From assembly GCF_000484535.1 (NCBI RefSeq), contig NC_022600.1:3596001-3660000 (forward strand): DNA of 64,000 nucleotides. Reading direction: 5' to 3'. Shown piece after piece: positions 1 through 64,000 of the stretch. How positions within the stretch are numbered: the first letter of the stretch is position 1; each line of letters opens with the position of its first letter. The notes beneath the pieces were generated by a model. That model saw only the letters and a list, made by a program, of their open reading frames with translations. It had not been told where the DNA came from and did not search any database. The stretch is from Gloeobacter kilaueensis JS1 (GTDB taxonomy: Bacteria > Cyanobacteriota > Cyanobacteriia > Gloeobacterales > Gloeobacteraceae). The position numbers were made by a program, and so were the translations under genes.

Positions 1-645
1 AGCATTGTTGTTCCCGCTGAACAACCGAGCTACTGGTACTGCTGGAGAAGCGATACCTTCAGGCCCATGCTGCACATCTACCTCGAACCGGAGTTGATTG
101 GGCAAGCTGCTGAAACACTGGAGCTAGATAATAGCGATCAGATCAGCCTCGTCCATTGTTTCTCCAAACGTGATCTGCGCCTTCAGCAAATTGCAATGCT
201 GCTCTTAGATGAGTTACAGTCAGGCGGCGTGATGGGCCGGTTGTACGTCGAATCGCTGTCCCAGGTGTTAATCGTTCATCTGCTGCGGCACTACTCCAAC
301 TTGACGCAAACCATCACAGATAAGCACAGAAGCTTAACGCCTACACAACTGCAGCAGGTGATTGACTACATTCACGCTCACCTTAACCAGGATCTGTCCC
401 TTCCTGAACTTGCCAGAATTATCAATATCAGCCCGACTTACTTTGCAAGTTTGTTCAAAGGTGCGATGGGAACCTCGCCACACCAGTACGTGATTCAACA
501 GCGCGTGGAACAGGCGAAGTGGATGCTGACGAAGACGGATCTGGCCATCCCAGACGTTGCCTTACAGGTGGGCTTCTCCAGTCAAAGTCACATGACGCAA
601 CAATTTAAGCGACTCACCGGAATGACACCAAAGCAGCTTCGCTAG
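1..645 (+). CDS. AraC-family transcriptional regulator (5' truncated)
   Basis: The reading frame is open from the first base, so the true start lies outside the window. The last ~100 residues are a double helix-turn-helix DNA-binding domain of the AraC/XylS type: LPELARIINISPTYFASLFK is the first HTH, and IPDVALQVGFSSQSHMTQQFK followed at once by the terminal LTGMTPKQLR is the second. The part before it would be the ligand or dimerisation domain and shows no motif I can name, so the effector is unknown. The gene ends 126 bases before a histidine kinase gene on the same strand; no functional link is implied. Confidence 0.9.
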   Translation, partial: SIVVPAEQPSYWYCWRSDTFRPMLHIYLEPELIGQAAETLELDNSDQISLVHCFSKRDLRLQQIAMLLLDELQSGGVMGRLYVESLSQVLIVHLLRHYSNLTQTITDKHRSLTPTQLQQVIDYIHAHLNQDLSLPELARIINISPTYFASLFKGAMGTSPHQYVIQQRVEQAKWMLTKTDLAIPDVALQVGFSSQSHMTQQFKRLTGMTPKQLR

Positions 646-771
646 CACTATAAGAATTTTGTACAGCGTCACAAGCATCAAAAAAGTCAAGTTGTGGAGC
701 GTAGTCGAAGGCTGCCCTGCTTCGTCGCTGCTGCTAAAATTTCGGCAGTAGACAGCTCTTGAGCGAGTCTC

Positions 772-2439
772 ATGGAACAACTGCAGCAAGAGTTAGAACG
801 GCTACGCCAGGAAAACAAGGAGCTGCAGCGCTATCGGGCGCTTTTTGAGCAGTCGCCCCTCAGTATGCAGCTTCACGCGCCGGATGGCCGATTTGTGGTG
901 GCCAATGCGGCCCACTTCCACCAGTGGAACATCACGGCGGAGCAGATGCAGCACTTCGATCCGCTGAGCGATCCGGAGCTGGAGCGACTGGGTATTCTGG
1001 GAGCGGTTCAGCGTGCCTTCGCCGGTGAGACGGTGCTCATTCCCGGTAACTGGTACGATTCGAGCCACATTACCCCCAACGGAACGCGGCGCTACGTAGA
1101 TGCGGTCTGCTTTCCATTGCGCGACGGTGCGGGCCAGATTAGCGAGGTCGTCATTATTCACCAGGACATGACCTTTTTGGAGCGCGCCGAGTTGCAACTG
1201 TTGCAGGAGCGCGAAAAGGCAGCCCAGGAGCGGGCAGCACAGCTGGCGCGGGCCAACGGCGCGCTGCGCGAATCGCTGGCCCTCCTCAGCCACCAGGCGA
1301 ATCTGGACCGGTTTTTGGGCTACGTGCTGGGGGCGGTCGCCGAGCAGGCAGGAGCCTGTGCAGTCCACCTCTACGTCTTCGACCCACTCGCCAACACCCT
1401 CAGCCAGCGACTGTGCGTGCGCAACGGCGAGGTGTTCCAGCCCAACCATCCCGACGACCCGGCCCTGTTTCGGCGGCCCTTTGCAGCGGATATCACCCCC
1501 GCCTGGGAGCAAATGGTGCGCGCCAAAAATTCGATCATCCACCACACGATCGACCAGCCGCACCCGATGACCTGGCCCCAGACCCTCGAATGGCACAAAA
1601 AGATGGGCCACCGCGCCCGGATCGCCGTGCCGCTTTTTGCCGGGGAGCAGGCAGTCGGCCTTCTGGGGATCGCGATGGAGCACGAGGAGCTGTTTGCCCC
1701 CGAGCAGACCGAATTTATCGCGGCCCTGGCCAACCAGGCGGCGCTGGCGGTGCAACTCGACCGGCTCGCCACCGAAGCGCGCCAGAGCGCTGTGCTCGAA
1801 GAGCGCAACCGGCTGGCCCGCGAAATCCACGACACCCTCGCCCAATCGCTCACCGGCATCGTGCTGCACCTGGAGACGGCTGCTGAACTCCTGAGCGAGC
1901 ATCCGAAGGCGGTCGCCCACATTCTCCAGGCGCGGGAGCTGGCCCGCAGCGGTCTGGCAGAAGCGCGCTGCTCGCTCTGGGCGTTGCGGCCACGGGCCTT
2001 AGAAGGCAGCGACCTCGGCGACGCTCTGCAGCGCCTGCTGCAGCAGTTGACGGCCTACACGGCTGTGGAAAGCCGCTTCCAGAGTTCCGGCACCCCCCAA
2101 TCTTTGAGTGCAGAGGTGGAGGCGAATCTGCTGCGCATCGCCGCTGAGGCGCTTACCAATGCGCTCAAGCACGCCCAGGCAAGAATCCTCAGCCTTGAAT
2201 TGACCTACAAGGCAGGGGCTGTGGAACTGTGGGTGAGCGACGACGGCTGTGGCTTCGACCCGGAGCGGGCGAGTGGTGGCCTTGGCCTTGCCGGTATGCG
2301 CGAGCGGGCCCGCCGCCTGGGTGGACAGCTTTTGATCGCCAGTGGTCCGGGGGCGGGGACGCGGGTGGTTGCCTCGGTGCCCCTTACCCCCGCTTCTGCC
2401 GCTGAATCTGCTCTGGAGACCGCCCGTGGGTTCTCGTGA
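772..2439 (+). CDS. Soluble PAS-GAF sensor histidine kinase, NarX/DesK-type catalytic core
   Basis: 555-residue two-component sensor. A short coiled coil (1-25) leads into a PAS domain (about 20-135, ALFEQSPLSMQLHAPDGRFV), a second coiled coil (140-170), a GAF domain (about 180-335), then the HisKA_3 dimerisation domain with the H box RNRLAREIHDTLAQSL (phospho-acceptor about His353) and an HATPase_c domain with N box EALTNALKHA and G boxes DDGCGFD and GLGLAGMRERA. No membrane segment is visible, so it should sense a cytoplasmic signal. The end overlaps the next gene's start by 14 bases, making the two a cognate pair. Input signal unknown. Confidence 0.93.
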   Translation: MEQLQQELERLRQENKELQRYRALFEQSPLSMQLHAPDGRFVVANAAHFHQWNITAEQMQHFDPLSDPELERLGILGAVQRAFAGETVLIPGNWYDSSHITPNGTRRYVDAVCFPLRDGAGQISEVVIIHQDMTFLERAELQLLQEREKAAQERAAQLARANGALRESLALLSHQANLDRFLGYVLGAVAEQAGACAVHLYVFDPLANTLSQRLCVRNGEVFQPNHPDDPALFRRPFAADITPAWEQMVRAKNSIIHHTIDQPHPMTWPQTLEWHKKMGHRARIAVPLFAGEQAVGLLGIAMEHEELFAPEQTEFIAALANQAALAVQLDRLATEARQSAVLEERNRLAREIHDTLAQSLTGIVLHLETAAELLSEHPKAVAHILQARELARSGLAEARCSLWALRPRALEGSDLGDALQRLLQQLTAYTAVESRFQSSGTPQSLSAEVEANLLRIAAEALTNALKHAQARILSLELTYKAGAVELWVSDDGCGFDPERASGGLGLAGMRERARRLGGQLLIASGPGAGTRVVASVPLTPASAAESALETARGFS

Positions 2440-3064
2440 AGGTCCGATCCGGGTGCTGATTGCCGACGACCATCCGGTGGTGCGCGCCGGTCTTGCCGCC
2501 ATGCTCGAAGTGCGGCCCGAAGATCAGATCGCCGTCGTCGCCCAGGCGGGGGATGGCCGCTCGACGGTCGAATTGTTTGCCGAATATCGCCCCGACATCG
2601 CCCTTATCGATCTGCGGATGCCGGAATTGGACGGCATCGAGGTGATCGCGGCGATCCGCGAGCGCTTCGCCGATGCCCGGCTCATCGTCCTCACCACCTA
2701 CGACGGCGACGAGGACATCTACCGCTGCCTGCAGGCGGGGGCAAAAGCGTATCTGCTCAAAGGGGCACCCCGCGCCGTCCTCGTCGAGTGCATCCGCACC
2801 GTCCACGCCGGGCAGTCCTTCGTGCCCTCCCAGGTGGGCAGCAAGTTGCTCGACCGCCTCGGCCAGCCTCAACTGAGCGAGCGCGAAAGAGAAGTCGTGC
2901 AACTGATGGCCCAGGGGATGAGCAACCAGCAGATCGGCTCGGCGCTGTTTATTGCCGAGACGACGGTCAAGTTTCACGTCAACAACATCCTCACCAAGTT
3001 GCAGGCGGGGGACCGGACCCAGGCGGTGATCGCTGCCCTCAAGCGTGGCATCGCCCACCTGTAG
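2426..3064 (+). CDS. NarL/FixJ-family response regulator
   Basis: 212 residues from the GTG at 2426. This start is chosen because the receiver domain begins directly after it (IRVLIADDHPVVRAGL); an earlier in-frame start at 2342 would add a basic, proline-rich stretch lying wholly inside the kinase gene. Receiver acidic pair DD, phospho-acceptor Asp about 62 in IDLRMPELDG, conserved Lys in AYLLKGA. The C-terminal LuxR-type HTH is intact (LSEREREVVQLMAQGMSNQQIG and TTVKFHVNNILTKLQ). Overlap with the kinase gene indicates co-translation and a cognate partner. Target genes are not evident. Confidence 0.93.
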   Translation: MGSREGPIRVLIADDHPVVRAGLAAMLEVRPEDQIAVVAQAGDGRSTVELFAEYRPDIALIDLRMPELDGIEVIAAIRERFADARLIVLTTYDGDEDIYRCLQAGAKAYLLKGAPRAVLVECIRTVHAGQSFVPSQVGSKLLDRLGQPQLSEREREVVQLMAQGMSNQQIGSALFIAETTVKFHVNNILTKLQAGDRTQAVIAALKRGIAHL

Positions 3065-3082
3065 AACGGGCCGCACTTCCTG

Positions 3083-3111
3083 CTTCAGATGGGTTACACC
3101 CCCACCTGAAG
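3083..3111. repeat. Imperfect inverted repeat after the response regulator gene
   Basis: CTTCAG-A-TGGG, a 7-base loop, then CCCA-C-CTGAAG, giving a 10-bp stem with one A/C mismatch. No T run follows, so it is a poor intrinsic terminator. It sits 19 bases after the regulator stop and about 30 bases before the first possible start of the DsbA-like gene, so it could equally be an operator or a leader hairpin. Confidence 0.45.
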
Positions 3112-3142
3112 TAGGGCGACATCGACCGGCAATCTGCCTACA

Positions 3143-3712
3143 GTGTTGACGTCTATTGCAAGGGTGCCCGTGGAACCGCAACCACCCCCTCAGCACGCAC
3201 TCCGGCCAGTGACGGCGGACGAGCACATCCTGGGCAATCTCGATGCAACGGTGCTGCTCGTCAAGTACGGTGACTTCGAGTGCCCGAATAGCCAGCGGCT
3301 GCACTTTGCCCTCATCGAATTGCGGGAGCGCCTTCAAGAACGCCTCACGATCGTCTTTCGCCACTTTCCCCAGGGCAATCTCCATCCCCACGCCCATAAA
3401 GCGGCGGAGGCGGCGGAGGCAGCGGCGGCCCAGGGCCACTTCTGGCCGATGCACGCGCTTTTGTTTGCCCACCAGGACGCCCTCAGCAACGGCTTTTTAG
3501 TCGAGTACGCCCTGCAGGTGGGGCTGGATATTCCCCGCTTCTTGCAGGAGGTGAGCGGCGGTGTACACCGCGAGCGCGTCGAAGCGGACCGGCAAAGTGG
3601 GCAAGCAGCAGGCGTGGAGGTAGCTCCGGCCCTATTTATCGACCAGGTGCGCTATCGGGGCGGCTGGAGTACGCCGGAGTTGTTGGCGGCGATCGAATCT
3701 GAGCGCCGGTGA
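3143..3712 (+). CDS. DsbA-family thioredoxin-fold protein with a one-cysteine CPNS motif
   Basis: Up to 189 residues. The fold is recognisable from the beta strand LLVKYGDFECPNS, helix LIELRERLQERLTIVFRHFP, and the cis-proline region EVAPALFIDQVRYRGGW near the C-terminus. The usual CxxC active site reads C-P-N-S: the second cysteine is Ser50, so a classical disulfide exchange cycle is not possible. No signal peptide is seen, suggesting a cytoplasmic protein. Similar one-cysteine modules are known attached to NhaA-type antiporters. The start is uncertain: GTG at 3143, 3164 or 3170 are all in frame, and the last two leave the domain intact. Confidence 0.8.
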   Translation: MLTSIARVPVEPQPPPQHALRPVTADEHILGNLDATVLLVKYGDFECPNSQRLHFALIELRERLQERLTIVFRHFPQGNLHPHAHKAAEAAEAAAAQGHFWPMHALLFAHQDALSNGFLVEYALQVGLDIPRFLQEVSGGVHRERVEADRQSGQAAGVEVAPALFIDQVRYRGGWSTPELLAAIESERR

Positions 3713-3884
3713 AGCCCATATTGCCCCCCGGTTCCCTCCCGCTTGCAACCAAAAGATTGCAGAACGGAAACGAACAGTCGTCTGCCCAATAGCTGGCGAG
3801 AATTGCTAATTTTTATCGCGGCTTTAGCGGCAAACGTTCGTGATGCGATAGGCGGTGCTACTGTATGGCCAGGAGGTGAGGCTT

Positions 3885-4067
3885 ATGGTACGCGACTTCT
3901 CGGTCGTGATCCTGGCATTCGCCCTGTTCATCGGGATCGGTATTGTTTTTGCGACCCTTCTTTATAAGGCGATGTCCTGGGATCCGGTGATCACCGGTTC
4001 GATGGTGGTCGTTCTCTACGTTGTGCTTGCCTCGCTAGGCAGGTTAGAAAGCAGGCGTTTGCACTGA
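3885..4067 (+). CDS. Small two-helix membrane protein, unknown function
   Basis: 60 residues. The ATG at 3885 is preceded by AGGAGGTGAG, one of the best Shine-Dalgarno sequences in the window, and this decides the start over an in-frame ATG 30 bases upstream. Two hydrophobic segments (about 5-25, FSVVILAFALFIGIGIVFAT, and 33-52, ITGSMVVVLYVVLASLG) are separated by a short KAMSWDP loop; the C-terminus is basic (RLESRRLH). No family recognised. It stands alone between the DsbA-like gene and an ABC ATPase gene on the same strand. Confidence 0.7.
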   Translation: MVRDFSVVILAFALFIGIGIVFATLLYKAMSWDPVITGSMVVVLYVVLASLGRLESRRLH

Positions 4068-4157
4068 GGGCGTCCGCGCCCTGTCCGGCGACTGTCTGCT
4101 GTGGCACTGACCCGGCTATGATTGGGCATCCCTTGCAGGAGCGCCTGGAAGCTGGTC

Positions 4158-5120
4158 ATGCCGTCCGAGGATCTGTCGTCTGAAACTGGGGCGATTGCCC
4201 TCGACATCCAGAATCTGAGCAAATCTTTTCGCTCCGGTTTCTGGCTGAATAGGCGGCTCTATCCGCTCAAGAACTGCACCCTGCAGGTGCCTGTCGGCGA
4301 AACTTTTGGACTATTGGGACCGAACGGTGCCGGTAAGACGACGCTGCTAAAAATTTTGTTGGGTATCGTTCGGCCAGGCGGGGGCAAAGCGACGCTGCTG
4401 GGTTGTCCACTGGGGGATGAGTCTGTAAAATCGCGCATCGGTTATTTGCCCGAAAATCCGTATTTTTATGACGCTTTGACCGGCGAGGAGGTGCTCTACT
4501 TTGCAGGCAGGCTCTTCGAGTTGCCCCGGCACCTCCTCAAGCAGAGGGTGGACGCCTTGCTCGATCGCGTCGGTTTATCGCGGCTCGCGGGCCGCCGACC
4601 GTTGCGCAAGTACTCCAAGGGAATGCTGCAGCGGCTCGGACTGGCCCAGGCACTGATCAACGATCCGCAGTTATTGTTTCTTGACGAGCCGATGTCGGGC
4701 CTCGATCCGCTCGGTCGCCACCGTTTCCGCGAGATCTTGCTGCAGTTGCGCGCCGAGGGCCGGACGATCTTCTTCAACAGCCACATCCTCACAGACGTTG
4801 AACTGCTGTGCGACCGCATCGGCCTTCTCATTGGCGGCGAACTCGTCCGCCAGGGCAGCCTTACCGAATTGCTGGGGAGCAAGCACACCTACCGGGCAGA
4901 ATTGGAGGGCAAGGATCCCCGAGCCCTGGAGCCTTTGCTGGCCGATCTCGACTGCCAGGGCAACCGTATCCGGGGCCGCCTCAAGCTTCCCCCCCGCGAG
5001 TTCGTCGCCGCTCTACCGCCGGAGGCGGTGCTCATCGAACTGAGAGGCGAGCGCCCATCGCTGGAGGACTTTTTTCAGGCCACCGTCGCCGCCCACCAGG
5101 GACAACTGCTCGACACCTGA
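4158..5120 (+). CDS. ABC transporter ATP-binding protein (ABC-2/NatA-type)
   Basis: 320 residues from the ATG at 4158; an in-frame ATG at 4122 would add 12 residues with no better ribosome site. Walker A GPNGAGKTTL, Q loop GYLPENPYFYD, signature YSKGMLQRLGLAQAL, Walker B LLFLDEPMSGLDP and switch histidine FNSHILTD are all present. The C-terminal ~100 residues (after IGGELVRQGSLTELLG) resemble the extra domain of ABC-2 exporters such as CcmA/NatA. The permease is not next to it: neighbours are a small membrane protein upstream and a lipoprotein downstream, so the substrate cannot be inferred. Confidence 0.9.
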   Translation: MPSEDLSSETGAIALDIQNLSKSFRSGFWLNRRLYPLKNCTLQVPVGETFGLLGPNGAGKTTLLKILLGIVRPGGGKATLLGCPLGDESVKSRIGYLPENPYFYDALTGEEVLYFAGRLFELPRHLLKQRVDALLDRVGLSRLAGRRPLRKYSKGMLQRLGLAQALINDPQLLFLDEPMSGLDPLGRHRFREILLQLRAEGRTIFFNSHILTDVELLCDRIGLLIGGELVRQGSLTELLGSKHTYRAELEGKDPRALEPLLADLDCQGNRIRGRLKLPPREFVAALPPEAVLIELRGERPSLEDFFQATVAAHQGQLLDT

Positions 5121-5290
5121 ACAGCCGACAGGTAGAGATCGCGGCAGTGAAGAAGCCTTCCTGGGACAGAGGGAAGACACGTCCGCCGTTTCTAGTATCA
5201 AAATGTCCCTGCCGAATCGGGCGGGGAGGTGGGCAAATGCTGAAGGCTTTGTCTCACGGCTGAATCATCAGATCCAGGAGTTTAACCGAG

Positions 5291-5875
5291 ATGAAAAAGA
5301 CCCAAGCACTTTTGTTGAGCCTGCCGTTGATTCTTGGCCTGGCAGCCTGCAGCAATCCGAATCCGAATGCCGAGGGTGTCCGTCAGGATCAAGTCGCCTC
5401 CAACGAGCGCGCCGAAAACCAGCGCCAGGACGCTGCGAACAGCACCGGCGATGCCGCCAACAATGCTGGCAACGCCGCTGGCCAGGCAGCGGGTAATGCC
5501 GGTCAACAGGCCAATAGCGCTGTCGGCAACACCGACGGTGCCCAGACTGCCGGCAGCGGTGAGTCCCCCGCCGATGCTTCCAAAGACGCCGCCAGTGACA
5601 CCCGCAAGCGGCAGCTCAACTCCGACATCCGGGCCCGCGAGCAGCGCGAGGACCGCACCGGCAAGGTGAGCGACGGCGATCTCGAAAGCAAGGTCCGCAG
5701 CAAGCTCGAAGCGAATATTCAGCAGAGCCGCATCGCCGTGACGGCCAAAGAAGGAACCGTCACCCTCAAGGGCAAGGTGCCGACCGAGGCGGATATCACC
5801 AAGGCCACTACCCTGACCAAAGAAATCCAGGGTGTGAAGCAGGTGCAGTCCGAGCTGACTACCGGTAAGGGCTGA
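5291..5875 (+). CDS. BON-domain lipoprotein
   Basis: 194 residues with a clear lipoprotein signal: MKKTQ, hydrophobic LLLSLPLILG, lipobox LAAC with Cys20 as the lipidation site. Residues about 25-100 are Asn/Ala/Gln-rich and probably unstructured. The C-terminal ~65 residues form a BON domain (SDGDLESKVRSKLEANI, IAVTAKEGTVTLKGKVPTEA, EIQGVKQVQSEL), a small fold linked to phospholipid binding in periplasmic proteins such as OsmY. It should be tethered to a membrane facing the periplasm. AGGAG lies 11 bases upstream of the ATG. The ABC ATPase gene precedes it by 170 bases. Confidence 0.88.
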   Translation: MKKTQALLLSLPLILGLAACSNPNPNAEGVRQDQVASNERAENQRQDAANSTGDAANNAGNAAGQAAGNAGQQANSAVGNTDGAQTAGSGESPADASKDAASDTRKRQLNSDIRAREQREDRTGKVSDGDLESKVRSKLEANIQQSRIAVTAKEGTVTLKGKVPTEADITKATTLTKEIQGVKQVQSELTTGKG

Positions 5876-5976
5876 GCGACAGAACGGCGGGGTTCTAAAA
5901 ACATTTAGAGAACCAGGCGATCTGCCAGGGGCGATTGCTGTACTGTATCTTTCAATGTTTTGCCTGGAGCCTCGCC

Positions 5977-7305
5977 GTGTCTCTGTTTCGTCTCTTCACT
6001 GGCCTGGGTGCATTGCTGGGGGTGGTTGGGGGTGCTGTCGCCGCAAGTGCGGCACCGGTTGCCCTCAAGGCCGCCCGTCTTTTTGACGGCAAATCCGACG
6101 CGCTCCTATCCAACGCCGTCGTCCTCGTCGAGGGCCGCAAGATCGTCGAGGTGGGCAGCAATCTCGCGATTCCGCCCGGTGCGACGGTGATCGACCTGGG
6201 CAACGCTACCCTCAGTCCCGGCTTCATCGACGCCCATACCCACCTGAGCGGCGAAGCCTCCGACGATTACAAGCAAGATTTTATCGATGGCTTTCGCCGC
6301 CAGATCCCTGAGCAGGCGTACTACGCCGCCTCCTACGCCAAAAAAGTGCTGGAGGCCGGCTTTACCACTGTCCGCGACGTGGGCAGCCAGGATTTTATCG
6401 ACGTGAGCCTGCGCAACGCGATTGCCAGAGGGCTCGTTCCCGGCCCCCGGATGCTGGTGGCCGTTCATGCGATCGGGGCAACGGGCGGCCACTGCGATAC
6501 GACTGGCCTGCGCTTCAACGTGCTGGGAAAAGAGAGCGACTACAAGGAAGGGGTGGCAAACGGTCCGGACCAGATTCGAGAGGCGGTGCGCTTCCAGGTC
6601 AAGTACGGCGCGGATGTGATCAAGACCTGCGCTTCCGGCGGCGTGCTCTCTCTGGCCGACGAGGTGGACACACCGCAGCTTACTCTTGCAGAAATGACTG
6701 CCCTGGTGGACGAGGCCCATCGCCTGCGCAAAAAAGTGGCCGCCCACTGCCACGGCGACCGCGCTGCCAAAGAAGCGATCGAGGCTGGAGTCGATTCGAT
6801 CGAGCACGGTTCGTTTCTCAAGGACGATACCCTTGCCCTGATGAAACAAAAGGGCGTCTACCTCGTGCCGACGCTGCTGGCGGGCGAGTGGACCGGCGGC
6901 AAGGCCGACAAGTTTCCGCCCGAAATTGCGGCCAAAGCGAAGGCGGCTCTCGCAGCCCGTTCCAGCATGTTCCGCCACGCTGTCGCGATGGGCGTCAAGA
7001 TTGGCCTTGGCACCGATTCTGCCGTCTCGCCCCACGGCCTCAACGCCAGAGAATTCGGCCTGATGACCGGCTTAGGGATGAAGCCGATCGATGCTTTGAA
7101 AGCGGCGACCTCGGTAGACGCCGATCTGCTGGGCATCGCCTCCCAGGTCGGAACGCTCGAAAAGGGCAAACTGGCGGATCTTGTCGCTGTCCCCGGCAAT
7201 CCGACCGCCGACATTACCGCCACCGAAAAGGTCTTCTTCGTGATGAAGGAGGGGCAGGTGATCAAAAATACGCGCCAGAGCGGTCTGGCTGCCGCCCCTC
7301 AGTGA
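5977..7305 (+). CDS. Secreted amidohydrolase, prolidase/imidazolonepropionase-like
   Basis: 442 residues from the GTG at 5977, preferred because GGAG lies just upstream and the protein then begins with a standard signal peptide (hydrophobic core LFTGLGALLGVVGGAVAASA). An earlier ATG at 5935 would put a Cys-rich stretch in front. Metal-dependent amidohydrolase signatures are complete: DAHTHLSGE, the probable carboxylated lysine in GADVIKTCASGG, AAHCHGD, IEHGSF and LGTDSA. The C-terminal beta-sandwich motif GTLEKGKLADLVAV is also present. Family members hydrolyse Xaa-Pro dipeptides or cyclic amides; the substrate here is not determinable. It converges on dnaB with stops overlapping by 7 bases. 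Confidence 0.9.
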   Translation: MSLFRLFTGLGALLGVVGGAVAASAAPVALKAARLFDGKSDALLSNAVVLVEGRKIVEVGSNLAIPPGATVIDLGNATLSPGFIDAHTHLSGEASDDYKQDFIDGFRRQIPEQAYYAASYAKKVLEAGFTTVRDVGSQDFIDVSLRNAIARGLVPGPRMLVAVHAIGATGGHCDTTGLRFNVLGKESDYKEGVANGPDQIREAVRFQVKYGADVIKTCASGGVLSLADEVDTPQLTLAEMTALVDEAHRLRKKVAAHCHGDRAAKEAIEAGVDSIEHGSFLKDDTLALMKQKGVYLVPTLLAGEWTGGKADKFPPEIAAKAKAALAARSSMFRHAVAMGVKIGLGTDSAVSPHGLNAREFGLMTGLGMKPIDALKAATSVDADLLGIASQVGTLEKGKLADLVAVPGNPTADITATEKVFFVMKEGQVIKNTRQSGLAAAPQ

Positions 7306-9518
7306 CCGCCGGAGTTGAGGTTCAAAAAGCGGGTGAACTGGTTTTCAAACAGCAGCTTGACGGTGCCGGTGGGACCGTTGCGGTGTTTGACGATATTGAC
7401 CTCGGCGATGTTGCGATCCGGCGAGTCGGGATTGTAGTAATCGTCGCGGTAGAGCATCATCACGATGTCCGCATCCTGCTCTATACTTCCACTTTCACGC
7501 AGGTCTGAGAGCATGGGCCGCTTGTTGGTGCGGGCTTCGACACTTCTTGAAAGCTGGGAGAGGGCCATCACCGGCACCCGCAACTCGCGGGCCAGTCCCT
7601 TGAGGCCACGGGTGATCTTAGAAAGTTCCTGCACGCGGTTGTCGGAACCGGCTCCTTCCATCAGTTGCAGATAATCGATCATCACCAGCCCTAGCCGCCC
7701 GCCCTGCTCGGCCTGCAGCCGCCGCGCCTTGGAGCGGATTTCGGTGACGGTGGCGTTGGGCGAGTCGTCGATATAGAGCGGAATGCTCGCCAGTTCGCCG
7801 ATCGCCTGACCGATGCGCTGCCACTCGTTTTCGCTGATCCGTGCGGCGCGCAGGCGATGGCTTTCGACCCCCGCCTCCGCACAGAGCAGGCGCTGAACAA
7901 GCTGTTCTTTGGACATTTCGAGACTGAAAACTACCGCCGGGAGGCCGACTTTTTGAGCGATCTTCTGGGCGATGGTGAGGGAAAAAGCAGTGTTGTGCAG
8001 ACAGATGTCGGCGGCGACAAAGTTGTGAGAACCGGGAACGGTCAGATCGTAGACCTGTTCGTTGCCCGTATATTCGATCGAAACGATTGCATCCCACCAG
8101 ATGTCACCCGAGGCAGTAGCTGATGTTTCCTGTTGTCCTAAAAACGTTGGATTTTCGGCAGTCGTCGCGGATGTAGCAGATCTCCTTTCGGCGATGCCCG
8201 CCACGACGGGAAGCCTTTTAGCTTGAATACCAATTGCAGTTACGAATCGCTGGACATCTTCGGGAAGAATTTCTAATCGATAGCCGTGCTGCGCTGCGCT
8301 CAGGCTGGAGAGAATGGCGAAGCGCAGCAGCAGATGCTGGACGACGTGGCCAGTCGCCTTTGAAACAGTACGAAAGCACATTTGGCCGCCATGGGCAAAC
8401 AGGTGGGCAAGAAAGCGGGCCAGTTGCCCTTCCGGCAGCCGAAAGATTGCTTGCCAGTGGGAGAAGGGGGTCGCAGGGCCTGCTTTTTGAACAGCTTCTG
8501 CGAGCCGAAGAATTTGAGACTCCGGCAGGCTCTGGTGGCCAAAAACCGGGATGCGGCGCGGTACGGCGATCCGATCGCCCACTTTTAAGCGGTGTAGCGG
8601 CTGCCAGCCCGCTTCTGTGAGATAGGGGTGGGTAAGGGTGGTCCGCACCTCCCGGCCAGAGCGGGTGCGCACGCGGTAGAGGGGTTTGATGCCGTCGTCG
8701 ATAAAGTCGCTCGCCCCTACCGGCCTCAGGTTCTGATCACCCACCAGCGAGAGCACGGCCACAGGTTGACCGGTTGCCCCGCGCCGGAAGACCTCGCCAA
8801 TCGTCAACAGGTCGCCTGTGAGCGGATCGACGATGGGAGTGTCGGCGGCGCAGCATTTGCCCATGCCGGGCCTACCGGCCACGATGAGCAGGTCCGAAGG
8901 CTGCAGACCCTGGGTGTAGTTGTCGAGGTCGTAGAAGTGGGTGGGAATGCCGAAGACGTTGCTGCCGTCCTGGTAGCGGCTTTCGAGCTGCTCGAAGATG
9001 TTCATGAGCACTTCGGAGGCGGGCACCAGCGAGCGCTGCACCCGCTCCTGGGTGACGGCAAAGAGGATCTGCTCGGCTCGATCGAGCAACTTTGCAATTT
9101 CGCTGGCCGAGTCGTAACCCAGGGCCGTGATCTCCTGCCCAGCCCGAATCAGCATCCGCAGGGCGTGTTTGGCTGAGATCAGGCGGGCGTACTCGTCGAT
9201 ATTGATCGTGTTGATCGCCGCGTCGGTGAGCCGTCTTAGATAAGGACGGCCCCCCACCTTCTCGATGAGCTTGTTGTCTTCGAGGTGGGCGGTCATGATC
9301 CGCAGGTCGGTGGGCCGGCCCTGGGCGTGCAGGGCGAGGGCGGCCCGGTAGATGATCTGGTGGGACTCGACGTAGAACGCCTCGGGCCGCAGGTGCTCGA
9401 CGACGCGGGTGATCGCCTCGGAGTCCATCAAGATGCCGCCCAGAATCGTCTCCTCCGCGTCGATGTTTTGAGGCGGCAGGCGGTCTTCGATGCGCAGGTC
9501 AAGATCGGAGGAGGTCAT
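7299..9518 (-). CDS. dnaB: Replicative DNA helicase DnaB containing an intein
   Basis: 739-residue precursor from the ATG at 9518; a GTG 54 bases earlier adds a Thr/Ser-rich tail not typical of the family. The N-terminal domain (RLPPQNIDAEETILGGIL) and RecA-like helicase domain are joined by a linker. The helicase domain is split inside Walker A: VAGRPGMGK ends the first extein and TAFSLTIAQK begins the second. Walker B (LVMIDYLQLM) and the C-terminal KHRNGPTGTVKLLFE are intact. After splicing the helicase would be 451 residues, a normal DnaB length. Function requires splicing, since the ATP-binding loop is broken in the precursor. Confidence 0.96.
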   Translation of the reverse strand: MTSSDLDLRIEDRLPPQNIDAEETILGGILMDSEAITRVVEHLRPEAFYVESHQIIYRAALALHAQGRPTDLRIMTAHLEDNKLIEKVGGRPYLRRLTDAAINTINIDEYARLISAKHALRMLIRAGQEITALGYDSASEIAKLLDRAEQILFAVTQERVQRSLVPASEVLMNIFEQLESRYQDGSNVFGIPTHFYDLDNYTQGLQPSDLLIVAGRPGMGKCCAADTPIVDPLTGDLLTIGEVFRRGATGQPVAVLSLVGDQNLRPVGASDFIDDGIKPLYRVRTRSGREVRTTLTHPYLTEAGWQPLHRLKVGDRIAVPRRIPVFGHQSLPESQILRLAEAVQKAGPATPFSHWQAIFRLPEGQLARFLAHLFAHGGQMCFRTVSKATGHVVQHLLLRFAILSSLSAAQHGYRLEILPEDVQRFVTAIGIQAKRLPVVAGIAERRSATSATTAENPTFLGQQETSATASGDIWWDAIVSIEYTGNEQVYDLTVPGSHNFVAADICLHNTAFSLTIAQKIAQKVGLPAVVFSLEMSKEQLVQRLLCAEAGVESHRLRAARISENEWQRIGQAIGELASIPLYIDDSPNATVTEIRSKARRLQAEQGGRLGLVMIDYLQLMEGAGSDNRVQELSKITRGLKGLARELRVPVMALSQLSRSVEARTNKRPMLSDLRESGSIEQDADIVMMLYRDDYYNPDSPDRNIAEVNIVKHRNGPTGTVKLLFENQFTRFLNLNSGGH
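7992..8855 (-). other. DnaB intein, 288 residues, degenerate endonuclease region
   Basis: Begins with Cys (CCAADTPIVDPLTGDLLTIG) directly after GMGK and ends in Leu-His-Asn before Thr, the +1 nucleophile. Splicing blocks are recognisable: block A at the start, block B RTTLTHPYLTEAGW with the T..H motif, block F VYDLTVPGSHNFVAADI, and block G ICLHN. Between blocks B and F about 170 residues remain, too few for a complete LAGLIDADG endonuclease plus linkers; the stretch LARFLAHLFAHGG looks like a decayed dodecapeptide motif without its acidic catalytic residue. Probably splicing-competent but no longer able to home. Confidence 0.9.
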
Positions 9519-9753
9519 GGCTTTGCTCGTCGTCGTCGTAGAAAATCTGTACTCTTGGAGCCGGGTGAGCACTCAGAGACGCTATCCTACACTACATCTA
9601 GCGAGGAGCCTACATTTTCCGGCGCTGCGCCCGGATCGCTGCCGGACAGGCTTCATCAAGGTACGCTCAAGCGCAATCGAAACTGCGAGCGCCGCCATAG
9701 CAGCGGCCCCGAGGCGGTGGTTTGATAGCTGCAAACACCACCCGGAAGTGACT

Positions 9754-9969
9754 ATGACCTCGCAGCACCTGCGCCGCCGCCACACCCTCCAGATTCTCGG
9801 TTGCAGCATCGGCATCTCGATTCCACTGTTGGCCTGCGCCACCTTGATCCACGTTGCGCTCACCGGCCAGATGCCGCTTCTGGCGACGGGTAGCCTGCCG
9901 CTGGTTTTGTTGTTCGTCTCCGGATTGCTGGCAGGCTGGATCTGGATCGAGACAGCAGAACTCGGCTAA
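9754..9969 (+). CDS. Small two-helix membrane protein
   Basis: 71 residues. ATG at 9754 follows GGAAGTG. The N-terminus is basic (SQHLRRRH), followed by two hydrophobic segments (about 15-36 ILGCSIGISIPLLACATLIH, and 45-64 GSLPLVLLFVSGLLAGWIWI), ending ETAELG. No family recognised. It is divergent from dnaB and lies 45 bases before the isoaspartyl peptidase gene, so the two may share a transcript. Confidence 0.6.
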   Translation: MTSQHLRRRHTLQILGCSIGISIPLLACATLIHVALTGQMPLLATGSLPLVLLFVSGLLAGWIWIETAELG

Positions 9970-10014
9970 CCTCCCTGTCCGCTCCTGTAAGATAGGCGCA
10001 GCGCTGGAGAGCCG

Positions 10015-10878
10015 ATGCCCCGACCCAGATTGATCATTCACGGTGGCCTGGGAGCCACCGAGGCCGACGAGGCGAGCCGGGCCATCCGCCGCGAAGCCCT
10101 TGCACCGATCCTCCAGGAGGCGACGAGCGTTCTTAAAAGCGAGGACGCCCTGCAGGCGGTGATAAGAGCCTGTGAACTCTTAGAAGATTGTCCCCTCTTC
10201 AACGCCGGTACCGGAGCGACGATCCAGCGCGACGGCCAGATCCGGCTCAGTTGTGCGCTGATGGACGGTCAGCGCCGCCGCTTCAGTGGCCTCGTCAACG
10301 CCCGCTACCTCAAAAATCCGATCCGGCTTGCCCAGATTCTGCAGGAGCGGAGCGACCGCCTGCTCGATCCGCACGGCGCAGAATTGCTCGCCCGCGCCCA
10401 GGGTGCGCCGGTCTACGAACCAGCTCAGCCGGAGGTAATCCGGCGCTGGGCGGAGCGGCGCTTCGACAGTGCTTTTGTCGGCACCCACGGCACGGTCGGG
10501 GCGGCGGCAGTCGATGGGGCGGGTGGGCTTGCCGCTGCCACCTCCACCGGCGGGCGCTTTATGGCCGGGGTGGGCCGGGTAAGCGATTCGTGTACTCCGG
10601 CGGGCAACTACGCCACCGACGTTTGTGCCGTCAGTTGCACCGGCCACGGCGAGGACATCCTCGACGAGGCGCTCGCGGCGCGCATCTGTGTGCGGGTGGG
10701 CGACGGCATGAGCCTCGAAGACGCCTTCGAGCGCTCCTTCGCTGAGGCGGCAGCACGCGAGCGCGACTTTGCCGCGATCGGCGTCGATGGCCTGGGCAAC
10801 GCGCGCTGGTCGGTGACGATGGGCATTCTCGTCGCCGCCTGCTACGGCGACGATGGCCAGTTTCTGGCGACGTTTTAA
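10015..10878 (+). CDS. Isoaspartyl peptidase / plant-type L-asparaginase (Ntn hydrolase)
   Basis: 287 residues. Made as a precursor that self-cleaves before a threonine, which then acts as catalytic nucleophile: GTHGTVGAAAVD places it at about Thr160. The family's substrate-binding motifs follow (ATSTGG, RVSDSCTPAGNYA, SCTGHGE). The N-terminal half has the usual IIHGG start and LFNAGTGATIQRDG. It removes beta-aspartyl residues from damaged peptides and hydrolyses asparagine. It is slightly shorter than typical ~310-residue members. Its stop overlaps the stop of the convergent pentapeptide gene by two bases. Confidence 0.92.
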   Translation: MPRPRLIIHGGLGATEADEASRAIRREALAPILQEATSVLKSEDALQAVIRACELLEDCPLFNAGTGATIQRDGQIRLSCALMDGQRRRFSGLVNARYLKNPIRLAQILQERSDRLLDPHGAELLARAQGAPVYEPAQPEVIRRWAERRFDSAFVGTHGTVGAAAVDGAGGLAAATSTGGRFMAGVGRVSDSCTPAGNYATDVCAVSCTGHGEDILDEALAARICVRVGDGMSLEDAFERSFAEAAARERDFAAIGVDGLGNARWSVTMGILVAACYGDDGQFLATF

Positions 10879-11540
10879 GCCACTACCTGCCCATCCGGCA
10901 GCACCGTATTGCACAGACGGGCACCGCGCAGGCTGCGCTCGTCGAGGAGGGCACCGCGCAGCTGGGCTCCCTGCAGGTTGGCCCAGCGCAAACTGGCACC
11001 GCGCAGGTCACCGCCGATGAGCTTTGCGTCTTCGAGATCGGAGCCGTCGAGGTTGGCACCGAGCAGCACCGCACCGCTGAGATCGGCGCGTTGCAGGCGG
11101 GCACTGCGCAGGTCGCTGCCGATGAGCGATGCGCCCGTAAGATTGGCAGCCTGCAGACAGGAGGCTACCAGACAACTGCCGTTCAAGTTGGCCTCCATCA
11201 TCAGGGCTCCCGAAAGTTCGAGGGTACTCAGATCGCCGCCCACCAGCTCGATCGTCTCAAAGGGATGCTGGCCCTGCCGATGGCGCACCACCAGTTCGCC
11301 CGGATCTTGAAGCGGGTAGGAGCGTCGGAGGAAGCGAAATTGCCGACCACAACCGTCACAGCGCTGGGCCTGACGGCGCGCCCCTTCGGCGAGCAAGCGA
11401 ACCGCCGCCCGTCTGTCCTGCGGCCATTCCTCGCCGCCCTTGCCGGTCCACTGCTGGGGGAGTAAGCGCCGATGACAGCGCGAACAGACAATCCGCCAGT
11501 GGGTCCAGTCGTGCCAGATAACGTGTGCCGAAATAGCCAT
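10875..11540 (-). CDS. Zinc-ribbon plus pentapeptide-repeat protein
   Basis: 221 residues. The N-terminal ~75 residues carry two Cys pairs, C19-x2-C22 and C61-x2-C64, spaced as in a zinc ribbon. From about residue 105 to 215 runs a pentapeptide-repeat beta helix (repeats of the A(D/N)LxG type: ADLSG, ANLDG, LRGAS, LQGAQ, LRGAL), with one Cys-containing turn (NGSCLVASCLQAANL). No signal peptide, so probably cytoplasmic. Such helices act as protein-interaction or DNA-mimic surfaces in some characterised members; nothing identifies the partner here. The underlying DNA shows a matching short GC-rich periodicity. Confidence 0.87.
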   Translation of the reverse strand: MAISAHVIWHDWTHWRIVCSRCHRRLLPQQWTGKGGEEWPQDRRAAVRLLAEGARRQAQRCDGCGRQFRFLRRSYPLQDPGELVVRHRQGQHPFETIELVGGDLSTLELSGALMMEANLNGSCLVASCLQAANLTGASLIGSDLRSARLQRADLSGAVLLGANLDGSDLEDAKLIGGDLRGASLRWANLQGAQLRGALLDERSLRGARLCNTVLPDGQVVA

Positions 11541-11641
11541 GAGGGAATGATTGAAGCACCTGCCTTAACAACATCTCCTCATCCTACGGGTGAGATTTCC
11601 TCTATCGGCTGATAGAAGTGTCATTGCGCTCAAGCGCAAAC

Positions 11642-11848
11642 CTATCCCCACTCATCGAGGCGTCCGAGCTGATCGCGCACGCTCTCCAGAAGCTCTGTGT
11701 ACCAGGGTTCCACTTCCAGGTATTCGATGGCGCGGCGCAGTTCTGCAAGGCAGTTGTCCAGATGTTTGCCGTCGCCAGTGTTGCGATAAAGATAAATCTC
11801 GCTCTGCACAAACAAAATCAAGTTCGCGATGTCCTGGCCCTGGGGCAT
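11642..11848 (-). CDS. Small helical protein of unknown function
   Basis: 68 residues. The ATG at 11848 is preceded by AAGGAC with good spacing, which supports a real gene. The sequence is acidic and predicted helical (NLILFVQSEIYLYRNTG, LDNCLAELRRAIEYLEVEP, ELLESVRDQLGRL) without membrane segments. I do not recognise the family. It diverges from the PEP-CTERM protein gene with about 125 bases between them. Confidence 0.6.
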   Translation of the reverse strand: MPQGQDIANLILFVQSEIYLYRNTGDGKHLDNCLAELRRAIEYLEVEPWYTELLESVRDQLGRLDEWG

Positions 11849-11973
11849 GATCTGTCCTTGTGAGCGATAGCTGTCGTCCGTCGATGTCAGGGTTTACCGG
11901 TTTTCTAAGTGCGCCGATTGGTGTATCATCTATCGCAAAGGTTGGCCGTGTTTCCTCCAGAGGTGTCCAAAAG

Positions 11974-12654
11974 ATGCTCAAATATTCCCTCAGTCTAGCT
12001 TTGACGCTGTTCGCCGCAGTCGCCCTCAGTGCCGGCAGTCTGTCTGCCGCCCAACTTTATACCGAACAGGGGGGCGACAGCAGCCGCATGATCAGCACCG
12101 CTCAGCTGATCACCGACCCGTCACCGGGCCTGACGGGAACTGGCCCTCTGACCGGAATCCAGGGCAGCCTGATCACCCCCAGCGGCATCGACCTCTACGG
12201 CTTTACGGTTACCAGCTCGACTTTCACCGCAACAGTAACGTCTTTTCCGTCCACCGGCAGCGCCGAGCTGTTCTTGTTCGACTCCAGCGGCCTCGGGGTG
12301 TTCTGGAGCAACAACGGTGCAGGTGGCCAGACCAGTTTGAGCGCCAGCAATCTGACGGTGGGTTCGATCTACTATCTGGCGATCAACAACTTTAGAAACA
12401 CGCCCTTCAGCAGCGGCGGTCAGATCTTCGATGTCACCGCCGGTGGCTCCGGCGGACCGACCGGGCCAGGGGGGTCTGCTCCGCTGGTGGATTGGACTGG
12501 CAACAGAGGCTCCACCGTCACCGGCCCCTATTCGATCAGCCTCGACGGCGCAGCGGCGATTGTTCCAGAACCGGCCCTGCTGCCTGGTCTGCTTGGCCTG
12601 GGGCTTTTCGGGCTGGGCGTCGCCGGCTATCGCAAGATCAAAGCGGGAGCTTGA
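11974..12654 (+). CDS. Secreted protein with PEP-CTERM-like sorting tail
   Basis: 226 residues. The start at 11974 follows CAGAGGTG and gives a normal signal peptide (MLKYSLSLALTLFAAVALSAG, cleavage near SAAQ). The middle, rich in Ser/Thr/Gly, looks like a beta-sandwich extracellular domain (SGIDLYGFTVTSSTFTATV, SAELFLFDSSG). The end has the three-part PEP-CTERM layout: IVPEPALLPG, hydrophobic LLGLGLFGLGVAGY, and basic RKIKAGA. Family knowledge: exosortase cleaves this tail and passes the protein to the cell surface, usually in exopolysaccharide producers. No exosortase gene is present in the window. Confidence 0.82.
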   Translation: MLKYSLSLALTLFAAVALSAGSLSAAQLYTEQGGDSSRMISTAQLITDPSPGLTGTGPLTGIQGSLITPSGIDLYGFTVTSSTFTATVTSFPSTGSAELFLFDSSGLGVFWSNNGAGGQTSLSASNLTVGSIYYLAINNFRNTPFSSGGQIFDVTAGGSGGPTGPGGSAPLVDWTGNRGSTVTGPYSISLDGAAAIVPEPALLPGLLGLGLFGLGVAGYRKIKAGA

Positions 12655-12689
12655 GCCAGAAAATCTACAACAGTCCTACCCTGAAGAGT

Positions 12690-13598
12690 ATGGGTGACAG
12701 TTTTTTACCGGCGGCAGCCCGCGAACTGGGGGAACCGGCAGCGCTCGCTGTGCTCGAACGCATCGAGTCGGTGCCAGTGGCGCTTGCACAAGGGACGGTG
12801 CGGACAACTTACGTGCGCCAGGGCGAAGGCGAACCGCCCCTGCTGTTGCTCCACGGCTTCGACAGCTCGGTGCTCGAATTTCGCAGGCTATTGCCGCTTC
12901 TGGCCAGGACGTCTGCCGTCTGGGCCATCGATCTGCTGGGTTTCGGTTTTGGCGAACGGCCCGCCACTCTCGCCTACACGCCGCAGACCATCTGCGCGCA
13001 CTTAAAAAGCTTCTGGCAACAGCAGATCGCCCGGCCCGTCGTCCTGGTCGGTGCCTCGATGGGCGGCGCGGCGGCGATCGACTTTGCCCTGGCCCAGCCA
13101 GAGGCGGTAGCCGGGCTGGTCTTGATCGACAGTGTGGGCGGCAGCCCGGCTCCCAATCCTGGTCGGTTTTTGTTTCCGCCGGTGGACGCGCTTGCAGCCG
13201 AATTCTTGCGCAGCCGCTTTGTGCGCTCGCGGGTGAGCGCCAACGCCTACGCCGATCTGAGCCTTGCTACCCCCGATGCCCAGCGCTGCGGCGCTTTGCA
13301 CCTGACGATGCCCAACTGGCGAAGGGCGATTGTCGCCTTTACCCGCAGCGGCGGCTACGGCTATCTGGGCGAGCGACTGGCCCAACTGGCTGCCCCGACT
13401 TTGATTATCTGGGGCGAGCGCGACCGTATCCTTGGAACCGAAGCCGCCGGGCATTTTCAGCAAAAAATCCCCCACAGTCAACTGGTCTGGATTCCTGAGT
13501 GTGGCCATGTGCCGCACCTCGAAAAGGCCGAGCGCACCGCCCAACTTATTGGGCAATTTTGTGCTGCAGGCGCGATTGGCTCTAGCCTTCTTGATTGA
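12690..13598 (+). CDS. Alpha/beta-fold hydrolase
   Basis: 302 residues from the ATG at 12690; earlier in-frame starts overlap the upstream gene. Catalytic triad visible: nucleophile Ser in VGASMGGAA, Asp in IIWGERDRI, His in [10 protein letters not shown]. Oxyanion region [13 protein letters not shown]. The cap domain is between LVLIDSVGG and YLGERLAQL. Fold members include esterases, haloalkane dehalogenases and C-C hydrolases; the sequence does not decide. The 3' end overlaps the 3' end of rpsR on the other strand by 17 bases. Confidence 0.9.
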
Positions 13599-13803
13599 CG
13601 AAGGGCAACAGAGCCAGGATGCGGGCGCGCTTGATCGCCACGGTCAGATCGCGCTGCTGTTTGGCGGTCAGTCCGGTGATCCGCCGGGGAAGAATCTTGC
13701 CCCGCTCGGTGATGAACTTGCGCAGCAGGTCCACTTCTTTGTAGTCGATCTTGTCTTTGGGCGGGATCGGTGAAACCCGCTTGCCACGGTATCCAAAGGT
13801 CAT
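13582..13803 (-). CDS. rpsR: 30S ribosomal protein S18
   Basis: 73 residues, normal length for bS18. Recognised by [20 protein letters not shown] and [22 protein letters not shown], the conserved core contacting S6 and 16S rRNA in the small-subunit platform. It follows rpmG by two bases on the same strand, the pairing common in cyanobacteria, so the two form an operon. Its last 17 bases run antisense to the end of the alpha/beta hydrolase gene. Confidence 0.97.
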
Positions 13804-13805
13804 CG

Positions 13806-13997
13806 CTATTTGATCTCTTTATGAACGGTGTGCTTGTTGCAGTGGGTGCAGAACTTTTTGAGTTCCATGCGCCCCGTCGTGTTGCGCTTGTTTTTGCTGG
13901 TGGTGTAGCGCGAAACGCCGGGCGAACGCTTGGTCGGATTGCTCCGGCACTCGGTACACTCGAGGGTAATAATGATGCGGGCACCAGGCTTCGCCAT
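13806..13997 (-). CDS. rpmG: 50S ribosomal protein L33
   Basis: 63 residues. Conserved bL33 features: [11 protein letters not shown], the motif [20 protein letters not shown], and the second Cys pair FCTHCN with HTVHKE. Both CxxC pairs are kept, so this is the zinc-binding form. First gene of the rpmG-rpsR operon; the amt gene is divergent, with about 245 bases between. Confidence 0.97.
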
Positions 13998-14126
13998 GGC
14001 TGTCGATCTCCAGTCTTTGCACGATCTCTAATTATTCCACATCAGGGCGCGTTTCTCAAAGAGGTTCGCCAAAGTTGGGCCATCGCTCGCCCGTCTGCCA
14101 ATTCGTATACAGAAAACCGGCTTCAC

Positions 14127-14140
14127 GTATTCCTTGATAC
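14127..14140 (+). promoter_or_regulatory. NtcA-binding site upstream of amt
   Basis: GTA-TTCCTTGA-TAC matches the palindromic GTA-N8-TAC box of the global nitrogen regulator NtcA exactly. It is 101 bases before the amt start. A weak -10 candidate TTAACT (14163-14168) begins 22 bases after the box, within the 20-24 base spacing known for NtcA-activated promoters. This implies that ammonium uptake is induced under nitrogen limitation. Confidence 0.75.
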
Positions 14141-14241
14141 AAAACATTGGTTAAGGATTCGCTTAACTCTCACTACAAACTGTTAACGACCACCTGATCT
14201 CTGGCCCTCAGTGCGGTGGCAATTGCGGGGAGACAACCTAG

Positions 14242-15654
14242 ATGAACCGGATAACGAAGGGGAGCCTGAGCGCCCTGGCGGCTTTGCTTGTGGCTGCTCC
14301 TGTTTATGCTGCGGACGGACCCAAAATCGATACGGGCGATACGGCCTGGCTGCTGATTTCTTCGGCGCTGGTGTTGTTGATGACACCCGGTCTGGCGTTT
14401 TTTTACGGCGGTCTGGTGCGCGGCAAGAACGCGCTCAATACGCTGATGATGAGTATCGTTGCCCTGGGCGTGATTGCTCTTGTCTGGACGGTGGTGGGCT
14501 ATTCGCTCGCCTTTGCGCCCGGTAGCGGTCTTCTGGGTGGCTTTGCCTGGCTGGGCCTCAATGGCGTCAACACTGACCCGAGCGAGACCTACGCGACGAC
14601 GACGCCCCATCTGGCCTTCATGGTCTTCCAGATGATGTTCGCGATTATCACTCCGGCCCTCATCTCCGGGGCGATCGTCGATCGGATGAAGTTCAAGACC
14701 TACGTCGTCTTTATCATGCTCTGGTCGGTGGTCGTCTACTCGCCCGTCGCTCACTGGGTCTGGTCGCTGGGCAACCCCGCCGGCAGCGAAAAAGTCGCCG
14801 GTTGGATCGGCGCTCTGGGCGCACTCGACTTTGCCGGCGGCACGGTCGTTCACTTTACCGCCGGGGTTTCTGCCCTGGTGGCGGCGCTGATTATCGGGCC
14901 GCGCCGGGGTTTCCCGAACCAGCCGATGCCGCCGCACAACGTGCCTTTTGTGCTGCTGGGAGCAAGCCTGCTCTGGTTTGGCTGGTTCGGTTTCAACGCC
15001 GGTTCGGCGACCGCCGCCAACGGCACCGCTGCCCTCGCCTTTGTCACCACCAACGTGGCGACCGCCGCCGCGATGAGCACCTGGCTGCTCCTTGAGACGC
15101 TGTTAAATGGCAAGCCCTCCGCCGTCGGTGCAGCCACCGGGGCGGTGGTGGGCCTGGTAGCAATTACCCCGGCCTGCGCCTACATCTCGCCCCTCTCGGC
15201 AATTGCTCTGGGCGGCATCGCGGCGATCATCTCCTACGGGGCGATTCAGCTCAAGAAAAAGTTTGGCTACGACGATTCGCTCGACGTGTTTGCCTGCCAC
15301 GGTCTGGGCGGCTTTACGGGGGCGGTGCTCACGGGCGTCTTCTGCGCCAAGGCGGTCGGTGCCCCCGCCGATGGCCTGATTGCCGGAAATCCGGGCCAGG
15401 TCGTCACCCAGCTCATCGCCGTCGGTGCGACAGGGTTGTACGCGGCGGCAGCGACGGCGGTCATCCTGCTGGCGCTCAAATTTACCCTGGGCCTCAAGGC
15501 GTCCGAGCAGGCCGAACTCGAAGGGCTCGACATCAGCGAGCACGGCGAAGAAGCGTACCTGGGTCTGGCGGGCAGTTTCGGCAGCGCCATCGAGGAGGGC
15601 GTCGTCACCTCCTCCCAGGGCTTTACCCAGGCTGCTACCCAGCAGCAGGAGTAG
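14242..15654 (+). CDS. amt: Ammonium transporter, Amt family
   Basis: 470 residues, with a signal peptide (ALAALLVAAPVYAA) and eleven expected membrane segments. Family signatures: DTAWLLISSALVLLMTPGLAFFYGGLVR (first helix), GGTVVHFTAGVSALVAALI with the pore histidine, LGASLLWFGWFGFNAGSA, and the second pore histidine in DVFACHGLGGFTGAVLTGVF. The C-terminal cytosolic tail (LEGLDISEHGEEAYLG) is the segment that in other Amt proteins communicates with PII protein GlnK/GlnB. An NtcA box precedes the gene and a strong terminator follows it, so it is a single-gene unit. Confidence 0.97.
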   Translation: MNRITKGSLSALAALLVAAPVYAADGPKIDTGDTAWLLISSALVLLMTPGLAFFYGGLVRGKNALNTLMMSIVALGVIALVWTVVGYSLAFAPGSGLLGGFAWLGLNGVNTDPSETYATTTPHLAFMVFQMMFAIITPALISGAIVDRMKFKTYVVFIMLWSVVVYSPVAHWVWSLGNPAGSEKVAGWIGALGALDFAGGTVVHFTAGVSALVAALIIGPRRGFPNQPMPPHNVPFVLLGASLLWFGWFGFNAGSATAANGTAALAFVTTNVATAAAMSTWLLLETLLNGKPSAVGAATGAVVGLVAITPACAYISPLSAIALGGIAAIISYGAIQLKKKFGYDDSLDVFACHGLGGFTGAVLTGVFCAKAVGAPADGLIAGNPGQVVTQLIAVGATGLYAAAATAVILLALKFTLGLKASEQAELEGLDISEHGEEAYLGLAGSFGSAIEEGVVTSSQGFTQAATQQQE

Positions 15655-15685
15655 TTTTTACATCGGTTAGCTCCGTAAGCGTGAG

Positions 15686-15710
15686 ACGCCCCCAATGGGG
15701 GCGTTTTTTA
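15686..15710 (+). terminator. Intrinsic terminator of amt
   Basis: Stem CGCCCCC / GGGGGCG with an AAT loop (15687-15703), followed by TTTTTTA. It begins 32 bases after the amt stop. The end of the hairpin's T run touches the 3' end of the convergent membrane protein gene at 15708. Confidence 0.92.
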
Positions 15711-17324
15711 TTGATACTCAAAGACGTAATAATTGGGCTCAAAGCGACAGAGCATTCCCCGCGCCGCTTTTACCGGCGGACCCAACTGGTTGTTGGTGCG
15801 AAACAACAGCCGATAGTGCCCATCGATCGTGTGCAGGCATTCGGTGTCGTCGTAGCTGTTTTTGTGCTGTGCGTCGAGCCGCTCGTAGGTCGGCTCGACA
15901 TAGTTGTATTGCAGTAAAGGTAAAACGACCAGATAGTCGCCTCTGGCAATTTTGTTGGGCTGATTGCTCTTAAGAACGCTGTAGGGAGAGTAGGGATCGG
16001 TGATATTGAACTTATAGAAATCATTCTCGGGCTGGTCAGTTTTTACATCAAATTGTCGGGAAGTTAAACCTTTGTACTGCAGAAACTTGATGAAACTCCA
16101 GTACGCTTCGTAGCCGCTATTCTTGTTCAAATTCAAGAAGATATTGACTCGTTTTCCTTTGGCTCTACTGCGAACGTCCTGGACCAGATAATTTAACATA
16201 GGGTCGTAATTGGATGCTACGTACTTGTACTTGTTCAAGGTCGATGGCAGCGATTTTGGAAAAATCTGTGTGGGATTGCTCATCAAGACGAATACCAGCG
16301 CAATGACAGCATAGGAGAACTGCACCTTTTGAACCTGATTCTCGCAGCCAGGTTTGAAGTTATAAGCGAGAGCGGGCATTATTGCAATGTAGGCAGGCTG
16401 AAGGTAGTATTGCCCGGCTATCGCCAGCTTGAAGTAGACGAGAATATAGATGAGGGCTGCCAGGAGGAGCGAGTCGTAGAAACTATGAAACTGTGCTCTT
16501 CGCGTTGTGATAGCCACCACTCGGATGACCAGCAGGGGAAGCAAGAACAGAAATAGCAGTGGATCGCTCTGAAAAAAGCTAATGACCTGCTGTATAAGAT
16601 CCTGATTGTGTATTGTCGCGGCATAATTGAGGGGACCGCGCTGCAGATACACGAACACAAAGTACAGTAACCCGTAGATGCCTGCACTGATGAGCAGGCT
16701 GCCGTCGAGCCACTTGGCAGCCAGGGCCGATGTTTTCCAGCTGCTTACCAGATGCAGCAGCGCAAAGCTTCCCAGCATCAGGAAGACGGGTTCCTTGTAA
16801 TAAAGGGCAATGCTGGCGCAGAGGAGAGCAGTGCCGAAAGACAAAATCTTGTTTTTGTCTTGAAATTTGAAATAAAAGAAGAGAAATATCGTAAACCAGA
16901 AGATCACGCTTCGCTCGCCCACAAAGGGTCTAAACAGTGCAGTAATAAAGCCAGGCGTGGTGATATACAACAGCAAGATGGCGTACTGCAGCGCAACGTT
17001 GCGAGTTGCTCGCTTGAGGATCTGCAGGCTGAGAAACGAAAAGATAAGCAACTGCAGCAGATGGTAGGCAAAATAGAAAACAGGCGTCGCCGGCAGTAGT
17101 CGGGTGATGACGTTGTACTCGAATCCCAGCAGTGGACAGAAGCGGGAGATGTCTGGAACGATAAACGGCGGCAAGAATTTGCCGACCTGGGTCGTCTCAA
17201 GAAACTGGTAATCGTCGATAGGATTGAAGTGGGGGTCTGCCAGAAGCTGATAGCTATAAACAGCGAGAGTTGCGTAGAACAACAGTTGCAAAATGATCTG
17301 AAAGGGTGCTTTCTTCAACAGCAT
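15708..17324 (-). CDS. Multi-pass membrane protein, possible GT-C-type glycosyltransferase
   Basis: 538 residues from the ATG at 17324 (preceded by AGGT); a GTG 45 bases upstream is possible. About eleven hydrophobic helices occupy residues 5-370, followed by a ~170-residue soluble C-terminal domain rich in Tyr/Asn/Lys. After the first helix comes NPIDDYQFL, an acidic pair placed like the catalytic motif of GT-C enzymes, then PFVGERS and ALYYKEP loops. This fold is inference only. Base composition differs from the neighbours: the 60 bases from 16861 contain 23 G/C. This suggests acquisition by transfer. Convergent with amt. Confidence 0.75.
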   Translation of the reverse strand: MLLKKAPFQIILQLLFYATLAVYSYQLLADPHFNPIDDYQFLETTQVGKFLPPFIVPDISRFCPLLGFEYNVITRLLPATPVFYFAYHLLQLLIFSFLSLQILKRATRNVALQYAILLLYITTPGFITALFRPFVGERSVIFWFTIFLFFYFKFQDKNKILSFGTALLCASIALYYKEPVFLMLGSFALLHLVSSWKTSALAAKWLDGSLLISAGIYGLLYFVFVYLQRGPLNYAATIHNQDLIQQVISFFQSDPLLFLFLLPLLVIRVVAITTRRAQFHSFYDSLLLAALIYILVYFKLAIAGQYYLQPAYIAIMPALAYNFKPGCENQVQKVQFSYAVIALVFVLMSNPTQIFPKSLPSTLNKYKYVASNYDPMLNYLVQDVRSRAKGKRVNIFLNLNKNSGYEAYWSFIKFLQYKGLTSRQFDVKTDQPENDFYKFNITDPYSPYSVLKSNQPNKIARGDYLVVLPLLQYNYVEPTYERLDAQHKNSYDDTECLHTIDGHYRLLFRTNNQLGPPVKAARGMLCRFEPNYYVFEYQ

Positions 17325-17420
17325 TGCTACCTGATTGGAGACATCTACCCGGCGGGGCAGGGCGAGCACCCCCCTCCAGGCACAGTTCCAAATTGTAGAG
17401 CAATTCCACTTTTTTCGTGG

Positions 17421-18272
17421 CTACCGATCGACGGCCCAGGGGACGAGCAGGCGAAACAGTCCCTTGAAGGCGGCGTCGATGGCCAGGCCAATCAGGCCGA
17501 TGAGCAGGATGCCGACGAAGATTTCGTCGGTCTTAAGAAAGCGCTGGGAGATGAGGATGCGGTAGCCCAGGCCCGAGTTGGCGGCGATCAGCTCGGCGAC
17601 GACCACAAAGTTCCAGGCGGTGGCGATGTTGATGCGCAGGGTGTCGATGATGTTGGGCAGAGTGGCCGGGAGGATTATCCGAAAAAAGGCATCGCGCCGA
17701 CCGGCTCCGAGGGTATAGCTGACTTTGAGCCAGTCGGCGGGCACGAACTTGACGGCGTCGGCGACCATCAAGGTGTTGTAGAAGAAGCTGCCGATAAAGA
17801 TAATCGCGATCTTCGCCGGTTCGTCGAGGCCGATCCAGAGGATGATAAGCGGAATGAAGGCGGCGGCGGGCATGTAGCGAATCAGCCCCAGCATCGGTTC
17901 AAAAAGTCCTTCGATAAATTTGAAGGTGCCGATGAGCAGCCCCAGCGGCACGGCGATCGCCGCCGAGAGCAAAAAGCCTGCCATCACCCGCGAGATGCTC
18001 GCAAGCGAGTCGTTTACCAGATCGCCGCTTTGGGCAAGGCGCAGGGCGGCCTGCCAGACCGACAGCGGCGTCGGCATAAACAGCGCATCGACGTGCCCGG
18101 TGGTACTGAGCACGATCCAGGCTCCGAGCGGCACCAGGATCGAGAGGCAGACCGCAAGCAGGTACAGCCGCCGGGGAATATCGGCGCGCACCGCCCAGAG
18201 TGGGGAGGGGCGGCTTCGGGATCTGGAGCGGGCAGTTCCAGGGGCAGTGGGCGAATCGAGGGCGGGTCTCAT
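17421..18272 (-). CDS. ABC transporter permease, SsuC/TauC/NrtB family
   Basis: 283 residues. The N-terminus is Pro/Ser/Arg-rich (1-28); six membrane helices follow, with the permease-ATPase coupling motif GAGRRDAFFRIILPATLPNIIDTLRI. Family members import nitrate, sulfonates, taurine or thiamine precursors. It is the last gene of a three-gene operon and overlaps the ATPase gene by four bases (ATGA). The specificity is set by the binding protein and cannot be read from this subunit. Confidence 0.93.
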   Translation of the reverse strand: MRPALDSPTAPGTARSRSRSRPSPLWAVRADIPRRLYLLAVCLSILVPLGAWIVLSTTGHVDALFMPTPLSVWQAALRLAQSGDLVNDSLASISRVMAGFLLSAAIAVPLGLLIGTFKFIEGLFEPMLGLIRYMPAAAFIPLIILWIGLDEPAKIAIIFIGSFFYNTLMVADAVKFVPADWLKVSYTLGAGRRDAFFRIILPATLPNIIDTLRINIATAWNFVVVAELIAANSGLGYRILISQRFLKTDEIFVGILLIGLIGLAIDAAFKGLFRLLVPWAVDR

Positions 18273-19051
18273 TGGGCCTCCTCGGCAAGGGGGGAGTGGG
18301 AGCGCAAAAGATCGCGGATCTGCTGTTCGATTTGCTGAAAGCGGGGCGTGCGCTTGCAGGCGAGGGAGCGCTCCCGGCCCAGGGGAACTTCGATCTCGCG
18401 GGCGATGCGCCCCGGTCGGGCCGACATCGCATAGATGCGGTCGGCCAAAAACACCGCCTCCTCGACATCGTGGGTGATCATCAGCACCGTGATCCCGCTG
18501 CGGCAGACCACCGAGTACAAAAATTCCTGCAGTGTCTCTTTGGTCTGGCAGTCGAGGGCACCAAAAGGCTCATCCAGAAGCAAAATCTGCGGTTCGTTGA
18601 CCATGGCGCGGGCGATCGCCGCCCGCTGTTTCATGCCGCCGGAAAGAGCCCTGGGCAAACTGTCGGCGAAGCGGGTGAGGCCCACGATCTCGATGTAGCG
18701 ATCGACCCGCTCGCGCCGCTCCGCCACTCCGACCCGGCGCAATTTGAGGCCAAATTCGACGTTGCCGCGCACGGTGAGCCAGGGGTAGAGCGTGTAGTTC
18801 TGGAAGACCATGCCCCGATCAGCTCCCGGTCCCTCGACGGGGTGGCCCGCCAGGAGCACTTCGCCCGCCGTAGGTTCCTCCAGACCGGCGACAATATTGA
18901 GCAGGGTCGATTTGCCGCAGCCGGAACTGCCCACCAGGCAGACGAACTCGTTGCTTTCGACGCGCATCGAGATGTCGTCGAGCACCAGCAGTGGCCCGCT
19001 GCGGGTCGCAAAAGATTTGCTGAGCTGGTAGATTGCGAGAGTGGCAGTCAT
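18269..19051 (-). CDS. ABC transporter ATP-binding protein, SsuB/TauB/NrtD family
   Basis: 260 residues with a complete nucleotide-binding domain: Walker A GSSGCGKSTL, Q loop MVFQNYTLYPW, signature LSGGMKQRAAIARA, Walker B ILLLDEPFGALD, and switch TVLMITHDVEEA. The C-terminal tail EVPLGRERSLACKRTPRF is typical of the nitrate/sulfonate subfamily. It overlaps the binding-protein gene upstream and the permease gene downstream by four bases each, so the three subunits are translationally coupled. Confidence 0.95.
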   Translation of the reverse strand: MTATLAIYQLSKSFATRSGPLLVLDDISMRVESNEFVCLVGSSGCGKSTLLNIVAGLEEPTAGEVLLAGHPVEGPGADRGMVFQNYTLYPWLTVRGNVEFGLKLRRVGVAERRERVDRYIEIVGLTRFADSLPRALSGGMKQRAAIARAMVNEPQILLLDEPFGALDCQTKETLQEFLYSVVCRSGITVLMITHDVEEAVFLADRIYAMSARPGRIAREIEVPLGRERSLACKRTPRFQQIEQQIRDLLRSHSPLAEEAQ

Positions 19052-20088
19052 GACGGGTTCGAGCGAGCGGCAAGAACAAAGCGGGGATCGATGAGGTTAT
19101 CGAGATCGGGAATCGCCTGGATCTGGCCCTGGTCTTTGAGAAAGCGCGCCAGCAACCGCATCGAGCCCAGCAGGTAGACGGGGCTATTGGGGTTGGTAAG
19201 CATGTCGATATTGGTGGCCAGATCCGCAAGGCGAATGCCCTGCAGGTAGGTTTTGACCTCGCTGGGCTGGATTTTGATCTGGCGGGCGGTGATCGCGTAG
19301 CCTTCGTCCGGATGAGCCTCAAGGTAGGCCAGACCCCGCAGGACGCCAGTGACAAATGCCTGCACCTTCTCAGGGTAGATTTTGATATAACCCGCATCGA
19401 ACAGGTAGATGTCGCTGATCGCCGATGGCAATCGCGAAGAATCGAAGAGGATGCGACCGTCGGGACGCGCCCGGTTAGCTGCCCCCAAAAAAGGAGCGTA
19501 GCTCACCGCCGCCTCGACCTGACCGCTGCGGTAGGCGGCGGCAGCGGCATCGGGGGGCGTGTTGACGATTGTCACATCCTGGCTGCCGAGGCCCGCCTGG
19601 GCCAGCACCTGCAAAAAGAAGAAGTGACTCACCGAGCCATATTCGAGGGCCACCTTGTGCCCCTTGAGATCGGCGATGTTACCGATGTGGTTGCTGGCCA
19701 GCAGGCCGTCCGCCCCAAGCGAGCGGTCCACGACCATCACCACCCGAAAATCCTTGCCCCGCGCCTTGAGATCTACTGCCCCGGCGGTCACGTCGGCAGC
19801 GGCCTCCACCCGGCCACCGGCAAAGGCGAGGGTGCCCTGGCCGGGAGACGGGAAGGTGCGCGCCACCAGATCGAGGCCCAGCGGTGCAAAGAAGCCTTTC
19901 TGAGCAGCAACGTACAGCGGCGCGTAGCCGACCCAATCGACGATGCCGACGGTGGTAGCGACAGGGCGGGAAGTGCGCGCCTGACCGGCACAACCGGTGA
20001 GCGCCAGCCCGGCCAGGGCGAGGACGCGGCGACGGTCCCAGCGGCTTTTTGAAAACATCCGCGCAGCTTCAACAAAGTTACGCCCCAT
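19048..20088 (-). CDS. ABC transporter substrate-binding lipoprotein, SsuA/NMT1 family
   Basis: 346 residues from the ATG at 20088, chosen because GGAGGTG precedes it; GTG at 20100 and ATG at 20058 are alternatives. The export signal combines a twin-arginine-like DRRRVLALAG with a lipobox LTGC, so it is probably a membrane-anchored periplasmic protein. The NMT1/SsuA fold shows in VGIVDWVGYAPLYVAAQKGFF, FAGGRVEAAADVTAG, and LKGHKVALEYGSVSHF. Ligand candidates are sulfonates, nitrate, taurine or pyrimidine precursors; the pocket residues do not decide. It lies 62 bases after the aspartate kinase gene on the same strand. Confidence 0.9.
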   Translation of the reverse strand: MGRNFVEAARMFSKSRWDRRRVLALAGLALTGCAGQARTSRPVATTVGIVDWVGYAPLYVAAQKGFFAPLGLDLVARTFPSPGQGTLAFAGGRVEAAADVTAGAVDLKARGKDFRVVMVVDRSLGADGLLASNHIGNIADLKGHKVALEYGSVSHFFFLQVLAQAGLGSQDVTIVNTPPDAAAAAYRSGQVEAAVSYAPFLGAANRARPDGRILFDSSRLPSAISDIYLFDAGYIKIYPEKVQAFVTGVLRGLAYLEAHPDEGYAITARQIKIQPSEVKTYLQGIRLADLATNIDMLTNPNSPVYLLGSMRLLARFLKDQGQIQAIPDLDNLIDPRFVLAARSNPS

Positions 20089-20150
20089 CGTGCCACCCAC
20101 CTCCGGCGTGTTTAGTGCCGTAAACTACGAAGCGGCGGCGCTCCAGGGAG

Positions 20151-21956
20151 TCAGTGCTGTTCGCCCTCGACGGCGACACCGGCACCACTGCCCAGATTAA
20201 AGGCGCGATGGACCGCCTGCAGTGACACTTCGGCCAGGGCGGCATCGACGATGCAGCTTACTTTGATCGTCGAGGTCGAGATCATCTCGATGTTGGTGCC
20301 CAGAGCGGCGAGGGTCTCGAACATCCGCGCCGCCACACCGGGGGTGCCGACGATGCCCGCACCGACCAGGCTGAGCTTGGCGACCGTATCGCGGACGACG
20401 ACACCGCCGCAGCCCTCAAAGGTCTGGCAGAGCGCAGTGAGAGCACGCACCGCCGCTTGCAGCGCGCCGCGATGGACGGTAAAGCCGATGTCGTTGGTGG
20501 CAAGCCCGCGCTGGGACTGAACAATCATGTCTACCGGTATGCCTTCATGAGCGAGGCACTGGAAGATCGCAGCAGCTACCCCCGGCTGGTCGGGCACCTG
20601 CAAGATGGCGACCTGGGCCTGATTGGTGTCGAGGGCAACGCCCCGCACTGCCTGGACGGGCGCTCTGGCGATACTGACGACCGGGGCGGCTTCGTAGATA
20701 GGTTCGCGCAGGTTGAACTGGCGGCAGAGGGCTGCCCCGGCGGCCTCCGCCTGGGATCCGGCGATTACACAGCTGAGGCTGGTCTCCGAAGTCGAGATCA
20801 TCTGGAGGTTGATGCCGACTTCGGCCAGCGCCTTGAACATCTGCACGACCACCCCCGGACGGCCAATGATCCCAGCCCCCCGGATGCTCACCTTGGTCGG
20901 GGCCGGATCGACGATTACCCGGCAGTTGCCCAGTTCGGCAGCGGCAGCTTCACTTGCGGCGATTGCGGCGCGCAGATCGGAGCGCTGAACGGTAAAGGCG
21001 ATGTCGTTGGTGGGCTGCCGGGCGTTGGGATGGTGGATCGATTGGATGATCAGATCCACATCGATCCCGGCGCGGTACAGGTAATTGAACAAAGTTGCAG
21101 CGACACCGGGCCTGTCGGGCACCTGCAGGAGGGCGATCTTGGCCTGATTGTTGTCGATAAACACGGCGTCTACCGGTCGCTCGGTCTCAAGGTTGTCGAT
21201 CGCCCGTGGCACCGGCAGAGGCGGCGAGAGCACGGCGGTACCGGGGGCATCGCTCCAGCTTGAGCGCACCACCAGGGGCACCGCAAAGTTGCGGGCAAGC
21301 TCGACGGCGCGCGGATGGAGCACCTGGGCACCGAGGCTGGCCAGTTCCAGCATCTCCTCGCTGGTGATTTCATCGAGCAGAGCAGCGTTTTTAACGAGCC
21401 TGGGGTCGGTGGTGAGCACTCCGGGCACATCGGTATAGATCTCGCAGCGGCTGGCGTTGAGCACGGCAGCCAGGGCGACGGCACTGGTGTCGGAGCCGCC
21501 CCGGCCCAGGGTCGTAATCTCCCAGAACCGACCGTGACAGATCCCCTGAAAACCCGCCACCACGACCACGTAGCCCGCCTCCAGCAATTCGGCGATCCGG
21601 CCTGTGTGAATGCGCAGGATGCGCGCCCGCGTGTGGTTAGGCTCGGTGACGATACCCACCTGGGCTCCGGTAAGTGAGACCGCCCGGCAACCCAGAGCGT
21701 GCAGCGCCATGCTCAAAAGTGCCACGCTCTGCTGTTCGCCCGTAGTAAGGAGCATATCCAGCTCGCGCAGGTCTGGCTCGCAGTGCAGTTCGCCTGCCAG
21801 CTTCAGCAGGCCGTCGGTGGTGTGGCCCATCGCCGAGACAACCACAATCAGGTCGTGTCCCTGGCGGTGGGTGCGCTCGATGCGCTCCGCCACCGCCCGC
21901 ATCCGCTCGACCGTCCCCACCGACGTACCACCGTATTTTTGAACGATCAGACCCAC
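20151..21956 (-). CDS. lysC: Aspartate kinase with four ACT repeats
   Basis: 601 residues, GTG start. It catalyses the first step of the aspartate pathway to lysine, threonine and methionine. The catalytic domain (1-250) has VQKYGGTSVG, VVVSAMGHTTDGL, LLTTGEQQS, and TLGRGGSDTSAVALA with the FWEIT variation before it. Two tandem ACT pairs follow: IALLQVPDRPGVAATLF and VSIRGAGIIGRPGVV, then VAILQVPDQPGVAAAIF and LSLVGAGIVGTPGVA, with MISTSETSLSCVI and MISTSTIKVSCIV strands. Duplicated ACT pairs are the cyanobacterial form and imply feedback control by end-product amino acids. Confidence 0.95.
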   Translation of the reverse strand: MGLIVQKYGGTSVGTVERMRAVAERIERTHRQGHDLIVVVSAMGHTTDGLLKLAGELHCEPDLRELDMLLTTGEQQSVALLSMALHALGCRAVSLTGAQVGIVTEPNHTRARILRIHTGRIAELLEAGYVVVVAGFQGICHGRFWEITTLGRGGSDTSAVALAAVLNASRCEIYTDVPGVLTTDPRLVKNAALLDEITSEEMLELASLGAQVLHPRAVELARNFAVPLVVRSSWSDAPGTAVLSPPLPVPRAIDNLETERPVDAVFIDNNQAKIALLQVPDRPGVAATLFNYLYRAGIDVDLIIQSIHHPNARQPTNDIAFTVQRSDLRAAIAASEAAAAELGNCRVIVDPAPTKVSIRGAGIIGRPGVVVQMFKALAEVGINLQMISTSETSLSCVIAGSQAEAAGAALCRQFNLREPIYEAAPVVSIARAPVQAVRGVALDTNQAQVAILQVPDQPGVAAAIFQCLAHEGIPVDMIVQSQRGLATNDIGFTVHRGALQAAVRALTALCQTFEGCGGVVVRDTVAKLSLVGAGIVGTPGVAARMFETLAALGTNIEMISTSTIKVSCIVDAALAEVSLQAVHRAFNLGSGAGVAVEGEQH

Positions 21957-22214
21957 GCTCGACGCTCAATCAGTCCTAACGAGTCTATCGGTTGGTATCG
22001 GGCCGCACAAGCGACGTTTCAAGGGCAGCAGCCCCCAGAGCGCTCCACACTCAGCCCTGCACCTCGTTGGTGCCCATCGCTTCAAACCGGCACTCCCGCT
22101 TCTGTGCCCAGTAGCCAGAGGTTGAACCTGTATCGACGACGTACCCGATATAGAGGTGTATAAGCAATTACAGGCAACTATGCTGAGGGTGTGCTAAAGA
22201 GTACAGGACAGTGA

Positions 22215-23372
22215 ATGGTTCAGTCTGTGTTAGCTCAAAATCCCTCTACGTTGTCAAAAGCAGTTAATAAGCTACCCGAGAGGTTCGAACATCTCGATGG
22301 TCTGCGCGGTCTGGCTGCTCTGTTCGTCGTTCTGCATCACGCTTATATAGATGTCGATTCGCCGCAGCTGCCATCTGCGCTCATCTATAGCTCACAATGG
22401 TTGCACTATGGCCACTTCTCGGTGGCCATCTTCATCGTCTTGTCGGGTTATTGTCTGATGTTGTCGGTGGCTCGAACGCCGGATTACAGCCTTCCAAAGG
22501 GACTGTTCCATTACTTCAAGCGGCGGGCAAAGCGCATCCTGCCGCCCTACTACGGCGCATTGTTGCTGTGCTTGCTCTTGATTGCTGCAGTTGACGGCCT
22601 CGGGCATTTCGATCACACGATCTGGGACAATTCCTTACCAGCTTTTAGCCTCGAAGCGCTGCTGCCGCATCTGTTACTTATCCACAATTTCAGCGCCAAT
22701 TGGGTCAAAAAGATCGATTATCCGATGTGGAGTGTGGCACTGGAGTGGCAGTTTTACTTTCTTTTTTCACTGGTGCTACTGCCGCTCTGGCGTCGTTTTG
22801 GCCCTCTGTTTGTCATGTTTTTCGCTTTTGTCGTTGGCTATATCCCGCTGTATTTTTTGCACGGTTATCTGGAGTGGAGTTGTCCGTGGTTTCTCGGATT
22901 GTTCGCTCTGGGGATGGTGGCGGCAGCGATCTCGGTACAGCCGGGCTTTGCGGCCTGGCGCAAGAATATACCCTGGGCAGGGATCAGCCTGCTGCTGGCA
23001 CTGGCAGTTGGGGCGATGGGTGCGCTCTTTTCTTTCTGGTGGGTACTTGATCGTCTGCCCCTTATCGATCCCCTCGTGGGCCTGGCAGCGGCCTGTCTTC
23101 TGGTAGCCTGCAGCAGTCCCTCTGCTGAGCGAATGGCTGTGCTGAAGGTGCTGCGTGCGCGCTGGCTGGTGGCCTGTGGGATGTTTTCTTACAGCCTCTA
23201 TCTGGTTCACGCACCGATTCTGGCGATTGTGCGCCTTGGGCTCAAGCCTCTGGCTTTGACGCCTGTGCAGTGGTTCTGGATGTTGCCGTCGCTCGGGACG
23301 ATTTGCGCAACGGCTGTCGCCTGGTTGTTTTATCGAATATTCGAGCGGCCCTTTTTGAATTTATCGCGCTGA
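22215..23372 (+). CDS. Membrane-bound acyltransferase, family 3 (OafA-like)
   Basis: 385 residues with about ten hydrophobic helices. The hallmark near the N-terminus is intact: HLDGLRGLAALFVVLHHAYID with the catalytic-type His pair, then YFKRRAKRILPPYY and NFSANWVKKIDYPMWSVALEWQFY. Members transfer acetyl or other acyl groups to sugars of O-antigen, exopolysaccharide or glycolipids. It stands alone and away from the polysaccharide operon. About 260 bases without a gene separate it from the divergent aspartate kinase; nothing notable was seen there. Confidence 0.92.
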   Translation: MVQSVLAQNPSTLSKAVNKLPERFEHLDGLRGLAALFVVLHHAYIDVDSPQLPSALIYSSQWLHYGHFSVAIFIVLSGYCLMLSVARTPDYSLPKGLFHYFKRRAKRILPPYYGALLLCLLLIAAVDGLGHFDHTIWDNSLPAFSLEALLPHLLLIHNFSANWVKKIDYPMWSVALEWQFYFLFSLVLLPLWRRFGPLFVMFFAFVVGYIPLYFLHGYLEWSCPWFLGLFALGMVAAAISVQPGFAAWRKNIPWAGISLLLALAVGAMGALFSFWWVLDRLPLIDPLVGLAAACLLVACSSPSAERMAVLKVLRARWLVACGMFSYSLYLVHAPILAIVRLGLKPLALTPVQWFWMLPSLGTICATAVAWLFYRIFERPFLNLSR

Positions 23373-23749
23373 AGTAAGCATGACCTGCGAGACCACCGAG
23401 CAGGCCGGCTTTTTGGAGCTGGTCGTTCTTTTGCTTTTGGGTATTTTCTAAAACCGTCCCCACCCCTCCACACCCCCCCTGCCCCCCGCTCTCCTCCCCT
23501 GCCCCGCCGGGCAGAGGAGAAGAGGGGGGGTTCACTGTAACTGGGCTGCAAGCAGGATAGGTAATGATAGTTGCAAGCTTGTCTTCCCTGCAGGGAAGGG
23601 GACCGGAGGGAGCCTTTAGCAACCTTCTACGCGCACAAGCTCAGGAAGCGTATGTGTTTCTATGGATACCAAAAAAGAACAGAAAACAGGACAAGAAGCA
23701 GCCAGCCAAGCCGAATACTACAGCTCAAGTATTCCAGTGATGTGTTTGG
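23373..23749. other. 377-base non-coding region with a C-rich tract and hairpin
   Basis: Between the acyltransferase gene and the end of the secreted-protein gene on the other strand. Bases about 23455-23530 are almost purely C/T then A/G and include the hairpin described separately. The rest is unremarkable. A short frame beginning MDTKKEQKTG at 23662 has a plausible start but runs antisense into the next gene, so I do not call it. Confidence 0.6.
23491..23519. repeat. GC-rich hairpin in a homopyrimidine/homopurine tract
   Basis: CTGCCC-cgcc-GGGCAG core (23499-23514), extended by CTCCT/AGGAG across a CCC bulge. It is flanked on the left by long C runs and on the right by GAAGAGGGGGGG. It resembles the short mobile or repetitive palindromes scattered in cyanobacterial intergenic spaces, but only one copy is visible here. 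It could also help terminate the acyltransferase transcript, although no T run follows. Confidence 0.5.
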
Positions 23750-24262
23750 TCAGAAAATTTGTACACCGCCTAGAAATTGCCGGAAGGTGGCGACCTGCTC
23801 CTTTGAGGGCGGTTTGGGCCAGTCGGCAAAAAACATTACCAGTTGGGCCGGGACCGGTGCGCCGATCCAGTGAACGGTGCGCCCGGCGCTGCCGGTAAAC
23901 TGGCATTCGACGCCGTTCTGGCTGTCGAGGACGAAGCGGTTGCTCTGCTTGAGGACCAGACCCTTCGGCACCAGGGCGGCTGCCCGGTTGCAGAGGGCTT
24001 TTGCCTCGGCGGGGCTGAAAGGAGGGGCATTGTGCAGTTTGCGATCGAACTGGGCACCGGTGCTGATCGTCACGGACTTGTCCGGCGGCACGAGGACGAA
24101 GTGGACCGGCCCTGGGGTGGTCTGTTTGGTGGTCTGGAAGTACGGCGGCGGAGTAAAGGAGACCGATAGATCCTGATCGATCACCTTCCCGGCCCAGGCC
24201 GGTTGCGGGTTCACCGCACCCAGACAGCTGCCCAGTCCCACGGCCAATTGCCACCAGCGCAT
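23750..24262 (-). CDS. Secreted protein of unknown function
   Basis: 170 residues. The ATG at 24262 follows TCAGGAGAAC, a good ribosome site. A signal peptide is clear (RWWQLAVGLGSCLGAV, cleavage near PAWA-GK). The mature part of about 145 residues has two Cys (LCNRAAALV and GVECQFTG), which may form a disulfide in the periplasm, and ends TFRQFLGGVQIF. I do not recognise the family. It follows the thioesterase gene by 55 bases on the same strand and may be co-transcribed. Confidence 0.75.
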   Translation of the reverse strand: MRWWQLAVGLGSCLGAVNPQPAWAGKVIDQDLSVSFTPPPYFQTTKQTTPGPVHFVLVPPDKSVTISTGAQFDRKLHNAPPFSPAEAKALCNRAAALVPKGLVLKQSNRFVLDSQNGVECQFTGSAGRTVHWIGAPVPAQLVMFFADWPKPPSKEQVATFRQFLGGVQIF

Positions 24263-24317
24263 CGATGTTCTCCTGACTCCAGAATTCAGATTAAACCGTC
24301 TGGGGCCAGAGGAGAAT

Positions 24318-24764
24318 TCAGTCCTGGTTTTCTTCGATAAAAGCCTGCACGGTGGAGAGACTGCGGGTCAGCGAATGCATAAAGGCCATCTTGACGCGGG
24401 CCTCGGTGGCGCTGAGCGCCCGCCCGTCGCGCTCGACGATCACCAGTTGCCGAAAATAAACGTGGTAGGGGGATTCCGCTGCCGCTTCAAGCTGGGTGAG
24501 CACCTGCAGTGGCTCCAGGCGCGCCTCGCGCAGGTAGTTGATTTCAAGCCGTGCGACCACCGGTAGAATTTTGCCCGGATTCTGGCGGCGAAAGTGGTGC
24601 GACAGCCAGGCCCACCGCCCCGCCTCCATGTACTCTAAAAAAGCGGCGTAGTTGACATGGCCAAAGCTGTCCAGGTCGTTCGGACGCACCGGCAGGGTGA
24701 TCGAAATGTCCTCGTAGGCCACAGCACAGCGCTCGTTCAGCCCCTCAATCCTACGAGAAAGCAT
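24318..24764 (-). CDS. Acyl-CoA thioesterase, 4HBT/YbgC-like hotdog fold
   Basis: 148 residues. The hotdog-fold thioesterase motif is intact: VRPNDLDSFGHVNYAAFLEY followed by MEAGRWAW, where D..GHVNY..Y.E positions the catalytic acid. The strands ARLEINYLREARL and HVYFRQLVIVERDGR match the rest of the fold. Members hydrolyse acyl-CoA or 4-hydroxybenzoyl-CoA; substrate length cannot be judged. The first ~20 residues (LSRRIEGLNERCAVAYED) are an extra N-terminal stretch, so the start could be later. Divergent from the M24 peptidase gene. Confidence 0.88.
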   Translation of the reverse strand: MLSRRIEGLNERCAVAYEDISITLPVRPNDLDSFGHVNYAAFLEYMEAGRWAWLSHHFRRQNPGKILPVVARLEINYLREARLEPLQVLTQLEAAAESPYHVYFRQLVIVERDGRALSATEARVKMAFMHSLTRSLSTVQAFIEENQD

Positions 24765-24819
24765 CGTCTGTCCGGAAGCCGCTATACTGCAACGTGTTTA
24801 CCCACAGCCGCCCCCGGCG

Positions 24820-26175
24820 ATGAAAAAAACGATCCTCGTCCTGTTGTTGCTTTTGGTGGCTGCCCTGCCGGTTCGGGCGAATCCCCTGCAACCGTTTGGC
24901 ACCCAGCGCGAGCAGGCCGAACGGCAGCAGCAGTGGCTCTCCCGGCGCATCGAAACTGTGCTGCCCCAGTTGATGCGCCGCTATGGCGTCGATATGTGGG
25001 TGATCCCGATGCGCGAGTACAACGAAGATCCGGTCTTCAGCGCTCTGGTGTCGCCGACGACTTTCTCCGCCCGCCGCCGGACGATCTATGTCTTTTTTGA
25101 TCGTGGCCCCCGGCTGGGGATCGAACGCCTTGCCCTGGGCGGCGGTTCCCAGGGCGGTGTCTATACGGCAATGCGCTCCGAAAAACAGGTAGAAGGGGCG
25201 ACGGGCACCCGCTCAGCCGAGCTGTGGGGCGACGAGCAGTGGCTGGCTCTCAAAGACGTGATCGAACATCGGCAGCCGCGCACGATCGCCATCGACATCT
25301 CGCGCACCTTTGCCTTCGCCGACGGCCTGAGCGCTGGGGAGTACGAGGGGATGAGCGAAGCGCTCGGCCCAAAATGGACGAGCCGTTTCAGGCGGGCCGA
25401 AGGTCTGGCGGTGGACCTCATCGCCAGTCGGCTGCCGGAGGAGGAACCGTTCTACCGCCAGCTCAACGAACTCACCTGGCAGATGATTCAGACCGCCTTT
25501 TCAAGCAAAGTGATTGTCCCCGGCCTCACCCGCACCAGCGACGTGGTCTGGTGGATGCGCCAGTTCATCGCCGAGCGCGGCCTGGGGGTCTGGTTTCAGC
25601 CCACAGTCGATCTACAGCGGCAGGGAGCGACGGAGGAGCAGTTGGGCGAAGACCCGGTGATTCAAAAAGGTGACCTATTGCACTGCGACACCGGCATCGT
25701 CGCCCTCCGATTGCAGACCGATACCCAGCATCTGGCCTACGTCCTCAAAGACGGCGAGAGCGATGCCCCAGCCGGATTAAAGGCCGCCCTCGCCCACTCC
25801 AACCGCCTTCAGGACATTGTTCTAGCTGAGATCCGGCCCGGTCGCACCGGCAACGAGGTGCTGAGAGCCGCCCAATCGAAGATGCGCGAGGCCGGCATCG
25901 ACGGCACGATCTACTCCCATCCGATCGGGCTTAACGGCCACGGGGCCGGGCCCCTCATCGGCCTCTGGGATCATCAGGAGGGCGTGAGTGGCCGGGGCGA
26001 TCATGCGGTGATCGGCGGTGAATGGTTCGCCGTCGAACTGCAGGCGACGACGCCGGTGAGCGAATGGGGTGGTCAGCGGGTGCGATCGGCTCAGGAAGAG
26101 GATATTATCGTCGATGCTGCCGGCAAACCGCGCTGGGCCTACCAGCGGCAGGACCGCTTCTGGCTGGTGCGCTAG
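24820..26175 (+). CDS. Secreted M24-family metallopeptidase, Xaa-Pro aminopeptidase-like
   Basis: 451 residues with a signal peptide (KKTILVLLLLLVAALPVRA), so it is periplasmic or secreted, unusual for the M24 family. The N-terminal creatinase-like domain includes MWVIPMREYNEDPVF. The C-terminal pita-bread domain keeps all five expected metal ligands: LLHCDTGI, LQTDTQHL, SHPIGLNGHGAG, EWFAVELQAT and SAQEEDIIV. It should remove N-terminal residues from peptides, probably those preceding proline. It stands 115 bases before an orphan response regulator. Confidence 0.9.
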   Translation: MKKTILVLLLLLVAALPVRANPLQPFGTQREQAERQQQWLSRRIETVLPQLMRRYGVDMWVIPMREYNEDPVFSALVSPTTFSARRRTIYVFFDRGPRLGIERLALGGGSQGGVYTAMRSEKQVEGATGTRSAELWGDEQWLALKDVIEHRQPRTIAIDISRTFAFADGLSAGEYEGMSEALGPKWTSRFRRAEGLAVDLIASRLPEEEPFYRQLNELTWQMIQTAFSSKVIVPGLTRTSDVVWWMRQFIAERGLGVWFQPTVDLQRQGATEEQLGEDPVIQKGDLLHCDTGIVALRLQTDTQHLAYVLKDGESDAPAGLKAALAHSNRLQDIVLAEIRPGRTGNEVLRAAQSKMREAGIDGTIYSHPIGLNGHGAGPLIGLWDHQEGVSGRGDHAVIGGEWFAVELQATTPVSEWGGQRVRSAQEEDIIVDAAGKPRWAYQRQDRFWLVR

Positions 26176-26288
26176 GTACTGAGACAAGTACAGTCAGTAT
26201 ATGTTCTGTCTTCCGGCAGAGGACTGACTCTGCCTGGCGTGGTGTAGTAGAAACGGAATCTTTCATTCAAAAGCCAGGCTACCGCCCT

Positions 26289-26987
26289 ATGGAACCAATC
26301 CGCATCGTCCTTGTCGAAGATCATGATCTGACCCGCGCTGGCCTGCGCATGGCTCTCAGTCAGTATCCCAACGTCAAGTTGCTCGCCGAGGCATCTACGG
26401 GCGAGACGGGCGTCAAGCTCATCGAGCAGATGCGCCCGGATCTGGCGATCGTCGATGTCGGGCTACCCGGCATCGATGGCGTCGAGGTGACCCGCCGCGC
26501 CAAGGCGGAGTTTCCAGAGCTGCTGGTTTTGATTCTCACCATGCGCGACGATGCCGAGACGGTGCTCGCCGCCTTTGCCTCGGGGGCTGACTCTTACTGC
26601 ATGAAGGACATCGCCTCCAAAGATCTGCTGGGTGTAATCGAGAAGACCCACGAGGGTACCAGCTACATCGACCCGGCCATCGCCGGTGTCGTGCTCAACG
26701 ACCTGCGCTCGCGCTCCGCCCACTCCGCTACCGGTGGCCGCCAGACCTCGATTCAGGCCGCCGATCCGGAGCTGACGCAAATTCTCGAAGCTTCGCCCCT
26801 CACCGAGCGCGAACTGGAGGTGCTGCAGCTCATCGTCAAGGGCCACTCCAACGAGGGCATCGCCCAGGAACTCTACATCACTGTGGGCACCGTCAAAACC
26901 CATGTCCGCAATATCTTGAGCAAGCTGTGTGCCGACGACCGTACCCAGGCGGCGGTGCTTGCCCTGCGCTCTGGACTGGTACGCTAG
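26289..26987 (+). CDS. NarL/FixJ-family response regulator, orphan
   Basis: 232 residues from the ATG at 26289; longer frames start inside the upstream gene. The receiver domain starts IRIVLVEDHDLTRAGL, phospho-acceptor in AIVDVGLPGIDG, and Lys in SYCMKDIAS. A ~40-residue Ser/Ala/Gln-rich linker separates it from the LuxR HTH (LTERELEVLQLIVKGHSNEGIA and VGTVKTHVRNILSKL). No kinase gene is adjacent. Its stop overlaps the stop of the convergent membrane protein gene by four bases. Confidence 0.93.
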   Translation: MEPIRIVLVEDHDLTRAGLRMALSQYPNVKLLAEASTGETGVKLIEQMRPDLAIVDVGLPGIDGVEVTRRAKAEFPELLVLILTMRDDAETVLAAFASGADSYCMKDIASKDLLGVIEKTHEGTSYIDPAIAGVVLNDLRSRSAHSATGGRQTSIQAADPELTQILEASPLTERELEVLQLIVKGHSNEGIAQELYITVGTVKTHVRNILSKLCADDRTQAAVLALRSGLVR

Positions 26988-27400
26988 ACCTCGCTTGCCG
27001 GACGCTTAAAAAAAGCGCGCCAGGCGTAATGCACGAGCGTGCTGGAAGTCGAAAACAGCAAAAAGCCGTTCAAGGGATGGAGCACATTCAAGGGCGGACC
27101 GAGGTGAATCGTGAGAAACTGTAGGCCGAGCAGGACCGCAAGCCCGATGCTCAAGCCCAGAATCTTGCGGCCAAAAGGCTCCAGTAGTGCCCAGCCGAGC
27201 AGCAGGATCGCAAGGCCACCGAAACTGTGCACCAGTAGCACGTGCAGGTTCCACCAGCCGGGCTCCTGAAAGACGGCGAGCCCGACGCTGATGAGCTGAG
27301 CGATCAAAAACAGATTCAACAGCACAGCCACCACCAGAAACCCGCCCTGGCTCCAGCGGCTGGGGAGGCGTTGTTGTTGCAAAATCTTAGAAGCTGCCAT
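26984..27400 (-). CDS. Four-helix membrane protein, DUF6220-like
   Basis: 138 residues from the ATG at 27400; a TTG 12 bases upstream is possible. Four hydrophobic segments: GGFLVVAVLLNLFLIAQLIS, LHVLLVHSFGGLAILLLGWA, ILGLSIGLAVLLGLQFLTIH, and LHPLNGFLLFSTSSTLVHYA. Conserved-looking histidines sit in the second and fourth segments and the HPLNG motif suggests a heme or quinone-type membrane protein; I relate it to DUF6220 from this pattern only. Upstream, 27401-27684 holds no gene I can support. Confidence 0.72.
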   Translation of the reverse strand: MAASKILQQQRLPSRWSQGGFLVVAVLLNLFLIAQLISVGLAVFQEPGWWNLHVLLVHSFGGLAILLLGWALLEPFGRKILGLSIGLAVLLGLQFLTIHLGPPLNVLHPLNGFLLFSTSSTLVHYAWRAFFKRPASEV

Positions 27401-27684
27401 TCTGATACCCAATCACCAGAACCACCCTAAGCGCTGCCTGGCTCTCCGGCCAGTCCTCGAAAGGGTACAGTTTATAGCCTTCCAGGCAACAGGGCCATCG
27501 GGCAACGGTAGGTGAACATCCTCGTTCAAGCAAGCAGATCTCGCTCCAAAAGCAGAAGACAGTTGCTAGATTTCCCACAGTTTGCTCTAAGTTGGGGAAA
27601 CCTAAGGATTGGCATAGAAGCTAAGTGCTCGTTATTTTCAGGCACGCCTGCGGTGCATTCATTTTTCTACCCCCTCCAAAAAGG

Positions 27685-28728
27685 CTAGACAGCCTTTCGG
27701 ACAGGAGAAGCGTCGGTAAAGAAGGCGACGGCCAGCTCGACTTCGTGGGGGCTACCTAGAATCAGCGGCACGCGCTGGTGCAGCGAGGTGGGTTCGATGT
27801 CGAGGATGCGCTCGCTGCCGGTACTGGCCCGCCCGCCCGCCTGCTCGGCGATGAAGGCCAGCGGCTGTGCTTCGTAGAGCAGTCGCAGCTTGCCCTTGGG
27901 CTTGGCCACGGTGCCAGGGTAAAGAAAGATGCCCCCGGTGAGCAGGGTGCGGTGAAAGTCAGCGGCGAGCGAACCGATGTAGCGGGCGGAGTAGGCTTTT
28001 TCGCCCCGCGAGCGGGCCTGCTTGAGATAGTCGATAAAGGCACCGACGGCGGGTTGCCAGTCGCTGGAGTAGGCGTCGTTGATGCTGTAATACTCGCCGC
28101 GCACCGGAATCTGGATATTCGGGTGCGAGAGGACAAATTCGCCCAGACCAGCGTCGAGGGTAAAGCCGTGGACCCCCTGGCCGCTGGTGTAGACAAGCAT
28201 CGTATTTGGGCCGTAGAGCACGTAGCCTGCCGCCACCTGCTCGGTGCCTTTTTGCAACAGGCCGCTCATCTGGTCGTGGGCCGCCGGGTTACGCCGCTGC
28301 ACCGAGAAGATCGAGGCGACCGAGACGTTGACATCGATGTTGCTCGAACCATCGACTGGATCGATGATGAGGGCGTAGCTGCCCAGTGGACAGCTATTAG
28401 AAAGAGGCAGCGGATCTTCGAGTTCTTCGGAGACGAGCAGACAGACGAGGTTGGTGTCTTTGAAGACGCGAATAAACGTCTCGTTGGCGTACTGGTCGAG
28501 GTGGCGGATCTGCTCGCCCTGGACATTCGTCTCGCCGGTAAATCCCAGGACGTTTTCGACCAAGCCGGCTTGAGCCAGCTGGCGGGAGATCAGCTTGGCT
28601 GCCAGGCTGATCTGGACCATCAGGCCGCTGAATTCGCCGCTTATTTCGGGTTGCTGCACCTGCTGGGTCAGGATGTGCTGGTAAAGGGTAATGCCCTTCG
28701 AAAGCGGAGTGAGAGAAGAAGTGTTCAT
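27685..28728 (-). CDS. fbp: Fructose-1,6-bisphosphatase, class I
   Basis: 347 residues, normal for the class. The ATG at 28728 is two bases after the pheS stop, so the genes form an operon. It removes the 1-phosphate of fructose-1,6-bisphosphate in gluconeogenesis and the Calvin cycle. Metal-binding and active-site motifs: [48 protein letters not shown], and [21 protein letters not shown] with [22 protein letters not shown]. Complements a class II enzyme in many cyanobacteria. Confidence 0.95.
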
Positions 28729-28730
28729 CG

Positions 28731-29747
28731 CTAGAACTGGCGCAAAAAACGCCAGTCGTTGGTGTAAAAAAGGCGGATGTCGCTGATGTCGTAGAGGAGC
28801 ATGGCGATGCGCTCGATGCCCATGCCCGCCGCAAAACCCTGCACCTTTTCTGGATCGTAGCCCACGGCCTGAAAGACATTTGGATCGACCATGCCACAAC
28901 CGGCGATCTCAAGCCAGCCGGTGTGGGAGCAGACGCGGCAGCCCCTGCCTCCACAGAAGCGGCACTGGACATCGACCTCCGCCGACGGTTCGGTAAAAGG
29001 AAAGTAGCTGGGCCGAAAGCGCACGGGCCGATCGCCGAACAGCTCCTGCGTAAAGAACGTCAGGGTGCCCTTGAGATCGCCGAAGGTGATCTCCTCATCG
29101 ACGGCGAGAATCTCGACCTGGTGAAAGACCGGCGAATGGCGATTGGTCACCTGGTCGCGGCGGTAGACCCGTCCGGGGGCACAGATGCGGATGGGCGGCT
29201 CGTTTTCCTCCATGTAGCGAATCTGGACGGAGGAAGTCTGGGTACGCAGGACCAGCCCGTCGCTCAGATAAAACGTGTCCTGCATGTCGCGGGCCGGGTG
29301 GTCGGCAGGTGTGTTGAGCGCCTCGAAGTTGTAATAATCTGTCTCGATCTGGGGGCCGGTGGCGACGGTGAAACCTAAGCCGACGAAGACATCGACGATT
29401 CGATCGGTGGTGGAGGTGAGCGGATGCAGCCGTCCGGGCGGCACGAAGCGGCCCGGCATCGTCACGTCGATGTGCTCGGCTTCCAGACGCCTGGCAATCT
29501 GCTGTTCTTCGAGATCGAGCCGCTGGGCTTCGAGCGCTTCCTCGATCCGGGCTTTGACTTTGTTGGCGAGGGCACCGACAAGCGGACGCTCCTCGGTGCT
29601 CAGACGGCCCATACCTCCCAAAATCGCCGAGAGCCTGCCTTTTTTGCCCAAAAAATCGACGCGGATGCGCTCCAGTACATTCAGATCCGCCGCACTGTGG
29701 ATCGCTCCCAGTGCCTCAAGTTGCAGTGCGTCAAGTTGATCTTTCAT
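28731..29747 (-). CDS. pheS: Phenylalanine-tRNA ligase alpha subunit
   Basis: 338 residues from the ATG at 29747. The N-terminal coiled coil (residues 1-85) binds tRNA. Class II synthetase motifs follow: [74 protein letters not shown], and [14 protein letters not shown]. The Cys group [17 protein letters not shown] is the family's variable loop. It charges tRNA-Phe together with PheT, whose gene is not in the window. It is the first gene of a pheS-fbp pair, an unusual coupling. Confidence 0.96.
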
Positions 29748-29860
29748 CGTGGGCTCATCCAGGCACCTGAACAATCTTATCGTGCCCCATGACCGCCTGA
29801 GCGCAGTGGTAGGATGGGAAAGCTTGTGATCAAAAGCGGTCCGGGAGCGGAGGGTGTGCC

Positions 29861-29885
29861 CTGCAGGCTCGGACGAGACCTGCAG
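29861..29885 (+). promoter_or_regulatory. Leader hairpin before the 51-residue basic protein
   Basis: CTGCAGG-CTC-GGAC-GAG-A-CCTGCAG: a 10-bp stem with a single bulged A and a four-base loop, ending 28 bases before the start codon at 29914. There is no T run, so it is not a terminator. Its place in the untranslated leader suggests post-transcriptional control or a binding site for the product, as in autogenous control of RNA-binding proteins; this is inference. Confidence 0.45.
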
Positions 29886-29913
29886 AAATTCGCACCGATA
29901 GGGAGACACAGGA

Positions 29914-30069
29914 ATGGCGAAGCGCCGCAACCAGAAAAAAGAAAAAGCTCTGCGCAACCGGGCCAACGCCCGCAAGTACCGCAAAAAACAGATGACTGGC
30001 CGCTACAACCGGCGCTCCGGGCCGGGAGGCGCTTTCGAGGACAACGATACCGGCGCTCAGGCTCCTTGA
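29914..30069 (+). CDS. Very small Lys/Arg-rich protein, probably RNA-binding
   Basis: 51 residues. The start has AGGA two bases upstream and GGGAG further 5'. The N-terminal half is extremely basic ([19 protein letters not shown], then RKYRKKQ), the C-terminal tail is Gly/Asp-rich and acidic. I recall similar short MAKRRN.KKEKA proteins annotated as hypothetical in other cyanobacteria. The composition recalls small ribosomal or ribosome-associated proteins, but no family can be assigned. It is divergent from pheS and 20 bases before the next gene. Confidence 0.72.
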
Positions 30070-30089
30070 TCGACAGTTTTTAAGCAGCG

Positions 30090-31538
30090 ATGGAGCGGCA
30101 CTGGATAGCAAGATGGGCGCTCGTGCTGTTCCTGCTGGGGGGTATCCAGCTACCGCTCGTTGCCCAGACGCCCCCGGTACTCATCGACACAAATTTGCCG
30201 AGCGGCAACCTGAGCCAGGCGTATCGCTACACCTTTCAGGTGGTAGGCGGCACCGCCCCTTTTAGCTGGTCGGTGAGCAACGGCAATCTGCCCAGCGGCC
30301 TCAGCCTCGACGGTACGAGTGGGCGCTTGGAAGGAACGCCCAGTGCGACGACCGTCGCAACTTTCACCGTCCAGGTCCAGGACAGCAACGGTCAGACCGC
30401 CAGCCGCACCTTCAACTTGATCGTCACCACCAGCGGTTTTCAGCTGCAGCCGACCGCCGCAGAACTGGTACTTCTGCAGGGGCGCACCGCCAGTCTGCAA
30501 CTGCAGGTGATTGGCCAGCCCCAGACCAACAACCCGATCGGCTTCAGTCTGCTCAGTGCTCTGCCTGCCGGGGTGGTGGCGAGCTTTGAACCGGCACTTT
30601 TAAGCGGCGGCGACAGCAATGTCAATTTTGTAGCGGCGGCGGATACGAGTGCGGCGGCGGGTGTCTATCCCCTGCGCGTCTCGGGGGTGAGCCCGCCCGA
30701 TAGCCAGTACGCCTCTTTTAATCTGATCGTCCGGCCACCGCCCCCTGAGATCGCAGGCTTCAGCCCACCGGGAGGACTGCCGGGCACCAGCGTTACGGTT
30801 CGCGGAACGCAGTTGCAGACGGCAACCGCCGTTACTATTGGTGGCCTGCGCGCACCATTTACGGCCTCCGGCCCCAATCAGCTGCAGTTGAGCGTGCCGC
30901 GCGGCGCGAGGACTGGCCGGATCGTCGTCGTCACCCCCGCCGGAAGTGCCACCAGCGCTACGGACTTCCTCGTTCCGACCTTTGCCCTCAGTCTGCAACC
31001 GGGGGTGGCAACAGCACAGCCCGGTAGCCAGGTGCTGCTCAAGCTCGTCGCCACCGGCCAGGTCAACAATCTTGTCAACTTGAATGTGATCAACTTGCCC
31101 GACAGCTGGAGTGCCCAGTTCAATCCGAACTATCTCGACAGCCAGCACCGGCAGGCCAATTTGCTTCTGCAGGTACCGGCCACCTCGCCCCTCGGCAACG
31201 CAGCGATCACCGTGAGCGCGGGCATCGTCCAGGCAGCGGCGACCGTGCAGGTGCTGACTGCCCCGCCCCGGCTCACCCGGCTTTTTCCGGTGCAGGGTCC
31301 ACCCGGAACGGTGATCACCCTGTCGGGCCAGAATTTTCAGCCCGGCCTGCGGCTGCGCCTCGGTGCTCTCGAACTACCCATTTTCTCGATTAGTAGCAAC
31401 CGCGTTCAGGCCCAACTGCCAGACGGTGTGGCGAGCGGTCGCATTCAACTTGTCAACCCCGACGGCCAGACGGTGAGCACCAGCACGGTCTTCGCTGTCC
31501 TGCCGCGCACTGGCCCGCCGGTCCTGCCGCCGCCATAA
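30090..31538 (+). CDS. Secreted Ig-like/IPT-domain protein
   Basis: 482 residues. Signal peptide RWALVLFLLGGIQLPLVAQ. Residues about 28-112 are a putative Ig domain of the He_PIG type (GTAPFSWSVSNGNLPSGLSL, GRLEGTPSA, FTVQVQDSNGQ). Two IPT/TIG domains follow, about 210-290 (PEIAGFSPPGGLPGTSVTVRG) and 388-470 (PPRLTRLFPVQGPPGTVITL), separated by beta-rich segments. It ends in a proline tail (GPPVLPPP). No membrane anchor at the C-terminus. A structural or adhesive extracellular protein is likely; the ligand is unknown. Confidence 0.82.
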   Translation: MERHWIARWALVLFLLGGIQLPLVAQTPPVLIDTNLPSGNLSQAYRYTFQVVGGTAPFSWSVSNGNLPSGLSLDGTSGRLEGTPSATTVATFTVQVQDSNGQTASRTFNLIVTTSGFQLQPTAAELVLLQGRTASLQLQVIGQPQTNNPIGFSLLSALPAGVVASFEPALLSGGDSNVNFVAAADTSAAAGVYPLRVSGVSPPDSQYASFNLIVRPPPPEIAGFSPPGGLPGTSVTVRGTQLQTATAVTIGGLRAPFTASGPNQLQLSVPRGARTGRIVVVTPAGSATSATDFLVPTFALSLQPGVATAQPGSQVLLKLVATGQVNNLVNLNVINLPDSWSAQFNPNYLDSQHRQANLLLQVPATSPLGNAAITVSAGIVQAAATVQVLTAPPRLTRLFPVQGPPGTVITLSGQNFQPGLRLRLGALELPIFSISSNRVQAQLPDGVASGRIQLVNPDGQTVSTSTVFAVLPRTGPPVLPPP

Positions 31539-31553
31539 AGTAGAATAGGTGCG

Positions 31554-31578
31554 AAATAGAACCGCTCCGGTCCTATTT
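31554..31578. promoter_or_regulatory. Palindrome between the Ig-like gene and the cysteine desulfurase gene
   Basis: AAATAG-a-ACCG-ctc-CGGT-c-CTATTT: ten paired bases with one A/C mismatch, three-base loop. TAGAAT at 31541-31546 just upstream would serve as a -10 box, placing the palindrome at the transcription start; alternatively it terminates the Ig-like gene, since TTTTG follows. It does not match the CAAC-N6-GTTG SufR operator. Confidence 0.4.
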
Positions 31579-31610
31579 TGTATGCAGCACCTGGAAGGTG
31601 GGTTCCATTT

Positions 31611-32813
31611 ATGAATCAGGTTATTTATCTCGACAATCAGGCCACCACCCCGGTCGATCCGGCTGTGCTGGAGGCGATGTGGCCCTACTTTACCGAAAAG
31701 TTTGGCAACGCAGCGAGCCGCAGCCATCCCTACGGCTGGGAAGCAGAAGAGGCGGTCGAACTGGCGCGCACGCGGGTTGCCGCTGCCCTGCACGCCGATG
31801 GGCGGGAGATCGTCTTCACGAGCGGTGCCACCGAATCGAATAATCTCGCGATCAAGGGGGTGGCCGAGGCGTACCGCCAGAAGGGCAACCACCTGATCAC
31901 CGTGAGCACCGAGCACAAGTGCGTGCTCGACAGCATGAGCTTTCTTGAACATCAGGGCTACCGCGTCACCTATCTACCGGTCAGCGCCGGGGGGCTGATT
32001 GACCCGGCCCAACTGGCGGCGGCGATCACCCCCGAGACGATTTTGATCTCGGTGATGTTCGCCAACAACGAAATCGGTGTTCTGCAACCGGTGGCCGAAA
32101 TTGGCCGGATTGCTAAGGCGCACGGCGTTGTATTTCATACCGACGCCGCCCAGGCGGTGGGCAAGGTGCCCATCGATGTGCAGGCACTGGGGATCGATCT
32201 GCTGTCGATTTCAGGCCACAAGCTCTACGGTCCCAAGGGCATCGGTGCGCTCTACGTGCGGCGCAAAAATCCGCGCGTCAGCCTCACTGCTCAGATTCAC
32301 GGCGGCGGCCACGAGCGGGGGATGCGCTCGGGTACCCTGGCGGTGCCCCTCATCGTCGGTCTGGGAACAGCCGTAGAGCAGGCCGTCGCGAATCTATCTG
32401 CCGAAGCTCCGCGCCTGCGCGCCCTGCGCGACCGGCTACTTGAGCAGATTACAGGCCGTCTGAGCGGTGTCATCGTCAACGGCTCGCTCGATGAACGCCT
32501 CGCGGGCAACCTCAACCTCGCCTTTGCCGGCGTCGAGGGAACGGCGCTCCTGATGGGGCTGGCCGACACGGTCGCCCTTTCCTCCGGCTCGGCCTGTACC
32601 TCGGCGTCCCTCGCCCCAAGTCACGTGCTGAGGGCTCTGGGCCTCGACGACGAGTTGGCCCACGCCTCACTGCGCTTTGGAATTGGCCGCTTCAATACGG
32701 AGGCCGATATCGAGCGTACCAGCGCTAAAGTGGTGGAGGTGGTCAACCGCCTGCGCGAGCTGTCACCGGCCTGGGAAGCTCACCTCAACCGGCAGGCCGT
32801 CGCAAGTTCCTAA
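31611..32813 (+). CDS. Cysteine desulfurase, NifS/IscS family
   Basis: 400 residues from the ATG at 31611 ([17 protein letters not shown] is the usual family start; GGAAGGTGGG lies upstream). This PLP enzyme takes sulfur from cysteine for Fe-S clusters and thio-cofactors. Visible: aldehyde-binding region [43 protein letters not shown] lysine in [27 protein letters not shown], and the catalytic cysteine loop [17 protein letters not shown]. An IscA-type gene follows by 14 bases, then rsmE, forming an operon. Confidence 0.95.
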
Positions 32814-32827
32814 ATTGAGCAATAGCA

Positions 32828-33199
32828 ATGACTAGCAGCAGCACGACTACTCCCCGCCGTCTACCCAGGCGCGGTATCCAGATGACCGAGAACGCCCTCG
32901 CCGAGGTGCGCCGCCTGTGCGAAGGCCGAAGCGAGGATCTGATCTTGCGCGTCGGTGTCAAGGGCGGCGGCTGCTCCGGGCTCACCTACACGATGGACTT
33001 TGAGGATGCCGCCAACATCGGCGAGCGCGACGAAGTCTTCGACCACGACGGTTTCAAACTGGTGAGCGACAAAAAGAGCCTGCTTTTTTTGTATGGCCTG
33101 GTGCTCGACTACAGCGACGAGCTGCTGGGCGGTGGCTTCCAGTTCAACAATCCCAACGCCGAGCGCACCTGCTCCTGCGGCAGTTCCTTCTCAGCCTAG
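32828..33199 (+). CDS. HesB/IscA-type iron-sulfur cluster carrier
   Basis: 123 residues. The three conserved cysteines are present: one in GGGCSGLTYTM and two in the terminal CSCGSSFSA. They hold iron or a [2Fe-2S]/[4Fe-4S] cluster for transfer to apoproteins. The first ~20 residues (SSSTTTPRRLPRRG) are a Ser/Thr/Arg extension before RGIQMTENALAEVRRL. The gene lies 14 bases after the cysteine desulfurase gene, so sulfur donor and carrier are made together; no IscU or IscR is present. Confidence 0.94.
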   Translation: MTSSSTTTPRRLPRRGIQMTENALAEVRRLCEGRSEDLILRVGVKGGGCSGLTYTMDFEDAANIGERDEVFDHDGFKLVSDKKSLLFLYGLVLDYSDELLGGGFQFNNPNAERTCSCGSSFSA

Positions 33200-33202
33200 G
33201 GC

Positions 33203-33919
33203 GTGCGTGCCCCCCGCTTGCTGATCGAACCTGACCAGATTGAGGGCAAGTGCGCCCAGCTCACGGCTGCGCAGGCGCGCTATCTAAGGCAGGTGCTGCG
33301 GCTGCGCAACGGGGCAAAGGTGACGGTGGCTAACGGTCAGGGCCAGCTCTGGCAGGCGGTACTGGCGGGGGAATTTCTGCAGCTGGCCGGACCTATCGCC
33401 GCTGAGCAGACCGAACTTGCGACGATCGCGACGATCGCCTGCGCTGTGCCTAAAGGCGATCGCTGGGACTGGCTGTTGCAGAAGGCGACCGAGCTGGGGG
33501 TAGGGCGCATCGTGCCGCTCATCGCTGCCCGCTCGGTGGTCCGCCCGGATGCTGCCCGCCACCGGCGCTGGCAGGCGATCGTGCGCGAGGCCGCTGAGCA
33601 GTCGGAGCGGCTAATCTTGCCGGTGATCGAGCTGCCCGCCGATTTTGCTGCCTTCGTCGCCACCTGCCAGGACGAGGTGCGGCTGGTGTGTACGGCCCGT
33701 GGCGGGCGGCCATCGCTGCTCCGATTTCTGCCGACTCCCCGGATCACCCTCGTCTTTGGGCCGGAGGGCGGCTTCGAGGAGGCGGAGGTTGCTCGTGCCC
33801 GCACCGCCGGCTTCGCTGAATGTGGCCTCGGAAAACGCATCTTGCGTGCCGAAACTGCTCCGCTGGTGGCGCTGAGTTGGCTCGCCGCCTGGGATGAAGG
33901 GCTGACTGAGGACGCTTGA
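33203..33919 (+). CDS. rsmE: 16S rRNA (uracil-1498-N3)-methyltransferase RsmE
   Basis: 238 residues, GTG start three bases after the IscA stop. The N-terminal PUA-like part (AQARYLRQVLRLRNGAKVTVANG) is followed by a SPOUT methyltransferase domain: KGDRWDWLLQKATELGVGRI, VVREAAEQSERL-type helix (IVREAAEQSERLILPVIEL), and the knot motifs TLVFGPEGGFEEAEV and GKRILRAETAPLVALS. It methylates U1498 of 16S rRNA. Its place after Fe-S genes has no obvious biochemical reason and probably reflects a shared transcript. Confidence 0.95.
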   Translation: MRAPRLLIEPDQIEGKCAQLTAAQARYLRQVLRLRNGAKVTVANGQGQLWQAVLAGEFLQLAGPIAAEQTELATIATIACAVPKGDRWDWLLQKATELGVGRIVPLIAARSVVRPDAARHRRWQAIVREAAEQSERLILPVIELPADFAAFVATCQDEVRLVCTARGGRPSLLRFLPTPRITLVFGPEGGFEEAEVARARTAGFAECGLGKRILRAETAPLVALSWLAAWDEGLTEDA

Positions 33920-33984
33920 CGCTCTCCCCATGCAGGTGCCACGATCGATGTAACGAGAATTTACAAACCGCCTGAGGTTGCCCG

Positions 33985-34326
33985 ATGCTTGTCCCCTTCG
34001 ATCCTGACCGCGCCGATTCTAACGGCGAGCGACCCACCGAAAACAAGTTGCAGCGCTACCTGCAGCGGCAATCGCCCGAGTTGCTCGCTCAGATCGCCCA
34101 GTCGATTACCCCCGAGGTGCAGCAATTGATCGCAGGCAACATCCAGGGCCTGATGGGCTCGCTGCCCAGTACCCAGTTCAGCGTCCAGGTCACCACCAAC
34201 CGCGATAGCCTCTCTTCGTTGCTCGCTTCGGCGATGATGACCGGCTATTTTTTGCGCAACGTCGAGACGCGCATGGAACTGGAAAGCCAGCTCAACTCGG
34301 CCATCGGTGAAGCTGAAGAATCGTAG
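33985..34326 (+). CDS. DUF760 protein
   Basis: 113 residues. Recognised by QRYLQRQSPELLAQIAQSI, TPEVQQLIAGNIQGLMGSLP, VQVTTNRDSLSSLLASAM and MTGYFLRNVETRMELE, the core of the DUF760 family found in cyanobacteria and plant chloroplasts. It is soluble and mostly helical. In plants some members are light-related stability factors; the bacterial role is not established. 65 bases after rsmE, followed by a strong two-way terminator. Confidence 0.88.
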   Translation: MLVPFDPDRADSNGERPTENKLQRYLQRQSPELLAQIAQSITPEVQQLIAGNIQGLMGSLPSTQFSVQVTTNRDSLSSLLASAMMTGYFLRNVETRMELESQLNSAIGEAEES

Positions 34327-34354
34327 CAGCCCGCCACTACCTGTGTGCGCCGCT

Positions 34355-34393
34355 AAAATCCCCCCTTCTTTTTCCTAAGAAGGGGGGATTTTT
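34355..34393. terminator. Bidirectional intrinsic terminator
   Basis: A perfect 16-bp stem from AAAATCCCCCCTTCTT to AAGAAGGGGGGATTTT with a six-base loop TTTCCT. A-rich left and T-rich right ends give T runs on both strands. It ends the DUF760 transcript on the plus strand and can also stop transcripts arriving from the minus strand. Confidence 0.93.
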
Positions 34394-34597
34394 GTGGACA
34401 GAATCAGGAGAACAAATCCCGAAACGCTCCAGGTGTAGTTATATGCATCCGCTGCATAAGGAGTTGCTTTTCAGAGGAAGAAGGAGTCTGGCCCATTACT
34501 CAACCCAATTGGCCAACCTCTGTTGATTTTCCCATCAATCAGCGGAAGCGGAGCGGACAGCCTTTTGTCAGGCAGAAGGGGGGCAGCGCAAAGTGAG

Positions 34598-34999
34598 TTA
34601 GAGCACGCCAGTTTCCTTGTCATTAAGGCCAGGATAGTCATCTTCATCGGTCGAAAGTAAAGTGGAACCTTTCGCCCAGGTCAATAACGAAATCAGGAAG
34701 GACTGATAGCCGACGTGACGTCTTTGCGCTTCGTCCTTGAGCCACTTGAGCAGTTCTCCGGGCATCCGAATGCTGATGAGAAAGCGTTCGTCGGTTTTAG
34801 CTGCTTCAAGGGTTTCATCGAGACTGGTACGCGGTTTGTAGGCAAAACGTTTCCAGACGTGGCGGTAACGATAGATCGTGCTCACCGAGAGCTGGGTTTC
34901 GGCGGCAAGTTCACGAACGAGTTGGCTGCTCTGCATCGGCAGCGCGTTCTTCTTGTGGAGTGCTTTGAGAGCACTCTCAATTTTGTCCTGGTTTTCCAT
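34598..34999 (-). CDS. HTH plus ribbon-helix-helix DNA-binding protein
   Basis: 133 residues from the ATG at 34999 (GGAGGG about 13 bases upstream); ATG at 35026 or an earlier start are alternatives. Two DNA-binding-like parts are seen: an N-terminal helix-turn-helix (about 20-55, LVRELAAETQLSVSTIYRYR) and a C-terminal ribbon-helix-helix as in BrnA/CopG antitoxins (RFLISIRMPGELLKWLKDEA followed by QRRHVGYQSFLISLLTW). The acidic tail ends DDYPGLNDKETGVL. No toxin gene is adjacent. Probably a stand-alone regulator or an orphan antitoxin. Confidence 0.78.
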   Translation of the reverse strand: MENQDKIESALKALHKKNALPMQSSQLVRELAAETQLSVSTIYRYRHVWKRFAYKPRTSLDETLEAAKTDERFLISIRMPGELLKWLKDEAQRRHVGYQSFLISLLTWAKGSTLLSTDEDDYPGLNDKETGVL

Positions 35000-35099
35000 G
35001 ATCTGCTGATTTCCCTCCGGGATCATAGCTTGCTGTTGCAAACTATACATCAAACATAGCGGACTTCAAGAAAAACTGGTGGGCGATTTTTGTGACTTT

Positions 35100-35996
35100 T
35101 TATCGCCAGAACGCCAACAGGCTGTGAGCAGCGTCAGCGATGATCCCGTCCGCTCCCCATTCTATCAGTATATTCATTTCGGCAACAGAGTTGACAGTCC
35201 AGGGTATTACCAGCAAACCAGCGTCCTTTGCCCGAAGGACAGCGGCCCGATCGAGGGACTGGTAAGCCGGGCACCATATTTGGGTCTTCAAATATCGAGT
35301 ATCGGCAAGCAAATTGATGGGTGTATGGGCTGTCAGTAAACCCGTTTGCAGAGCACTCCAGTGTTGGCTGATCGTCTGAAGTGCCCGAACTGTAAAGGAC
35401 AGAACAATTACATTCTCACAGAAATGCCAGCGCTCGACGGCCTCGATGAGACTTTGCTCAAAGCGATCCGCGCCGGGGCCAAGCCAGAGCGGGTCATAAA
35501 ATGGCGTGCGCTTTATTTCAAGAAATAGACGCAGTCTTTGCAGATAATCTGTCTGCTCTGCCCCCAGACTGGCGTAGGCTCTCAACAGCGCAAAGACCTG
35601 ATCGAGGCTCGGCGGTGCAAAGATGCTGCGGACATTTCTCATAATCTCCGGTGCAAGCCTGCCGGTATAAAGTGGCCCTTCTTCCTTGAACTGGACCGTT
35701 ACCAGGCTGCAATCTGCGATGTAATTATCTTGAATTGCTGACAGAGTAAGACTGCTCCAAAATGGGGGATCAGCAGGCAGGGAAGCTGTCCTGAGCCTGC
35801 ACTTGCCGGGAAGTGGGCCTGGATCGTGGCTGATAATTACCTGGCTATCTCTACTCAGGTAGAGGTCCAGCTCGATGCCATCGACGCGCAGGTCGAGAGC
35901 CTTCTCGATCGCAGGCAAGGTATTTTCTGGAACCAGAGCGCTTGCCCCCCGGTGGGCGATGATCAGTGGCCGCTTTTCAGGTAGGGGCGAGGGCAT
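35100..35996 (-). CDS. Glycerophosphodiester phosphodiesterase family protein
   Basis: 298 residues from the ATG at 35996. The TIM-barrel GDPD signature is present: PLIIAHRGASALVPENTLPA, then VDGIELDLYLSRDSQVIISHDP, giving the catalytic His pair and the Glu/Asp metal ligands. The C-terminal barrel closes with DAGLLVIPWTVNSVAEMNIL and WGADGIIAD. It hydrolyses glycerophosphodiesters to glycerol 3-phosphate plus an alcohol. No signal peptide. It has lower GC content than the flanking genes and an insertion between the HD motif and EIKR. It overlaps the end of chlP by 20 bases. Confidence 0.9.
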   Translation of the reverse strand: MPSPLPEKRPLIIAHRGASALVPENTLPAIEKALDLRVDGIELDLYLSRDSQVIISHDPGPLPGKCRLRTASLPADPPFWSSLTLSAIQDNYIADCSLVTVQFKEEGPLYTGRLAPEIMRNVRSIFAPPSLDQVFALLRAYASLGAEQTDYLQRLRLFLEIKRTPFYDPLWLGPGADRFEQSLIEAVERWHFCENVIVLSFTVRALQTISQHWSALQTGLLTAHTPINLLADTRYLKTQIWCPAYQSLDRAAVLRAKDAGLLVIPWTVNSVAEMNILIEWGADGIIADAAHSLLAFWR

Positions 35997-37170
35997 TGCC
36001 GCGAATGAGCGAACCGAGGGTCTTGAGGGTGATCTTGGCCTGGACGAGGGGGTTGGCGGGCACGACCGTCTTATAAAGGTAAGAGTCGAAGGTGAGCCGC
36101 TGCACGTCGCGGTCGGCGCACATCTCGACGAACGCCTCGCGGGTGGCGTCGCTGCGATAAAAGACATCCTGGAGAATCGAGAGTACCCGGTAGGTCAGGC
36201 CGTACTGCTTGTCCCAGCGCTGGACGTACTGCTGCAATTGGGCCTCTGTGGGCAATCTGCCCCCTTCCGCCGCCTCGACGATCGCCTGGGCGGCCATCCG
36301 CCCTGACTTGGCCGCAAAGTAGATGCCCTCGCCGCTCGATTTGGTAACATAGCCGGCGGCGTCGCCCACGAGCATTACCCGCTCGACCACTCGCCGGGGA
36401 CGGGAGCGCTCCGGTAGAGGGTGGGCTTCGATCTTGATAATCTTGCCTCCGGCAATCTTGTCGCCGGCCCGCGCCCGGAGCGCCTGTTGCATCCGGCGGA
36501 TGCCGTCCTTGTTGGGAGACATCGTGCCGGTGCCGACGGCGACGTGGGTCGATTTGGGAAAGATCCAGGCATAAAAGTCGGGTGAGACATCGAAGCCCAG
36601 ATACATCTCAGCCCGGTCCTCGTAGTAGGCCATCTTGTCCGGCGGCAACTGGATGCGCTCTTGAAAGGCGATGGCGTAAGGCACTTCGCCCGCATCGATG
36701 GTCTTAGCGATCTTGGAATGGAAGCCGTCGGCTCCGATCACGATGTCGGCGCTGAGGGTGTGGGCCCTGCCCGCCTTGTCGCGGTATTCGAGGGTATAGG
36801 GCGTGCCCCGCTTCAACTCGGTAAAGGTACCCTCGATCAGGTGGGTGCCCTGTTTGGCGGCGCGGTTGCGCAAAAAGCTGTCGAGCACCTCGCGGCGGCA
36901 CATGCCGATGTACTCGTTCTGGTTGGTGAGCGAAATATCGACGGCGTGGTTACTGGGTGAGATCATCGACATATTGCGCACGCGCCGGTCGATGATCGAC
37001 TCAGGCAGGTCAAATTCATCGACCATACACAGCGGGATCGCCCCGCCGCAGGGTTTGGCGTTGGAGAGGTTCTTCTCGATGAGATAGGTCTCAAAACCGG
37101 CCTGGGCGCAGACTTCGGCGGCGCTCGAACCGCCCGGTCCTGACCCTACCACTGCTACTCGAAGTGTCAC
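35977..37170 (-). CDS. chlP: Geranylgeranyl reductase of chlorophyll synthesis
   Basis: 397 residues; GTG start preceded by AGGAGAGG. It reduces the geranylgeranyl group to phytyl for chlorophyll and tocopherol. FAD-binding VAVVGSGPGGSSAAEVCAQA, then the ChlP-typical AKPCGGAIPLCMVDEFDLP, ISPSNHAVDISLTNQNEYIG and CRREVLDSFLRNRAAKQG; the FAD GD motif is in VMLVGDAAGYVTKSSGEGIY. The length and the CGGAIPLC segment distinguish it from archaeal-type lipid reductases. It is the strongest evidence in the window that the organism is photosynthetic. Confidence 0.94.
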   Translation of the reverse strand: MTLRVAVVGSGPGGSSAAEVCAQAGFETYLIEKNLSNAKPCGGAIPLCMVDEFDLPESIIDRRVRNMSMISPSNHAVDISLTNQNEYIGMCRREVLDSFLRNRAAKQGTHLIEGTFTELKRGTPYTLEYRDKAGRAHTLSADIVIGADGFHSKIAKTIDAGEVPYAIAFQERIQLPPDKMAYYEDRAEMYLGFDVSPDFYAWIFPKSTHVAVGTGTMSPNKDGIRRMQQALRARAGDKIAGGKIIKIEAHPLPERSRPRRVVERVMLVGDAAGYVTKSSGEGIYFAAKSGRMAAQAIVEAAEGGRLPTEAQLQQYVQRWDKQYGLTYRVLSILQDVFYRSDATREAFVEMCADRDVQRLTFDSYLYKTVVPANPLVQAKITLKTLGSLIRGNALAPT

Positions 37171-37224
37171 CGGCCTCTCCTTCTCGTGCGCGAAACAGCT
37201 GACTTGGAGCGCATCTTAACACGC

Positions 37225-38997
37225 TCAGTCAAATTTTTCGGGCGAGGCGAGGGGGAAGAGGCGTTCTTTGAAGAGCAGATCGAACCCGGTAGTGGGGGCC
37301 ATTTGCCGGACGGTCTGCTCGATACCGAGGGTGCGCAGGATGAGGCGCAGGGCGTCTTGACCCAACAGCGAGGCGAGGGGGCTGGATTCTTGGTCGATAG
37401 GTTCAAAAGTAACGGAATCGGGGGAGAGCTTGGCTTTGTCGGCAGCCAGGGCAAGGGCCGTATCGAGGCCGCCCAGGCGATCGACGAGACCTAGCTGTTG
37501 GGCGCGCCGACCGAGCCAGGTGCGGCCCTGGGCAATTTTTTCGAGATCGGCGACGGGTTTGTGGCGGCCCTGGGCGGCGAGGCTCACAAAGCGCCGGTAC
37601 TCGAAGAGCAAGCGCTCATCGTAGCCCTGGGCTTCGCTGGGGCTGAGGGGGCGGAGGCCGATGAGTTCGTCGGCGTGGGCACCGCGCTTGAAGGTTTCGG
37701 GGGTGAGGGCGAGGTTGCTGTAGAGCTTCTGGAGATTGGGCACTACCGACCAGATGCCGATCGATCCGGTCTGGGTCGAAGGTTGAGCGACGATCGCCGT
37801 CGCGTCCATCGAGATCCAGTAGCCGCCGCTTGCCGCCGAATCGCCCATCGAGACGATCACGGGCTTTTTGGCGCGCAACTTCTCGACTTCGCGGCGCACA
37901 AGGTCGCAGCCGATCCCTGCCCCGCCGGGAGAATCGACCCGGAGGACGACGGCTTTGATCTCGTCGCGGCGGCCCGCTTCCCGCAGCGCTTTGATCAATG
38001 GTTCAGAACCCTGGGTCGGTCCATCGGAAAGCGGGTTGGGGCTGCCGCCATTGCCTGAGACGATGAGACCCTGGGCGACGATGAGCCCAACTTTGTTAGC
38101 TCCCACCGCCAGTCCCACCGAGGCCGGGGCCACGCGGGTGTAGTCGGTGGCGCTCACGGTCTGGAGGTTTTTGTCTGGGTCGCTGCCGGTCTGCTTTTTA
38201 AGCTGGCTTTCGACCTCGTCCCAGTAGGCCACGCCGTCGATGAGCCGGTGGCTCAATGCCCACTCAGCCGAAAGGCCGCTCGCATCGACGAGCCCCCGGA
38301 CTTCGGTGACTGGAATCCGGCGGCCCGCTGCGACGGCAGCGACGAAGGTCTCGAACTGTTCGCTCAAGTTGGCGTTAATCATCTCCTTGACCGGCTCGCT
38401 GAAGGCGACGCGGCCCAAAGATTCGCCGCTCTGGGACTTGTACTTGCCGTAGCGAAAGTACTGGACGCCGATGCCCAGTTTGGCGAACAGTCCCGGATAG
38501 TGGCTGGTGGAGTTGACCAGGCCGTTCATCTCGAAGATGCCGCCGGGAGGCATGTAGAAGCGGTCGAAGGCTAGGGCCAGATAATAGAGCCGCTCGTTCA
38601 TCAGCTCGGCATAACCGGTGACGGGCTTGCCGCTCTTGCGCAGGGCAACCAGGGCGTCGCGCAGCTCTTCTGTCTGGGCCCACCCCAGGGCAGCACCGTC
38701 GATGCGCAGCAGGACAGCCTTGATTCGGTTGTCCTTTGCCGCCTTCTTCAGATCCCCCAGGAGGTCTTTGAGAGTAAGGGTGTCGCTGCCCAATAGTCCC
38801 GAGAGCAGATCGCTGTTCGCCTTCTCCGGTAGATCGCCTGCGAGCTTAATTTCGAGAACCGAGTTGTCTGCAATCTGGGGACCGCGATTGAGCAGGACGA
38901 GTCCCACCAGACCCACCAGCACCAGTACCAGAAAAAGCCCGCCAAACACCGCCAGAACGCGCACCAGCCAGACGCCGACTTGCCTGAGAATGTTCAT
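37225..38997 (-). CDS. sppA: Signal peptide peptidase SppA, long 67K type
   Basis: 590 residues with one N-terminal membrane anchor (about 10-33, LVRVLAVFGGLFLVLVLVGL). Two tandem S49 domains make the long form. The nucleophile serine is in VSMGDSAASGGYW of the C-terminal domain and the general-base lysine is in the RYGKYKSQSGESLGR segment of the N-terminal domain. It cuts remnant signal peptides in the membrane. In cyanobacteria related SppA enzymes act in light-dependent antenna degradation. It precedes chlP in the same direction, 54 bases apart. Confidence 0.94.
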   Translation of the reverse strand: MNILRQVGVWLVRVLAVFGGLFLVLVLVGLVGLVLLNRGPQIADNSVLEIKLAGDLPEKANSDLLSGLLGSDTLTLKDLLGDLKKAAKDNRIKAVLLRIDGAALGWAQTEELRDALVALRKSGKPVTGYAELMNERLYYLALAFDRFYMPPGGIFEMNGLVNSTSHYPGLFAKLGIGVQYFRYGKYKSQSGESLGRVAFSEPVKEMINANLSEQFETFVAAVAAGRRIPVTEVRGLVDASGLSAEWALSHRLIDGVAYWDEVESQLKKQTGSDPDKNLQTVSATDYTRVAPASVGLAVGANKVGLIVAQGLIVSGNGGSPNPLSDGPTQGSEPLIKALREAGRRDEIKAVVLRVDSPGGAGIGCDLVRREVEKLRAKKPVIVSMGDSAASGGYWISMDATAIVAQPSTQTGSIGIWSVVPNLQKLYSNLALTPETFKRGAHADELIGLRPLSPSEAQGYDERLLFEYRRFVSLAAQGRHKPVADLEKIAQGRTWLGRRAQQLGLVDRLGGLDTALALAADKAKLSPDSVTFEPIDQESSPLASLLGQDALRLILRTLGIEQTVRQMAPTTGFDLLFKERLFPLASPEKFD

Positions 38998-39035
38998 CTT
39001 TTGCTGCCAACCGTCAGCGCGATTCTAACAAAGCT

Positions 39036-39713
39036 TTACTGTTGATCCCTGGCCGGATCCTTATCCTTTGGCTGATTGCGCAGCCGCCAGACCCAAAAGC
39101 TCAAAGCGGCCAGCACCAGGGCAAAGGCGATCGTCAGCGGCGTCTGAGCCACCAGCGGATAGTGAACGCCCGTTCCCAGCGTATGGAGCAGAGCCAGAAA
39201 GGCGACGAAGAAGACGCCCTGGTGCAAGCTCTTCCAGGCTCCCTGCAAAAGGCGCACCGAAAAGTTGTTGCTCGTGAGCGCCAGGGGCACCATCGCAAGC
39301 AGGGCGAATATACCGAGCATCACGCCAAACTGCATGTCTCGCGGCAAAAAGAACATCCCGTCCAGACTGCCCCCCAACACATGCACGATCTGCGACCACG
39401 TGTGCAGCAGCGAAAAAGCAAAGGTCAAAAGCCCCAGATAGCGCCGCTCCTTGAGCAGACCCGGTAAGAAGCGGCTGAGAGGCCGGGCCGCCAGAGTCAA
39501 CCCGAGACAGACCAGCGCCAGATGCCCCTCCACCTCGCTCAACCGCTGCTGCACCAGATGGTCACTGCTCTGCAAAAAGCTGGCAGCGACAAACCCGAGC
39601 AGGCTCGCCGTCAGAAGCCACGTAAGTTTGCGGCCATCACTCATCCGACCGGGGGAGAGGTCTACCCCGGCAGGCTCGCGTTGCTCGATCGGGCTGGTCG
39701 ATTCTTTGGACAT
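39036..39713 (-). CDS. Ferric-reductase-like six-helix membrane protein
   Basis: 225 residues with six hydrophobic segments starting at about residue 29. The order and the paired histidines (SLLHTWSQIVHVLGG and SLHQGVFFVAFLALLHTLG) match the ferric reductase-like transmembrane domain that binds two b hemes, as in MsrQ/YedZ. The basic RPLSRFLPGLLKERRYLG loop is also typical. The N-terminus is soluble and Ser/Pro-rich. It has no flavin domain and no MsrP gene beside it, so its electron donor and acceptor are unknown. 38 bases separate it from sppA. Confidence 0.82.
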   Translation of the reverse strand: MSKESTSPIEQREPAGVDLSPGRMSDGRKLTWLLTASLLGFVAASFLQSSDHLVQQRLSEVEGHLALVCLGLTLAARPLSRFLPGLLKERRYLGLLTFAFSLLHTWSQIVHVLGGSLDGMFFLPRDMQFGVMLGIFALLAMVPLALTSNNFSVRLLQGAWKSLHQGVFFVAFLALLHTLGTGVHYPLVAQTPLTIAFALVLAALSFWVWRLRNQPKDKDPARDQQ

Positions 39714-39814
39714 ACAGACTCGAAGGCTTCCTCTTTACGCTACTGTGCAGCGGCAGATCCGCAGCCGTTCTTAAGACAGCTTTTAAGTCGTCTGACTCGT
39801 CTTGTCGGACGGGG

Positions 39815-39844
39815 TTGACAGTGTCCCTCAATTATTGTTAAGTT
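39815..39844 (+). promoter_or_regulatory. Probable sigma70-type promoter of the first four-cysteine protein gene
   Basis: A perfect -35 box TTGACA at 39815-39820, an 18-base spacer, and a weaker -10 candidate TAAGTT at 39839-39844. The stretch around the -10 is AT-rich against the GC-rich background. It is about 40 bases upstream of the start at 39883. Confidence 0.55.
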
Positions 39845-39882
39845 AAATTACAGGTAGTTTACAAAGCTTAATGGAGTTGCCC

Positions 39883-40233
39883 ATGTTTTCGGCGAACGCG
39901 ATGCCCCAGCTCAAGGATGGCCGGGTTGAACTGGATCTCGAGTTCAAGAGCTTCTTTGTCAATCTCGTCGAGCGCAGCTACCGCGAGGGTCTGTCCCTTG
40001 TGCGCATCAAGGAGGACATCGCCACCGTGCGCCGCGAACTGGAAGTAGCGGGCCTGGCGGAGATGCCGCTGGAGCAGTGGGCGGAGGAGGCGATCTTTGC
40101 CCTCAAGCGCCGCGAGAACCTGCCCTTGCGGGCCGTCGATGCGAATGCAAACCTGGCGGTCTGCAAGCTGTGCGGCAAGGTTGGTCCCTACCGCGAGACC
40201 AACTGCGCCTCCTTCTGCCCCTACGGCATCTGA
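39883..40233 (+). CDS. Four-cysteine small protein, copy A
   Basis: 116 residues from the ATG at 39883, chosen because GGAG ends six bases before it; an in-frame ATG at 39871 overlaps that ribosome site. Residues about 15-80 are helical and charged (VELDLEFKSFFVNLVERSYR, then LVRIKEDIATVRREL). The C-terminus is a compact cysteine motif CKLCGKVGPYRETNCASFCP ending YGI: C-x2-C, nine residues, C-x3-C, which looks like a zinc or metal-cluster site. No signal or membrane segment. No family recognised. Copy B lies 360 bases downstream. Confidence 0.82.
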   Translation: MFSANAMPQLKDGRVELDLEFKSFFVNLVERSYREGLSLVRIKEDIATVRRELEVAGLAEMPLEQWAEEAIFALKRRENLPLRAVDANANLAVCKLCGKVGPYRETNCASFCPYGI

Positions 40234-40593
40234 AACACGACCCCACGGACACTCAAGCACCCAGGGCAGGGTCAGAGACGACCTTGCCTTTTTGTTGAGC
40301 GCTCCCTGAGCTTTCAATCATCTGCCGGACGGCACGCCCTCGCCCTCAAATACGGCTGAGGGGCGCAACAGCAGCATGAAACGCAGCGAAGAACTCTTGA
40401 TTCTTCAAATCAAGAAACCTTGGTAATTGTTTGAGGTTTCTGTTGGTGAAGAATTAAAGCTTTTAGCGGACCGGACCCCAAATTGGCCACTGGGTTTCAA
40501 TAGGATAGGAAGCGAATAGTCGGAACCTCGCAAGCTGGCGCAAGCGGCTCTGCTCCGTCTAGTCACATTCTTATTGATAAAAAGAGAGCACCC
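40234..40593 (+). other. 360-base spacer between the tandem paralogues, with two hairpins
   Basis: No open frame worth calling. It contains two adjacent inverted repeats at 40396-40440, listed separately, and an AT-rich stretch before copy B. The length and the hairpins suggest that copy B has its own promoter or that its expression is tuned separately from copy A. Confidence 0.6.
40396..40440. repeat. Two adjacent inverted repeats in the paralogue spacer
   Basis: First: CTTGATT-cttca-AATCAAG (40396-40414). Second, sharing base 40414: GAAACCT, a 13-base loop, AGGTTTC (40414-40440). Together they would form two stacked hairpins in an RNA on either strand. No T run follows. They lie about 150 bases before the copy B start. 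Confidence 0.55.
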
Positions 40594-40932
40594 ATGCAAG
40601 ATTCGTTCGTGTCCGTCGAACCGGTGATCGAGTGCGGTCCCGCCGATCTTGACCTCGATTTCAAAGTATTTTTCATCGAACTGGTCGAACGCAGCTATCG
40701 CCAGGGCCACCCGCTCGATCGGATCATTGCCGACATTCAGACAGCTTGCTGTCAGTTGGGTGTGCCCGGTCTCGACGAATTGCGCTTTGTGCAGTGGGCC
40801 GAGCAAACTTTCGAGCAGCTCGAAAAGCAACAATCACAGCCGCAGAGTGCTCTCAATGTCTGCCATCTGTGCGGCAAGATCGCTCCCTACCGCGAGAGCA
40901 ACTGTGCCTCCTTCTGCCCTTACAGTAGCTAA
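40594..40932 (+). CDS. Four-cysteine small protein, copy B
   Basis: 112 residues, clearly paralogous to copy A: LDLDFKVFFIELVERSYRQG corresponds to LDLEFKSFFVNLVERSYREG, both have QWAE in the middle, and both end CxLCGKxxPYRExNCASFCPY. The C-x2-C-x9-C-x3-C spacing is identical. Two additional cysteines (ACCQLG) occur only here. Start ATG with a modest GAGAG upstream. Function unknown; the shared ending suggests a metal site or redox switch rather than a simple structural tail. Confidence 0.82.
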   Translation: MQDSFVSVEPVIECGPADLDLDFKVFFIELVERSYRQGHPLDRIIADIQTACCQLGVPGLDELRFVQWAEQTFEQLEKQQSQPQSALNVCHLCGKIAPYRESNCASFCPYSS

Positions 40933-40947
40933 TCACTTTGCGCAGCT

Positions 40948-41697
40948 TTAGAGCTTTTCGCCGCTGAGCACAAATGTCGGATCGAGGGCGACAAACGCCT
41001 GCTGCGCGCCGCGCCGCTCAAGGCGACAGATGGCCGCCTGTACGACTTCGACCTGGCGGGCCTGCAACTGGGCAAAGCCTTCGGTGATCTGATAGAGCCC
41101 TTCGAGGGTCGAGGTCACCGCTACCACCCTGCCGCCGGGGCGCAGTCTGGACCAGACTGCCGCCAGAACCGCCGGTAGAGACTGGCCGCCCTCGATGCAG
41201 ACGCGATCGGGATCTTCTACCAGTGCGTTCAGGCACTCCGGGGCGCTACCGCGCCGCACTTCGACGCTGGTGATCGCAAACTTGTGGCAGTTGCGCTCGA
41301 TCAACTCCGCCACCTCCTCGTCGCGCTCGATCGCCACGATCGGCGCGCTCGGGCAGAGCAGGGCCGCCTCGACGGCGATCGTGCCGGTCCCCGCACCGAT
41401 ATCCCAGAGTACGGCCCCACAGTGCAGCCGCAGCTGCGAGAGCATCAGCACCCGCACCTCCCTTGGACTGAGGGGAATGCCCGGAATGCGCTCGAACAGC
41501 TCGTCCGGGAGGCCAGGTGTGGAGTAGGGCCAAAGCGAATCGGAACTTGCCAACTGATTCTTGCTCGGCGGATCGCCCACTAACCTAACCGAGGCGACCT
41601 GCTCTTTGGAGGGCAACGGCGCTTCTGCCTGGAGGAATATTTCATTTGGTTGCCATTTTGATCTGACTGTTTCAGCCTCCGCTAGACTGCTTCTCAT
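40948..41697 (-). CDS. cbiT: Precorrin-6B/7 methyltransferase CbiT-like
   Basis: 249 residues. The SAM-binding fold is clear: GAVLWDIGAGTGTIAVEAAL, PIVAIERDEEVAELI, RVCIEGGQSLPAVLAAVW and RLRPGGRVVAVT. The motif IPLSPREVRVLMLSQLRL before it is typical of CbiT/CobL C-terminal methylases, which methylate and decarboxylate at C-12 to C-15 in cobalamin synthesis. A ~50-residue N-terminal extension has no recognisable domain, so the start may be later. It is a single gene here, separate from other cobalamin genes. Confidence 0.87.
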   Translation of the reverse strand: MRSSLAEAETVRSKWQPNEIFLQAEAPLPSKEQVASVRLVGDPPSKNQLASSDSLWPYSTPGLPDELFERIPGIPLSPREVRVLMLSQLRLHCGAVLWDIGAGTGTIAVEAALLCPSAPIVAIERDEEVAELIERNCHKFAITSVEVRRGSAPECLNALVEDPDRVCIEGGQSLPAVLAAVWSRLRPGGRVVAVTSTLEGLYQITEGFAQLQARQVEVVQAAICRLERRGAQQAFVALDPTFVLSGEKL

Positions 41698-41722
41698 TTG
41701 CAGTCATAGCCTGGGTGTCATC

Positions 41723-42040
41723 ATGGGAAGCATTGTCTGGCAGGACACAATCATTTATCTTTCATTCCTGGCCTGCATCGCTGGACTGGTGCTCGTCTTC
41801 GCCTTTCGGCGCACCGCGCCAAGCGAACTGGAGCAAGTCGATGAAGGTCTATTTGCCATGATTTTCGCTTTCTGGATTGTCTATTGCGCGACGGTGATCG
41901 TCGTGCGACTCGATTGGCTTGAAAGCGAGTGGATCGTGCGCAGCCTGCGGCTGACCAGCGCGCTGTCCTACTTTCTGACCTGGGCGAGTGTGCTGAGTCT
42001 GCCTCTGCATCGCATTGCTGCGGTTCGGGAAATCGAGTGA
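41723..42040 (+). CDS. Three-helix membrane protein, unknown function
   Basis: 105 residues from the ATG at 41723. Three hydrophobic segments: about 8-28 (IIYLSFLACIAGLVLVFAF), 44-62 (LFAMIFAFWIVYCATVIVV), and 77-95 (LTSALSYFLTWASVLSLPL), with an acidic loop APSELEQVDEG. No family recognised. Its stop overlaps the GTG start of the downstream methyltransferase (GTGA), suggesting translational coupling. It is divergent from cbiT with only 25 bases between. Confidence 0.68.
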   Translation: MGSIVWQDTIIYLSFLACIAGLVLVFAFRRTAPSELEQVDEGLFAMIFAFWIVYCATVIVVRLDWLESEWIVRSLRLTSALSYFLTWASVLSLPLHRIAAVREIE

Positions 42041-43224
42041 GCGCTCTGCCGGCAGTGCAGCTGAAGCCCCAGCGTCGCAACCGCCGCACCCACCCCTGGA
42101 TATTTGCCAGTGAAGTTGCTCGATTTCCTTCTGCTGAGCAGGTGGCGGACGGCAGCATGGTGGATGTCATCGACGCCCAGGGCCGCTTCTGTGGACGGGG
42201 ATTTCTCAATCGCCAGTCGCAGATCGCCGTGCGCTATCTCGAGCGCGGCGCGGACATCGAGATCGATCGCGTCTGGTGGCTGGAGCGCTTTGCTAGAGCC
42301 CTCGCCCACCGGCAGCGCTTTCTCGGCAGCGAGATTCGCACCTTCCGCTGGATCCACGGCGAGGCGGACGGCCTGCCGGGTCTGACGGTGGACCGCTACG
42401 AAGATTTCATCGTCGTTCAACTGCTGGCTCTCGGGCTTGAGCCCTGGCGGGAGGTGATCGTCGATTGCCTGGTCGAACTGGGTAGCCCACGGGGCGTCTT
42501 CGAGCGCTCCGACGCCCCGGTCCGGCGACTTGAAGGGCTCAAAGAGCAGGTTGGCTCCCTCTGGGGTGAGACACCGCCGCCACTGGTCGAAATCCAGGAG
42601 GGTTCTGCCCGGCTGCTGGTCGATCTGCTGCAGGGGCAAAAGACGGGCCTGTTTCTCGATCAGCGCTTTAACCGGCTGCATGCGGCCCGCTTTGCAGCAG
42701 GCCGCAACGTGCTCAATGCCTTCGGCTATACGGGCGCTTTCGGTGTGCATTGCGCTCTCGCTGGGGCCACCTCGGTGCTCAACGTCGATATTGCCGAATC
42801 GGCAACGGTTCTCGCCGAGCAGAACGCCCAGCTCAATCAGCTTACGCAGTGCAAGGCGATTACCGGCAACGCCTTCGATATTCTGCGCGAGTTCGATCGC
42901 GAGGGCCGCCGCTTTGAGATGATCATCCTCGACCCGCCCGCTTTTGCTAAAAGCCGCAGCGTGCTCGAAGGGGCGCTGCGCGGCTACAAGGAGATCAACC
43001 TGCGGGCGATGAAGCTGCTGGTGCCGGGTGGACTGCTCGTCACCTGCTCGTGCTCGTCGCACCTGAGCATGGAGATGTTCCGCGATGTGGTCCGCGACGC
43101 TGCCCAGGACACGGGCCGCATCGCCTGCCTCATCGAGCAGCGCGGCCAGTCGCCGGATCATCCGATCTTGATTCACATCCCTGAGACTGAATACCTCAAG
43201 TACCTGCTGCTGGAGATCGAGTGA
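42037..43224 (+). CDS. 23S rRNA cytosine methyltransferase, RlmI family
   Basis: 395 residues from the GTG at 42037, matching the ~396-residue family length. The N-terminal PUA domain (RRTHPWIFASEVARF, MVDVIDAQGRFCGRGFLN) binds RNA. The central part has LPGLTVDRYEDFIVVQL and QGQKTGLFLDQRFNRL. The SAM domain has VLNAFGYTGAFGVHCAL and the catalytic-type MIILDPPAFAKSR, then TCSCSSHLSMEMF. RlmI makes m5C1962 in 23S rRNA; the exact position in this organism is not known. It leads into moaD 13 bases later. Confidence 0.92.
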   Translation: MSALPAVQLKPQRRNRRTHPWIFASEVARFPSAEQVADGSMVDVIDAQGRFCGRGFLNRQSQIAVRYLERGADIEIDRVWWLERFARALAHRQRFLGSEIRTFRWIHGEADGLPGLTVDRYEDFIVVQLLALGLEPWREVIVDCLVELGSPRGVFERSDAPVRRLEGLKEQVGSLWGETPPPLVEIQEGSARLLVDLLQGQKTGLFLDQRFNRLHAARFAAGRNVLNAFGYTGAFGVHCALAGATSVLNVDIAESATVLAEQNAQLNQLTQCKAITGNAFDILREFDREGRRFEMIILDPPAFAKSRSVLEGALRGYKEINLRAMKLLVPGGLLVTCSCSSHLSMEMFRDVVRDAAQDTGRIACLIEQRGQSPDHPILIHIPETEYLKYLLLEIE

Positions 43225-43237
43225 TTAGAATCGGAGC

Positions 43238-43483
43238 ATGAAAATCCACGTCAGGCTCTTTGCCAGTTACCGCGAAGCCTTCGAGCGCGACGAGTTGGAA
43301 CTGGAGGTGCCGGGGGGCACGACCTGTACCCAGATTCAGACCCAGCTCGCTGCCGAGCAACCGGTGCTGGAGCGCTGGGGCAGCGTGGTCCGCTACGGCG
43401 TCAACTGCCGCTTTGTACCGCCTGAGACGCCCCTTACCGACGGGGACGAACTGGTGCTGATTCCGCCGGTGAGTGGGGGGTAG
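43238..43483 (+). CDS. moaD: Molybdopterin synthase sulfur-carrier subunit MoaD
   Basis: 81 residues with the ubiquitin-like fold and the C-terminal di-glycine (LIPPVSGG) that is thiocarboxylated to donate sulfur for molybdopterin. It begins MKIHVRLFASYREAF, typical of the family. moaE follows by six bases, so both synthase subunits are made together. The molybdenum cofactor is needed for example by nitrate reductase. Confidence 0.94.
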   Translation: MKIHVRLFASYREAFERDELELEVPGGTTCTQIQTQLAAEQPVLERWGSVVRYGVNCRFVPPETPLTDGDELVLIPPVSGG

Positions 43484-43489
43484 GGCGGT

Positions 43490-43933
43490 GTGAACAATGA
43501 TTTTCGCTTTACCCGAGAACCCCTCGATCTACAGAGCGCCTACGATCTCGGCACCGACAGCGGGCAAGGCGCTGTTGTGATCATGGTCGGTACCGTGCGC
43601 ACGAGCACCGGAGGCCGGGCGGTCGCCTTTCTAGACTACGAAGCCTACGAGCCGATGGCGCTCGCGGTCTTTGAGCAGATTGCCGCCGAGATCCGCTCCC
43701 GCTGGCCTGCGACGGGCCGGATTGTCGTTCATCACCGCCTGGGCCGCCTTGCCATCGGGGAGGCGAGCGTGATCGTCGCTGTCGGCAACGCCCACCGCGC
43801 CGATGCCTTTGCCGGCTGCCAGTACGCCATCGATGCGCTCAAGCGCGACGCACCGATCTGGAAAAAAGAGCACTGGGCCGACGGCAACAGCGACTGGGTG
43901 ACAGGCTCGCTTCTGCTTTCAGCCCAGGGGTGA
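43490..43933 (+). CDS. moaE: Molybdopterin synthase catalytic subunit MoaE
   Basis: 147 residues, GTG start. Converts precursor Z to molybdopterin using sulfur from MoaD. Family signatures: GAVVIMVGTVRTSTGG, YEAYEPMALAVFEQI, HHRLGRLAIGEASVIVAVG, HRADAFAGCQYAIDALKRDA and PIWKKEHWADG with the catalytic lysine. The spacing to moaD of six bases indicates coupling. The pair is followed 50 bases later by glyA. Confidence 0.95.
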   Translation: MNNDFRFTREPLDLQSAYDLGTDSGQGAVVIMVGTVRTSTGGRAVAFLDYEAYEPMALAVFEQIAAEIRSRWPATGRIVVHHRLGRLAIGEASVIVAVGNAHRADAFAGCQYAIDALKRDAPIWKKEHWADGNSDWVTGSLLLSAQG

Positions 43934-43983
43934 ATGTGTTACGGTTGCGCTGTAGTAGCTGATTTGGAACGGGTTTTAAGGCT

Positions 43984-45264
43984 GTGAGTGACGATCTTTT
44001 GCGCGCATCGGATCCGCTAGTCGCCAGCTGGATCGACCGGGAACTGGAAAGACAGCGTACCCACCTTGAACTCATCGCCAGCGAGAACTTTACTTCGGCG
44101 GCGGTGATGGCCGCCCAGGGCTCGGTGCTCACCAACAAGTACGCCGAAGGACTGCCCAGCAAGCGCTACTACGGCGGCTGCGAGTTCGTCGATGCCATCG
44201 AGCAGATCGCCATCGACCGGGCCAAGAGCCTTTTTGGCGCAGCCCACGCCAACGTCCAGCCCCACTCCGGTGCCCAGGCCAACGCCGCCGTCTTTCTGGC
44301 GCTGCTTGAGCCGGGCGATACGATCCTGGGGATGGACCTCAGCCACGGCGGCCACCTCACCCACGGTTCGCCGGTCAACCTTTCCGGACTCTATTACCGG
44401 GCAATCCACTACGGCGTCGATCCGACCCACCACCGCATCGACTTCGATCAGGTGCGCGAGCTGGCCCTTGCCCACCGGCCAAAGCTGATCATCTGCGGCT
44501 ACTCCGCCTACCCGCGCCGCATCGAATTTGAGCGCTTCCGGGCGATCGCCGACGAGGTGGGTGCCTATTTGCTGGCCGACGTCGCCCACATCGCAGGGCT
44601 GATCGTCGCCGGTGAGCACCCCAACCCGATCCCCCACTGCGACGTGGTGACGACCACTACCCACAAGACCCTGCGCGGGCCACGGGGCGGGCTCATCTTG
44701 ACGCGCGACGAAGCGCTGGGCAAAAAATTTGACAAAGCGGTCTTTCCCGGCATCCAGGGCGGACCGCTCGAGCATGTGATCGCCGCCAAGGCCGTCGCCT
44801 TCGGCGAAGCGCTGCGCCCCGAATTCAAGAGCTACGCAAAAGCCGTGATCGCCAATGCCCGTGCTCTGGCCGATCGCCTCACCCAGCGCGGCCTTTCGCT
44901 TGTCTCCGGCGGCACCGACAACCACCTGATGGTCGTCGATCTGCGCTCAGTCGGCCTCACGGGCAAAGAAGCCGACCTGCTCGTAAGCGACATTCAGATC
45001 ACCGCCAACAAAAACACGATCCCCTTCGACCCGCAAAAGCCTTTTATCACCAGCGGCCTGCGCCTCGGCTCACCGGCGATGACCACCCGTGGCCTGGGCA
45101 GTACCGAATTTAGCGCCATCGGCGACATCCTCGCCGATCGGCTACAAAACCCGACGGACGCCCGCATCGAAGCTGACTGCCGCTTACGGGTCCAATCGCT
45201 CTGCCAGCGCTTTCCGCTCTACGAGCACCTCGGCCTGGTAGCGGCCCTGCCCGTCAGCCGCTAG
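43984..45264 (+). CDS. glyA: Serine hydroxymethyltransferase
   Basis: 426 residues; GTG start. PLP enzyme that interconverts serine and glycine with one-carbon transfer to tetrahydrofolate; in phototrophs it also works in photorespiration. Start region [20 protein letters not shown], then [34 protein letters not shown], and the PLP lysine in [19 protein letters not shown]. Normal length and no anomalies. The 327-base region downstream separates it from the polysaccharide operon. Confidence 0.97.
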
Positions 45265-45591
45265 CATTTTCGCAAGATTAAATTCGTCAAGAATTCTTCA
45301 TCTATAGGAGGGAGTCTCCCCGTATTCCCTAGCCAGTTGGGCAGCGATACGGTAGACTTCGCGTAAAAATCAAAAACCGGCTATTTCGCCAGGGAGCGGG
45401 CTTCGATGATTGGTCAATCTCAGCCCCTTCACCGTAGCCTCCCAATCTATACAAGTCTGTGCGACAGGAGGCCGTAGAGCAGGGGGCGTGTGCGCAAAAT
45501 TTCTTGACAGTAAACTTCATCAACTCTTAAAAATCTCAGAAAGGATCATCCCAGGACACCAGCTATAAGATGGACACGGCAGGAAGAAGCG
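45265..45591 (+). other. 327-base intergenic region before the polysaccharide operon
   Basis: Holds the promoter described next and an untranslated leader of roughly 50 bases. Short GGGAG/CTCCC self-complementary bits occur near 45310. No gene is seen. A minus-strand frame at 45329-45523 has no ribosome site and no coding character. Confidence 0.6.
45504..45532 (+). promoter_or_regulatory. Sigma70-type promoter of the polysaccharide operon
   Basis: A consensus -35 TTGACA (45504-45509), a 17-base spacer and -10 TTAAAA (45527-45532). Transcription would begin near 45540 and the leader would be about 50 bases long. It is the only convincing promoter before the 14-kb gene run starting at 45592. 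Confidence 0.75.
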
Positions 45592-46710
45592 ATGGTACAA
45601 ATTTTACATTTCCCTCATCCAGTTTCCCGATCGCTCCCGGCGATTCTTCTTTTGAGCGGTTTTCTTTTTGGCAGTAGCAGGGCGCTGGCCCAGAGTGTCC
45701 CCGTGGCGGCACAGCCGCCGGTCCAGCAGTTCGATCTGCAGGCGGCGACCAGCGCTTACCGGATTGGCCCCGGCGACACGATCGAGGTGAATGTCTTTGG
45801 GGTGCCGGAGTTGACCACCAGCCGGGTGATCCTGGCGGACGGGACGACCAGTCTGCCGATTATCGGAGCGGTGCGCTTTGCGGGCATGTCCCAGGAGGAA
45901 GCGGCGGCGGAGTTGACCGAGTTGTACCGGCCCTACCTCGAAAACACCCAGATCACCGTCGCGATCACCTCCCCCCGGCCCCTCACGATCGCTGTTCTAG
46001 GCGAGGTCAATCGCCCTGGCCCCTACACGCTCACCCAGGGAGCAGGCAACACCCAGGTCAAGGTGGGTTCCGGCGAGGGAACGACGGGCGGCGTCGGCGG
46101 TGGACGGCTCACCGTCTCTCAAGCGCTCAACTTGGCCGGCGGTGTCACCGACTCCGCCGATGTCGAGCAAATTACCCTGCGGCGCAAGTTGCCGGGCAGC
46201 AGCCGCGACTCGGTCCAGAAGATCAACCTCTGGGCGCTGTTGCAGACCGGCGACACCTCCCAGGATGTGCCGTTGCTCGACGGCGACTCGCTCACGGTGC
46301 CCAAGACGAGCGCCGACAAACCCAACTACAACATCGAGCAGGTGCTCGCCTCGACGATCGCCCCCAACACGATCGAGGTGCGCGTCCTGGGCGAGGTCAG
46401 GCAGCCTGGCCGGGTAAACGTCTCGCCCAACGCTATTCTCACCGACGCCCTGGTCGCTGCCGGTGGACTGACCGACGGGGCTGACTGGAAATCGGTGCAG
46501 CTGTTGCGCCTCAACCCGGACGGTACCGTCACCCGCAAGCAACTGGCCGCGTACCTGGAGGAGGGCCGCGACCCCCAGAAAAACCCGCCCCTTAAAAAAG
46601 GCGATATTATCTCCGTACCCCGTTCCTTTGGCGGCTCGCTGGTCAACACGCTTCAGTACCTCAGTCCCGTCTTTTATCTCAATAGTCTGGTCAATCTTTT
46701 TCGTTATTAG
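45592..46710 (+). CDS. Wza-like outer-membrane polysaccharide export protein
   Basis: 372 residues. Signal peptide (SLPAILLLSGFLFGSSRALA) without a lipobox cysteine. Then the Poly_export domain (YRIGPGDTIEVNVFGVPELT, SLPIIGAVRFAGMSQEEAA) and SLBB domains (LTIAVLGEVNRPGPYTL, EVRVLGEVRQPGRVNVSPN). Such proteins multimerise to form the outer channel for capsule or exopolysaccharide. The first gene of the operon, directly before its Wzc-like partner. It lacks the lipid anchor of E. coli Wza, as is common in cyanobacteria. Confidence 0.93.
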   Translation: MVQILHFPHPVSRSLPAILLLSGFLFGSSRALAQSVPVAAQPPVQQFDLQAATSAYRIGPGDTIEVNVFGVPELTTSRVILADGTTSLPIIGAVRFAGMSQEEAAAELTELYRPYLENTQITVAITSPRPLTIAVLGEVNRPGPYTLTQGAGNTQVKVGSGEGTTGGVGGGRLTVSQALNLAGGVTDSADVEQITLRRKLPGSSRDSVQKINLWALLQTGDTSQDVPLLDGDSLTVPKTSADKPNYNIEQVLASTIAPNTIEVRVLGEVRQPGRVNVSPNAILTDALVAAGGLTDGADWKSVQLLRLNPDGTVTRKQLAAYLEEGRDPQKNPPLKKGDIISVPRSFGGSLVNTLQYLSPVFYLNSLVNLFRY

Positions 46711-46733
46711 ATCCCTCGCACTTCAGGACAATC

Positions 46734-49187
46734 ATGGTTAATCCCCAGGCCAGCCTTGGCCCGCCGAGCGACAACTTCAATCTGCTTTCGATCTGGAGAA
46801 CGCTGCGCAAGCGCAAACTCCTCTCGCTGAGCGTCGCTGTCGCTGTCTTTGGCGGGGTCGCTGCCTTTACTTACACCAGACCCTATATCTACGAGTCGGA
46901 GACGCTGATCCTGGTGGACAACCGCCAGCAGATACCGGTTGTCCAGACCACCGAAAGCGCTCTGCCTTCTGCCGCCAATCTCGAAACAGAAATCCAGATT
47001 CTCAAAAGTCGCTCGCTGATTGGCCGCGCCATCCACAGATTGGCCCCGCCCTTTAACATCCTCAATTCGACCACTGCCGCCGATAACATCTCGATTAGCC
47101 AGATTGGCGACGCCGGAGTGCTCAGGGTGGCCTACCGCGATACCAACCCGGAGCGGGCCAAGGCGGTCCTCACCGCCCTCGGGGCGACCTACGTCGAGTA
47201 CAGCCTCGAGAGCAAGCGCGGCCAGGCCGACAACGCGATCAAATTTATCGAAGCCAAGCTGCCTCGCGCCAAAAAAGTTCTCAACCAGACCGCCATTGCC
47301 ATCCGCGAATTTCGCAAGCGCTACGACATCCCGGATCCGGACGGCTACGCCACCAGCGTCGCCGAGGTCCAGCAGAGCCTCCAGCAGCGCATCCAGGATC
47401 TGCAGATCAACCTTGCCCAGACCCAGAGGCAGTACTCCGAATTGCGCGCCCAGGTGGGCGAAGATCCCGATATTGCCCTGTCGATGACGATCTTGAGCCA
47501 GGATCCGACCTACACGCGCCTGGTCTCCAAGTACAAGGACGCCGAAGCCGACTACGTTTCGCAGCGCGCCAAGTTCAAAGATGCCTACAAGCCGGTGGGT
47601 GATCTTAAAAAGCAGCGCGACATCTACCTGCGCCTATTGCAGGAGCAGGCCACCAGTGTCCTCGGTAGCGCCAAGGTGGCCAAGCTCGGCTTGAAGAGCG
47701 GTGCTGTGCCGGCCCTGGGAGATAGTGCCATCACCGGCAGTGGGGGGGCCAATCCGCCCGTTGCCCCCGCCGCCTCCGCCCCAACTCCCGCCACCGTTGC
47801 AAGTAAGGGCGAACCTGCTCCGCCCGCTGCCCCAACGAGTAAAGCCCCGGCTGCTTTGCCGGAAGCGCGGAGCCTGGCAGCGGCCCCGGTGCGCCAGACG
47901 ATCCAGCAGTCGCTGGCAAGCCAGTTGCTCAGCACCCAGGTCACCCTCTCGGTCCAAAAAGCGCAGCTCGCGAGCCTCACCAAGGCCCAGAACGACATCG
48001 TCGCCCGCTTCAAAAAGATTCCCCAACTGCAGCAGCAGTACACCGAACTGCAGCGCGACTACAACGTCAACAGCCAGATCGTCAACGGCCTGCTCACCAA
48101 GCTCGAAGAACTGCGGATCACCGAAGCCCAGGAGACTTCGCCCTGGCGCGTGCTCGAACCGCCGGATCTGCCGGACACCCCCGTATCGCCCAAGATCGAT
48201 CAAAACCTGCTGTATGGCTTTATTGCCAGCGTCTTTTTGGGTCTGGGGGCCGCCTTCGTGCCGGATCTGATCGATGAGCGGATCAAGGGCGTCGAGGAAG
48301 CGAAGGAACTGACCGGCCTGCCTCTGCTCGGCGCGATTCCCAAGACCGAGAACCTGACTGAGACCCTGGTCGCCCCCAGCCGCGACGGGGTGGTGATTGG
48401 CGACAGGCTCGTCACCCGGCAGTACACCCGCTCTCCTTTTAAGGAGGCGCTGCGCTCTCTAGCTCTCAGCCTGCGCTATCTGGGTTCCAACAACAGCGTC
48501 AAGACCCTGCTCTTTACCTCGTCGATTCCGGCGGAGGGCAAGAGCATCATCAGTTACAACCTGGGCCTGGTGCTCTCCGAATTTGGCAAGCGCGTGCTGG
48601 TGGTCGATGCGGACATGCGCAAACCGAACCTGCACCGCTTCTTAGAACTGCCCAACTCGCGCGGCCTCAGCACTGCAATCGCCACCGAGACGCCCTGGCA
48701 GCAACTGGTCCAGTCCGGCGGCAACCCCAATTTGACCTTGCTCACCTCCGGACCGATTCCGCCCAACCCGGTCGCCCTGCTCAACTCCGAAAAGATGACC
48801 GAGTTGCTTGCCCAGTGGCGCGAGAACTTTGACTACGTGATCGTCGATACGCCGCCGGTGGTCGGTCTGCCGGATGCCCAGAGCATCGTCTCCCGCGTCG
48901 ATCGGGTGGTGCTCATCGTCGCCATCGAGCGCTCGACCCGCTCGGTAATCGCCCGCGTGCTCGAAATTCTGCGCAGCAGCCAGTGCGAACTGGCGGGTCT
49001 GGTGGTCAACATGCTCAACGACGGCAACGAAGGCTATTACTACCAGTATTACACTTCTTACTACGGTGAGTCGCCGCCGGACGCTGCTGCCGTCGCCCAG
49101 ATGCAGGCCCAGAACAACGGCAACGGCAATGGTCGCCGCCGGGGGATGCTGAGCGGTCTTTTTGGCAACCGCACAGGTCGCCGCTAG
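46734..49187 (+). CDS. Wzc-like polysaccharide co-polymerase with BY-kinase domain
   Basis: 817 residues. Two membrane helices (about 31-50 and 500-520) enclose a periplasmic coiled-coil region. The Wzz part is FNLLSIWRTLRKRKLLSLSV; the second helix is LLYGFIASVFLGLGAAF. The cytoplasmic tyrosine kinase has Walker A FTSSIPAEGKSIISYNLG, Walker A' RVLVVDADMRKPN and Walker B DYVIVDTPP. The C-terminal tail is a tyrosine cluster (EGYYYQYYTSYYGE) for autophosphorylation. Residues about 334-386 are a Pro/Ala/Ser-rich insertion within the periplasmic part. It sets chain length and coordinates export with the Wza-like protein. Confidence 0.94.
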   Translation: MVNPQASLGPPSDNFNLLSIWRTLRKRKLLSLSVAVAVFGGVAAFTYTRPYIYESETLILVDNRQQIPVVQTTESALPSAANLETEIQILKSRSLIGRAIHRLAPPFNILNSTTAADNISISQIGDAGVLRVAYRDTNPERAKAVLTALGATYVEYSLESKRGQADNAIKFIEAKLPRAKKVLNQTAIAIREFRKRYDIPDPDGYATSVAEVQQSLQQRIQDLQINLAQTQRQYSELRAQVGEDPDIALSMTILSQDPTYTRLVSKYKDAEADYVSQRAKFKDAYKPVGDLKKQRDIYLRLLQEQATSVLGSAKVAKLGLKSGAVPALGDSAITGSGGANPPVAPAASAPTPATVASKGEPAPPAAPTSKAPAALPEARSLAAAPVRQTIQQSLASQLLSTQVTLSVQKAQLASLTKAQNDIVARFKKIPQLQQQYTELQRDYNVNSQIVNGLLTKLEELRITEAQETSPWRVLEPPDLPDTPVSPKIDQNLLYGFIASVFLGLGAAFVPDLIDERIKGVEEAKELTGLPLLGAIPKTENLTETLVAPSRDGVVIGDRLVTRQYTRSPFKEALRSLALSLRYLGSNNSVKTLLFTSSIPAEGKSIISYNLGLVLSEFGKRVLVVDADMRKPNLHRFLELPNSRGLSTAIATETPWQQLVQSGGNPNLTLLTSGPIPPNPVALLNSEKMTELLAQWRENFDYVIVDTPPVVGLPDAQSIVSRVDRVVLIVAIERSTRSVIARVLEILRSSQCELAGLVVNMLNDGNEGYYYQYYTSYYGESPPDAAAVAQMQAQNNGNGNGRRRGMLSGLFGNRTGRR

Positions 49188-49189
49188 CG

Positions 49190-50020
49190 ATGGAGACCCA
49201 GGAACTCCTGATCGAAGCGGGCCGCTCCGAGGGCCAGTACTGGCGCGACCTGTGGCGCTACCGCGAGCTGCTGTATTTTCTGGCCTGGCGCGACATCCTG
49301 GTGCGCTACAAGCAGACGGTGATCGGAGTGGCCTGGGCGGTGGTCCGGCCTGTGATCACGATGGCGATCTTCACCCTCGTCTTCAGCAAGCTGGCCCGGT
49401 TGTCCTCCGGCGAGGTGCCCTATCCAGTGCTCGTCTTTGCGGCGATGCTGCCCTGGCAGTTTTTTTCGACGGCCCTGGTCGATTGCTCCAACAGCGTCGT
49501 CAACAACGCCAGCATGGTCACAAAAGTCTACTTTCCGCGCCTCATCGTGCCGATAAGTGCGGTGATCGTGAGCTTTGCCGATTTTTTGATCTCCCTCGCT
49601 CTGCTCGCCGCCCTGATGGCCTGGTACCACTACTGGCCAAGCTGGCGGCTTCTGGCACTGCCGGGGCTGACGCTGGTCGTCTTTGCTGCTGGCCTCGGGG
49701 CGGGCCTCTGGCTTGCGGCCCTGAACGTGCGCTACCGCGATTTTCGGATTCTGGTGCCCTTTATCGTGCAGGTGGGCATCTATATCAGCCCGGTGGGCTT
49801 CAGCAGCAATCTGGTACCAGAGAACTGGCGACTTCTGTACTCGCTCAACCCGATGGTCGGCGTGATCGACGGCTTTCGCTGGGCAATTATCGGCAACTCC
49901 GTATTTGTCTATTTTTACTGGCCGGGTTTTTTGCTCTCCCTCAGCCTTGTCGCGCTGTTGCTCGTAAGCGGCATCTGGTATTTTCGCAGGACCGAGAAAA
50001 CTTTTTCTGACGTGATCTAG
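49190..50020 (+). CDS. Wzm-type ABC-2 permease for polysaccharide export
   Basis: 276 residues, two bases after the Wzc-like gene. Cytoplasmic N-terminus RDLWRYRELLYFLAWRDILVRYKQTVIGVAWAVVRP is the typical start of O-antigen/teichoic acid ABC permeases, followed by six helices. The VGIYISPVGFSSNLVPENWRLLYSLNPMVGVIDGFRW segment is the family signature. Works with the ATPase encoded next. It carries a completed or lipid-linked glycan across the inner membrane. Confidence 0.94.
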   Translation: METQELLIEAGRSEGQYWRDLWRYRELLYFLAWRDILVRYKQTVIGVAWAVVRPVITMAIFTLVFSKLARLSSGEVPYPVLVFAAMLPWQFFSTALVDCSNSVVNNASMVTKVYFPRLIVPISAVIVSFADFLISLALLAALMAWYHYWPSWRLLALPGLTLVVFAAGLGAGLWLAALNVRYRDFRILVPFIVQVGIYISPVGFSSNLVPENWRLLYSLNPMVGVIDGFRWAIIGNSVFVYFYWPGFLLSLSLVALLLVSGIWYFRRTEKTFSDVI

Positions 50021-50035
50021 AAAGTAGCAGTGCCC

Positions 50036-51298
50036 ATGTCCCCTCCAATCGTTCGCATCGAGCATCTGAGCAAACAGTACAGCCTCGGTAGACGGCCACC
50101 GACCCGCTCGCTGCGCGAAGCTTTTGCTGCTGCACCCAAAAGTATCCGCCTGGCCCTTGAGGCACTGCTGGGCAAAAGGCAGGCCGAACAAAAATTCTGG
50201 GCGCTCAAAGATGTTTGTTTCGATATCGAAAAAGGCGAAGTGCTCGGTATCATCGGTCGCAACGGTGCCGGTAAATCGACGCTCTTAAAAATTCTCAGCC
50301 GGATCACCGAGCCTACTGCCGGACGGGTACAGATTCGCGGCAGGGTGGCGAGTCTTTTAGAAGTCGGTACAGGCTTTCATCCGGAGTTGACGGGCCGCGA
50401 GAACATCTACCTCAACGGGGCGATCCTGGGGATGAGCCGCAGCGAGATCCAGCGCCGCTTCGATCAGATCGTCGCCTTCGCTGAAACCGAAAAATTTTTA
50501 GATACACCGGTAAAGTTCTATTCTTCCGGGATGTACGTGCGCCTCGCCTTTGCCGTCGCCGCTCACCTCGAACCGGAGATCTTGATCGTCGATGAGGTGC
50601 TGGCGGTCGGGGACGTACAGTTTCAAAAAAAATGCCTGGGCAAGATCAAAGACGTCGCCCGCGAGGAAGGGCGCACGGTACTTTTTGTGAGCCACAACAT
50701 GGGGGCGGTGACCAGCCTGTGCGACCGGGCGGTCTACCTGATGGACGGCCAGGTGGAGCTGGACGGCTCCGCTGAAGCGGTGATCGCGAGCTACTACGCC
50801 CAGCTCGTAGACGAGCGGGGCGATCTGAGTCAGTTTCGGGTACCGGTGAGCGGTTACGGCAGCAGCGTGCGCTTTCGGCGCATCGAACTCGTCTCCGACG
50901 GCGACGGAAACCTGCGCTTCGGTGAACCGCTCCACTACACCCTTGAACTCGAAGCAGACACAGATCTTAAAAACCTGCGCATCGGCTGCAGCATCTTCGA
51001 CAGCTCAGATATCTGCGTCGGTGGCCTCTTCAGCGGCCCCTTCGCGATCGAAGCCGGACAGACTCTGGTGCTCAGCCTGAGCGTCGCCAATCCCAACCTG
51101 GCACCGGGAACCTACCGCAGCGGCTTCAGCGTCGGCTACGGCGGACCCGATTCTCCCCGCCACGACCTCGATGCGATCGTCGGCAGACCCGCTTTTCATG
51201 TTCTGCCCATCGCCACCGCCGCCGGGCAGGTTGCAAACTGGAGTCCTGGTTGGGGCCGGATCGTCTTTCAGGACGTGCAATTTTCGGTTGGGGAGTAG
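50036..51298 (+). CDS. Wzt-type ABC ATPase with carbohydrate-recognition tail
   Basis: 420 residues from the ATG at 50036. Nucleotide-binding domain 1-240: Walker A GIIGRNGAGKSTLLKILS, signature FYSSGMYVRLAFAVAAHLEP, Walker B LIVDEVLAVGD, and switch LFVSHNMGAV. Residues about 265-410 are a Wzt_C-type beta-sandwich that in O-antigen exporters reads the chain terminus (VRFRRIELVSDGDG, LHYTLELEADTDLKNLRIG). This tail implies that export depends on a specific sugar end. It overlaps no gene upstream but is closely followed by a glycosyltransferase. Confidence 0.93.
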   Translation: MSPPIVRIEHLSKQYSLGRRPPTRSLREAFAAAPKSIRLALEALLGKRQAEQKFWALKDVCFDIEKGEVLGIIGRNGAGKSTLLKILSRITEPTAGRVQIRGRVASLLEVGTGFHPELTGRENIYLNGAILGMSRSEIQRRFDQIVAFAETEKFLDTPVKFYSSGMYVRLAFAVAAHLEPEILIVDEVLAVGDVQFQKKCLGKIKDVAREEGRTVLFVSHNMGAVTSLCDRAVYLMDGQVELDGSAEAVIASYYAQLVDERGDLSQFRVPVSGYGSSVRFRRIELVSDGDGNLRFGEPLHYTLELEADTDLKNLRIGCSIFDSSDICVGGLFSGPFAIEAGQTLVLSLSVANPNLAPGTYRSGFSVGYGGPDSPRHDLDAIVGRPAFHVLPIATAAGQVANWSPGWGRIVFQDVQFSVGE

Positions 51299-51306
51299 CT
51301 GTCGCG

Positions 51307-52272
51307 GTGGTGGTTCGAGCGGATGTGAGCGCGCCAGTACCCAGGGTAACGGTCGTCGTCTTGAACTGGAACGGCGGACGCGACACGCTTGCGTGTCTGG
51401 CCTCCCTTGCCCAACAGGACTATGCAGCCACCAGCGTTCTCGTCATCGACAACGGCTCGACGGATGGTTCGGTTGCCGAAATCGCCCGGCACTTCCCGGC
51501 AGTCCAGATTGTCGAGAACGGCCAAAACCTGGGCTACGCCCGAGGCAACAACACCGGTATCGTTTTTGCCCTCATGGCAGGTGCGGACTATATCTTGCTA
51601 TTGAACAACGACACGGTCGTTGCCCCCGATTGCGTGTCCGAACTGATGAAGGCGGCTCTCCAGTATCCCCGCGCCGCCGCTTTGGGAGCGAAGATCTACT
51701 ATTTCACAGAACCGGAGCGGATCTGGTACGCCGGTGCCCGCTGGGACCGCGACAGCGCCTGCACCGCTCATATCGGGCAGGGGGAGGTGGATACGGGCAG
51801 CCCGTACAGCGCGGTGAGCGAAACCGACTACGCCTGCGGCTGTGCGGTGCTCCTGCAAGTCGAAGCGGTACACAAAGTCGGCCTGCTCGATTACCGCTAC
51901 TTTCTTATCTGGGAAGAAGTGGACTGGTGTTACCGGGCGCGGCGGGCTGGATTTGAAGTCCTGTTCGTCCCGACTGCCAGAGTCTGGCACAAGATCTCGA
52001 CTTCCTTTGGCGGCAGCTTTACTCCCTTGAGCCGCTACTTCTGGTGGCGCAATCGTTTGCTCTGGATGGAGAAAAATCTCCCCTTTGCCGAGCGCTTCTC
52101 GATCTACCGTCGCTGTTTGCTCAAAGAAATTCTGGGCGAAGGAATGGCTTACCTCAAGTTGCGCTCCGCCCCAGAATCGCAGCGATTGCCGGGGGCGGCC
52201 CTGCAGGGGGTACTGGATTATCTGGTGCGGCGCTTCGGCGACTCTCCGGCCTGGCTGCGCGCTTCCAGGTAG
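51307..52272 (+). CDS. Glycosyltransferase family 2, rhamnosyltransferase-like
   Basis: 321 residues from the GTG at 51307 (GGGGAG upstream; GTG 51310 also possible). GT-A fold: VTVVVLNWNGGRDTLACLAS, VLVIDNGSTDGSVAEIA, NGQNLGYARGNNTGI and the metal-binding LLLNNDTVV. Later DYACGCAVLLQVEAVHKVGLLD, then the base-type motif FLIWEEVDWCYRARRAG. The sequence resembles dTDP-rhamnosyl transferases but the donor is not determinable. Starts eight bases after the ABC ATPase stop. Confidence 0.9.
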   Translation: MVVRADVSAPVPRVTVVVLNWNGGRDTLACLASLAQQDYAATSVLVIDNGSTDGSVAEIARHFPAVQIVENGQNLGYARGNNTGIVFALMAGADYILLLNNDTVVAPDCVSELMKAALQYPRAAALGAKIYYFTEPERIWYAGARWDRDSACTAHIGQGEVDTGSPYSAVSETDYACGCAVLLQVEAVHKVGLLDYRYFLIWEEVDWCYRARRAGFEVLFVPTARVWHKISTSFGGSFTPLSRYFWWRNRLLWMEKNLPFAERFSIYRRCLLKEILGEGMAYLKLRSAPESQRLPGAALQGVLDYLVRRFGDSPAWLRASR

Positions 52273-52279
52273 GTTCATC

Positions 52280-53371
52280 GTGCGCGTTCTCTACGACGGA
52301 GCGATCTACAACTTCCAGAGCCACGGCGGCATCCGCCGGTACTTCGACAATCTTTTTAAGCAACTGGCAGCGGACTATTCCCTCTCGCTCTACCGCTGCC
52401 ATCCCCAAATTCCGCTCGCCCGGCGACCGCACCTGCGGCAGTACACCTACCGCTACTTCAGACCCCGGCGGCTCTCCTCGGCCCTCGAACCGTTTTTTTT
52501 GCGCGGACTTCTTGGCACAGGCCGCTTCGATCTGCTCCATCCGACGTACTATTCGTATTCGCCCCTCATCGCTGCTGCCGGACGCGAACGATTGCCGATC
52601 GTCCTCACGGTCTGGGATCTGATCCACGAGCGCTTTCCGGACCAGGCTGGTCCGACTGCCGATACCGTTGCTCTCAAGCAAAAAATCCTGCCCCTCGCCC
52701 AGCGGATCATCTGTATTTCCGAAAGCACGAAAGCGGACCTCATCGAGATTTACAAGATTCCAGAAAAAAAAATCTCCGTCACCTACCTGGCCACCGACCT
52801 GAACGCTGCACTCGCTCTGGGCGACGAGCCGGTGCCGGAGCGGCCTTACTTTCTCTACGTCGGCAGCCGCCTTGCCTACAAAAATTTCGACCGGTTGCTG
52901 GTAGCCTTTGCCCAGGCGTTTTCAGCTAAAAGCGACCCGGTGCTCTGCGTCGTCGGTGCTCCGGCCCAACCGGCAGAGCAAGAGCGGATTGCTGCCCTGG
53001 GCCTGACGGGACGGGTGGAATTTTATCCGTATCCGGACGATCGGCATCTGGCAAAGCTGTATCACCGCAGCCTGGCGCTGGTCTATCCGTCGCTGTACGA
53101 GGGCTTTGGCATCCCGCCCCTAGAGGCGATGGCCTGCGAGACGGCGGTGATTGCTTCCAACCGCTCCAGTCTGCCGGAAGTAGTAGGTGACGCCGGGATC
53201 TTGATCAATCCGCTCGATATCGCTGAGTGGACCGACGCCCTGCGCCAGCTCGCCACCAATCCGCAAGAGAGAACAAAACTGATCGAGCGGGGCAGCGAGC
53301 GGGTGAAGCACTTCAGCTGGCAGAAGACAGCCGCTCAGACGTTAGCAGTCTACCAGTTGGTGGGAGGCTGA
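52280..53371 (+). CDS. Glycosyltransferase family 4 (GT-B), mannosyltransferase-like
   Basis: 363 residues, GTG start at 52280. N-terminal domain VRVLYDGAIYNFQSHGGIRRYF, linker IICISESTKADLIEIY, and C-terminal domain with RPYFLYVGSRLAYKNFDRLL and the donor-binding LVYPSLYEGFGIPPLEAMAC ending in the EX7E-type ETAVIASNRSSLPEVVGDAG. This is the common layout of mannosyl- and glucosyltransferases using nucleotide sugars. Overlaps the next gene by one base around TGATG. Confidence 0.92.
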   Translation: MRVLYDGAIYNFQSHGGIRRYFDNLFKQLAADYSLSLYRCHPQIPLARRPHLRQYTYRYFRPRRLSSALEPFFLRGLLGTGRFDLLHPTYYSYSPLIAAAGRERLPIVLTVWDLIHERFPDQAGPTADTVALKQKILPLAQRIICISESTKADLIEIYKIPEKKISVTYLATDLNAALALGDEPVPERPYFLYVGSRLAYKNFDRLLVAFAQAFSAKSDPVLCVVGAPAQPAEQERIAALGLTGRVEFYPYPDDRHLAKLYHRSLALVYPSLYEGFGIPPLEAMACETAVIASNRSSLPEVVGDAGILINPLDIAEWTDALRQLATNPQERTKLIERGSERVKHFSWQKTAAQTLAVYQLVGG

Positions 53372-54255
53372 TGGCGGAGTTGCCCCGGATCTCGGTGATC
53401 GTGCCTTCGTTCAACCAGGGAACATTCATCGAGCGCACGCTGCTGTCGATTCTGGGCCAGGGCTATCCCGACCTGGAGGTGATCGTCATCGACGGCGGCA
53501 GCACAGACGAAACGATCAACGTTCTGGAGCGCTACAGCGACCAGCTCACCTGCTGGCATTCGCAGCCGGACAGGGGGCAGGCCGATGCGATCAACCGGGG
53601 CATGGCAATAAGTTCCGGTCAGATCCTCTGCTGGCTCAACTCCGACGATATGTTCCTGCCCGGCACGCTGCTGGCGGTAGGTAGCCATTTGCGAGACCAG
53701 ACAGAAAGGCCAAAGCTCCTCCACGGCGGGGCGGTGACGATTGCCGAAGAAAACGGCGAACTGCGCAGCGGCGTCCAGTCAAGCCAGCCCTTCGATTGCA
53801 CCCGGCTCACCTGCAGCAACTTCATCGTCCAGCCCAGCAGCTTCTGGACGCGCCCTCTCTGGCAGGGGACGGGCGAGTTGAACATTCGCTACCAGTACAT
53901 CCTCGATTGGGACTGGTTCTTGCGCGCCAGCCGGGTGCCGGGCTTTGAGGCGGACTACCTGCCCCGGTTTCTTTCGCTCTACCGCTACCATGCCCAGCAC
54001 AAGACGAGTAGCGGCGGTGAGAAGCGGCGGCAGGAGATTATGGAACTGATTCGCACCCACGCCTCGCCCTACTGGCAGAATCTCTACAGCGCGATCGACC
54101 GCTCCTACCCGCAGATTCAGCACACGGCCACTCGGCTCGAAAAACTGGGCCTACCGGGCCGGACCCGGCTATTGCCCTGGCTGATCCCCAACGTCCGCTC
54201 CCACCTCAAGTCTGCCCAGGACTTTTACACCGTTTTATTTACCTTCGGCTGGTGA
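53371..54255 (+). CDS. Glycosyltransferase family 2
   Basis: 294 residues from the ATG at 53371, which overlaps the previous stop (TGATG). GT-A features: ISVIVPSFNQGTFIERTLLSI, VIVIDGGSTDETINVLERY, SQPDRGQADAINRGMAI, and DxD-like CWLNSDDMFLP. The C-terminal part has NFIVQPSSFWTRPLW and ILDWDWFLRASRV. Translationally coupled to its neighbours on both sides. Sugar donor and acceptor unknown. Confidence 0.91.
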   Translation: MAELPRISVIVPSFNQGTFIERTLLSILGQGYPDLEVIVIDGGSTDETINVLERYSDQLTCWHSQPDRGQADAINRGMAISSGQILCWLNSDDMFLPGTLLAVGSHLRDQTERPKLLHGGAVTIAEENGELRSGVQSSQPFDCTRLTCSNFIVQPSSFWTRPLWQGTGELNIRYQYILDWDWFLRASRVPGFEADYLPRFLSLYRYHAQHKTSSGGEKRRQEIMELIRTHASPYWQNLYSAIDRSYPQIQHTATRLEKLGLPGRTRLLPWLIPNVRSHLKSAQDFYTVLFTFGW

Positions 54256-55424
54256 AAGAACCTCTGCGCATTCACTTTCTGGTCGATAGCACGGGCGAGA
54301 CCGGCACGTACTTCCGCTTTCACAATCTAGCGGTCGGACTTGCTCGCCTGGGGCAGTCGGTGAGCGTCTTTGCCTGCGACCACGACACCAATTCCCAGAC
54401 CCGAACGATCGAGCGCGACGGCGTACTTTACCGGATCGTGCCTTCGTTTAGAGGCCAGAGCTTTTTCACCGCCTCCAACCATCCGCTCAACGCCCTCGCC
54501 CGCTGCCTGGCAGACTACCCGCCCTGCGACATTGCTCACCTGTTTCAGCCCCACCTGAGCGCTGCCCTCGCCTGGGACTGGCGGCGGACGCTCCCCGCCA
54601 GGCTGTACTTCTACGACTGGGACGACCTGTGGAGCGACGGCGGCCTGCTTGCTAAAAGTGTCCCCGGCTTTCGGCCCTGGTGGTTTCAGACCTGTACGCG
54701 CTGGGGGGAACGCCGCTTTCCGGCGCGGGCCCATCACGTTACCACCTGTAGCCGGTTCCTCGCCGATCTGGCAGCGAAGCGGGGAGCGCGGGCGGTGACG
54801 GTGCTACATAACGGTTTCTGGCCCTTCGATCCTGCAAGCAAGCACATTGCAAGACAGCAACTCGGTCTGCAGCCGGATGCGCTCTACGTCGGCTTTATGG
54901 GGCGGACCTGGGCGGAGATCGCCTGGTGCTTCGAGGCGGTCGATCAAAATCTCGACCGCCACCCCCACCTGCGCTTCGCCCTCTGTGGCCCGCCGCCGGA
55001 GGTGCTGCAACTTGCTTCTACTGGGGCGCGGGAGCGGACAGATTTTTTAGGCTCGCTTGCCCCCGAACGGACGCGCCTTTTTGCCGCCGCCCTCGATCTG
55101 GGCCTATTGCCTCTGGAGGACAATCTCTTTAACCGCAGCCGCTTCCCGATCAAATTTGCCGAGTACATGGCGGCGGGGGCAGCGGTTCTCTGCTCAGAAG
55201 TAGGAGAGTGCGCGGAACTTGCGGGCGATTTTCCCTGGGTCTTCCAGGCCGGTAGTACCCGCGTAGACTGGCTTGCCGCCTTTCAGCAGACAGTAGACTG
55301 GATAGCGGCCACCAGTGCGCCGCCTGTAGACCGCAACCGATGCGCGGAGCGCTTCAGCTGGCAGGCGCTCAGCTCAGAACTGCTCACCTGCTACCGGAGC
55401 GCCCTTTCGCCTCTGCCACCTTGA
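54252..55424 (+). CDS. Glycosyltransferase, GT-B fold (family 4-like)
   Basis: 390 residues; GTG start overlapping the previous stop by four bases. It begins RIHFLVDSTGETGTYFRFHNLAVGLARLG, which fits an N-terminal Rossmann domain. Later ARAVTVLHNGFWPFDP, LYVGFMGRTWAEIAWCF and the C-terminal LGLLPLEDNLFNRSRFPIKF with EYMAAGAAVLCSEVGECAEL. The acceptor is unknown. Lower similarity to named enzymes than the other GT4 genes here. Confidence 0.85.
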   Translation: MKEPLRIHFLVDSTGETGTYFRFHNLAVGLARLGQSVSVFACDHDTNSQTRTIERDGVLYRIVPSFRGQSFFTASNHPLNALARCLADYPPCDIAHLFQPHLSAALAWDWRRTLPARLYFYDWDDLWSDGGLLAKSVPGFRPWWFQTCTRWGERRFPARAHHVTTCSRFLADLAAKRGARAVTVLHNGFWPFDPASKHIARQQLGLQPDALYVGFMGRTWAEIAWCFEAVDQNLDRHPHLRFALCGPPPEVLQLASTGARERTDFLGSLAPERTRLFAAALDLGLLPLEDNLFNRSRFPIKFAEYMAAGAAVLCSEVGECAELAGDFPWVFQAGSTRVDWLAAFQQTVDWIAATSAPPVDRNRCAERFSWQALSSELLTCYRSALSPLPP

Positions 55425-55428
55425 TCCG

Positions 55429-56304
55429 ATGGACGACGCAGCGCCGCTCTTTTCGGTCGTGATCCCCACCCGCCACCGCGACGGTCCCCTGGCCCGCTGC
55501 CTCGATTGCCTCGCCCCCGGACGGCAGAACTTTCCAAAACAGCAGTACGAGGTGATCGTCACCGACGACGGTTCAATGAGCACCGCCCGCGCCCTGCTCA
55601 GCGAAGCCTACCCCTGGGCGCGCTGGGTTGCCGGGCCTCAGCGCGGTCCGGCGGCCAACCGCAACAACGGCGCACGCCAGGCTGCAGGCGAGTGGCTGGT
55701 CTTTACCGACGACGACTGCCTGCCCGACCCTGGCTGGCTCGCCGCTTACCGCAACCGCATCGAAAAAGGGACTTCCCAGCTTCTTGAAGGGCGGACCTAC
55801 GCCGATAGGCCCCGGCGCTCGCTGGCGGAGGCGGCCCCGATCAACGACCGGGGCGGCAATCTCTGGTCGTGCAATTTCGCGATTGCCCGGTCCCTCTTTG
55901 AGGCCGTCGGTGGCTTCGACGAGCGCTTTCCCTACGCGGCGATGGAGGACAGCGACCTGCGGCTGCGGCTGGAGCAGGCTGGTCATCGCCCCCTGTTCGT
56001 GCCGGAGGCGGCGGTCTGCCATCCCTGGCGGACGGTGCGCGGCTGGCAATCTGGCGAACAGCACCGGCACTCGATCTTGATCTATCTGTCGCTGCACCCG
56101 GAGGAGACGGCCCGGATCAATGCCCGCTATTACCTCTACGCGACCACCCGCAACTTCTGGCGCTTCACGCTGCCGGGCCTGTTCGCCCACCGGGGAGCGG
56201 GCTTCACCCAGGCTCTCATCGACCACGCCGCCTGCTTGAAGATGGCCTGGACGCTAAGAAAGCTTTCGACGCCCAAAATTCCTGCAGATCACCATGTTTT
56301 ATGA
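55429..56304 (+). CDS. Glycosyltransferase family 2
   Basis: 291 residues. GT-A features: FSVVIPTRHRDGPLARCLDCL, VIVTDDGSMSTARALL, GPQRGPAANRNNGARQAAGE, and the metal site VFTDDDCLPDPGWL. Then IARSLFEAVGGFDERFPYAAMEDSDLRLRLEQAG with the catalytic acidic pair, and WRTVRGWQSGEQHRHSI. The stop overlaps the start of the methyltransferase gene by 11 bases. Confidence 0.92.
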   Translation: MDDAAPLFSVVIPTRHRDGPLARCLDCLAPGRQNFPKQQYEVIVTDDGSMSTARALLSEAYPWARWVAGPQRGPAANRNNGARQAAGEWLVFTDDDCLPDPGWLAAYRNRIEKGTSQLLEGRTYADRPRRSLAEAAPINDRGGNLWSCNFAIARSLFEAVGGFDERFPYAAMEDSDLRLRLEQAGHRPLFVPEAAVCHPWRTVRGWQSGEQHRHSILIYLSLHPEETARINARYYLYATTRNFWRFTLPGLFAHRGAGFTQALIDHAACLKMAWTLRKLSTPKIPADHHVL

Positions 56305-56926
56305 GGCGATCAACGAACCGTTGCTGCGCCGGGTACCGCCCGAGACAAAGCGGCTCCTGGATCTTGGCTGCGGGTCGGGAGGCTTTGGGGCAAAGTTCAA
56401 GCACACCCACGCCTGTGAAGTGGTGGGGGTAACCTTCAGCGAACCGGAGCAGCAGATTGCCGCTCAACTTCTCGACCATGTGCTCCAGAGCGACCTCAAC
56501 AGCTGCGACCTGCGCGCCCTGGGCCAGTTCGACTGCATCGTCTGCAGCCACGTCCTCGAACATCTCTACCAGCCCCAGGATTTGCTGGGCCAGCTCAAAG
56601 AGAATCTGGCAAGCGGGGGCCTGCTCCTCGTCGCCCTGCCCAACGTCCTTTACTGGCGGCAACGCCTGGAATTCGTGCGCGGGCGGTTTCGCTACACCGA
56701 GGGCGGCTTGATGGACCGCACCCACTACCGCTTCTTTGACTGGCGGACTGCCCAGGAGCTGCTGCAGGCGAGCGGCTACCGGATTGTCGAAGCGACCAGT
56801 ATCGGTCACCTGCCGCTGGTGAGCAGATGGCTGCCATCGCCCATGCGCGAAACCGTGGATAAGACCGTTACCCGGCAATTTCCAGGGCTTCTGGGCCACC
56901 AGTTTCTCTTCTGCTGCGCGCTATGA
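56294..56926 (+). CDS. SAM-dependent class I methyltransferase
   Basis: 210 residues. Motif I LLDLGCGSGGFGAKFKHTHA, acidic loop after VVGVTFSEPEQQIA, and motif LGQFDCIVCSHVLEHLYQPQ. Then LASGGLLLVALPNVLYWRQ. Its place between glycosyltransferases suggests that it methylates a sugar of the polysaccharide, for example to cap a chain, which would fit the Wzt-like carbohydrate tail. This is inference. Overlaps both neighbours (11 and 4 bases). Confidence 0.9.
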   Translation: MFYEAINEPLLRRVPPETKRLLDLGCGSGGFGAKFKHTHACEVVGVTFSEPEQQIAAQLLDHVLQSDLNSCDLRALGQFDCIVCSHVLEHLYQPQDLLGQLKENLASGGLLLVALPNVLYWRQRLEFVRGRFRYTEGGLMDRTHYRFFDWRTAQELLQASGYRIVEATSIGHLPLVSRWLPSPMRETVDKTVTRQFPGLLGHQFLFCCAL

Positions 56927-57891
56927 ACCCGCTGGTGACGATCGCCATTCCCACCTACAGGCGGCTTGCCTACCTGCAGGAGGCAGTCGCCTCGGCCCTC
57001 GCCCAGAGTTATCCCCATATCGAAGTGCTGGTGAGCCAGGATCCGACTTCCGAAGGACCGGACCCGGCGATCCGGGCCTGGTGTCTGGCGCTGGCGGAGC
57101 AAGAACCGCGCCTCAGCTACCGCTGCAACGCCCAGAACCTTGGCCTGGCCGGGAACTGGAACGCCGCTATTCAGGCGGCCCGAGGCCAGTACGTGACGAT
57201 TATCGGCGACGACGATCGGCTTTTACCTGCCTTCGTCGAGCGGCTGCTGCCGGGCCTGTCGCCGGGAATCAGCGTCGCCTTTGCCAACCACTACCTGATC
57301 GACGCTCTGGGCAACCGATTGCTCGCCCGGAGCGAGGTCCACACCGCCACCTACCACCGGGCCAACCTGAGCGCAGGTGAGATCGCCGATCCTGAAAGTT
57401 GCGCCTGGCAGAATGCCGTACCGATGCTGGCATCTTTGATCGCGGCGGAACCGTTGCAGCGGCTGGGCTTCAAGATCGATCTCAACACGCCGGAAGTCGA
57501 ATTTTTCGTGCGGCTGGCCCAGGAGGGAGGACGCTTCTACTTCTGTCCGGAGTACCTGGCGGAGTACCGGGTCCATCTGGGTTCTGCCACCCAATCGGGA
57601 CTCACCTCCGAGGTTCTCGCCCGCTACTTGATCGACCTCCCAGCTTCACCGCAAGCCGAGCGCCACAAGCGTGCCCTGCTTGCCTCACTGTTGCCGAACG
57701 CCGTAAGCCGCCACCTGCGCCGGGGGGAGCGCGAGTTGGCTCGAAAATTGCTTGCAAGCAGCTACTATCCTGACGGTGAAAGGGTTACGGGCATCGCTCT
57801 CGTCCAGCGCTTCTGCACGGCGTTGCCGGAACCTGTTGGTTGTTCACTCTACCGGACGCTCTACTTCGCAGGCAGGCAACTTCGCCTCTGA
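56923..57891 (+). CDS. Glycosyltransferase family 2
   Basis: 322 residues, overlapping the methyltransferase stop by four bases (ATGA). GT-A features: LVTIAIPTYRRLAYLQEAVAS, IEVLVSQDPTSEGPDPAIRA, NLGLAGNWNAAIQAARGQYV, and the DxD-like TIIGDDDRLLPAFVE. Later VEFFVRLAQEGGRFYFCPEY. The C-terminal ~70 residues (SLLPNAVSRHLRRGERELAR) are helical. Substrate unknown. Confidence 0.92.
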   Translation: MNPLVTIAIPTYRRLAYLQEAVASALAQSYPHIEVLVSQDPTSEGPDPAIRAWCLALAEQEPRLSYRCNAQNLGLAGNWNAAIQAARGQYVTIIGDDDRLLPAFVERLLPGLSPGISVAFANHYLIDALGNRLLARSEVHTATYHRANLSAGEIADPESCAWQNAVPMLASLIAAEPLQRLGFKIDLNTPEVEFFVRLAQEGGRFYFCPEYLAEYRVHLGSATQSGLTSEVLARYLIDLPASPQAERHKRALLASLLPNAVSRHLRRGERELARKLLASSYYPDGERVTGIALVQRFCTALPEPVGCSLYRTLYFAGRQLRL

Positions 57892-57932
57892 TGCGAGATC
57901 GGCGAAGATGAGCACGCATCCAGGAAACCAGA

Positions 57933-59078
57933 ATGCAGATCACCCAGATCGTTGGGCAACTGCCCCCTGCCATTGGCGGTGTCGGCGACTACTGCTACCA
58001 GTTGTGGCGGCACTGGCCGGATTCCACCGGGCAGTGGACGTTTCTGGTGACAGAAAGTGCTGAGGCGAGTCAACACCACTGGCCGGAAGTGCAAATCCAG
58101 CCCTTCGGCACGACGGAGACCGATTTGCTGTTCGCTCTCGAAAAAGTGGATGCCCGGCTGGTCGTGCTCCAGTACGTGGGCTACGCCTTTCATCCGGGGG
58201 GCTACCCGCTCTGGCTCTCCCGCGCCCTCGCCCACTGGAAATCCCTCCGCTCCGATCACAGGCTGCTGGTGATGTTCCACGAACTGGCTCCAGATAAGCC
58301 CATCTGGCAACGCGCCTTCTGGACACGGCGCTATGCCCAGAAAGTAGTGGATGAGCTGCTGGAGTTGGCCGACGGCTGGATCACCAGTTGTCCGGGATAT
58401 TTTTTGCAACTGGCAAAGCGCTCCAATCGGGGTCTCCTCGTGCCGGTGGGGGCAAATATTCTGCCCGATCGCCCCGTCGATTTTGAGCGGCCCTGGCCCC
58501 TCGCCCAGGGCAAAAAGCTCCGGCTCGTCATCTTTGGCCTGGCCCTCACCCGCCTCTGGTCCCTCGGTCGCCACGCTGCGCTGTTAAAAAAGTTGTGCGC
58601 GCAGGGCTGGGTAGAGAGCATCACCCTCACTGGCCAGGGCCAACTGCCGGAGCGCTACGCAGGACAACTGCGGCAACTGCAGACAGAAATCGCCCCGCCC
58701 GCCCTCTGGCAAGAAAAGTACGATCTGGAGGCGGCGGATCTTTCGCCCATCCTGAGCGCGCAGGATCTGGGGTTCGTCGGCAACGAATGCGAGCTATTGA
58801 CCAAGTCCGGCAGCTTCGCAGCGCTCAGCGCCCACGGTGTGCTGACGGTCGCTACGGTGAAAAATCCCGGCCTCTACCTTGCCCAGGCGGGCCTCCGCGA
58901 AGCGGTGCTGCTCAACGATAGAAAGCTCACTGCCCTGCTGGAGCAACTGAGCGATCCGGCTGTCATCGCTGCAAAGCAGCGCTCGCTCCGGCAATTCTAC
59001 GAAAAGCAACTTCGCTGGCAGGCGATTGTTGGGGGCTGGCAGCAACAGATCCAGCGGCTCCAGCCAGGCGATGACTAA
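57933..59078 (+). CDS. Glycosyltransferase-like protein, GT-B fold
   Basis: 381 residues. It starts QITQIVGQLPPAIGGVGDYC, the substrate-loop pattern of family 4 enzymes, then VLQYVGYAFHPGGYPLWLSR. The second domain has LRLVIFGLALTRLWSLGRH and a degenerate donor region (LGFVGNECELLTKSGSFAALSAHG). The usual EX7E motif is not clear, so catalysis or donor choice may differ. It begins 41 bases after the previous gene and overlaps the next by eight. Confidence 0.78.
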   Translation: MQITQIVGQLPPAIGGVGDYCYQLWRHWPDSTGQWTFLVTESAEASQHHWPEVQIQPFGTTETDLLFALEKVDARLVVLQYVGYAFHPGGYPLWLSRALAHWKSLRSDHRLLVMFHELAPDKPIWQRAFWTRRYAQKVVDELLELADGWITSCPGYFLQLAKRSNRGLLVPVGANILPDRPVDFERPWPLAQGKKLRLVIFGLALTRLWSLGRHAALLKKLCAQGWVESITLTGQGQLPERYAGQLRQLQTEIAPPALWQEKYDLEAADLSPILSAQDLGFVGNECELLTKSGSFAALSAHGVLTVATVKNPGLYLAQAGLREAVLLNDRKLTALLEQLSDPAVIAAKQRSLRQFYEKQLRWQAIVGGWQQQIQRLQPGDD

Positions 59079-59775
59079 AGTACTCCCGCCCCTCATCAAG
59101 CAGGTCCGGCGGAGGCTGGCAACGGCGATCATGCGCGCCCGCACCCGCAACCGGGACTTTGTCATCATCTCCAACGACTGTTGGGGAGCGGAGGTCTACC
59201 GCGAACTGGGCCTGCCCTACCGCACCCCGTTTGTCGGACTTTTTATGGTCACCCCCTGCTTTATGCGCCTGCTGGACGATCTCTGGTTGTATCTGGACAC
59301 CCGCACCGAGCTGAGATTTATCCGGCACTCGCGCTATCCGAGCGTCAACGATTGGCGGCAAAAGCAGCAACTTACCTACCCGATGGGACTTCTGGCGGAC
59401 AGCGTCGAGCTGCACTTTCTGCACTACGACGATCCCAGCGAAGCGGCCAGCAAATGGTTCCGCCGTCTCAGCCGCATCGAAGCGGGAAACACCGATCAGA
59501 TCTTCGTCAAATTTTCCGCCGACAAAGACCTCTGCACCGAGGCGGACGTGCGGCACTTCGAGGCGCTGCCCTTTGCCCACAAACTTTGTCTGGCAGCCCA
59601 GCCCTATCCGGGGTGCCGCTCGGTCGTCTCGATGCCAGACTACGATATCGACGGAGCATACATGTACTGGCTTTGCCGGCGCTACTTCGACGTGGCAGGC
59701 TGGCTCAACGGCAAGACGCATCCGGACGGCCTACCAGAGCGCCTACTCAATACCGTTCTTTATTATCGGTACTGA
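59071..59775 (+). CDS. DUF1919 family protein of the polysaccharide cluster
   Basis: 234 residues from the ATG at 59071. Recognised by FVIISNDCWGAEVYRELGLP and YRTPFVGLFMVTPCFMRLLD followed later by SVELHFLHYDDPSEAASKWFRR, NTDQIFVKFSADKDLC and FEALPFAHKLCLA. DUF1919 genes recur in capsule and exopolysaccharide loci, including Streptococcus CpsK-type genes; the activity is unproven, and a glycosyltransferase role is often suggested. It is the last gene of the operon, 62 bases before the IS remnant. Confidence 0.85.
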   Translation: MTKVLPPLIKQVRRRLATAIMRARTRNRDFVIISNDCWGAEVYRELGLPYRTPFVGLFMVTPCFMRLLDDLWLYLDTRTELRFIRHSRYPSVNDWRQKQQLTYPMGLLADSVELHFLHYDDPSEAASKWFRRLSRIEAGNTDQIFVKFSADKDLCTEADVRHFEALPFAHKLCLAAQPYPGCRSVVSMPDYDIDGAYMYWLCRRYFDVAGWLNGKTHPDGLPERLLNTVLYYRY

Positions 59776-59837
59776 CACTGACGATGGCTCAAGATGCCTC
59801 CCATGCCTGTTTTTAAGAGACTACCTGTAAGACATTA

Positions 59838-59853
59838 GACCTCTTGCATGAAT
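59838..59853 (+). repeat. Left terminal inverted repeat
   Basis: GACCTCTTGCATGAAT; perfect reverse complement of the right end. The match stops after this base, where the two ends diverge. Confidence 0.9.
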
Positions 59854-59902
59854 GTCCGGGATGGGTCACAAGTAGTAGGGTCACTACTGCTTTTCTGCCC
59901 TG

Positions 59903-60154
59903 ATGATGAGCTATCAGGATATCCAACACCTCAAGCCCACCGACTTCAAACGCCTCTGCGGTGTGCGAGCTGAAACCTTCCAGGCAATGGTCGATGTCCT
60001 TCAACGGATAGTGGTGGAGCATGTCAATCGGCGTCTGAAGGTGTTTCGGATTTTGGCCGGTCCGTATCGCAATCGTCGCCGCCGGTTCGGTCTGCGGTTG
60101 AGTTTGCTGGCAGGGATCTACAACTACGAGCTGTCCCTGCCAGCCTTGGCCTGA
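59903..60154 (+). pseudogene. Transposase remnant, N- and C-terminal ends fused in frame
   Basis: 83 residues. The first ~35 (SYQDIQHLKPTDFKRLCGVR, then AETFQAMVDV) are the N-terminus of an IS5-type transposase. After VDVLQ the sequence jumps to VEHVNRRLKVFRILAGPYRN followed by RRRRFGLRLSL, the conserved C-terminus that normally follows the DDE domain by well over 150 residues. The catalytic core is therefore missing, although the frame is open. No activity is expected. Confidence 0.85.
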
Positions 60155-60169
60155 TTCATGCAAGAGGTC
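60154..60169 (+). repeat. Right terminal inverted repeat
   Basis: ATTCATGCAAGAGGTC; perfect reverse complement of the left end. It includes the last base of the transposase-remnant stop codon. Confidence 0.9.
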
Positions 60170-60183
60170 TAATAAAACCATTT

Positions 60184-61776
60184 TCAGTTACGGCGTCCGG
60201 AAGCGCTCCGTTTTGCGGAGGCCACCTTCGCTACAACCTCTATCAGGACGTTGTCTGATCGATCGACTCTTTCCTCTGTTCGCCAGCAGACCACGCCATC
60301 CGGCCGGACCAGCGATCCACCGCCGTGTTTGAGGCCGAACAAGCGTTCGAAGTCCTGTGCCGATTCAAATAGGACATCTTCACCGACGATCACAGCCTGG
60401 ATGGAGATTTCCAGCGCGACCGAAGCTTGCTTCGCAGCTTCGCGCCAGACAGGGTCACGGGAGAGCAGAACGAAGTCTCGGTTAAAGAGGTCGATGGTGG
60501 AAATTCGTTTGCCTTTATAGATGACCCATGCATGAGGAGCACGGACGCCCGGCTGTCCTGCCCATGCCTCTGGCGTCTTGGCAGGGGGAAGGTTCGGGCC
60601 TGCGCCGATCACCGCAGACGAACGGTACAGTTGACCGAGTTCCATTGCGACATCTCCATAAAGAGTGACATCTTCCATCGCCTTGCCGGTGAACTTCACA
60701 TAGTCGGGACGCGCAAAGGTCTGTTGGTGGCGCAACCAGCCGATCGGTTGCCGCTCACTGTTGTAGGTCTTCAACAGCTCTTCGGTTGCAAGACCACGCA
60801 ACACCATGTCGAGCTTCCAGGCAAGGTTGTACACGTCCGCGATGCCTGTGTTCGCCCCAAAACCGCCACGCGTGGGGGGCAGTTGATGGGCTGCGTCTCC
60901 AGCGAGGAAGATTCTGCTGTGCTGGTATGTATCAGCGATGCGGCCAGCCAGTTCCCATCGTCCAGACGCGACAATCTCAAACGGGAAATCGGCCCCAAGC
61001 GCACGACGGACAGCCGCATGCTGTTGATCGGGGCTGCTAACAGCCTCTCCATCCCCCATCAGCAACATCCAGCGACCGTCTTGATACGTGGTAAGGAGTG
61101 CCTGGAAGCCGGGCTGGTCGATGTCGAATTGCTGCACACCGCTTTTTAAATAGACCTCGGCATCCGGGCAGTAGAACAGGGTGGTGCGGATGGTTTGCAG
61201 ATAACCAACACCCTGCCGCTCAATACCGAGCTTTTCTCGGATAGGGCTTCTGGCACCATCGGCTGCGATCATGTACGACGCTTCAACAACGTATTCCTCG
61301 CCACTGTCGCGGTCACTAACATGGACCTCGATACCTTCGCCCAGTTCCGTGAAGCCGATCATCTCGTGTCCTAGACGCAACTGTGCGCCGAGTTCGACAG
61401 CCCTTGCCCGGAGAACGGGCTCAAGCTTGTCCTGCGGAATGGCTGCTCCCGTCGCTGGGGAGAAGCGCCCTCGTTGATCATCGATCTCGCCCGGCGTCCA
61501 GAGAGTCTCCTCCTTCCATTCACCGGCAAGGCTTTCAACTTTTCGTCTGCGAAGACGGACGCCCGGATCGCTCTGTGGAATTCGATCCCACAATCCAACG
61601 CTGCGGTAACACTCCATGGTGTATTCGGTAAAGCCCATGGCACGTGGCAGCAGTGAGCTGCCCTTATGCTTCTCAATCACAACGTGCTCGACATCACGCG
61701 ATGCGAGGAAAACGGAAGCGGACAGCCCAACAAGGCTACCCCCAACCACAACCACTTGTGTACTCTGACGATTCAT
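60184..61776 (-). CDS. FAD-dependent aromatic monooxygenase (PHBH/MhpA-like)
   Basis: 530 residues; strong ribosome site AAGGAGAG before the ATG. FAD-binding VVVVGGSLVGLSASVFLAS, the DG motif MIAADGARSPIREKLG, and the GD motif RIFLAGDAAHQLPPTRGGFG followed by ANTGIADVYNLAWKLDMVL. The C-terminal ~120 residues are the thioredoxin-like domain of phenol hydroxylase-type enzymes (GGSLVRPDGVVCWRTEERVD). Members hydroxylate phenolics, polyketides or antibiotics such as rifampicin using NAD(P)H and O2. It lies alone between two insertion-sequence remnants, consistent with acquisition by transfer. Confidence 0.9.
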   Translation of the reverse strand: MNRQSTQVVVVGGSLVGLSASVFLASRDVEHVVIEKHKGSSLLPRAMGFTEYTMECYRSVGLWDRIPQSDPGVRLRRRKVESLAGEWKEETLWTPGEIDDQRGRFSPATGAAIPQDKLEPVLRARAVELGAQLRLGHEMIGFTELGEGIEVHVSDRDSGEEYVVEASYMIAADGARSPIREKLGIERQGVGYLQTIRTTLFYCPDAEVYLKSGVQQFDIDQPGFQALLTTYQDGRWMLLMGDGEAVSSPDQQHAAVRRALGADFPFEIVASGRWELAGRIADTYQHSRIFLAGDAAHQLPPTRGGFGANTGIADVYNLAWKLDMVLRGLATEELLKTYNSERQPIGWLRHQQTFARPDYVKFTGKAMEDVTLYGDVAMELGQLYRSSAVIGAGPNLPPAKTPEAWAGQPGVRAPHAWVIYKGKRISTIDLFNRDFVLLSRDPVWREAAKQASVALEISIQAVIVGEDVLFESAQDFERLFGLKHGGGSLVRPDGVVCWRTEERVDRSDNVLIEVVAKVASAKRSASGRRN

Positions 61777-62050
61777 ACTCTCTCCTTGACTTCGGCTGTA
61801 TACGATACCAGTCCGTGCTTCGGGAGGAACAGCAAAGGCCGCGACCCCAGGACACAGCAGACAGGTATCTGCTCGTGTCGTGGTCCGCGGCCTATTGGCT
61901 GGAGTATTGACCCTCGTTACACTGAGGGCGACCGGGGCTCACCACGCCGGTCATGCCTTTCTCGACAGGGCTATCCTATCACAGTCTTTGCTCATACGTG
62001 GGCTTCACTTAATCCTCGCGAGCTGATTAGTCCTGATATGGACTGAACCC

Positions 62051-62632
62051 TTGGTGGAATTGCCGCGTCAGTTTGGGGTAGAGCTTATCGGTCCAGTTCT
62101 ACCAGACACCAGTTGGCAAACCCAGGCGGGCAAAGGCTTTGAGTCCTTTCGTTTTCAGATTGATTGGCAGGCAAAGCAAGTGCGTTGCCCGATGGGAAGG
62201 ACCAGCAACTACTGGAGTGAGGGAATAGACCGGGTAGGTGAACCTCTGATTCGCGCCCGATTTAGCCGCAAAGACTGCGAGGTTTGTCCAGGTTTTCAGG
62301 ATTGCACGACTTCGGCAAAATATGGACGATGTGTTTCATTTCGTCCTCAGGAGCAGCATGAGGCATTGCAGCGAGCAAGAGCCTATCAGGCAACGCAGGA
62401 ATTCAAGGAGCGCTATCAATGCCGCGCAGGAATTGAAGGCAGCATATCCGAAGCAGTACGGGTGTTTGGTATGCGTCGTAGCCGTTACATCGGGGTAGCC
62501 AAAACACACTTACAGCACATGGCGATTGCCGCAGCGATCAACTTGCACCGATGGTTTGCCTGGGTGGAGGAGCGACCAATGGCAGCAACACGAGTATCAC
62601 GATTTCAAGCGTTGGCTCCTTTGGGCTCATAG
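62051..62632 (+). pseudogene. IS1182-type transposase, C-terminal fragment
   Basis: About 193 residues with no credible start codon. It opens in the middle of the fold (LPRQFGVELIGPVLPDTSWQ). The zinc-like region DCEVCPGFQDCTTSAKYGR and the final catalytic block YQCRAGIEGSISEAVRVFGM followed by RRSRYIGVAKTHLQHMAI mark the IS1182 family. The N-terminal half with the first catalytic Asp residues is missing: the bases before 62045 show no homologous frame. The terminal FANSI-like end appears in a different frame just after the stop, suggesting a frameshift. Remnant of an insertion. Confidence 0.85.
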
Positions 62633-62725
62633 GTTCGCCAACAGCATCTCTGAGGGGTTCACTCCAGGGACAGTGCTCGTCACTGGTGCGCGTTGCTCGC
62701 CCTCTACCGGTTACTTGCTCTGGTC

Positions 62726-62995
62726 TCAGTGGTCATGCTGCTTGTTTTTTGGCGGAGGAGCAGGCCGACAGTGAATAGCCAGGACAACGAACCTGCCTGG
62801 CTTGCGGTGATTGTATTGTCGAGCAACAGCCTCTGCAAGTTGCTCTTCGATAAATGTTCGATGTTCCGGTGCATCGAGGTTGAAAGCCACCTTCTGTCCG
62901 TCCTGGACGATTTCGATGTGTAGAAAAGCCCGCCCGTGTCCTGAACGGTTAAAGCGACGATCGAAAAAGCGGTAGTGGATGTTGAGGTAGCTCAA
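62726..62995 (-). CDS. Hypothetical small protein
   Basis: 89 residues with a TTG start (AGGA about 12 bases upstream). The composition looks coding: NIHYRFFDRRFNRSGHGRAF, then LHIEIVQDGQKVAFNLDAP and HRTFIEEQLAEAVARQY; it ends in a Pro/Lys/His-rich tail. No membrane segment and no family recognised. The position next to a broken transposase and the TTG start lower confidence; a shorter version or none at all is possible. Confidence 0.45.
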   Translation of the reverse strand: MSYLNIHYRFFDRRFNRSGHGRAFLHIEIVQDGQKVAFNLDAPEHRTFIEEQLAEAVARQYNHRKPGRFVVLAIHCRPAPPPKNKQHDH

Positions 62996-63231
62996 TACAG
63001 CCGATGTCCTGTTTTAGAGGTGCGAGCGGGTACTGTTGGGTCGCTGTGGGGTTGAGAGCCTGGGGCGACGGGCAGTGTGCTCCTTCCCGCTTATCTTCGC
63101 CTCCTGGGTGAGCAGAGAGTGTAGCAGACACCTCGTCTGTCCCACCTGCCCTGCAATCGCTGAATGGTAGGCAAGATGGACGCGCCGCTAAAATATTGAT
63201 AGACCGGCACTCAAGCTTTTCGTCTTAGTCG

Positions 63232-64000
63232 ATGCGCACTATCGTCGTCTGGTTTCGGCGCGACCTGCGTCTGAGCGATCATCCTGCCCTCGCCGCTGCT
63301 GTGGCTGAGGGGGCACGTATCGTGCCGCTTTTTGTCTTTTCTCCTTATCTGCTGACGCATCCTGAGACTGGCAGTGGCCGGGTGCAGTTCATGCTCGGTT
63401 GCCTGGAGAGCCTCAGAAACAACCTACGGGTACTCGGTTCGCGCCTCATCTGCCGCTGGGGAGAACAAGCTGAGGTCGTGCCCGATTTTGCACGTGAGGT
63501 CGGGGCAACGGCTGTCTATTGGAACGCTGACAGCGAGCGGGCCTGGCGCACTGCTACTGATTGCCAAGTCGTCAGCGCCCTTCAAGAGCGGAGCATCGAG
63601 GCACGCTGCTTCGAGGTGGAGGCGTTACTCCCAGCAGGTGGGCCTGAAAGTTACGCGCTCAAGCACTTTACTCCCCATTGGTACGGGGCGCTGAGCTTGC
63701 CGACTGCTCCCAGGCCGACAGAGCTACCTGCTGTAGATGAGCGGATCGAAGACGCTCCTCTGCGCACTCTTGCAGACCTTGGTTTGCCACCGAGCGACCA
63801 GCAGGTGCTCGTGGCAGGCGAGCGTGAAGCCCATCGCTTGCTCAGTGCGTTCGTCGCAACGAAGGCTCGGCACTACCTGAAAAGCCTGAGTGTAGCCGTG
63901 GCAGCTACAGAATCGACCAGCCGTCTCGGGCCGCACCTCAAGTTCGGCACCATCTCCGTGCGCCAGGTCTACCAGCGGGTGCAAAGTCGCATCGGTCAGG
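63232..64000 (+). CDS. phr: Deoxyribodipyrimidine photolyase, class I (3' truncated by the window)
   Basis: At least 256 residues from the ATG at 63232; the frame is open to the last base. The N-terminal antenna-binding alpha/beta domain is clear: RTIVVWFRRDLRLSDHPALA, ARIVPLFVFSPYLL, and AVYWNADSERAWR. The start of the FAD-binding helical domain appears at RLGPHLKFGTISVRQVYQRV. The enzyme repairs UV-induced pyrimidine dimers using blue light. AT-rich bases (TAAAATATTGAT) about 40 bases upstream could be a -10 region. Confidence 0.93.
   Translation, partial: MRTIVVWFRRDLRLSDHPALAAAVAEGARIVPLFVFSPYLLTHPETGSGRVQFMLGCLESLRNNLRVLGSRLICRWGEQAEVVPDFAREVGATAVYWNADSERAWRTATDCQVVSALQERSIEARCFEVEALLPAGGPESYALKHFTPHWYGALSLPTAPRPTELPAVDERIEDAPLRTLADLGLPPSDQQVLVAGEREAHRLLSAFVATKARHYLKSLSVAVAATESTSRLGPHLKFGTISVRQVYQRVQSRIGQ

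Follow-up and report, generated by a model that had tools for sequence, protein, structure and literature searches.

The window analysed here is a stretch of 64,000 nucleotides belonging to the 4,724,791-base genome of a Gloeobacter strain. Between two longer reading frames it carries a short one of 51 codons, preceded by a Shine-Dalgarno-like site, a leader hairpin and a conserved upstream block (Table 1).

Table 1. Features of the locus and of related loci. Positions are those of the window unless a locus (L) is named.
Feature	Position	Strand	Remarks
Small gene, probable member of the Ssr3189/Asl3888 family	29914..30069	+	ATG to TGA, 51 aa; predicted basic helix and acidic low-confidence tail
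Shine-Dalgarno-like GGGAG	29901..29905	+	Ends 8 nt before the ATG of the 51-aa ORF
Leader hairpin	29861..29885	+	10 bp, one bulged base; folds alone at -16.6 kcal/mol
17-nt block TGGTAGGATGGGAAAGC (= TGNTAGNATGGGAAAGC)	29807..29823	+	Conserved in all five aligned Gloeobacteraceae loci
Divergent gene that looks like pheS (phenylalanyl-tRNA synthetase alpha)	28731..29747	-	Named by eye; start 29747 chosen by eye
Downstream ORF, 20 nt away	30090..31538	+	Secreted-looking repeat-type (Ig/IPT-like by eye); not known as part of the system
Basic N-terminus joined to a zinc ribbon, examples	L120 1501-1770; L114 1492-1764; L116 1345-1608		

A preliminary description of this DNA had taken the 51-codon frame for a real gene with a clear ribosome site and a strongly basic N-terminal half, and these points held up well. 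Apart from the GGGAG motif itself, SD-like 4-mers located 4-20 nt upstream of the start are common in the leaders of the family, being present in 72 of the 80 distinct leaders versus 930 of 6,969 ATGs of the same loci. The frame is conserved in relatives, and residues 1-34 of its product have a net charge of +15 (residues 35-51, -3). Over the first 34 codons, the synonymous to nonsynonymous codon differences observed against four relatives were 7:2, 8:2, 8:4 and 13:6. Since these differences are mostly synonymous and relatives are found across the class, we read the frame as being under constraint at the protein level; a chance open reading frame is ruled out by the same codon pattern and class-wide conservation. 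The description had also warned that such a gene is easily missed by length cut-offs, which is fair as a caution, although the Synechocystis member has long been annotated as a protein of 55 residues (PMC2823733).

An alignment of 24 members of the family contains twelve invariant columns, every one of them inside the N-terminal 30 residues. Residues 1-34 of the family have a mean charge of +13.6; of 67 distinct members, 65 have a negatively charged tail. AlphaFold2, applied to the window protein and two relatives, predicted one helix spanning residues 3-27 with modest confidence (mean pLDDT 67.7, three sequences), with residues 38-51 at pLDDT below 50. The 51-residue protein matched no model in Pfam or NCBIfam, and the 24 family members gave only stray matches there (E > 0.04), none of them to a ribosomal family. 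In the PDB, phmmer returned no match for the window protein and the best profile match, to eukaryotic 60S eL29, was non-significant; neither solved ribosomal chains nor ribosomal profiles matched the window protein significantly. The likeness to eL29 comes down to a short stretch, KFLRNxRYARKHNKK beside KALRNxAYARKFRKR, with an E-value of 0.11 over only 17 columns. It is best taken as the resemblance of a basic RNA-binding segment, and homology to eL29 was dropped on this E-value.

With the single 51-residue protein as the query, 178 of 386 genomes of the phylum sample matched at E <= 0.1. A profile built from 24 family members (A1, threshold E <= 0.01) matched 177 of the same 386 genomes, which by a count of the rows divide into 170 of the 186 members of the cyanobacterial class and 7 of the 200 genomes of other classes. 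In the search of the class, 335 of 388 genomes matched, and among the matches listed two genomes (G593, G609) have two each and the others one. Among 20 genomes searched as close relatives, that of the window included, four others of the same family (G386, G388, G389, G390) gave strong matches, but G387, which belongs to the same genus and is 94% complete, had no match. Two genomes of the same order (G392, G393) contain a divergent form of the gene starting at GTG. Sixteen of the 186 class genomes in the phylum sample were without an A1 match. A broader profile (A3, E <= 10) was then run on 31 genomes that had given no match in the phylum, class or close-relative searches; 24 gave nothing and seven only weak fragments (best E 0.038), which rules out universal presence. 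The gene is apparently missing from several genera of f24 and from g2, g18 and g48. Given such clear absences, the protein is widespread yet dispensable.

Synteny, length and distribution agree in making this gene the Gloeobacter member of the Ssr3189/Asl3888 family, and it is on these three lines that we infer the identity. The convergent downstream neighbour is argH (named by eye) in 20 of the 22 loci of family f7; L027, one of the remaining two, ends at a contig edge, and L015 is a true miss. Argininosuccinate lyase (argH) is alr3887 in Anabaena/Nostoc 7120 (PMC4234267), so that asl3888, the next in number, is expected to be the family gene, and the argH neighbourhood agrees with this if f7, as we infer, is the Nostoc lineage. 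Ssr3189, a protein of 55 residues, is an unmarked entry among the proteins found in all cyanobacteria then sequenced (PMC2823733); one family member from our searches, L084, has exactly this length, and the class search likewise shows a single small gene in practically all cyanobacteria. The Gloeobacter copy differs in being shorter and in adjoining pheS instead of argH. A search of papers for peptide strings of the family found none. The gene would then belong to a known, poorly understood cyanobacterial RNA-binding family that has no curated family model.

Translation-related genes, all named by eye, recur next to members of the family: pheS adjoins the gene in all five Gloeobacteraceae loci, cca was seen in 7 genomes, and rpsB-tsf lies downstream in 4 picocyanobacterial loci. 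In those four (L096, L097, L111, L112) the gene stands upstream of a glycosyltransferase, rpsB and tsf, and the four share an unusual ending, TGTANNGGAAD. An ORF related to that at 30090-31538 follows the family gene in 4 Gloeobacteraceae loci and may form an operon with it. The 17-nt block conserved upstream of the gene is probably an extended -10 promoter; a consensus promoter scan found nothing in this region.

Experimental information on the family comes from PMC12475003, where Ssr3189 is reported to shift by -9.26 fractions (towards lower mass) after RNase, with a broadened profile, and to have gradient statistics of ANOSIM R 0.89, JSD 0.39 and rank 44. The protein shares its quadrant there with RaiA/LrtA, a ribosome hibernation factor; it is classed among the non-ribosomal candidates and scored below the SVM threshold for RNA binding. 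Asl3888 is stated in the same source to have been validated as RNA-binding, crosslinked in vivo, by PNK assay in Nostoc 7120, and the family is called a cyanobacterial signature protein. The RNase shift of the one presumed orthologue and the PNK crosslink of the other thus lend support, by way of orthologues, to the earlier suggestion, made from composition, that the window protein may bind RNA. Ribosome binding, the second half of that suggestion, is plausible but a guess; the literature that we looked through for a ribosome link or an association assay of the family contained neither.

We consider it probable that the gene encodes an RNA-binding protein of the Ssr3189/Asl3888 family, which places a basic helix on structured RNA and serves the ribosome or its assembly as an accessory, non-universal factor. 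The conserved N-terminus would most likely form one basic helix lying along the RNA, while the variable acidic tail would stay disordered and either limit non-specific binding or contact partners. An abundant structured RNA would be the most likely target, and rRNA is a first guess prompted by the size and composition of the protein and by its translation-related neighbours, the last being weak evidence because neighbourhoods differ between lineages. This tiny protein has persisted in most cyanobacteria from the time when Gloeobacter branched off, and it is reported to be RNA-dependent or RNA-binding in two model strains. Should it act on the ribosome, the cyanobacteria, from which chloroplasts arose, would have in it a component of translation peculiar to their lineage.

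The same data might be read as those of a general mRNA or small-RNA binding protein, an RNA chaperone and not a ribosome factor. The RNase-dependent shift and the PNK crosslinking leave the RNA unnamed (PMC12475003), and a short basic helix with a tail predicted to be disordered would fit such a role; the analysis turned up no connection with an RNA-regulated pathway, and we regard this possibility as doubtful. Somewhat harder to sustain is a lineage-specific, stable ribosomal protein, bound in every ribosome at one fixed place on the rRNA, as are the small basic additional proteins of other lineages. Its size, composition and breadth of distribution would suit this, as would the pheS, cca and rpsB-tsf neighbours, but this gene-order evidence is anecdotal, since it changes from lineage to lineage. 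Moreover, the gene has been lost in whole genera, and the clear absences described above (16 of 186 genomes; 24 of 31 with nothing at E 10) argue against a core ribosomal role. With no significant PDB match, and with Ssr3189 not counted as ribosomal among the candidates of PMC12475003, we hold a stable ribosomal protein to be unlikely.

The leader hairpin claimed in the preliminary description is present, with one bulged base among its 10 bp, and autogenous control through it had been raised as a possibility. The 31-nt stretch chosen around the hairpin has a z of -4.07, and the whole 92-nt leader exceeds shuffled sequences in stability only mildly (z -1.88; 8 of 200 did equally well). Scanning the 64-kb window in 31-nt stretches at steps of 2 gave clusters that are at least as stable as the hairpin, 59 of them on the + strand and 58 on the other. 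The 59 clusters amount to about one per 1.1 kb, so that a hairpin of this strength in a given leader of ~90 nt is an event of about 8%. The two other Gloeobacter species that have it (G386, G388) keep the 5' arm unchanged, and their hairpin contains a G-U pair and differs in its upper and outer pairs; folding of the leaders of G389 and G390, from two other genera of the family, showed no such hairpin. Conservation across cyanobacteria, which had been suggested as a check on both the protein and the hairpin, therefore applies to the protein, the hairpin being confined to three Gloeobacter species. We take it for a genus-level feature apparently under some constraint, possibly at the level of DNA because it sits between divergent genes.

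That the 51-residue protein binds this hairpin and thereby controls its own synthesis is accordingly a proposal with little support. Its retention in three species with changed upper and outer pairs would favour such control, but the comparison is effectively one of two sequences, hairpins of such strength abound in the GC-rich window, the leaders of the two other genera do without it and those elsewhere differ, and from its place between divergent genes it could serve as a site on the DNA or be part of the pheS gene's leader or control region. We therefore rate autoregulation through the hairpin as quite improbable. A nucleoid-type protein that acts on DNA and binds RNA only by virtue of its charge, which the composition by itself would allow, is more improbable still, given a sharp conservation pattern (E10, N15 and A19 included) that exceeds charge and the altered sedimentation of Ssr3189 upon RNase (PMC12475003).

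Other leader structures were considered as well. A scan of the whole window against Rfam gave no gathering-level match, and a pan-cyanobacterial leader hairpin is ruled out, as folds differ by lineage. RNAalifold on 23 leaders, mostly from argH-linked lineages, yielded nothing beyond a weak pairing that involves the ribosome site and lacks two-sided changes. In the argH-linked leaders L005-L030 (alignment A9), GTTGTTTATT is nearly unchanged just 5' of GAGGTGAAY, with which it could pair and so cover part of the ribosome site; none of these pairs shows changes in both partners. An attenuator formed by the inverted CTAGGC...GCCTAG of the argH-linked leaders was rejected, since several members lack one arm and the consensus fold omits it. 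Elsewhere in the window, positions 34359-34389 form a perfect 12-bp hairpin of -22.9 kcal/mol, much stronger than that of the leader, which may be a bidirectional terminator.

Relatives of the protein also appeared outside the cyanobacterial class, where the seven genomes matching A1 gave 11 matches at E <= 1. In eight of these (L113, L114, L116, L119-L123) the basic N-terminus is followed by a C-terminal CxxC-x17-CxxC zinc ribbon, and in L115, L117 and L118 it is not. Six of the eight ribbon proteins were compared with the family models, and each scored above the cut-offs of PF23477 (zf_Tbcl_2) and TIGR04272; L140, from an eighth sister-class genome found with profile A5, has a ribbon as judged by eye. 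Contamination amounts to 7% in two of the sister-class genomes, and single cases may therefore be wrongly placed.

Profile A5 was made from nine sister-class N-termini, with no cyanobacterial row and no ribbon. At E <= 0.01 it gave one match each in 169 of the 186 class genomes and matches in 10 of the 200 others, and in ten class genomes where the A5 and A1 places were compared by eye (G062, G360, G033, G045, G213, G008, G135, G129, G282, G346) they fell on the same gene. A reversed A5 decoy matched none of 26 genomes, which were chosen and not random. Comparison of A1 with A5 by hhalign gave a probability of 97.9 and an E-value of 4.6e-13 over 32 columns, a figure that is optimistic because the A5 rows had themselves been found with A1. 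The window family shares with the zinc-ribbon proteins the N-terminal motif K-x-E-K-x-x-R-N-x-x-x-A, of which K8, E10, K11, R14, N15 and A19 are unchanged over 13 sequences. In contrast to their two CxxC pairs with KPVxC, the window protein has no cysteine, and it and its class relatives end in a variable acidic tail in place of a ribbon.

The zinc-ribbon link of the cyanobacterial family is newly seen here, and the searchable literature yielded no earlier mention of it. It offers a handle on the origin of the cyanobacterial protein, which might be the trimmed descendant of a phylum-wide RNA-binder composed of helix and ribbon. In the photosynthetic class the ribbon would then have disappeared or given way to an acidic tail, with the helix turning into an accessory factor on the cyanobacterial ribosome; we put this history forward as a speculative and rather unlikely one. 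In L113, L116 and L121 the gene lies directly behind another small zinc-ribbon ORF. The frame at L115 1501-1599 encodes a minimal form of ~33 residues (MAKNNLKKEKAQRNKINADKYKKRTTSKFRSK), with neither acidic tail nor zinc ribbon.

Follow-up and report, generated by a model that had tools for sequence, protein, structure and literature searches.

A tandem pair of small four-cysteine proteins in Gloeobacter kilaueensis from a family apparently restricted to Gloeobacterales

The window, a stretch of 64,000 nucleotides from the Gloeobacter kilaueensis JS1 genome (one contig of 4,724,791 bases), carries two tandem genes, here called copies A and B, whose products combine a predicted three-helix domain with a C-terminal motif of four cysteines. 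They belong to a family that appears to be undescribed and confined to Gloeobacterales. Our preferred reading, to which we give a probability of about one half, is that both proteins are lineage-specific, cytosolic, non-enzymatic adaptors with one structural zinc ion per cysteine knuckle.

Two paralogous genes and their cysteine motif

Copy A (116 residues; 39883–40233, forward strand) and its paralog copy B (112 residues; 40594–40932, forward strand) are intact open reading frames, stop codons included, with the lengths and tandem arrangement that an earlier note on this DNA had claimed. An in-frame ATG is also present four codons upstream of 39883; we take 39883 as the start of A because a GGAG lies at ribosome-binding distance from it and the orthologs begin there. 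The A–B alignment score of 251, compared with a mean of −45 and a maximum of 11 in 1,000 shuffles, places their similarity far above chance. Between G. kilaueensis and G. violaceus, dN/dS is 0.112/0.758 for A and 0.351/1.037 for B, and the substitutions in both are concentrated at third codon positions; judged from these sequence comparisons, A and B are real genes on which purifying selection acts.

The motif has the form C-x2-C-x10-C-x3-C, with G-K after the first pair, and sequence alignment locates it on the forward strand at 40162–40224 in A (CKLCGKVGPYRETNCASFCPY) and at 40861–40923 in B (CHLCGKIAPYRESNCASFCPY). Across 13 short and long members, C94, C97, G98, K99, P102, E105, C108, F111, C112 and P113 are invariant within the motif, as are F21, F25, V29, G36 and A67 within the body, and the two cysteine pairs (C94/C97 and C108/C112) are thus invariant candidate metal ligands. 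Homologs lacking the cysteines, which the earlier note had named as evidence that would speak against it, were looked for and none was found, the cysteines being kept in every short and long member. Both copies have the four-cysteine ending first described, but B contains seven cysteines in total, including a vicinal pair, C52-C53 (40747–40752, forward strand), that is present in 4/4 B orthologs and in none of the A copies: helix 2 reads TACC in all four B copies and has arginines (VRR) at the same place in A. The description of the body as acidic suits B (16 D+E, 8 K+R) but hardly A (17 and 16).

Within the motif (C94-Y114 of A) the two copies are identical at 17/21 positions, versus 38/87 within the body. 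The proposed peak of identity at the motif is seen family-wide, but the A–B figure in G. kilaueensis may be inflated by gene conversion. The motif of copy B is nearer to that of copy A (PYRE) than to that of the B orthologs (PAFE). At the nucleotide level, the end of G. kilaueensis B agrees at 85% with A versus 74% with G. violaceus B, and its body at 64% with G. violaceus B versus 53% with A. Where A and B encode the same residue in G. kilaueensis, the codons are identical at 16/18 motif positions and 11/35 body positions (Fisher p 1e-4); the same contrast is weak in G. violaceus (11/16 versus 18/38), and the motif figures of the two species do not differ significantly (p 0.21). Because of the PYRE–PAFE difference and the synonymous codon agreement, part of the A–B likeness in G. 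kilaueensis may stem from gene conversion, an explanation that is plausible but not proven.

Distribution of the four-cysteine family

Besides A and B, the G. kilaueensis genome encodes two further members, a third short copy (C1:1389672-1389998) and a long form of 176 residues with an extra acidic N-terminal region (C1:2226453-2226728). With the long-form profile used as well, the family was found in 9/9 Gloeobacterales genomes examined, G. kilaueensis included. In Gloeobacter, the genomes contain A, B and the long form. A single short copy is found in each of the Anthocerotibacter and Aurora/Cyanaurora-type genomes, ES-bin-141 combines one short copy with the long form, and ES-bin-313 shows the long form only; several of the Gloeobacterales genomes are incomplete MAGs, in which absences of copies are soft. 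PMM_0068 carries, upstream of its one intact short copy, the remnant of another, a second cysteine motif (VCTLCGKIHLPANPGASFCPYCP; L042:2315-2404) flanked by stops, which indicates that tandem duplication occurred more than once in the family. In a tree, the B copies group together (support 99/98), and A, the third copy and ES-bin-141 are placed without resolution. An old duplication, predating the divergence of known Gloeobacter species, would have given rise to A and B.

A scan of the genome collection returned Gloeobacterales-type records only (an Aphanocapsa lilacina MAG, ES-bin-141, ES-bin-313, Cyanaurora vandensis and the uncultured PMM_0068). Phylum samples of 292 and 386 genomes yielded no intact member outside Gloeobacterales, in a non-exhaustive sampling from which short divergent proteins may escape detection. 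We rejected a match in sample genome G297 (E 0.004–0.007), which is brief and lies in a frame of 54 residues with a stop before the motif is complete, and matches in G303 and G367 (E 2e-4 and 0.004), which are helical segments in large frames without the cysteine motif. The viral contigs, phages and plasmids searched held no homolog. Neither A nor B had a significant match in Pfam, NCBIfam, PHROGs or PDB sequences, in keeping with the earlier failure to recognize the family, and a literature search, which used locus tags guessed from position, found no paper naming it. As far as these searches reach, the family is apparently undescribed, restricted to Gloeobacterales and absent from other cyanobacteria.

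Expression signals and gene neighborhood

Separate transcription of A and B is the most likely arrangement, as their flanking sequences suggest, because a conserved terminator lies between them and B has a conserved hairpin leader; these two features also support the separate expression that had been proposed. The intrinsic terminator of A (40263–40293, forward strand), a G+C stem followed by a U tail, keeps its stem across the four Gloeobacter genomes; in each of the three genomes where folding was compared with shuffles, no shuffle did as well. Upstream of A, the TTGACA box (39815–39820, forward strand) sits 63 bases before the last leader base in G. kilaueensis; it is kept in the four Gloeobacter genomes, and in the other three a TACACT or TACGAT hexamer, a better −10 element than the one in G. 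kilaueensis, follows 17 bases on. The promoter previously assigned to A is borne out in part: its box is present and conserved, but the −10 element is poor in G. kilaueensis and a consensus scan, which missed the box, calls no promoter there.

What had been read as paired hairpins before B is a conserved structure, but a single nested two-stem element (40397–40457, forward strand), kept in four Gloeobacter genomes. Its folding z is −4.7 in G. kilaueensis, where no shuffle is equally good, and −1.1 and −3.3 in other species. Hardly any position of the outer stem changes, and in the inner stem the sequence differs while pairing is maintained; 94% of cells are paired, versus 30–53% in slid controls, and two pairs are changed on both sides. 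This covariation is modest, with 33–39 of 500 shuffles reaching the observed values in a set of four sequences, three of them close. A hairpin model, built from the same four sequences that were then matched, finds one strong match per Gloeobacter genome (n = 4), always before B, and one extra weak match elsewhere in G. kilaueensis (E 0.07). Rfam gave no meaningful match over the A–B region, and the hairpin is possibly an uncatalogued leader RNA element.

Divergently upstream of A lies a gene for a Ferric_reduct (PF01794) membrane protein (39036–39713, reverse strand), which is found beside A in 4/4 Gloeobacter genomes at 70–73% identity. The four genomes share the order of the whole unit, namely the divergent Ferric_reduct gene, A with its TTGACA box, the terminator and B behind its hairpin. 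Conservation within the stretches compared does not extend to SppA, a GGR-like gene or the genes that follow B. According to the genome paper (PMC3806779), G. kilaueensis has little synteny with G. violaceus, so the Ferric_reduct–A–B block stands a little above background; shared control sequences could be the cause of its retention. Outside Gloeobacter, Ferric_reduct homologs are located elsewhere, away from the four-cysteine genes, and possible operon partners of the latter (CobW GTPase, photolyase FAD domain, histidine kinase and SDR) were set aside as unconserved, varying by genome. In Cyanaurora vandensis (L037:6081-7578), the short copy lies 85 bases after a CobW-type GTPase gene on the same strand, an arrangement not encountered in the other genomes. 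Zinc chaperones occur among CobW proteins.

Predicted fold, possible function and known systems

AlphaFold2, given nine sequences, predicts helices at residues 19–34, 39–53 and 63–78 (pLDDT about 84 to 96), with a mean pLDDT of 79.9 and a pTM of 0.73. The cysteine tail reaches a pLDDT of about 70 in this model; folded alone, it has a pLDDT of 65.7 and a pTM of 0.28, too uncertain for a structure search, and tetrahedral geometry is consequently not claimed. Foldseek returned no convincing solved structure (best E 0.68), and because matches from both VIA-align and Foldseek were at background level (the best, at Z 6.4, being the N-terminal part of TnpB, inside the usual background), no known fold is assigned. 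Conservation outside the motif included no enzyme-like core. From this, the small size of the proteins and the predicted three-helix fold, we infer the adaptor role, as we also infer zinc, a partner and differential expression. The cysteine knuckle would hold one structural zinc ion in the style of half a zinc ribbon, which would make the tail rigid, and the three-helix domain would dock onto a partner protein. A and B probably share a target but act on it in different conditions, given the vicinal cysteine pair and structured leader of B.

Cysteine motifs of this kind most commonly bind zinc. Sequence matches to the tail are short and weak, but with few exceptions they are metal knuckles, namely rubredoxins, zinc fingers, ribosomal zinc proteins and one FUR-family regulator. 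The best Pfam zinc-finger match is the second zinc finger of IFT121 (E 0.0017, with one member's tail); for the whole protein the score is 15.7 bits, where the cut-off is 25, and no zinc-ribbon or zinc-finger match is significant. The long-form motif, CxICGKxNPxxExxCPxFCP, has what we take to be a common zinc-ribbon spacing bar one extra residue.

The invariance of the cysteines would also suit a thiol redox switch, in which CxxC and CxxxC disulfides, controlled by thioredoxin as in CP12, alter binding to a photosynthetic or metabolic enzyme. The host is an oxygenic phototroph, the B copies have their additional vicinal pair, and the ferric-reductase-like gene is adjacent within the genus; this heme-type neighbor, the only one conserved, and at genus level, would fit a redox role equally well. 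Yet C-x-L-C-G-K is a metal-knuckle signature, and searches of Pfam and NCBIfam show nothing similar to CP12 or to any other known switch, so we consider this reading rather unlikely. Iron could occupy the site instead, in a minimal rubredoxin-like Fe(Cys)4 or Fe–S carrier working with the divergent ferric-reductase-like heme membrane protein. That gene stands beside A in four Gloeobacter genomes, rubredoxin knuckles are the best PDB sequence matches of the tail, and the tail of copy A matches Fer4_4 (E 0.13), but every match is short and weak, the ferric-reductase linkage is gone outside the genus and the cysteine pairs, 10 residues apart, are unlike those of rubredoxin; an iron protein is unlikely. 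A nucleic-acid-binding regulator, with zinc knuckle and helical domain binding DNA or RNA and possibly controlling the genes that encode it, in whose leaders conserved elements lie, would accord with the zinc-finger-like tail and with a structured leader that scores strongly only before B in each genome, but the bodies are neutral to acidic and no helix-turn-helix or known nucleic-acid-binding domain scores meaningfully; we consider it unlikely.

Gloeobacterales branch as sister to all other oxygenic phototrophs; they have no thylakoids and carry out photosynthesis in the cytoplasmic membrane. A family that is found throughout this lineage, is often multicopy and is apparently absent elsewhere may represent either an ancestral function that disappeared as thylakoids arose or a lineage invention. 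We give little credence to a broader proposal, that A and B are metal- or redox-active accessories of thylakoid-less cyanobacteria acting with the ferric-reductase-like heme protein or with the photosynthetic chain of the cytoplasmic membrane, as condition-specific isoforms of which B is under an RNA leader. The four conserved cysteines make biochemical testing easy; should the proteins be merely structural zinc adaptors, their interest would be confined to lineage-specific biology.

A cyanobacterial protein of ~80 residues (MNYPIP...QRRWLS...QAWESLP) occurs in 62/106 good genomes sampled and has no significant Pfam match. At 24 of its 25 loci (L074-L098, about 1450-1850 in most) it shares one conserved neighbor, divergent where inspected, whose product has ~680 residues in Gloeobacterales and, in the 149 residues searched, no match to Pfam; the gene for this larger protein is present in 7/7 Gloeobacterales tested (L099-L105), and the small partner was not found beside it. 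The ~80-residue family resembles the four-cysteine family in a helical segment with an LV-x-x-x-x-x-x-G-x-SL pattern and has a nearly complementary distribution, but it is without the cysteine tail. Alignment of the two with hhalign gave 75–84% (75% over 50 columns), a suggestive value, but one that 2/150 block-shuffled controls equaled and reversed controls came near; the two families may be homologous.

CP12 and other small cyanobacterial cysteine switches likewise combine small size and two cysteine pairs in a phototroph, but no sequence similarity turned up with Pfam or NCBIfam, and the curated CP12 model gave no match. The rubredoxin profile spans two knuckles ~30 residues apart, whereas here the second pair is 10 residues off; only the first knuckle matches (8–9 residues), and no match covers both. 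FCS or treble-clef fingers such as that of Polyhomeotic share CxxCGK, followed by another cysteine pair where a helical turn is predicted (2l8e, E 0.31 by phmmer, non-significant), but differ in spacing and context. Zinc ribbons and knuckles (zinc_ribbon_2, double zinc ribbon and the rubredoxin knuckle) have C-x2-C as their second pair, in place of the C-x3-C of the four-cysteine family, and no significant profile match; they share with it C-x2-C-G, a second cysteine pair about ten residues on, and a loop with proline and charged residues.
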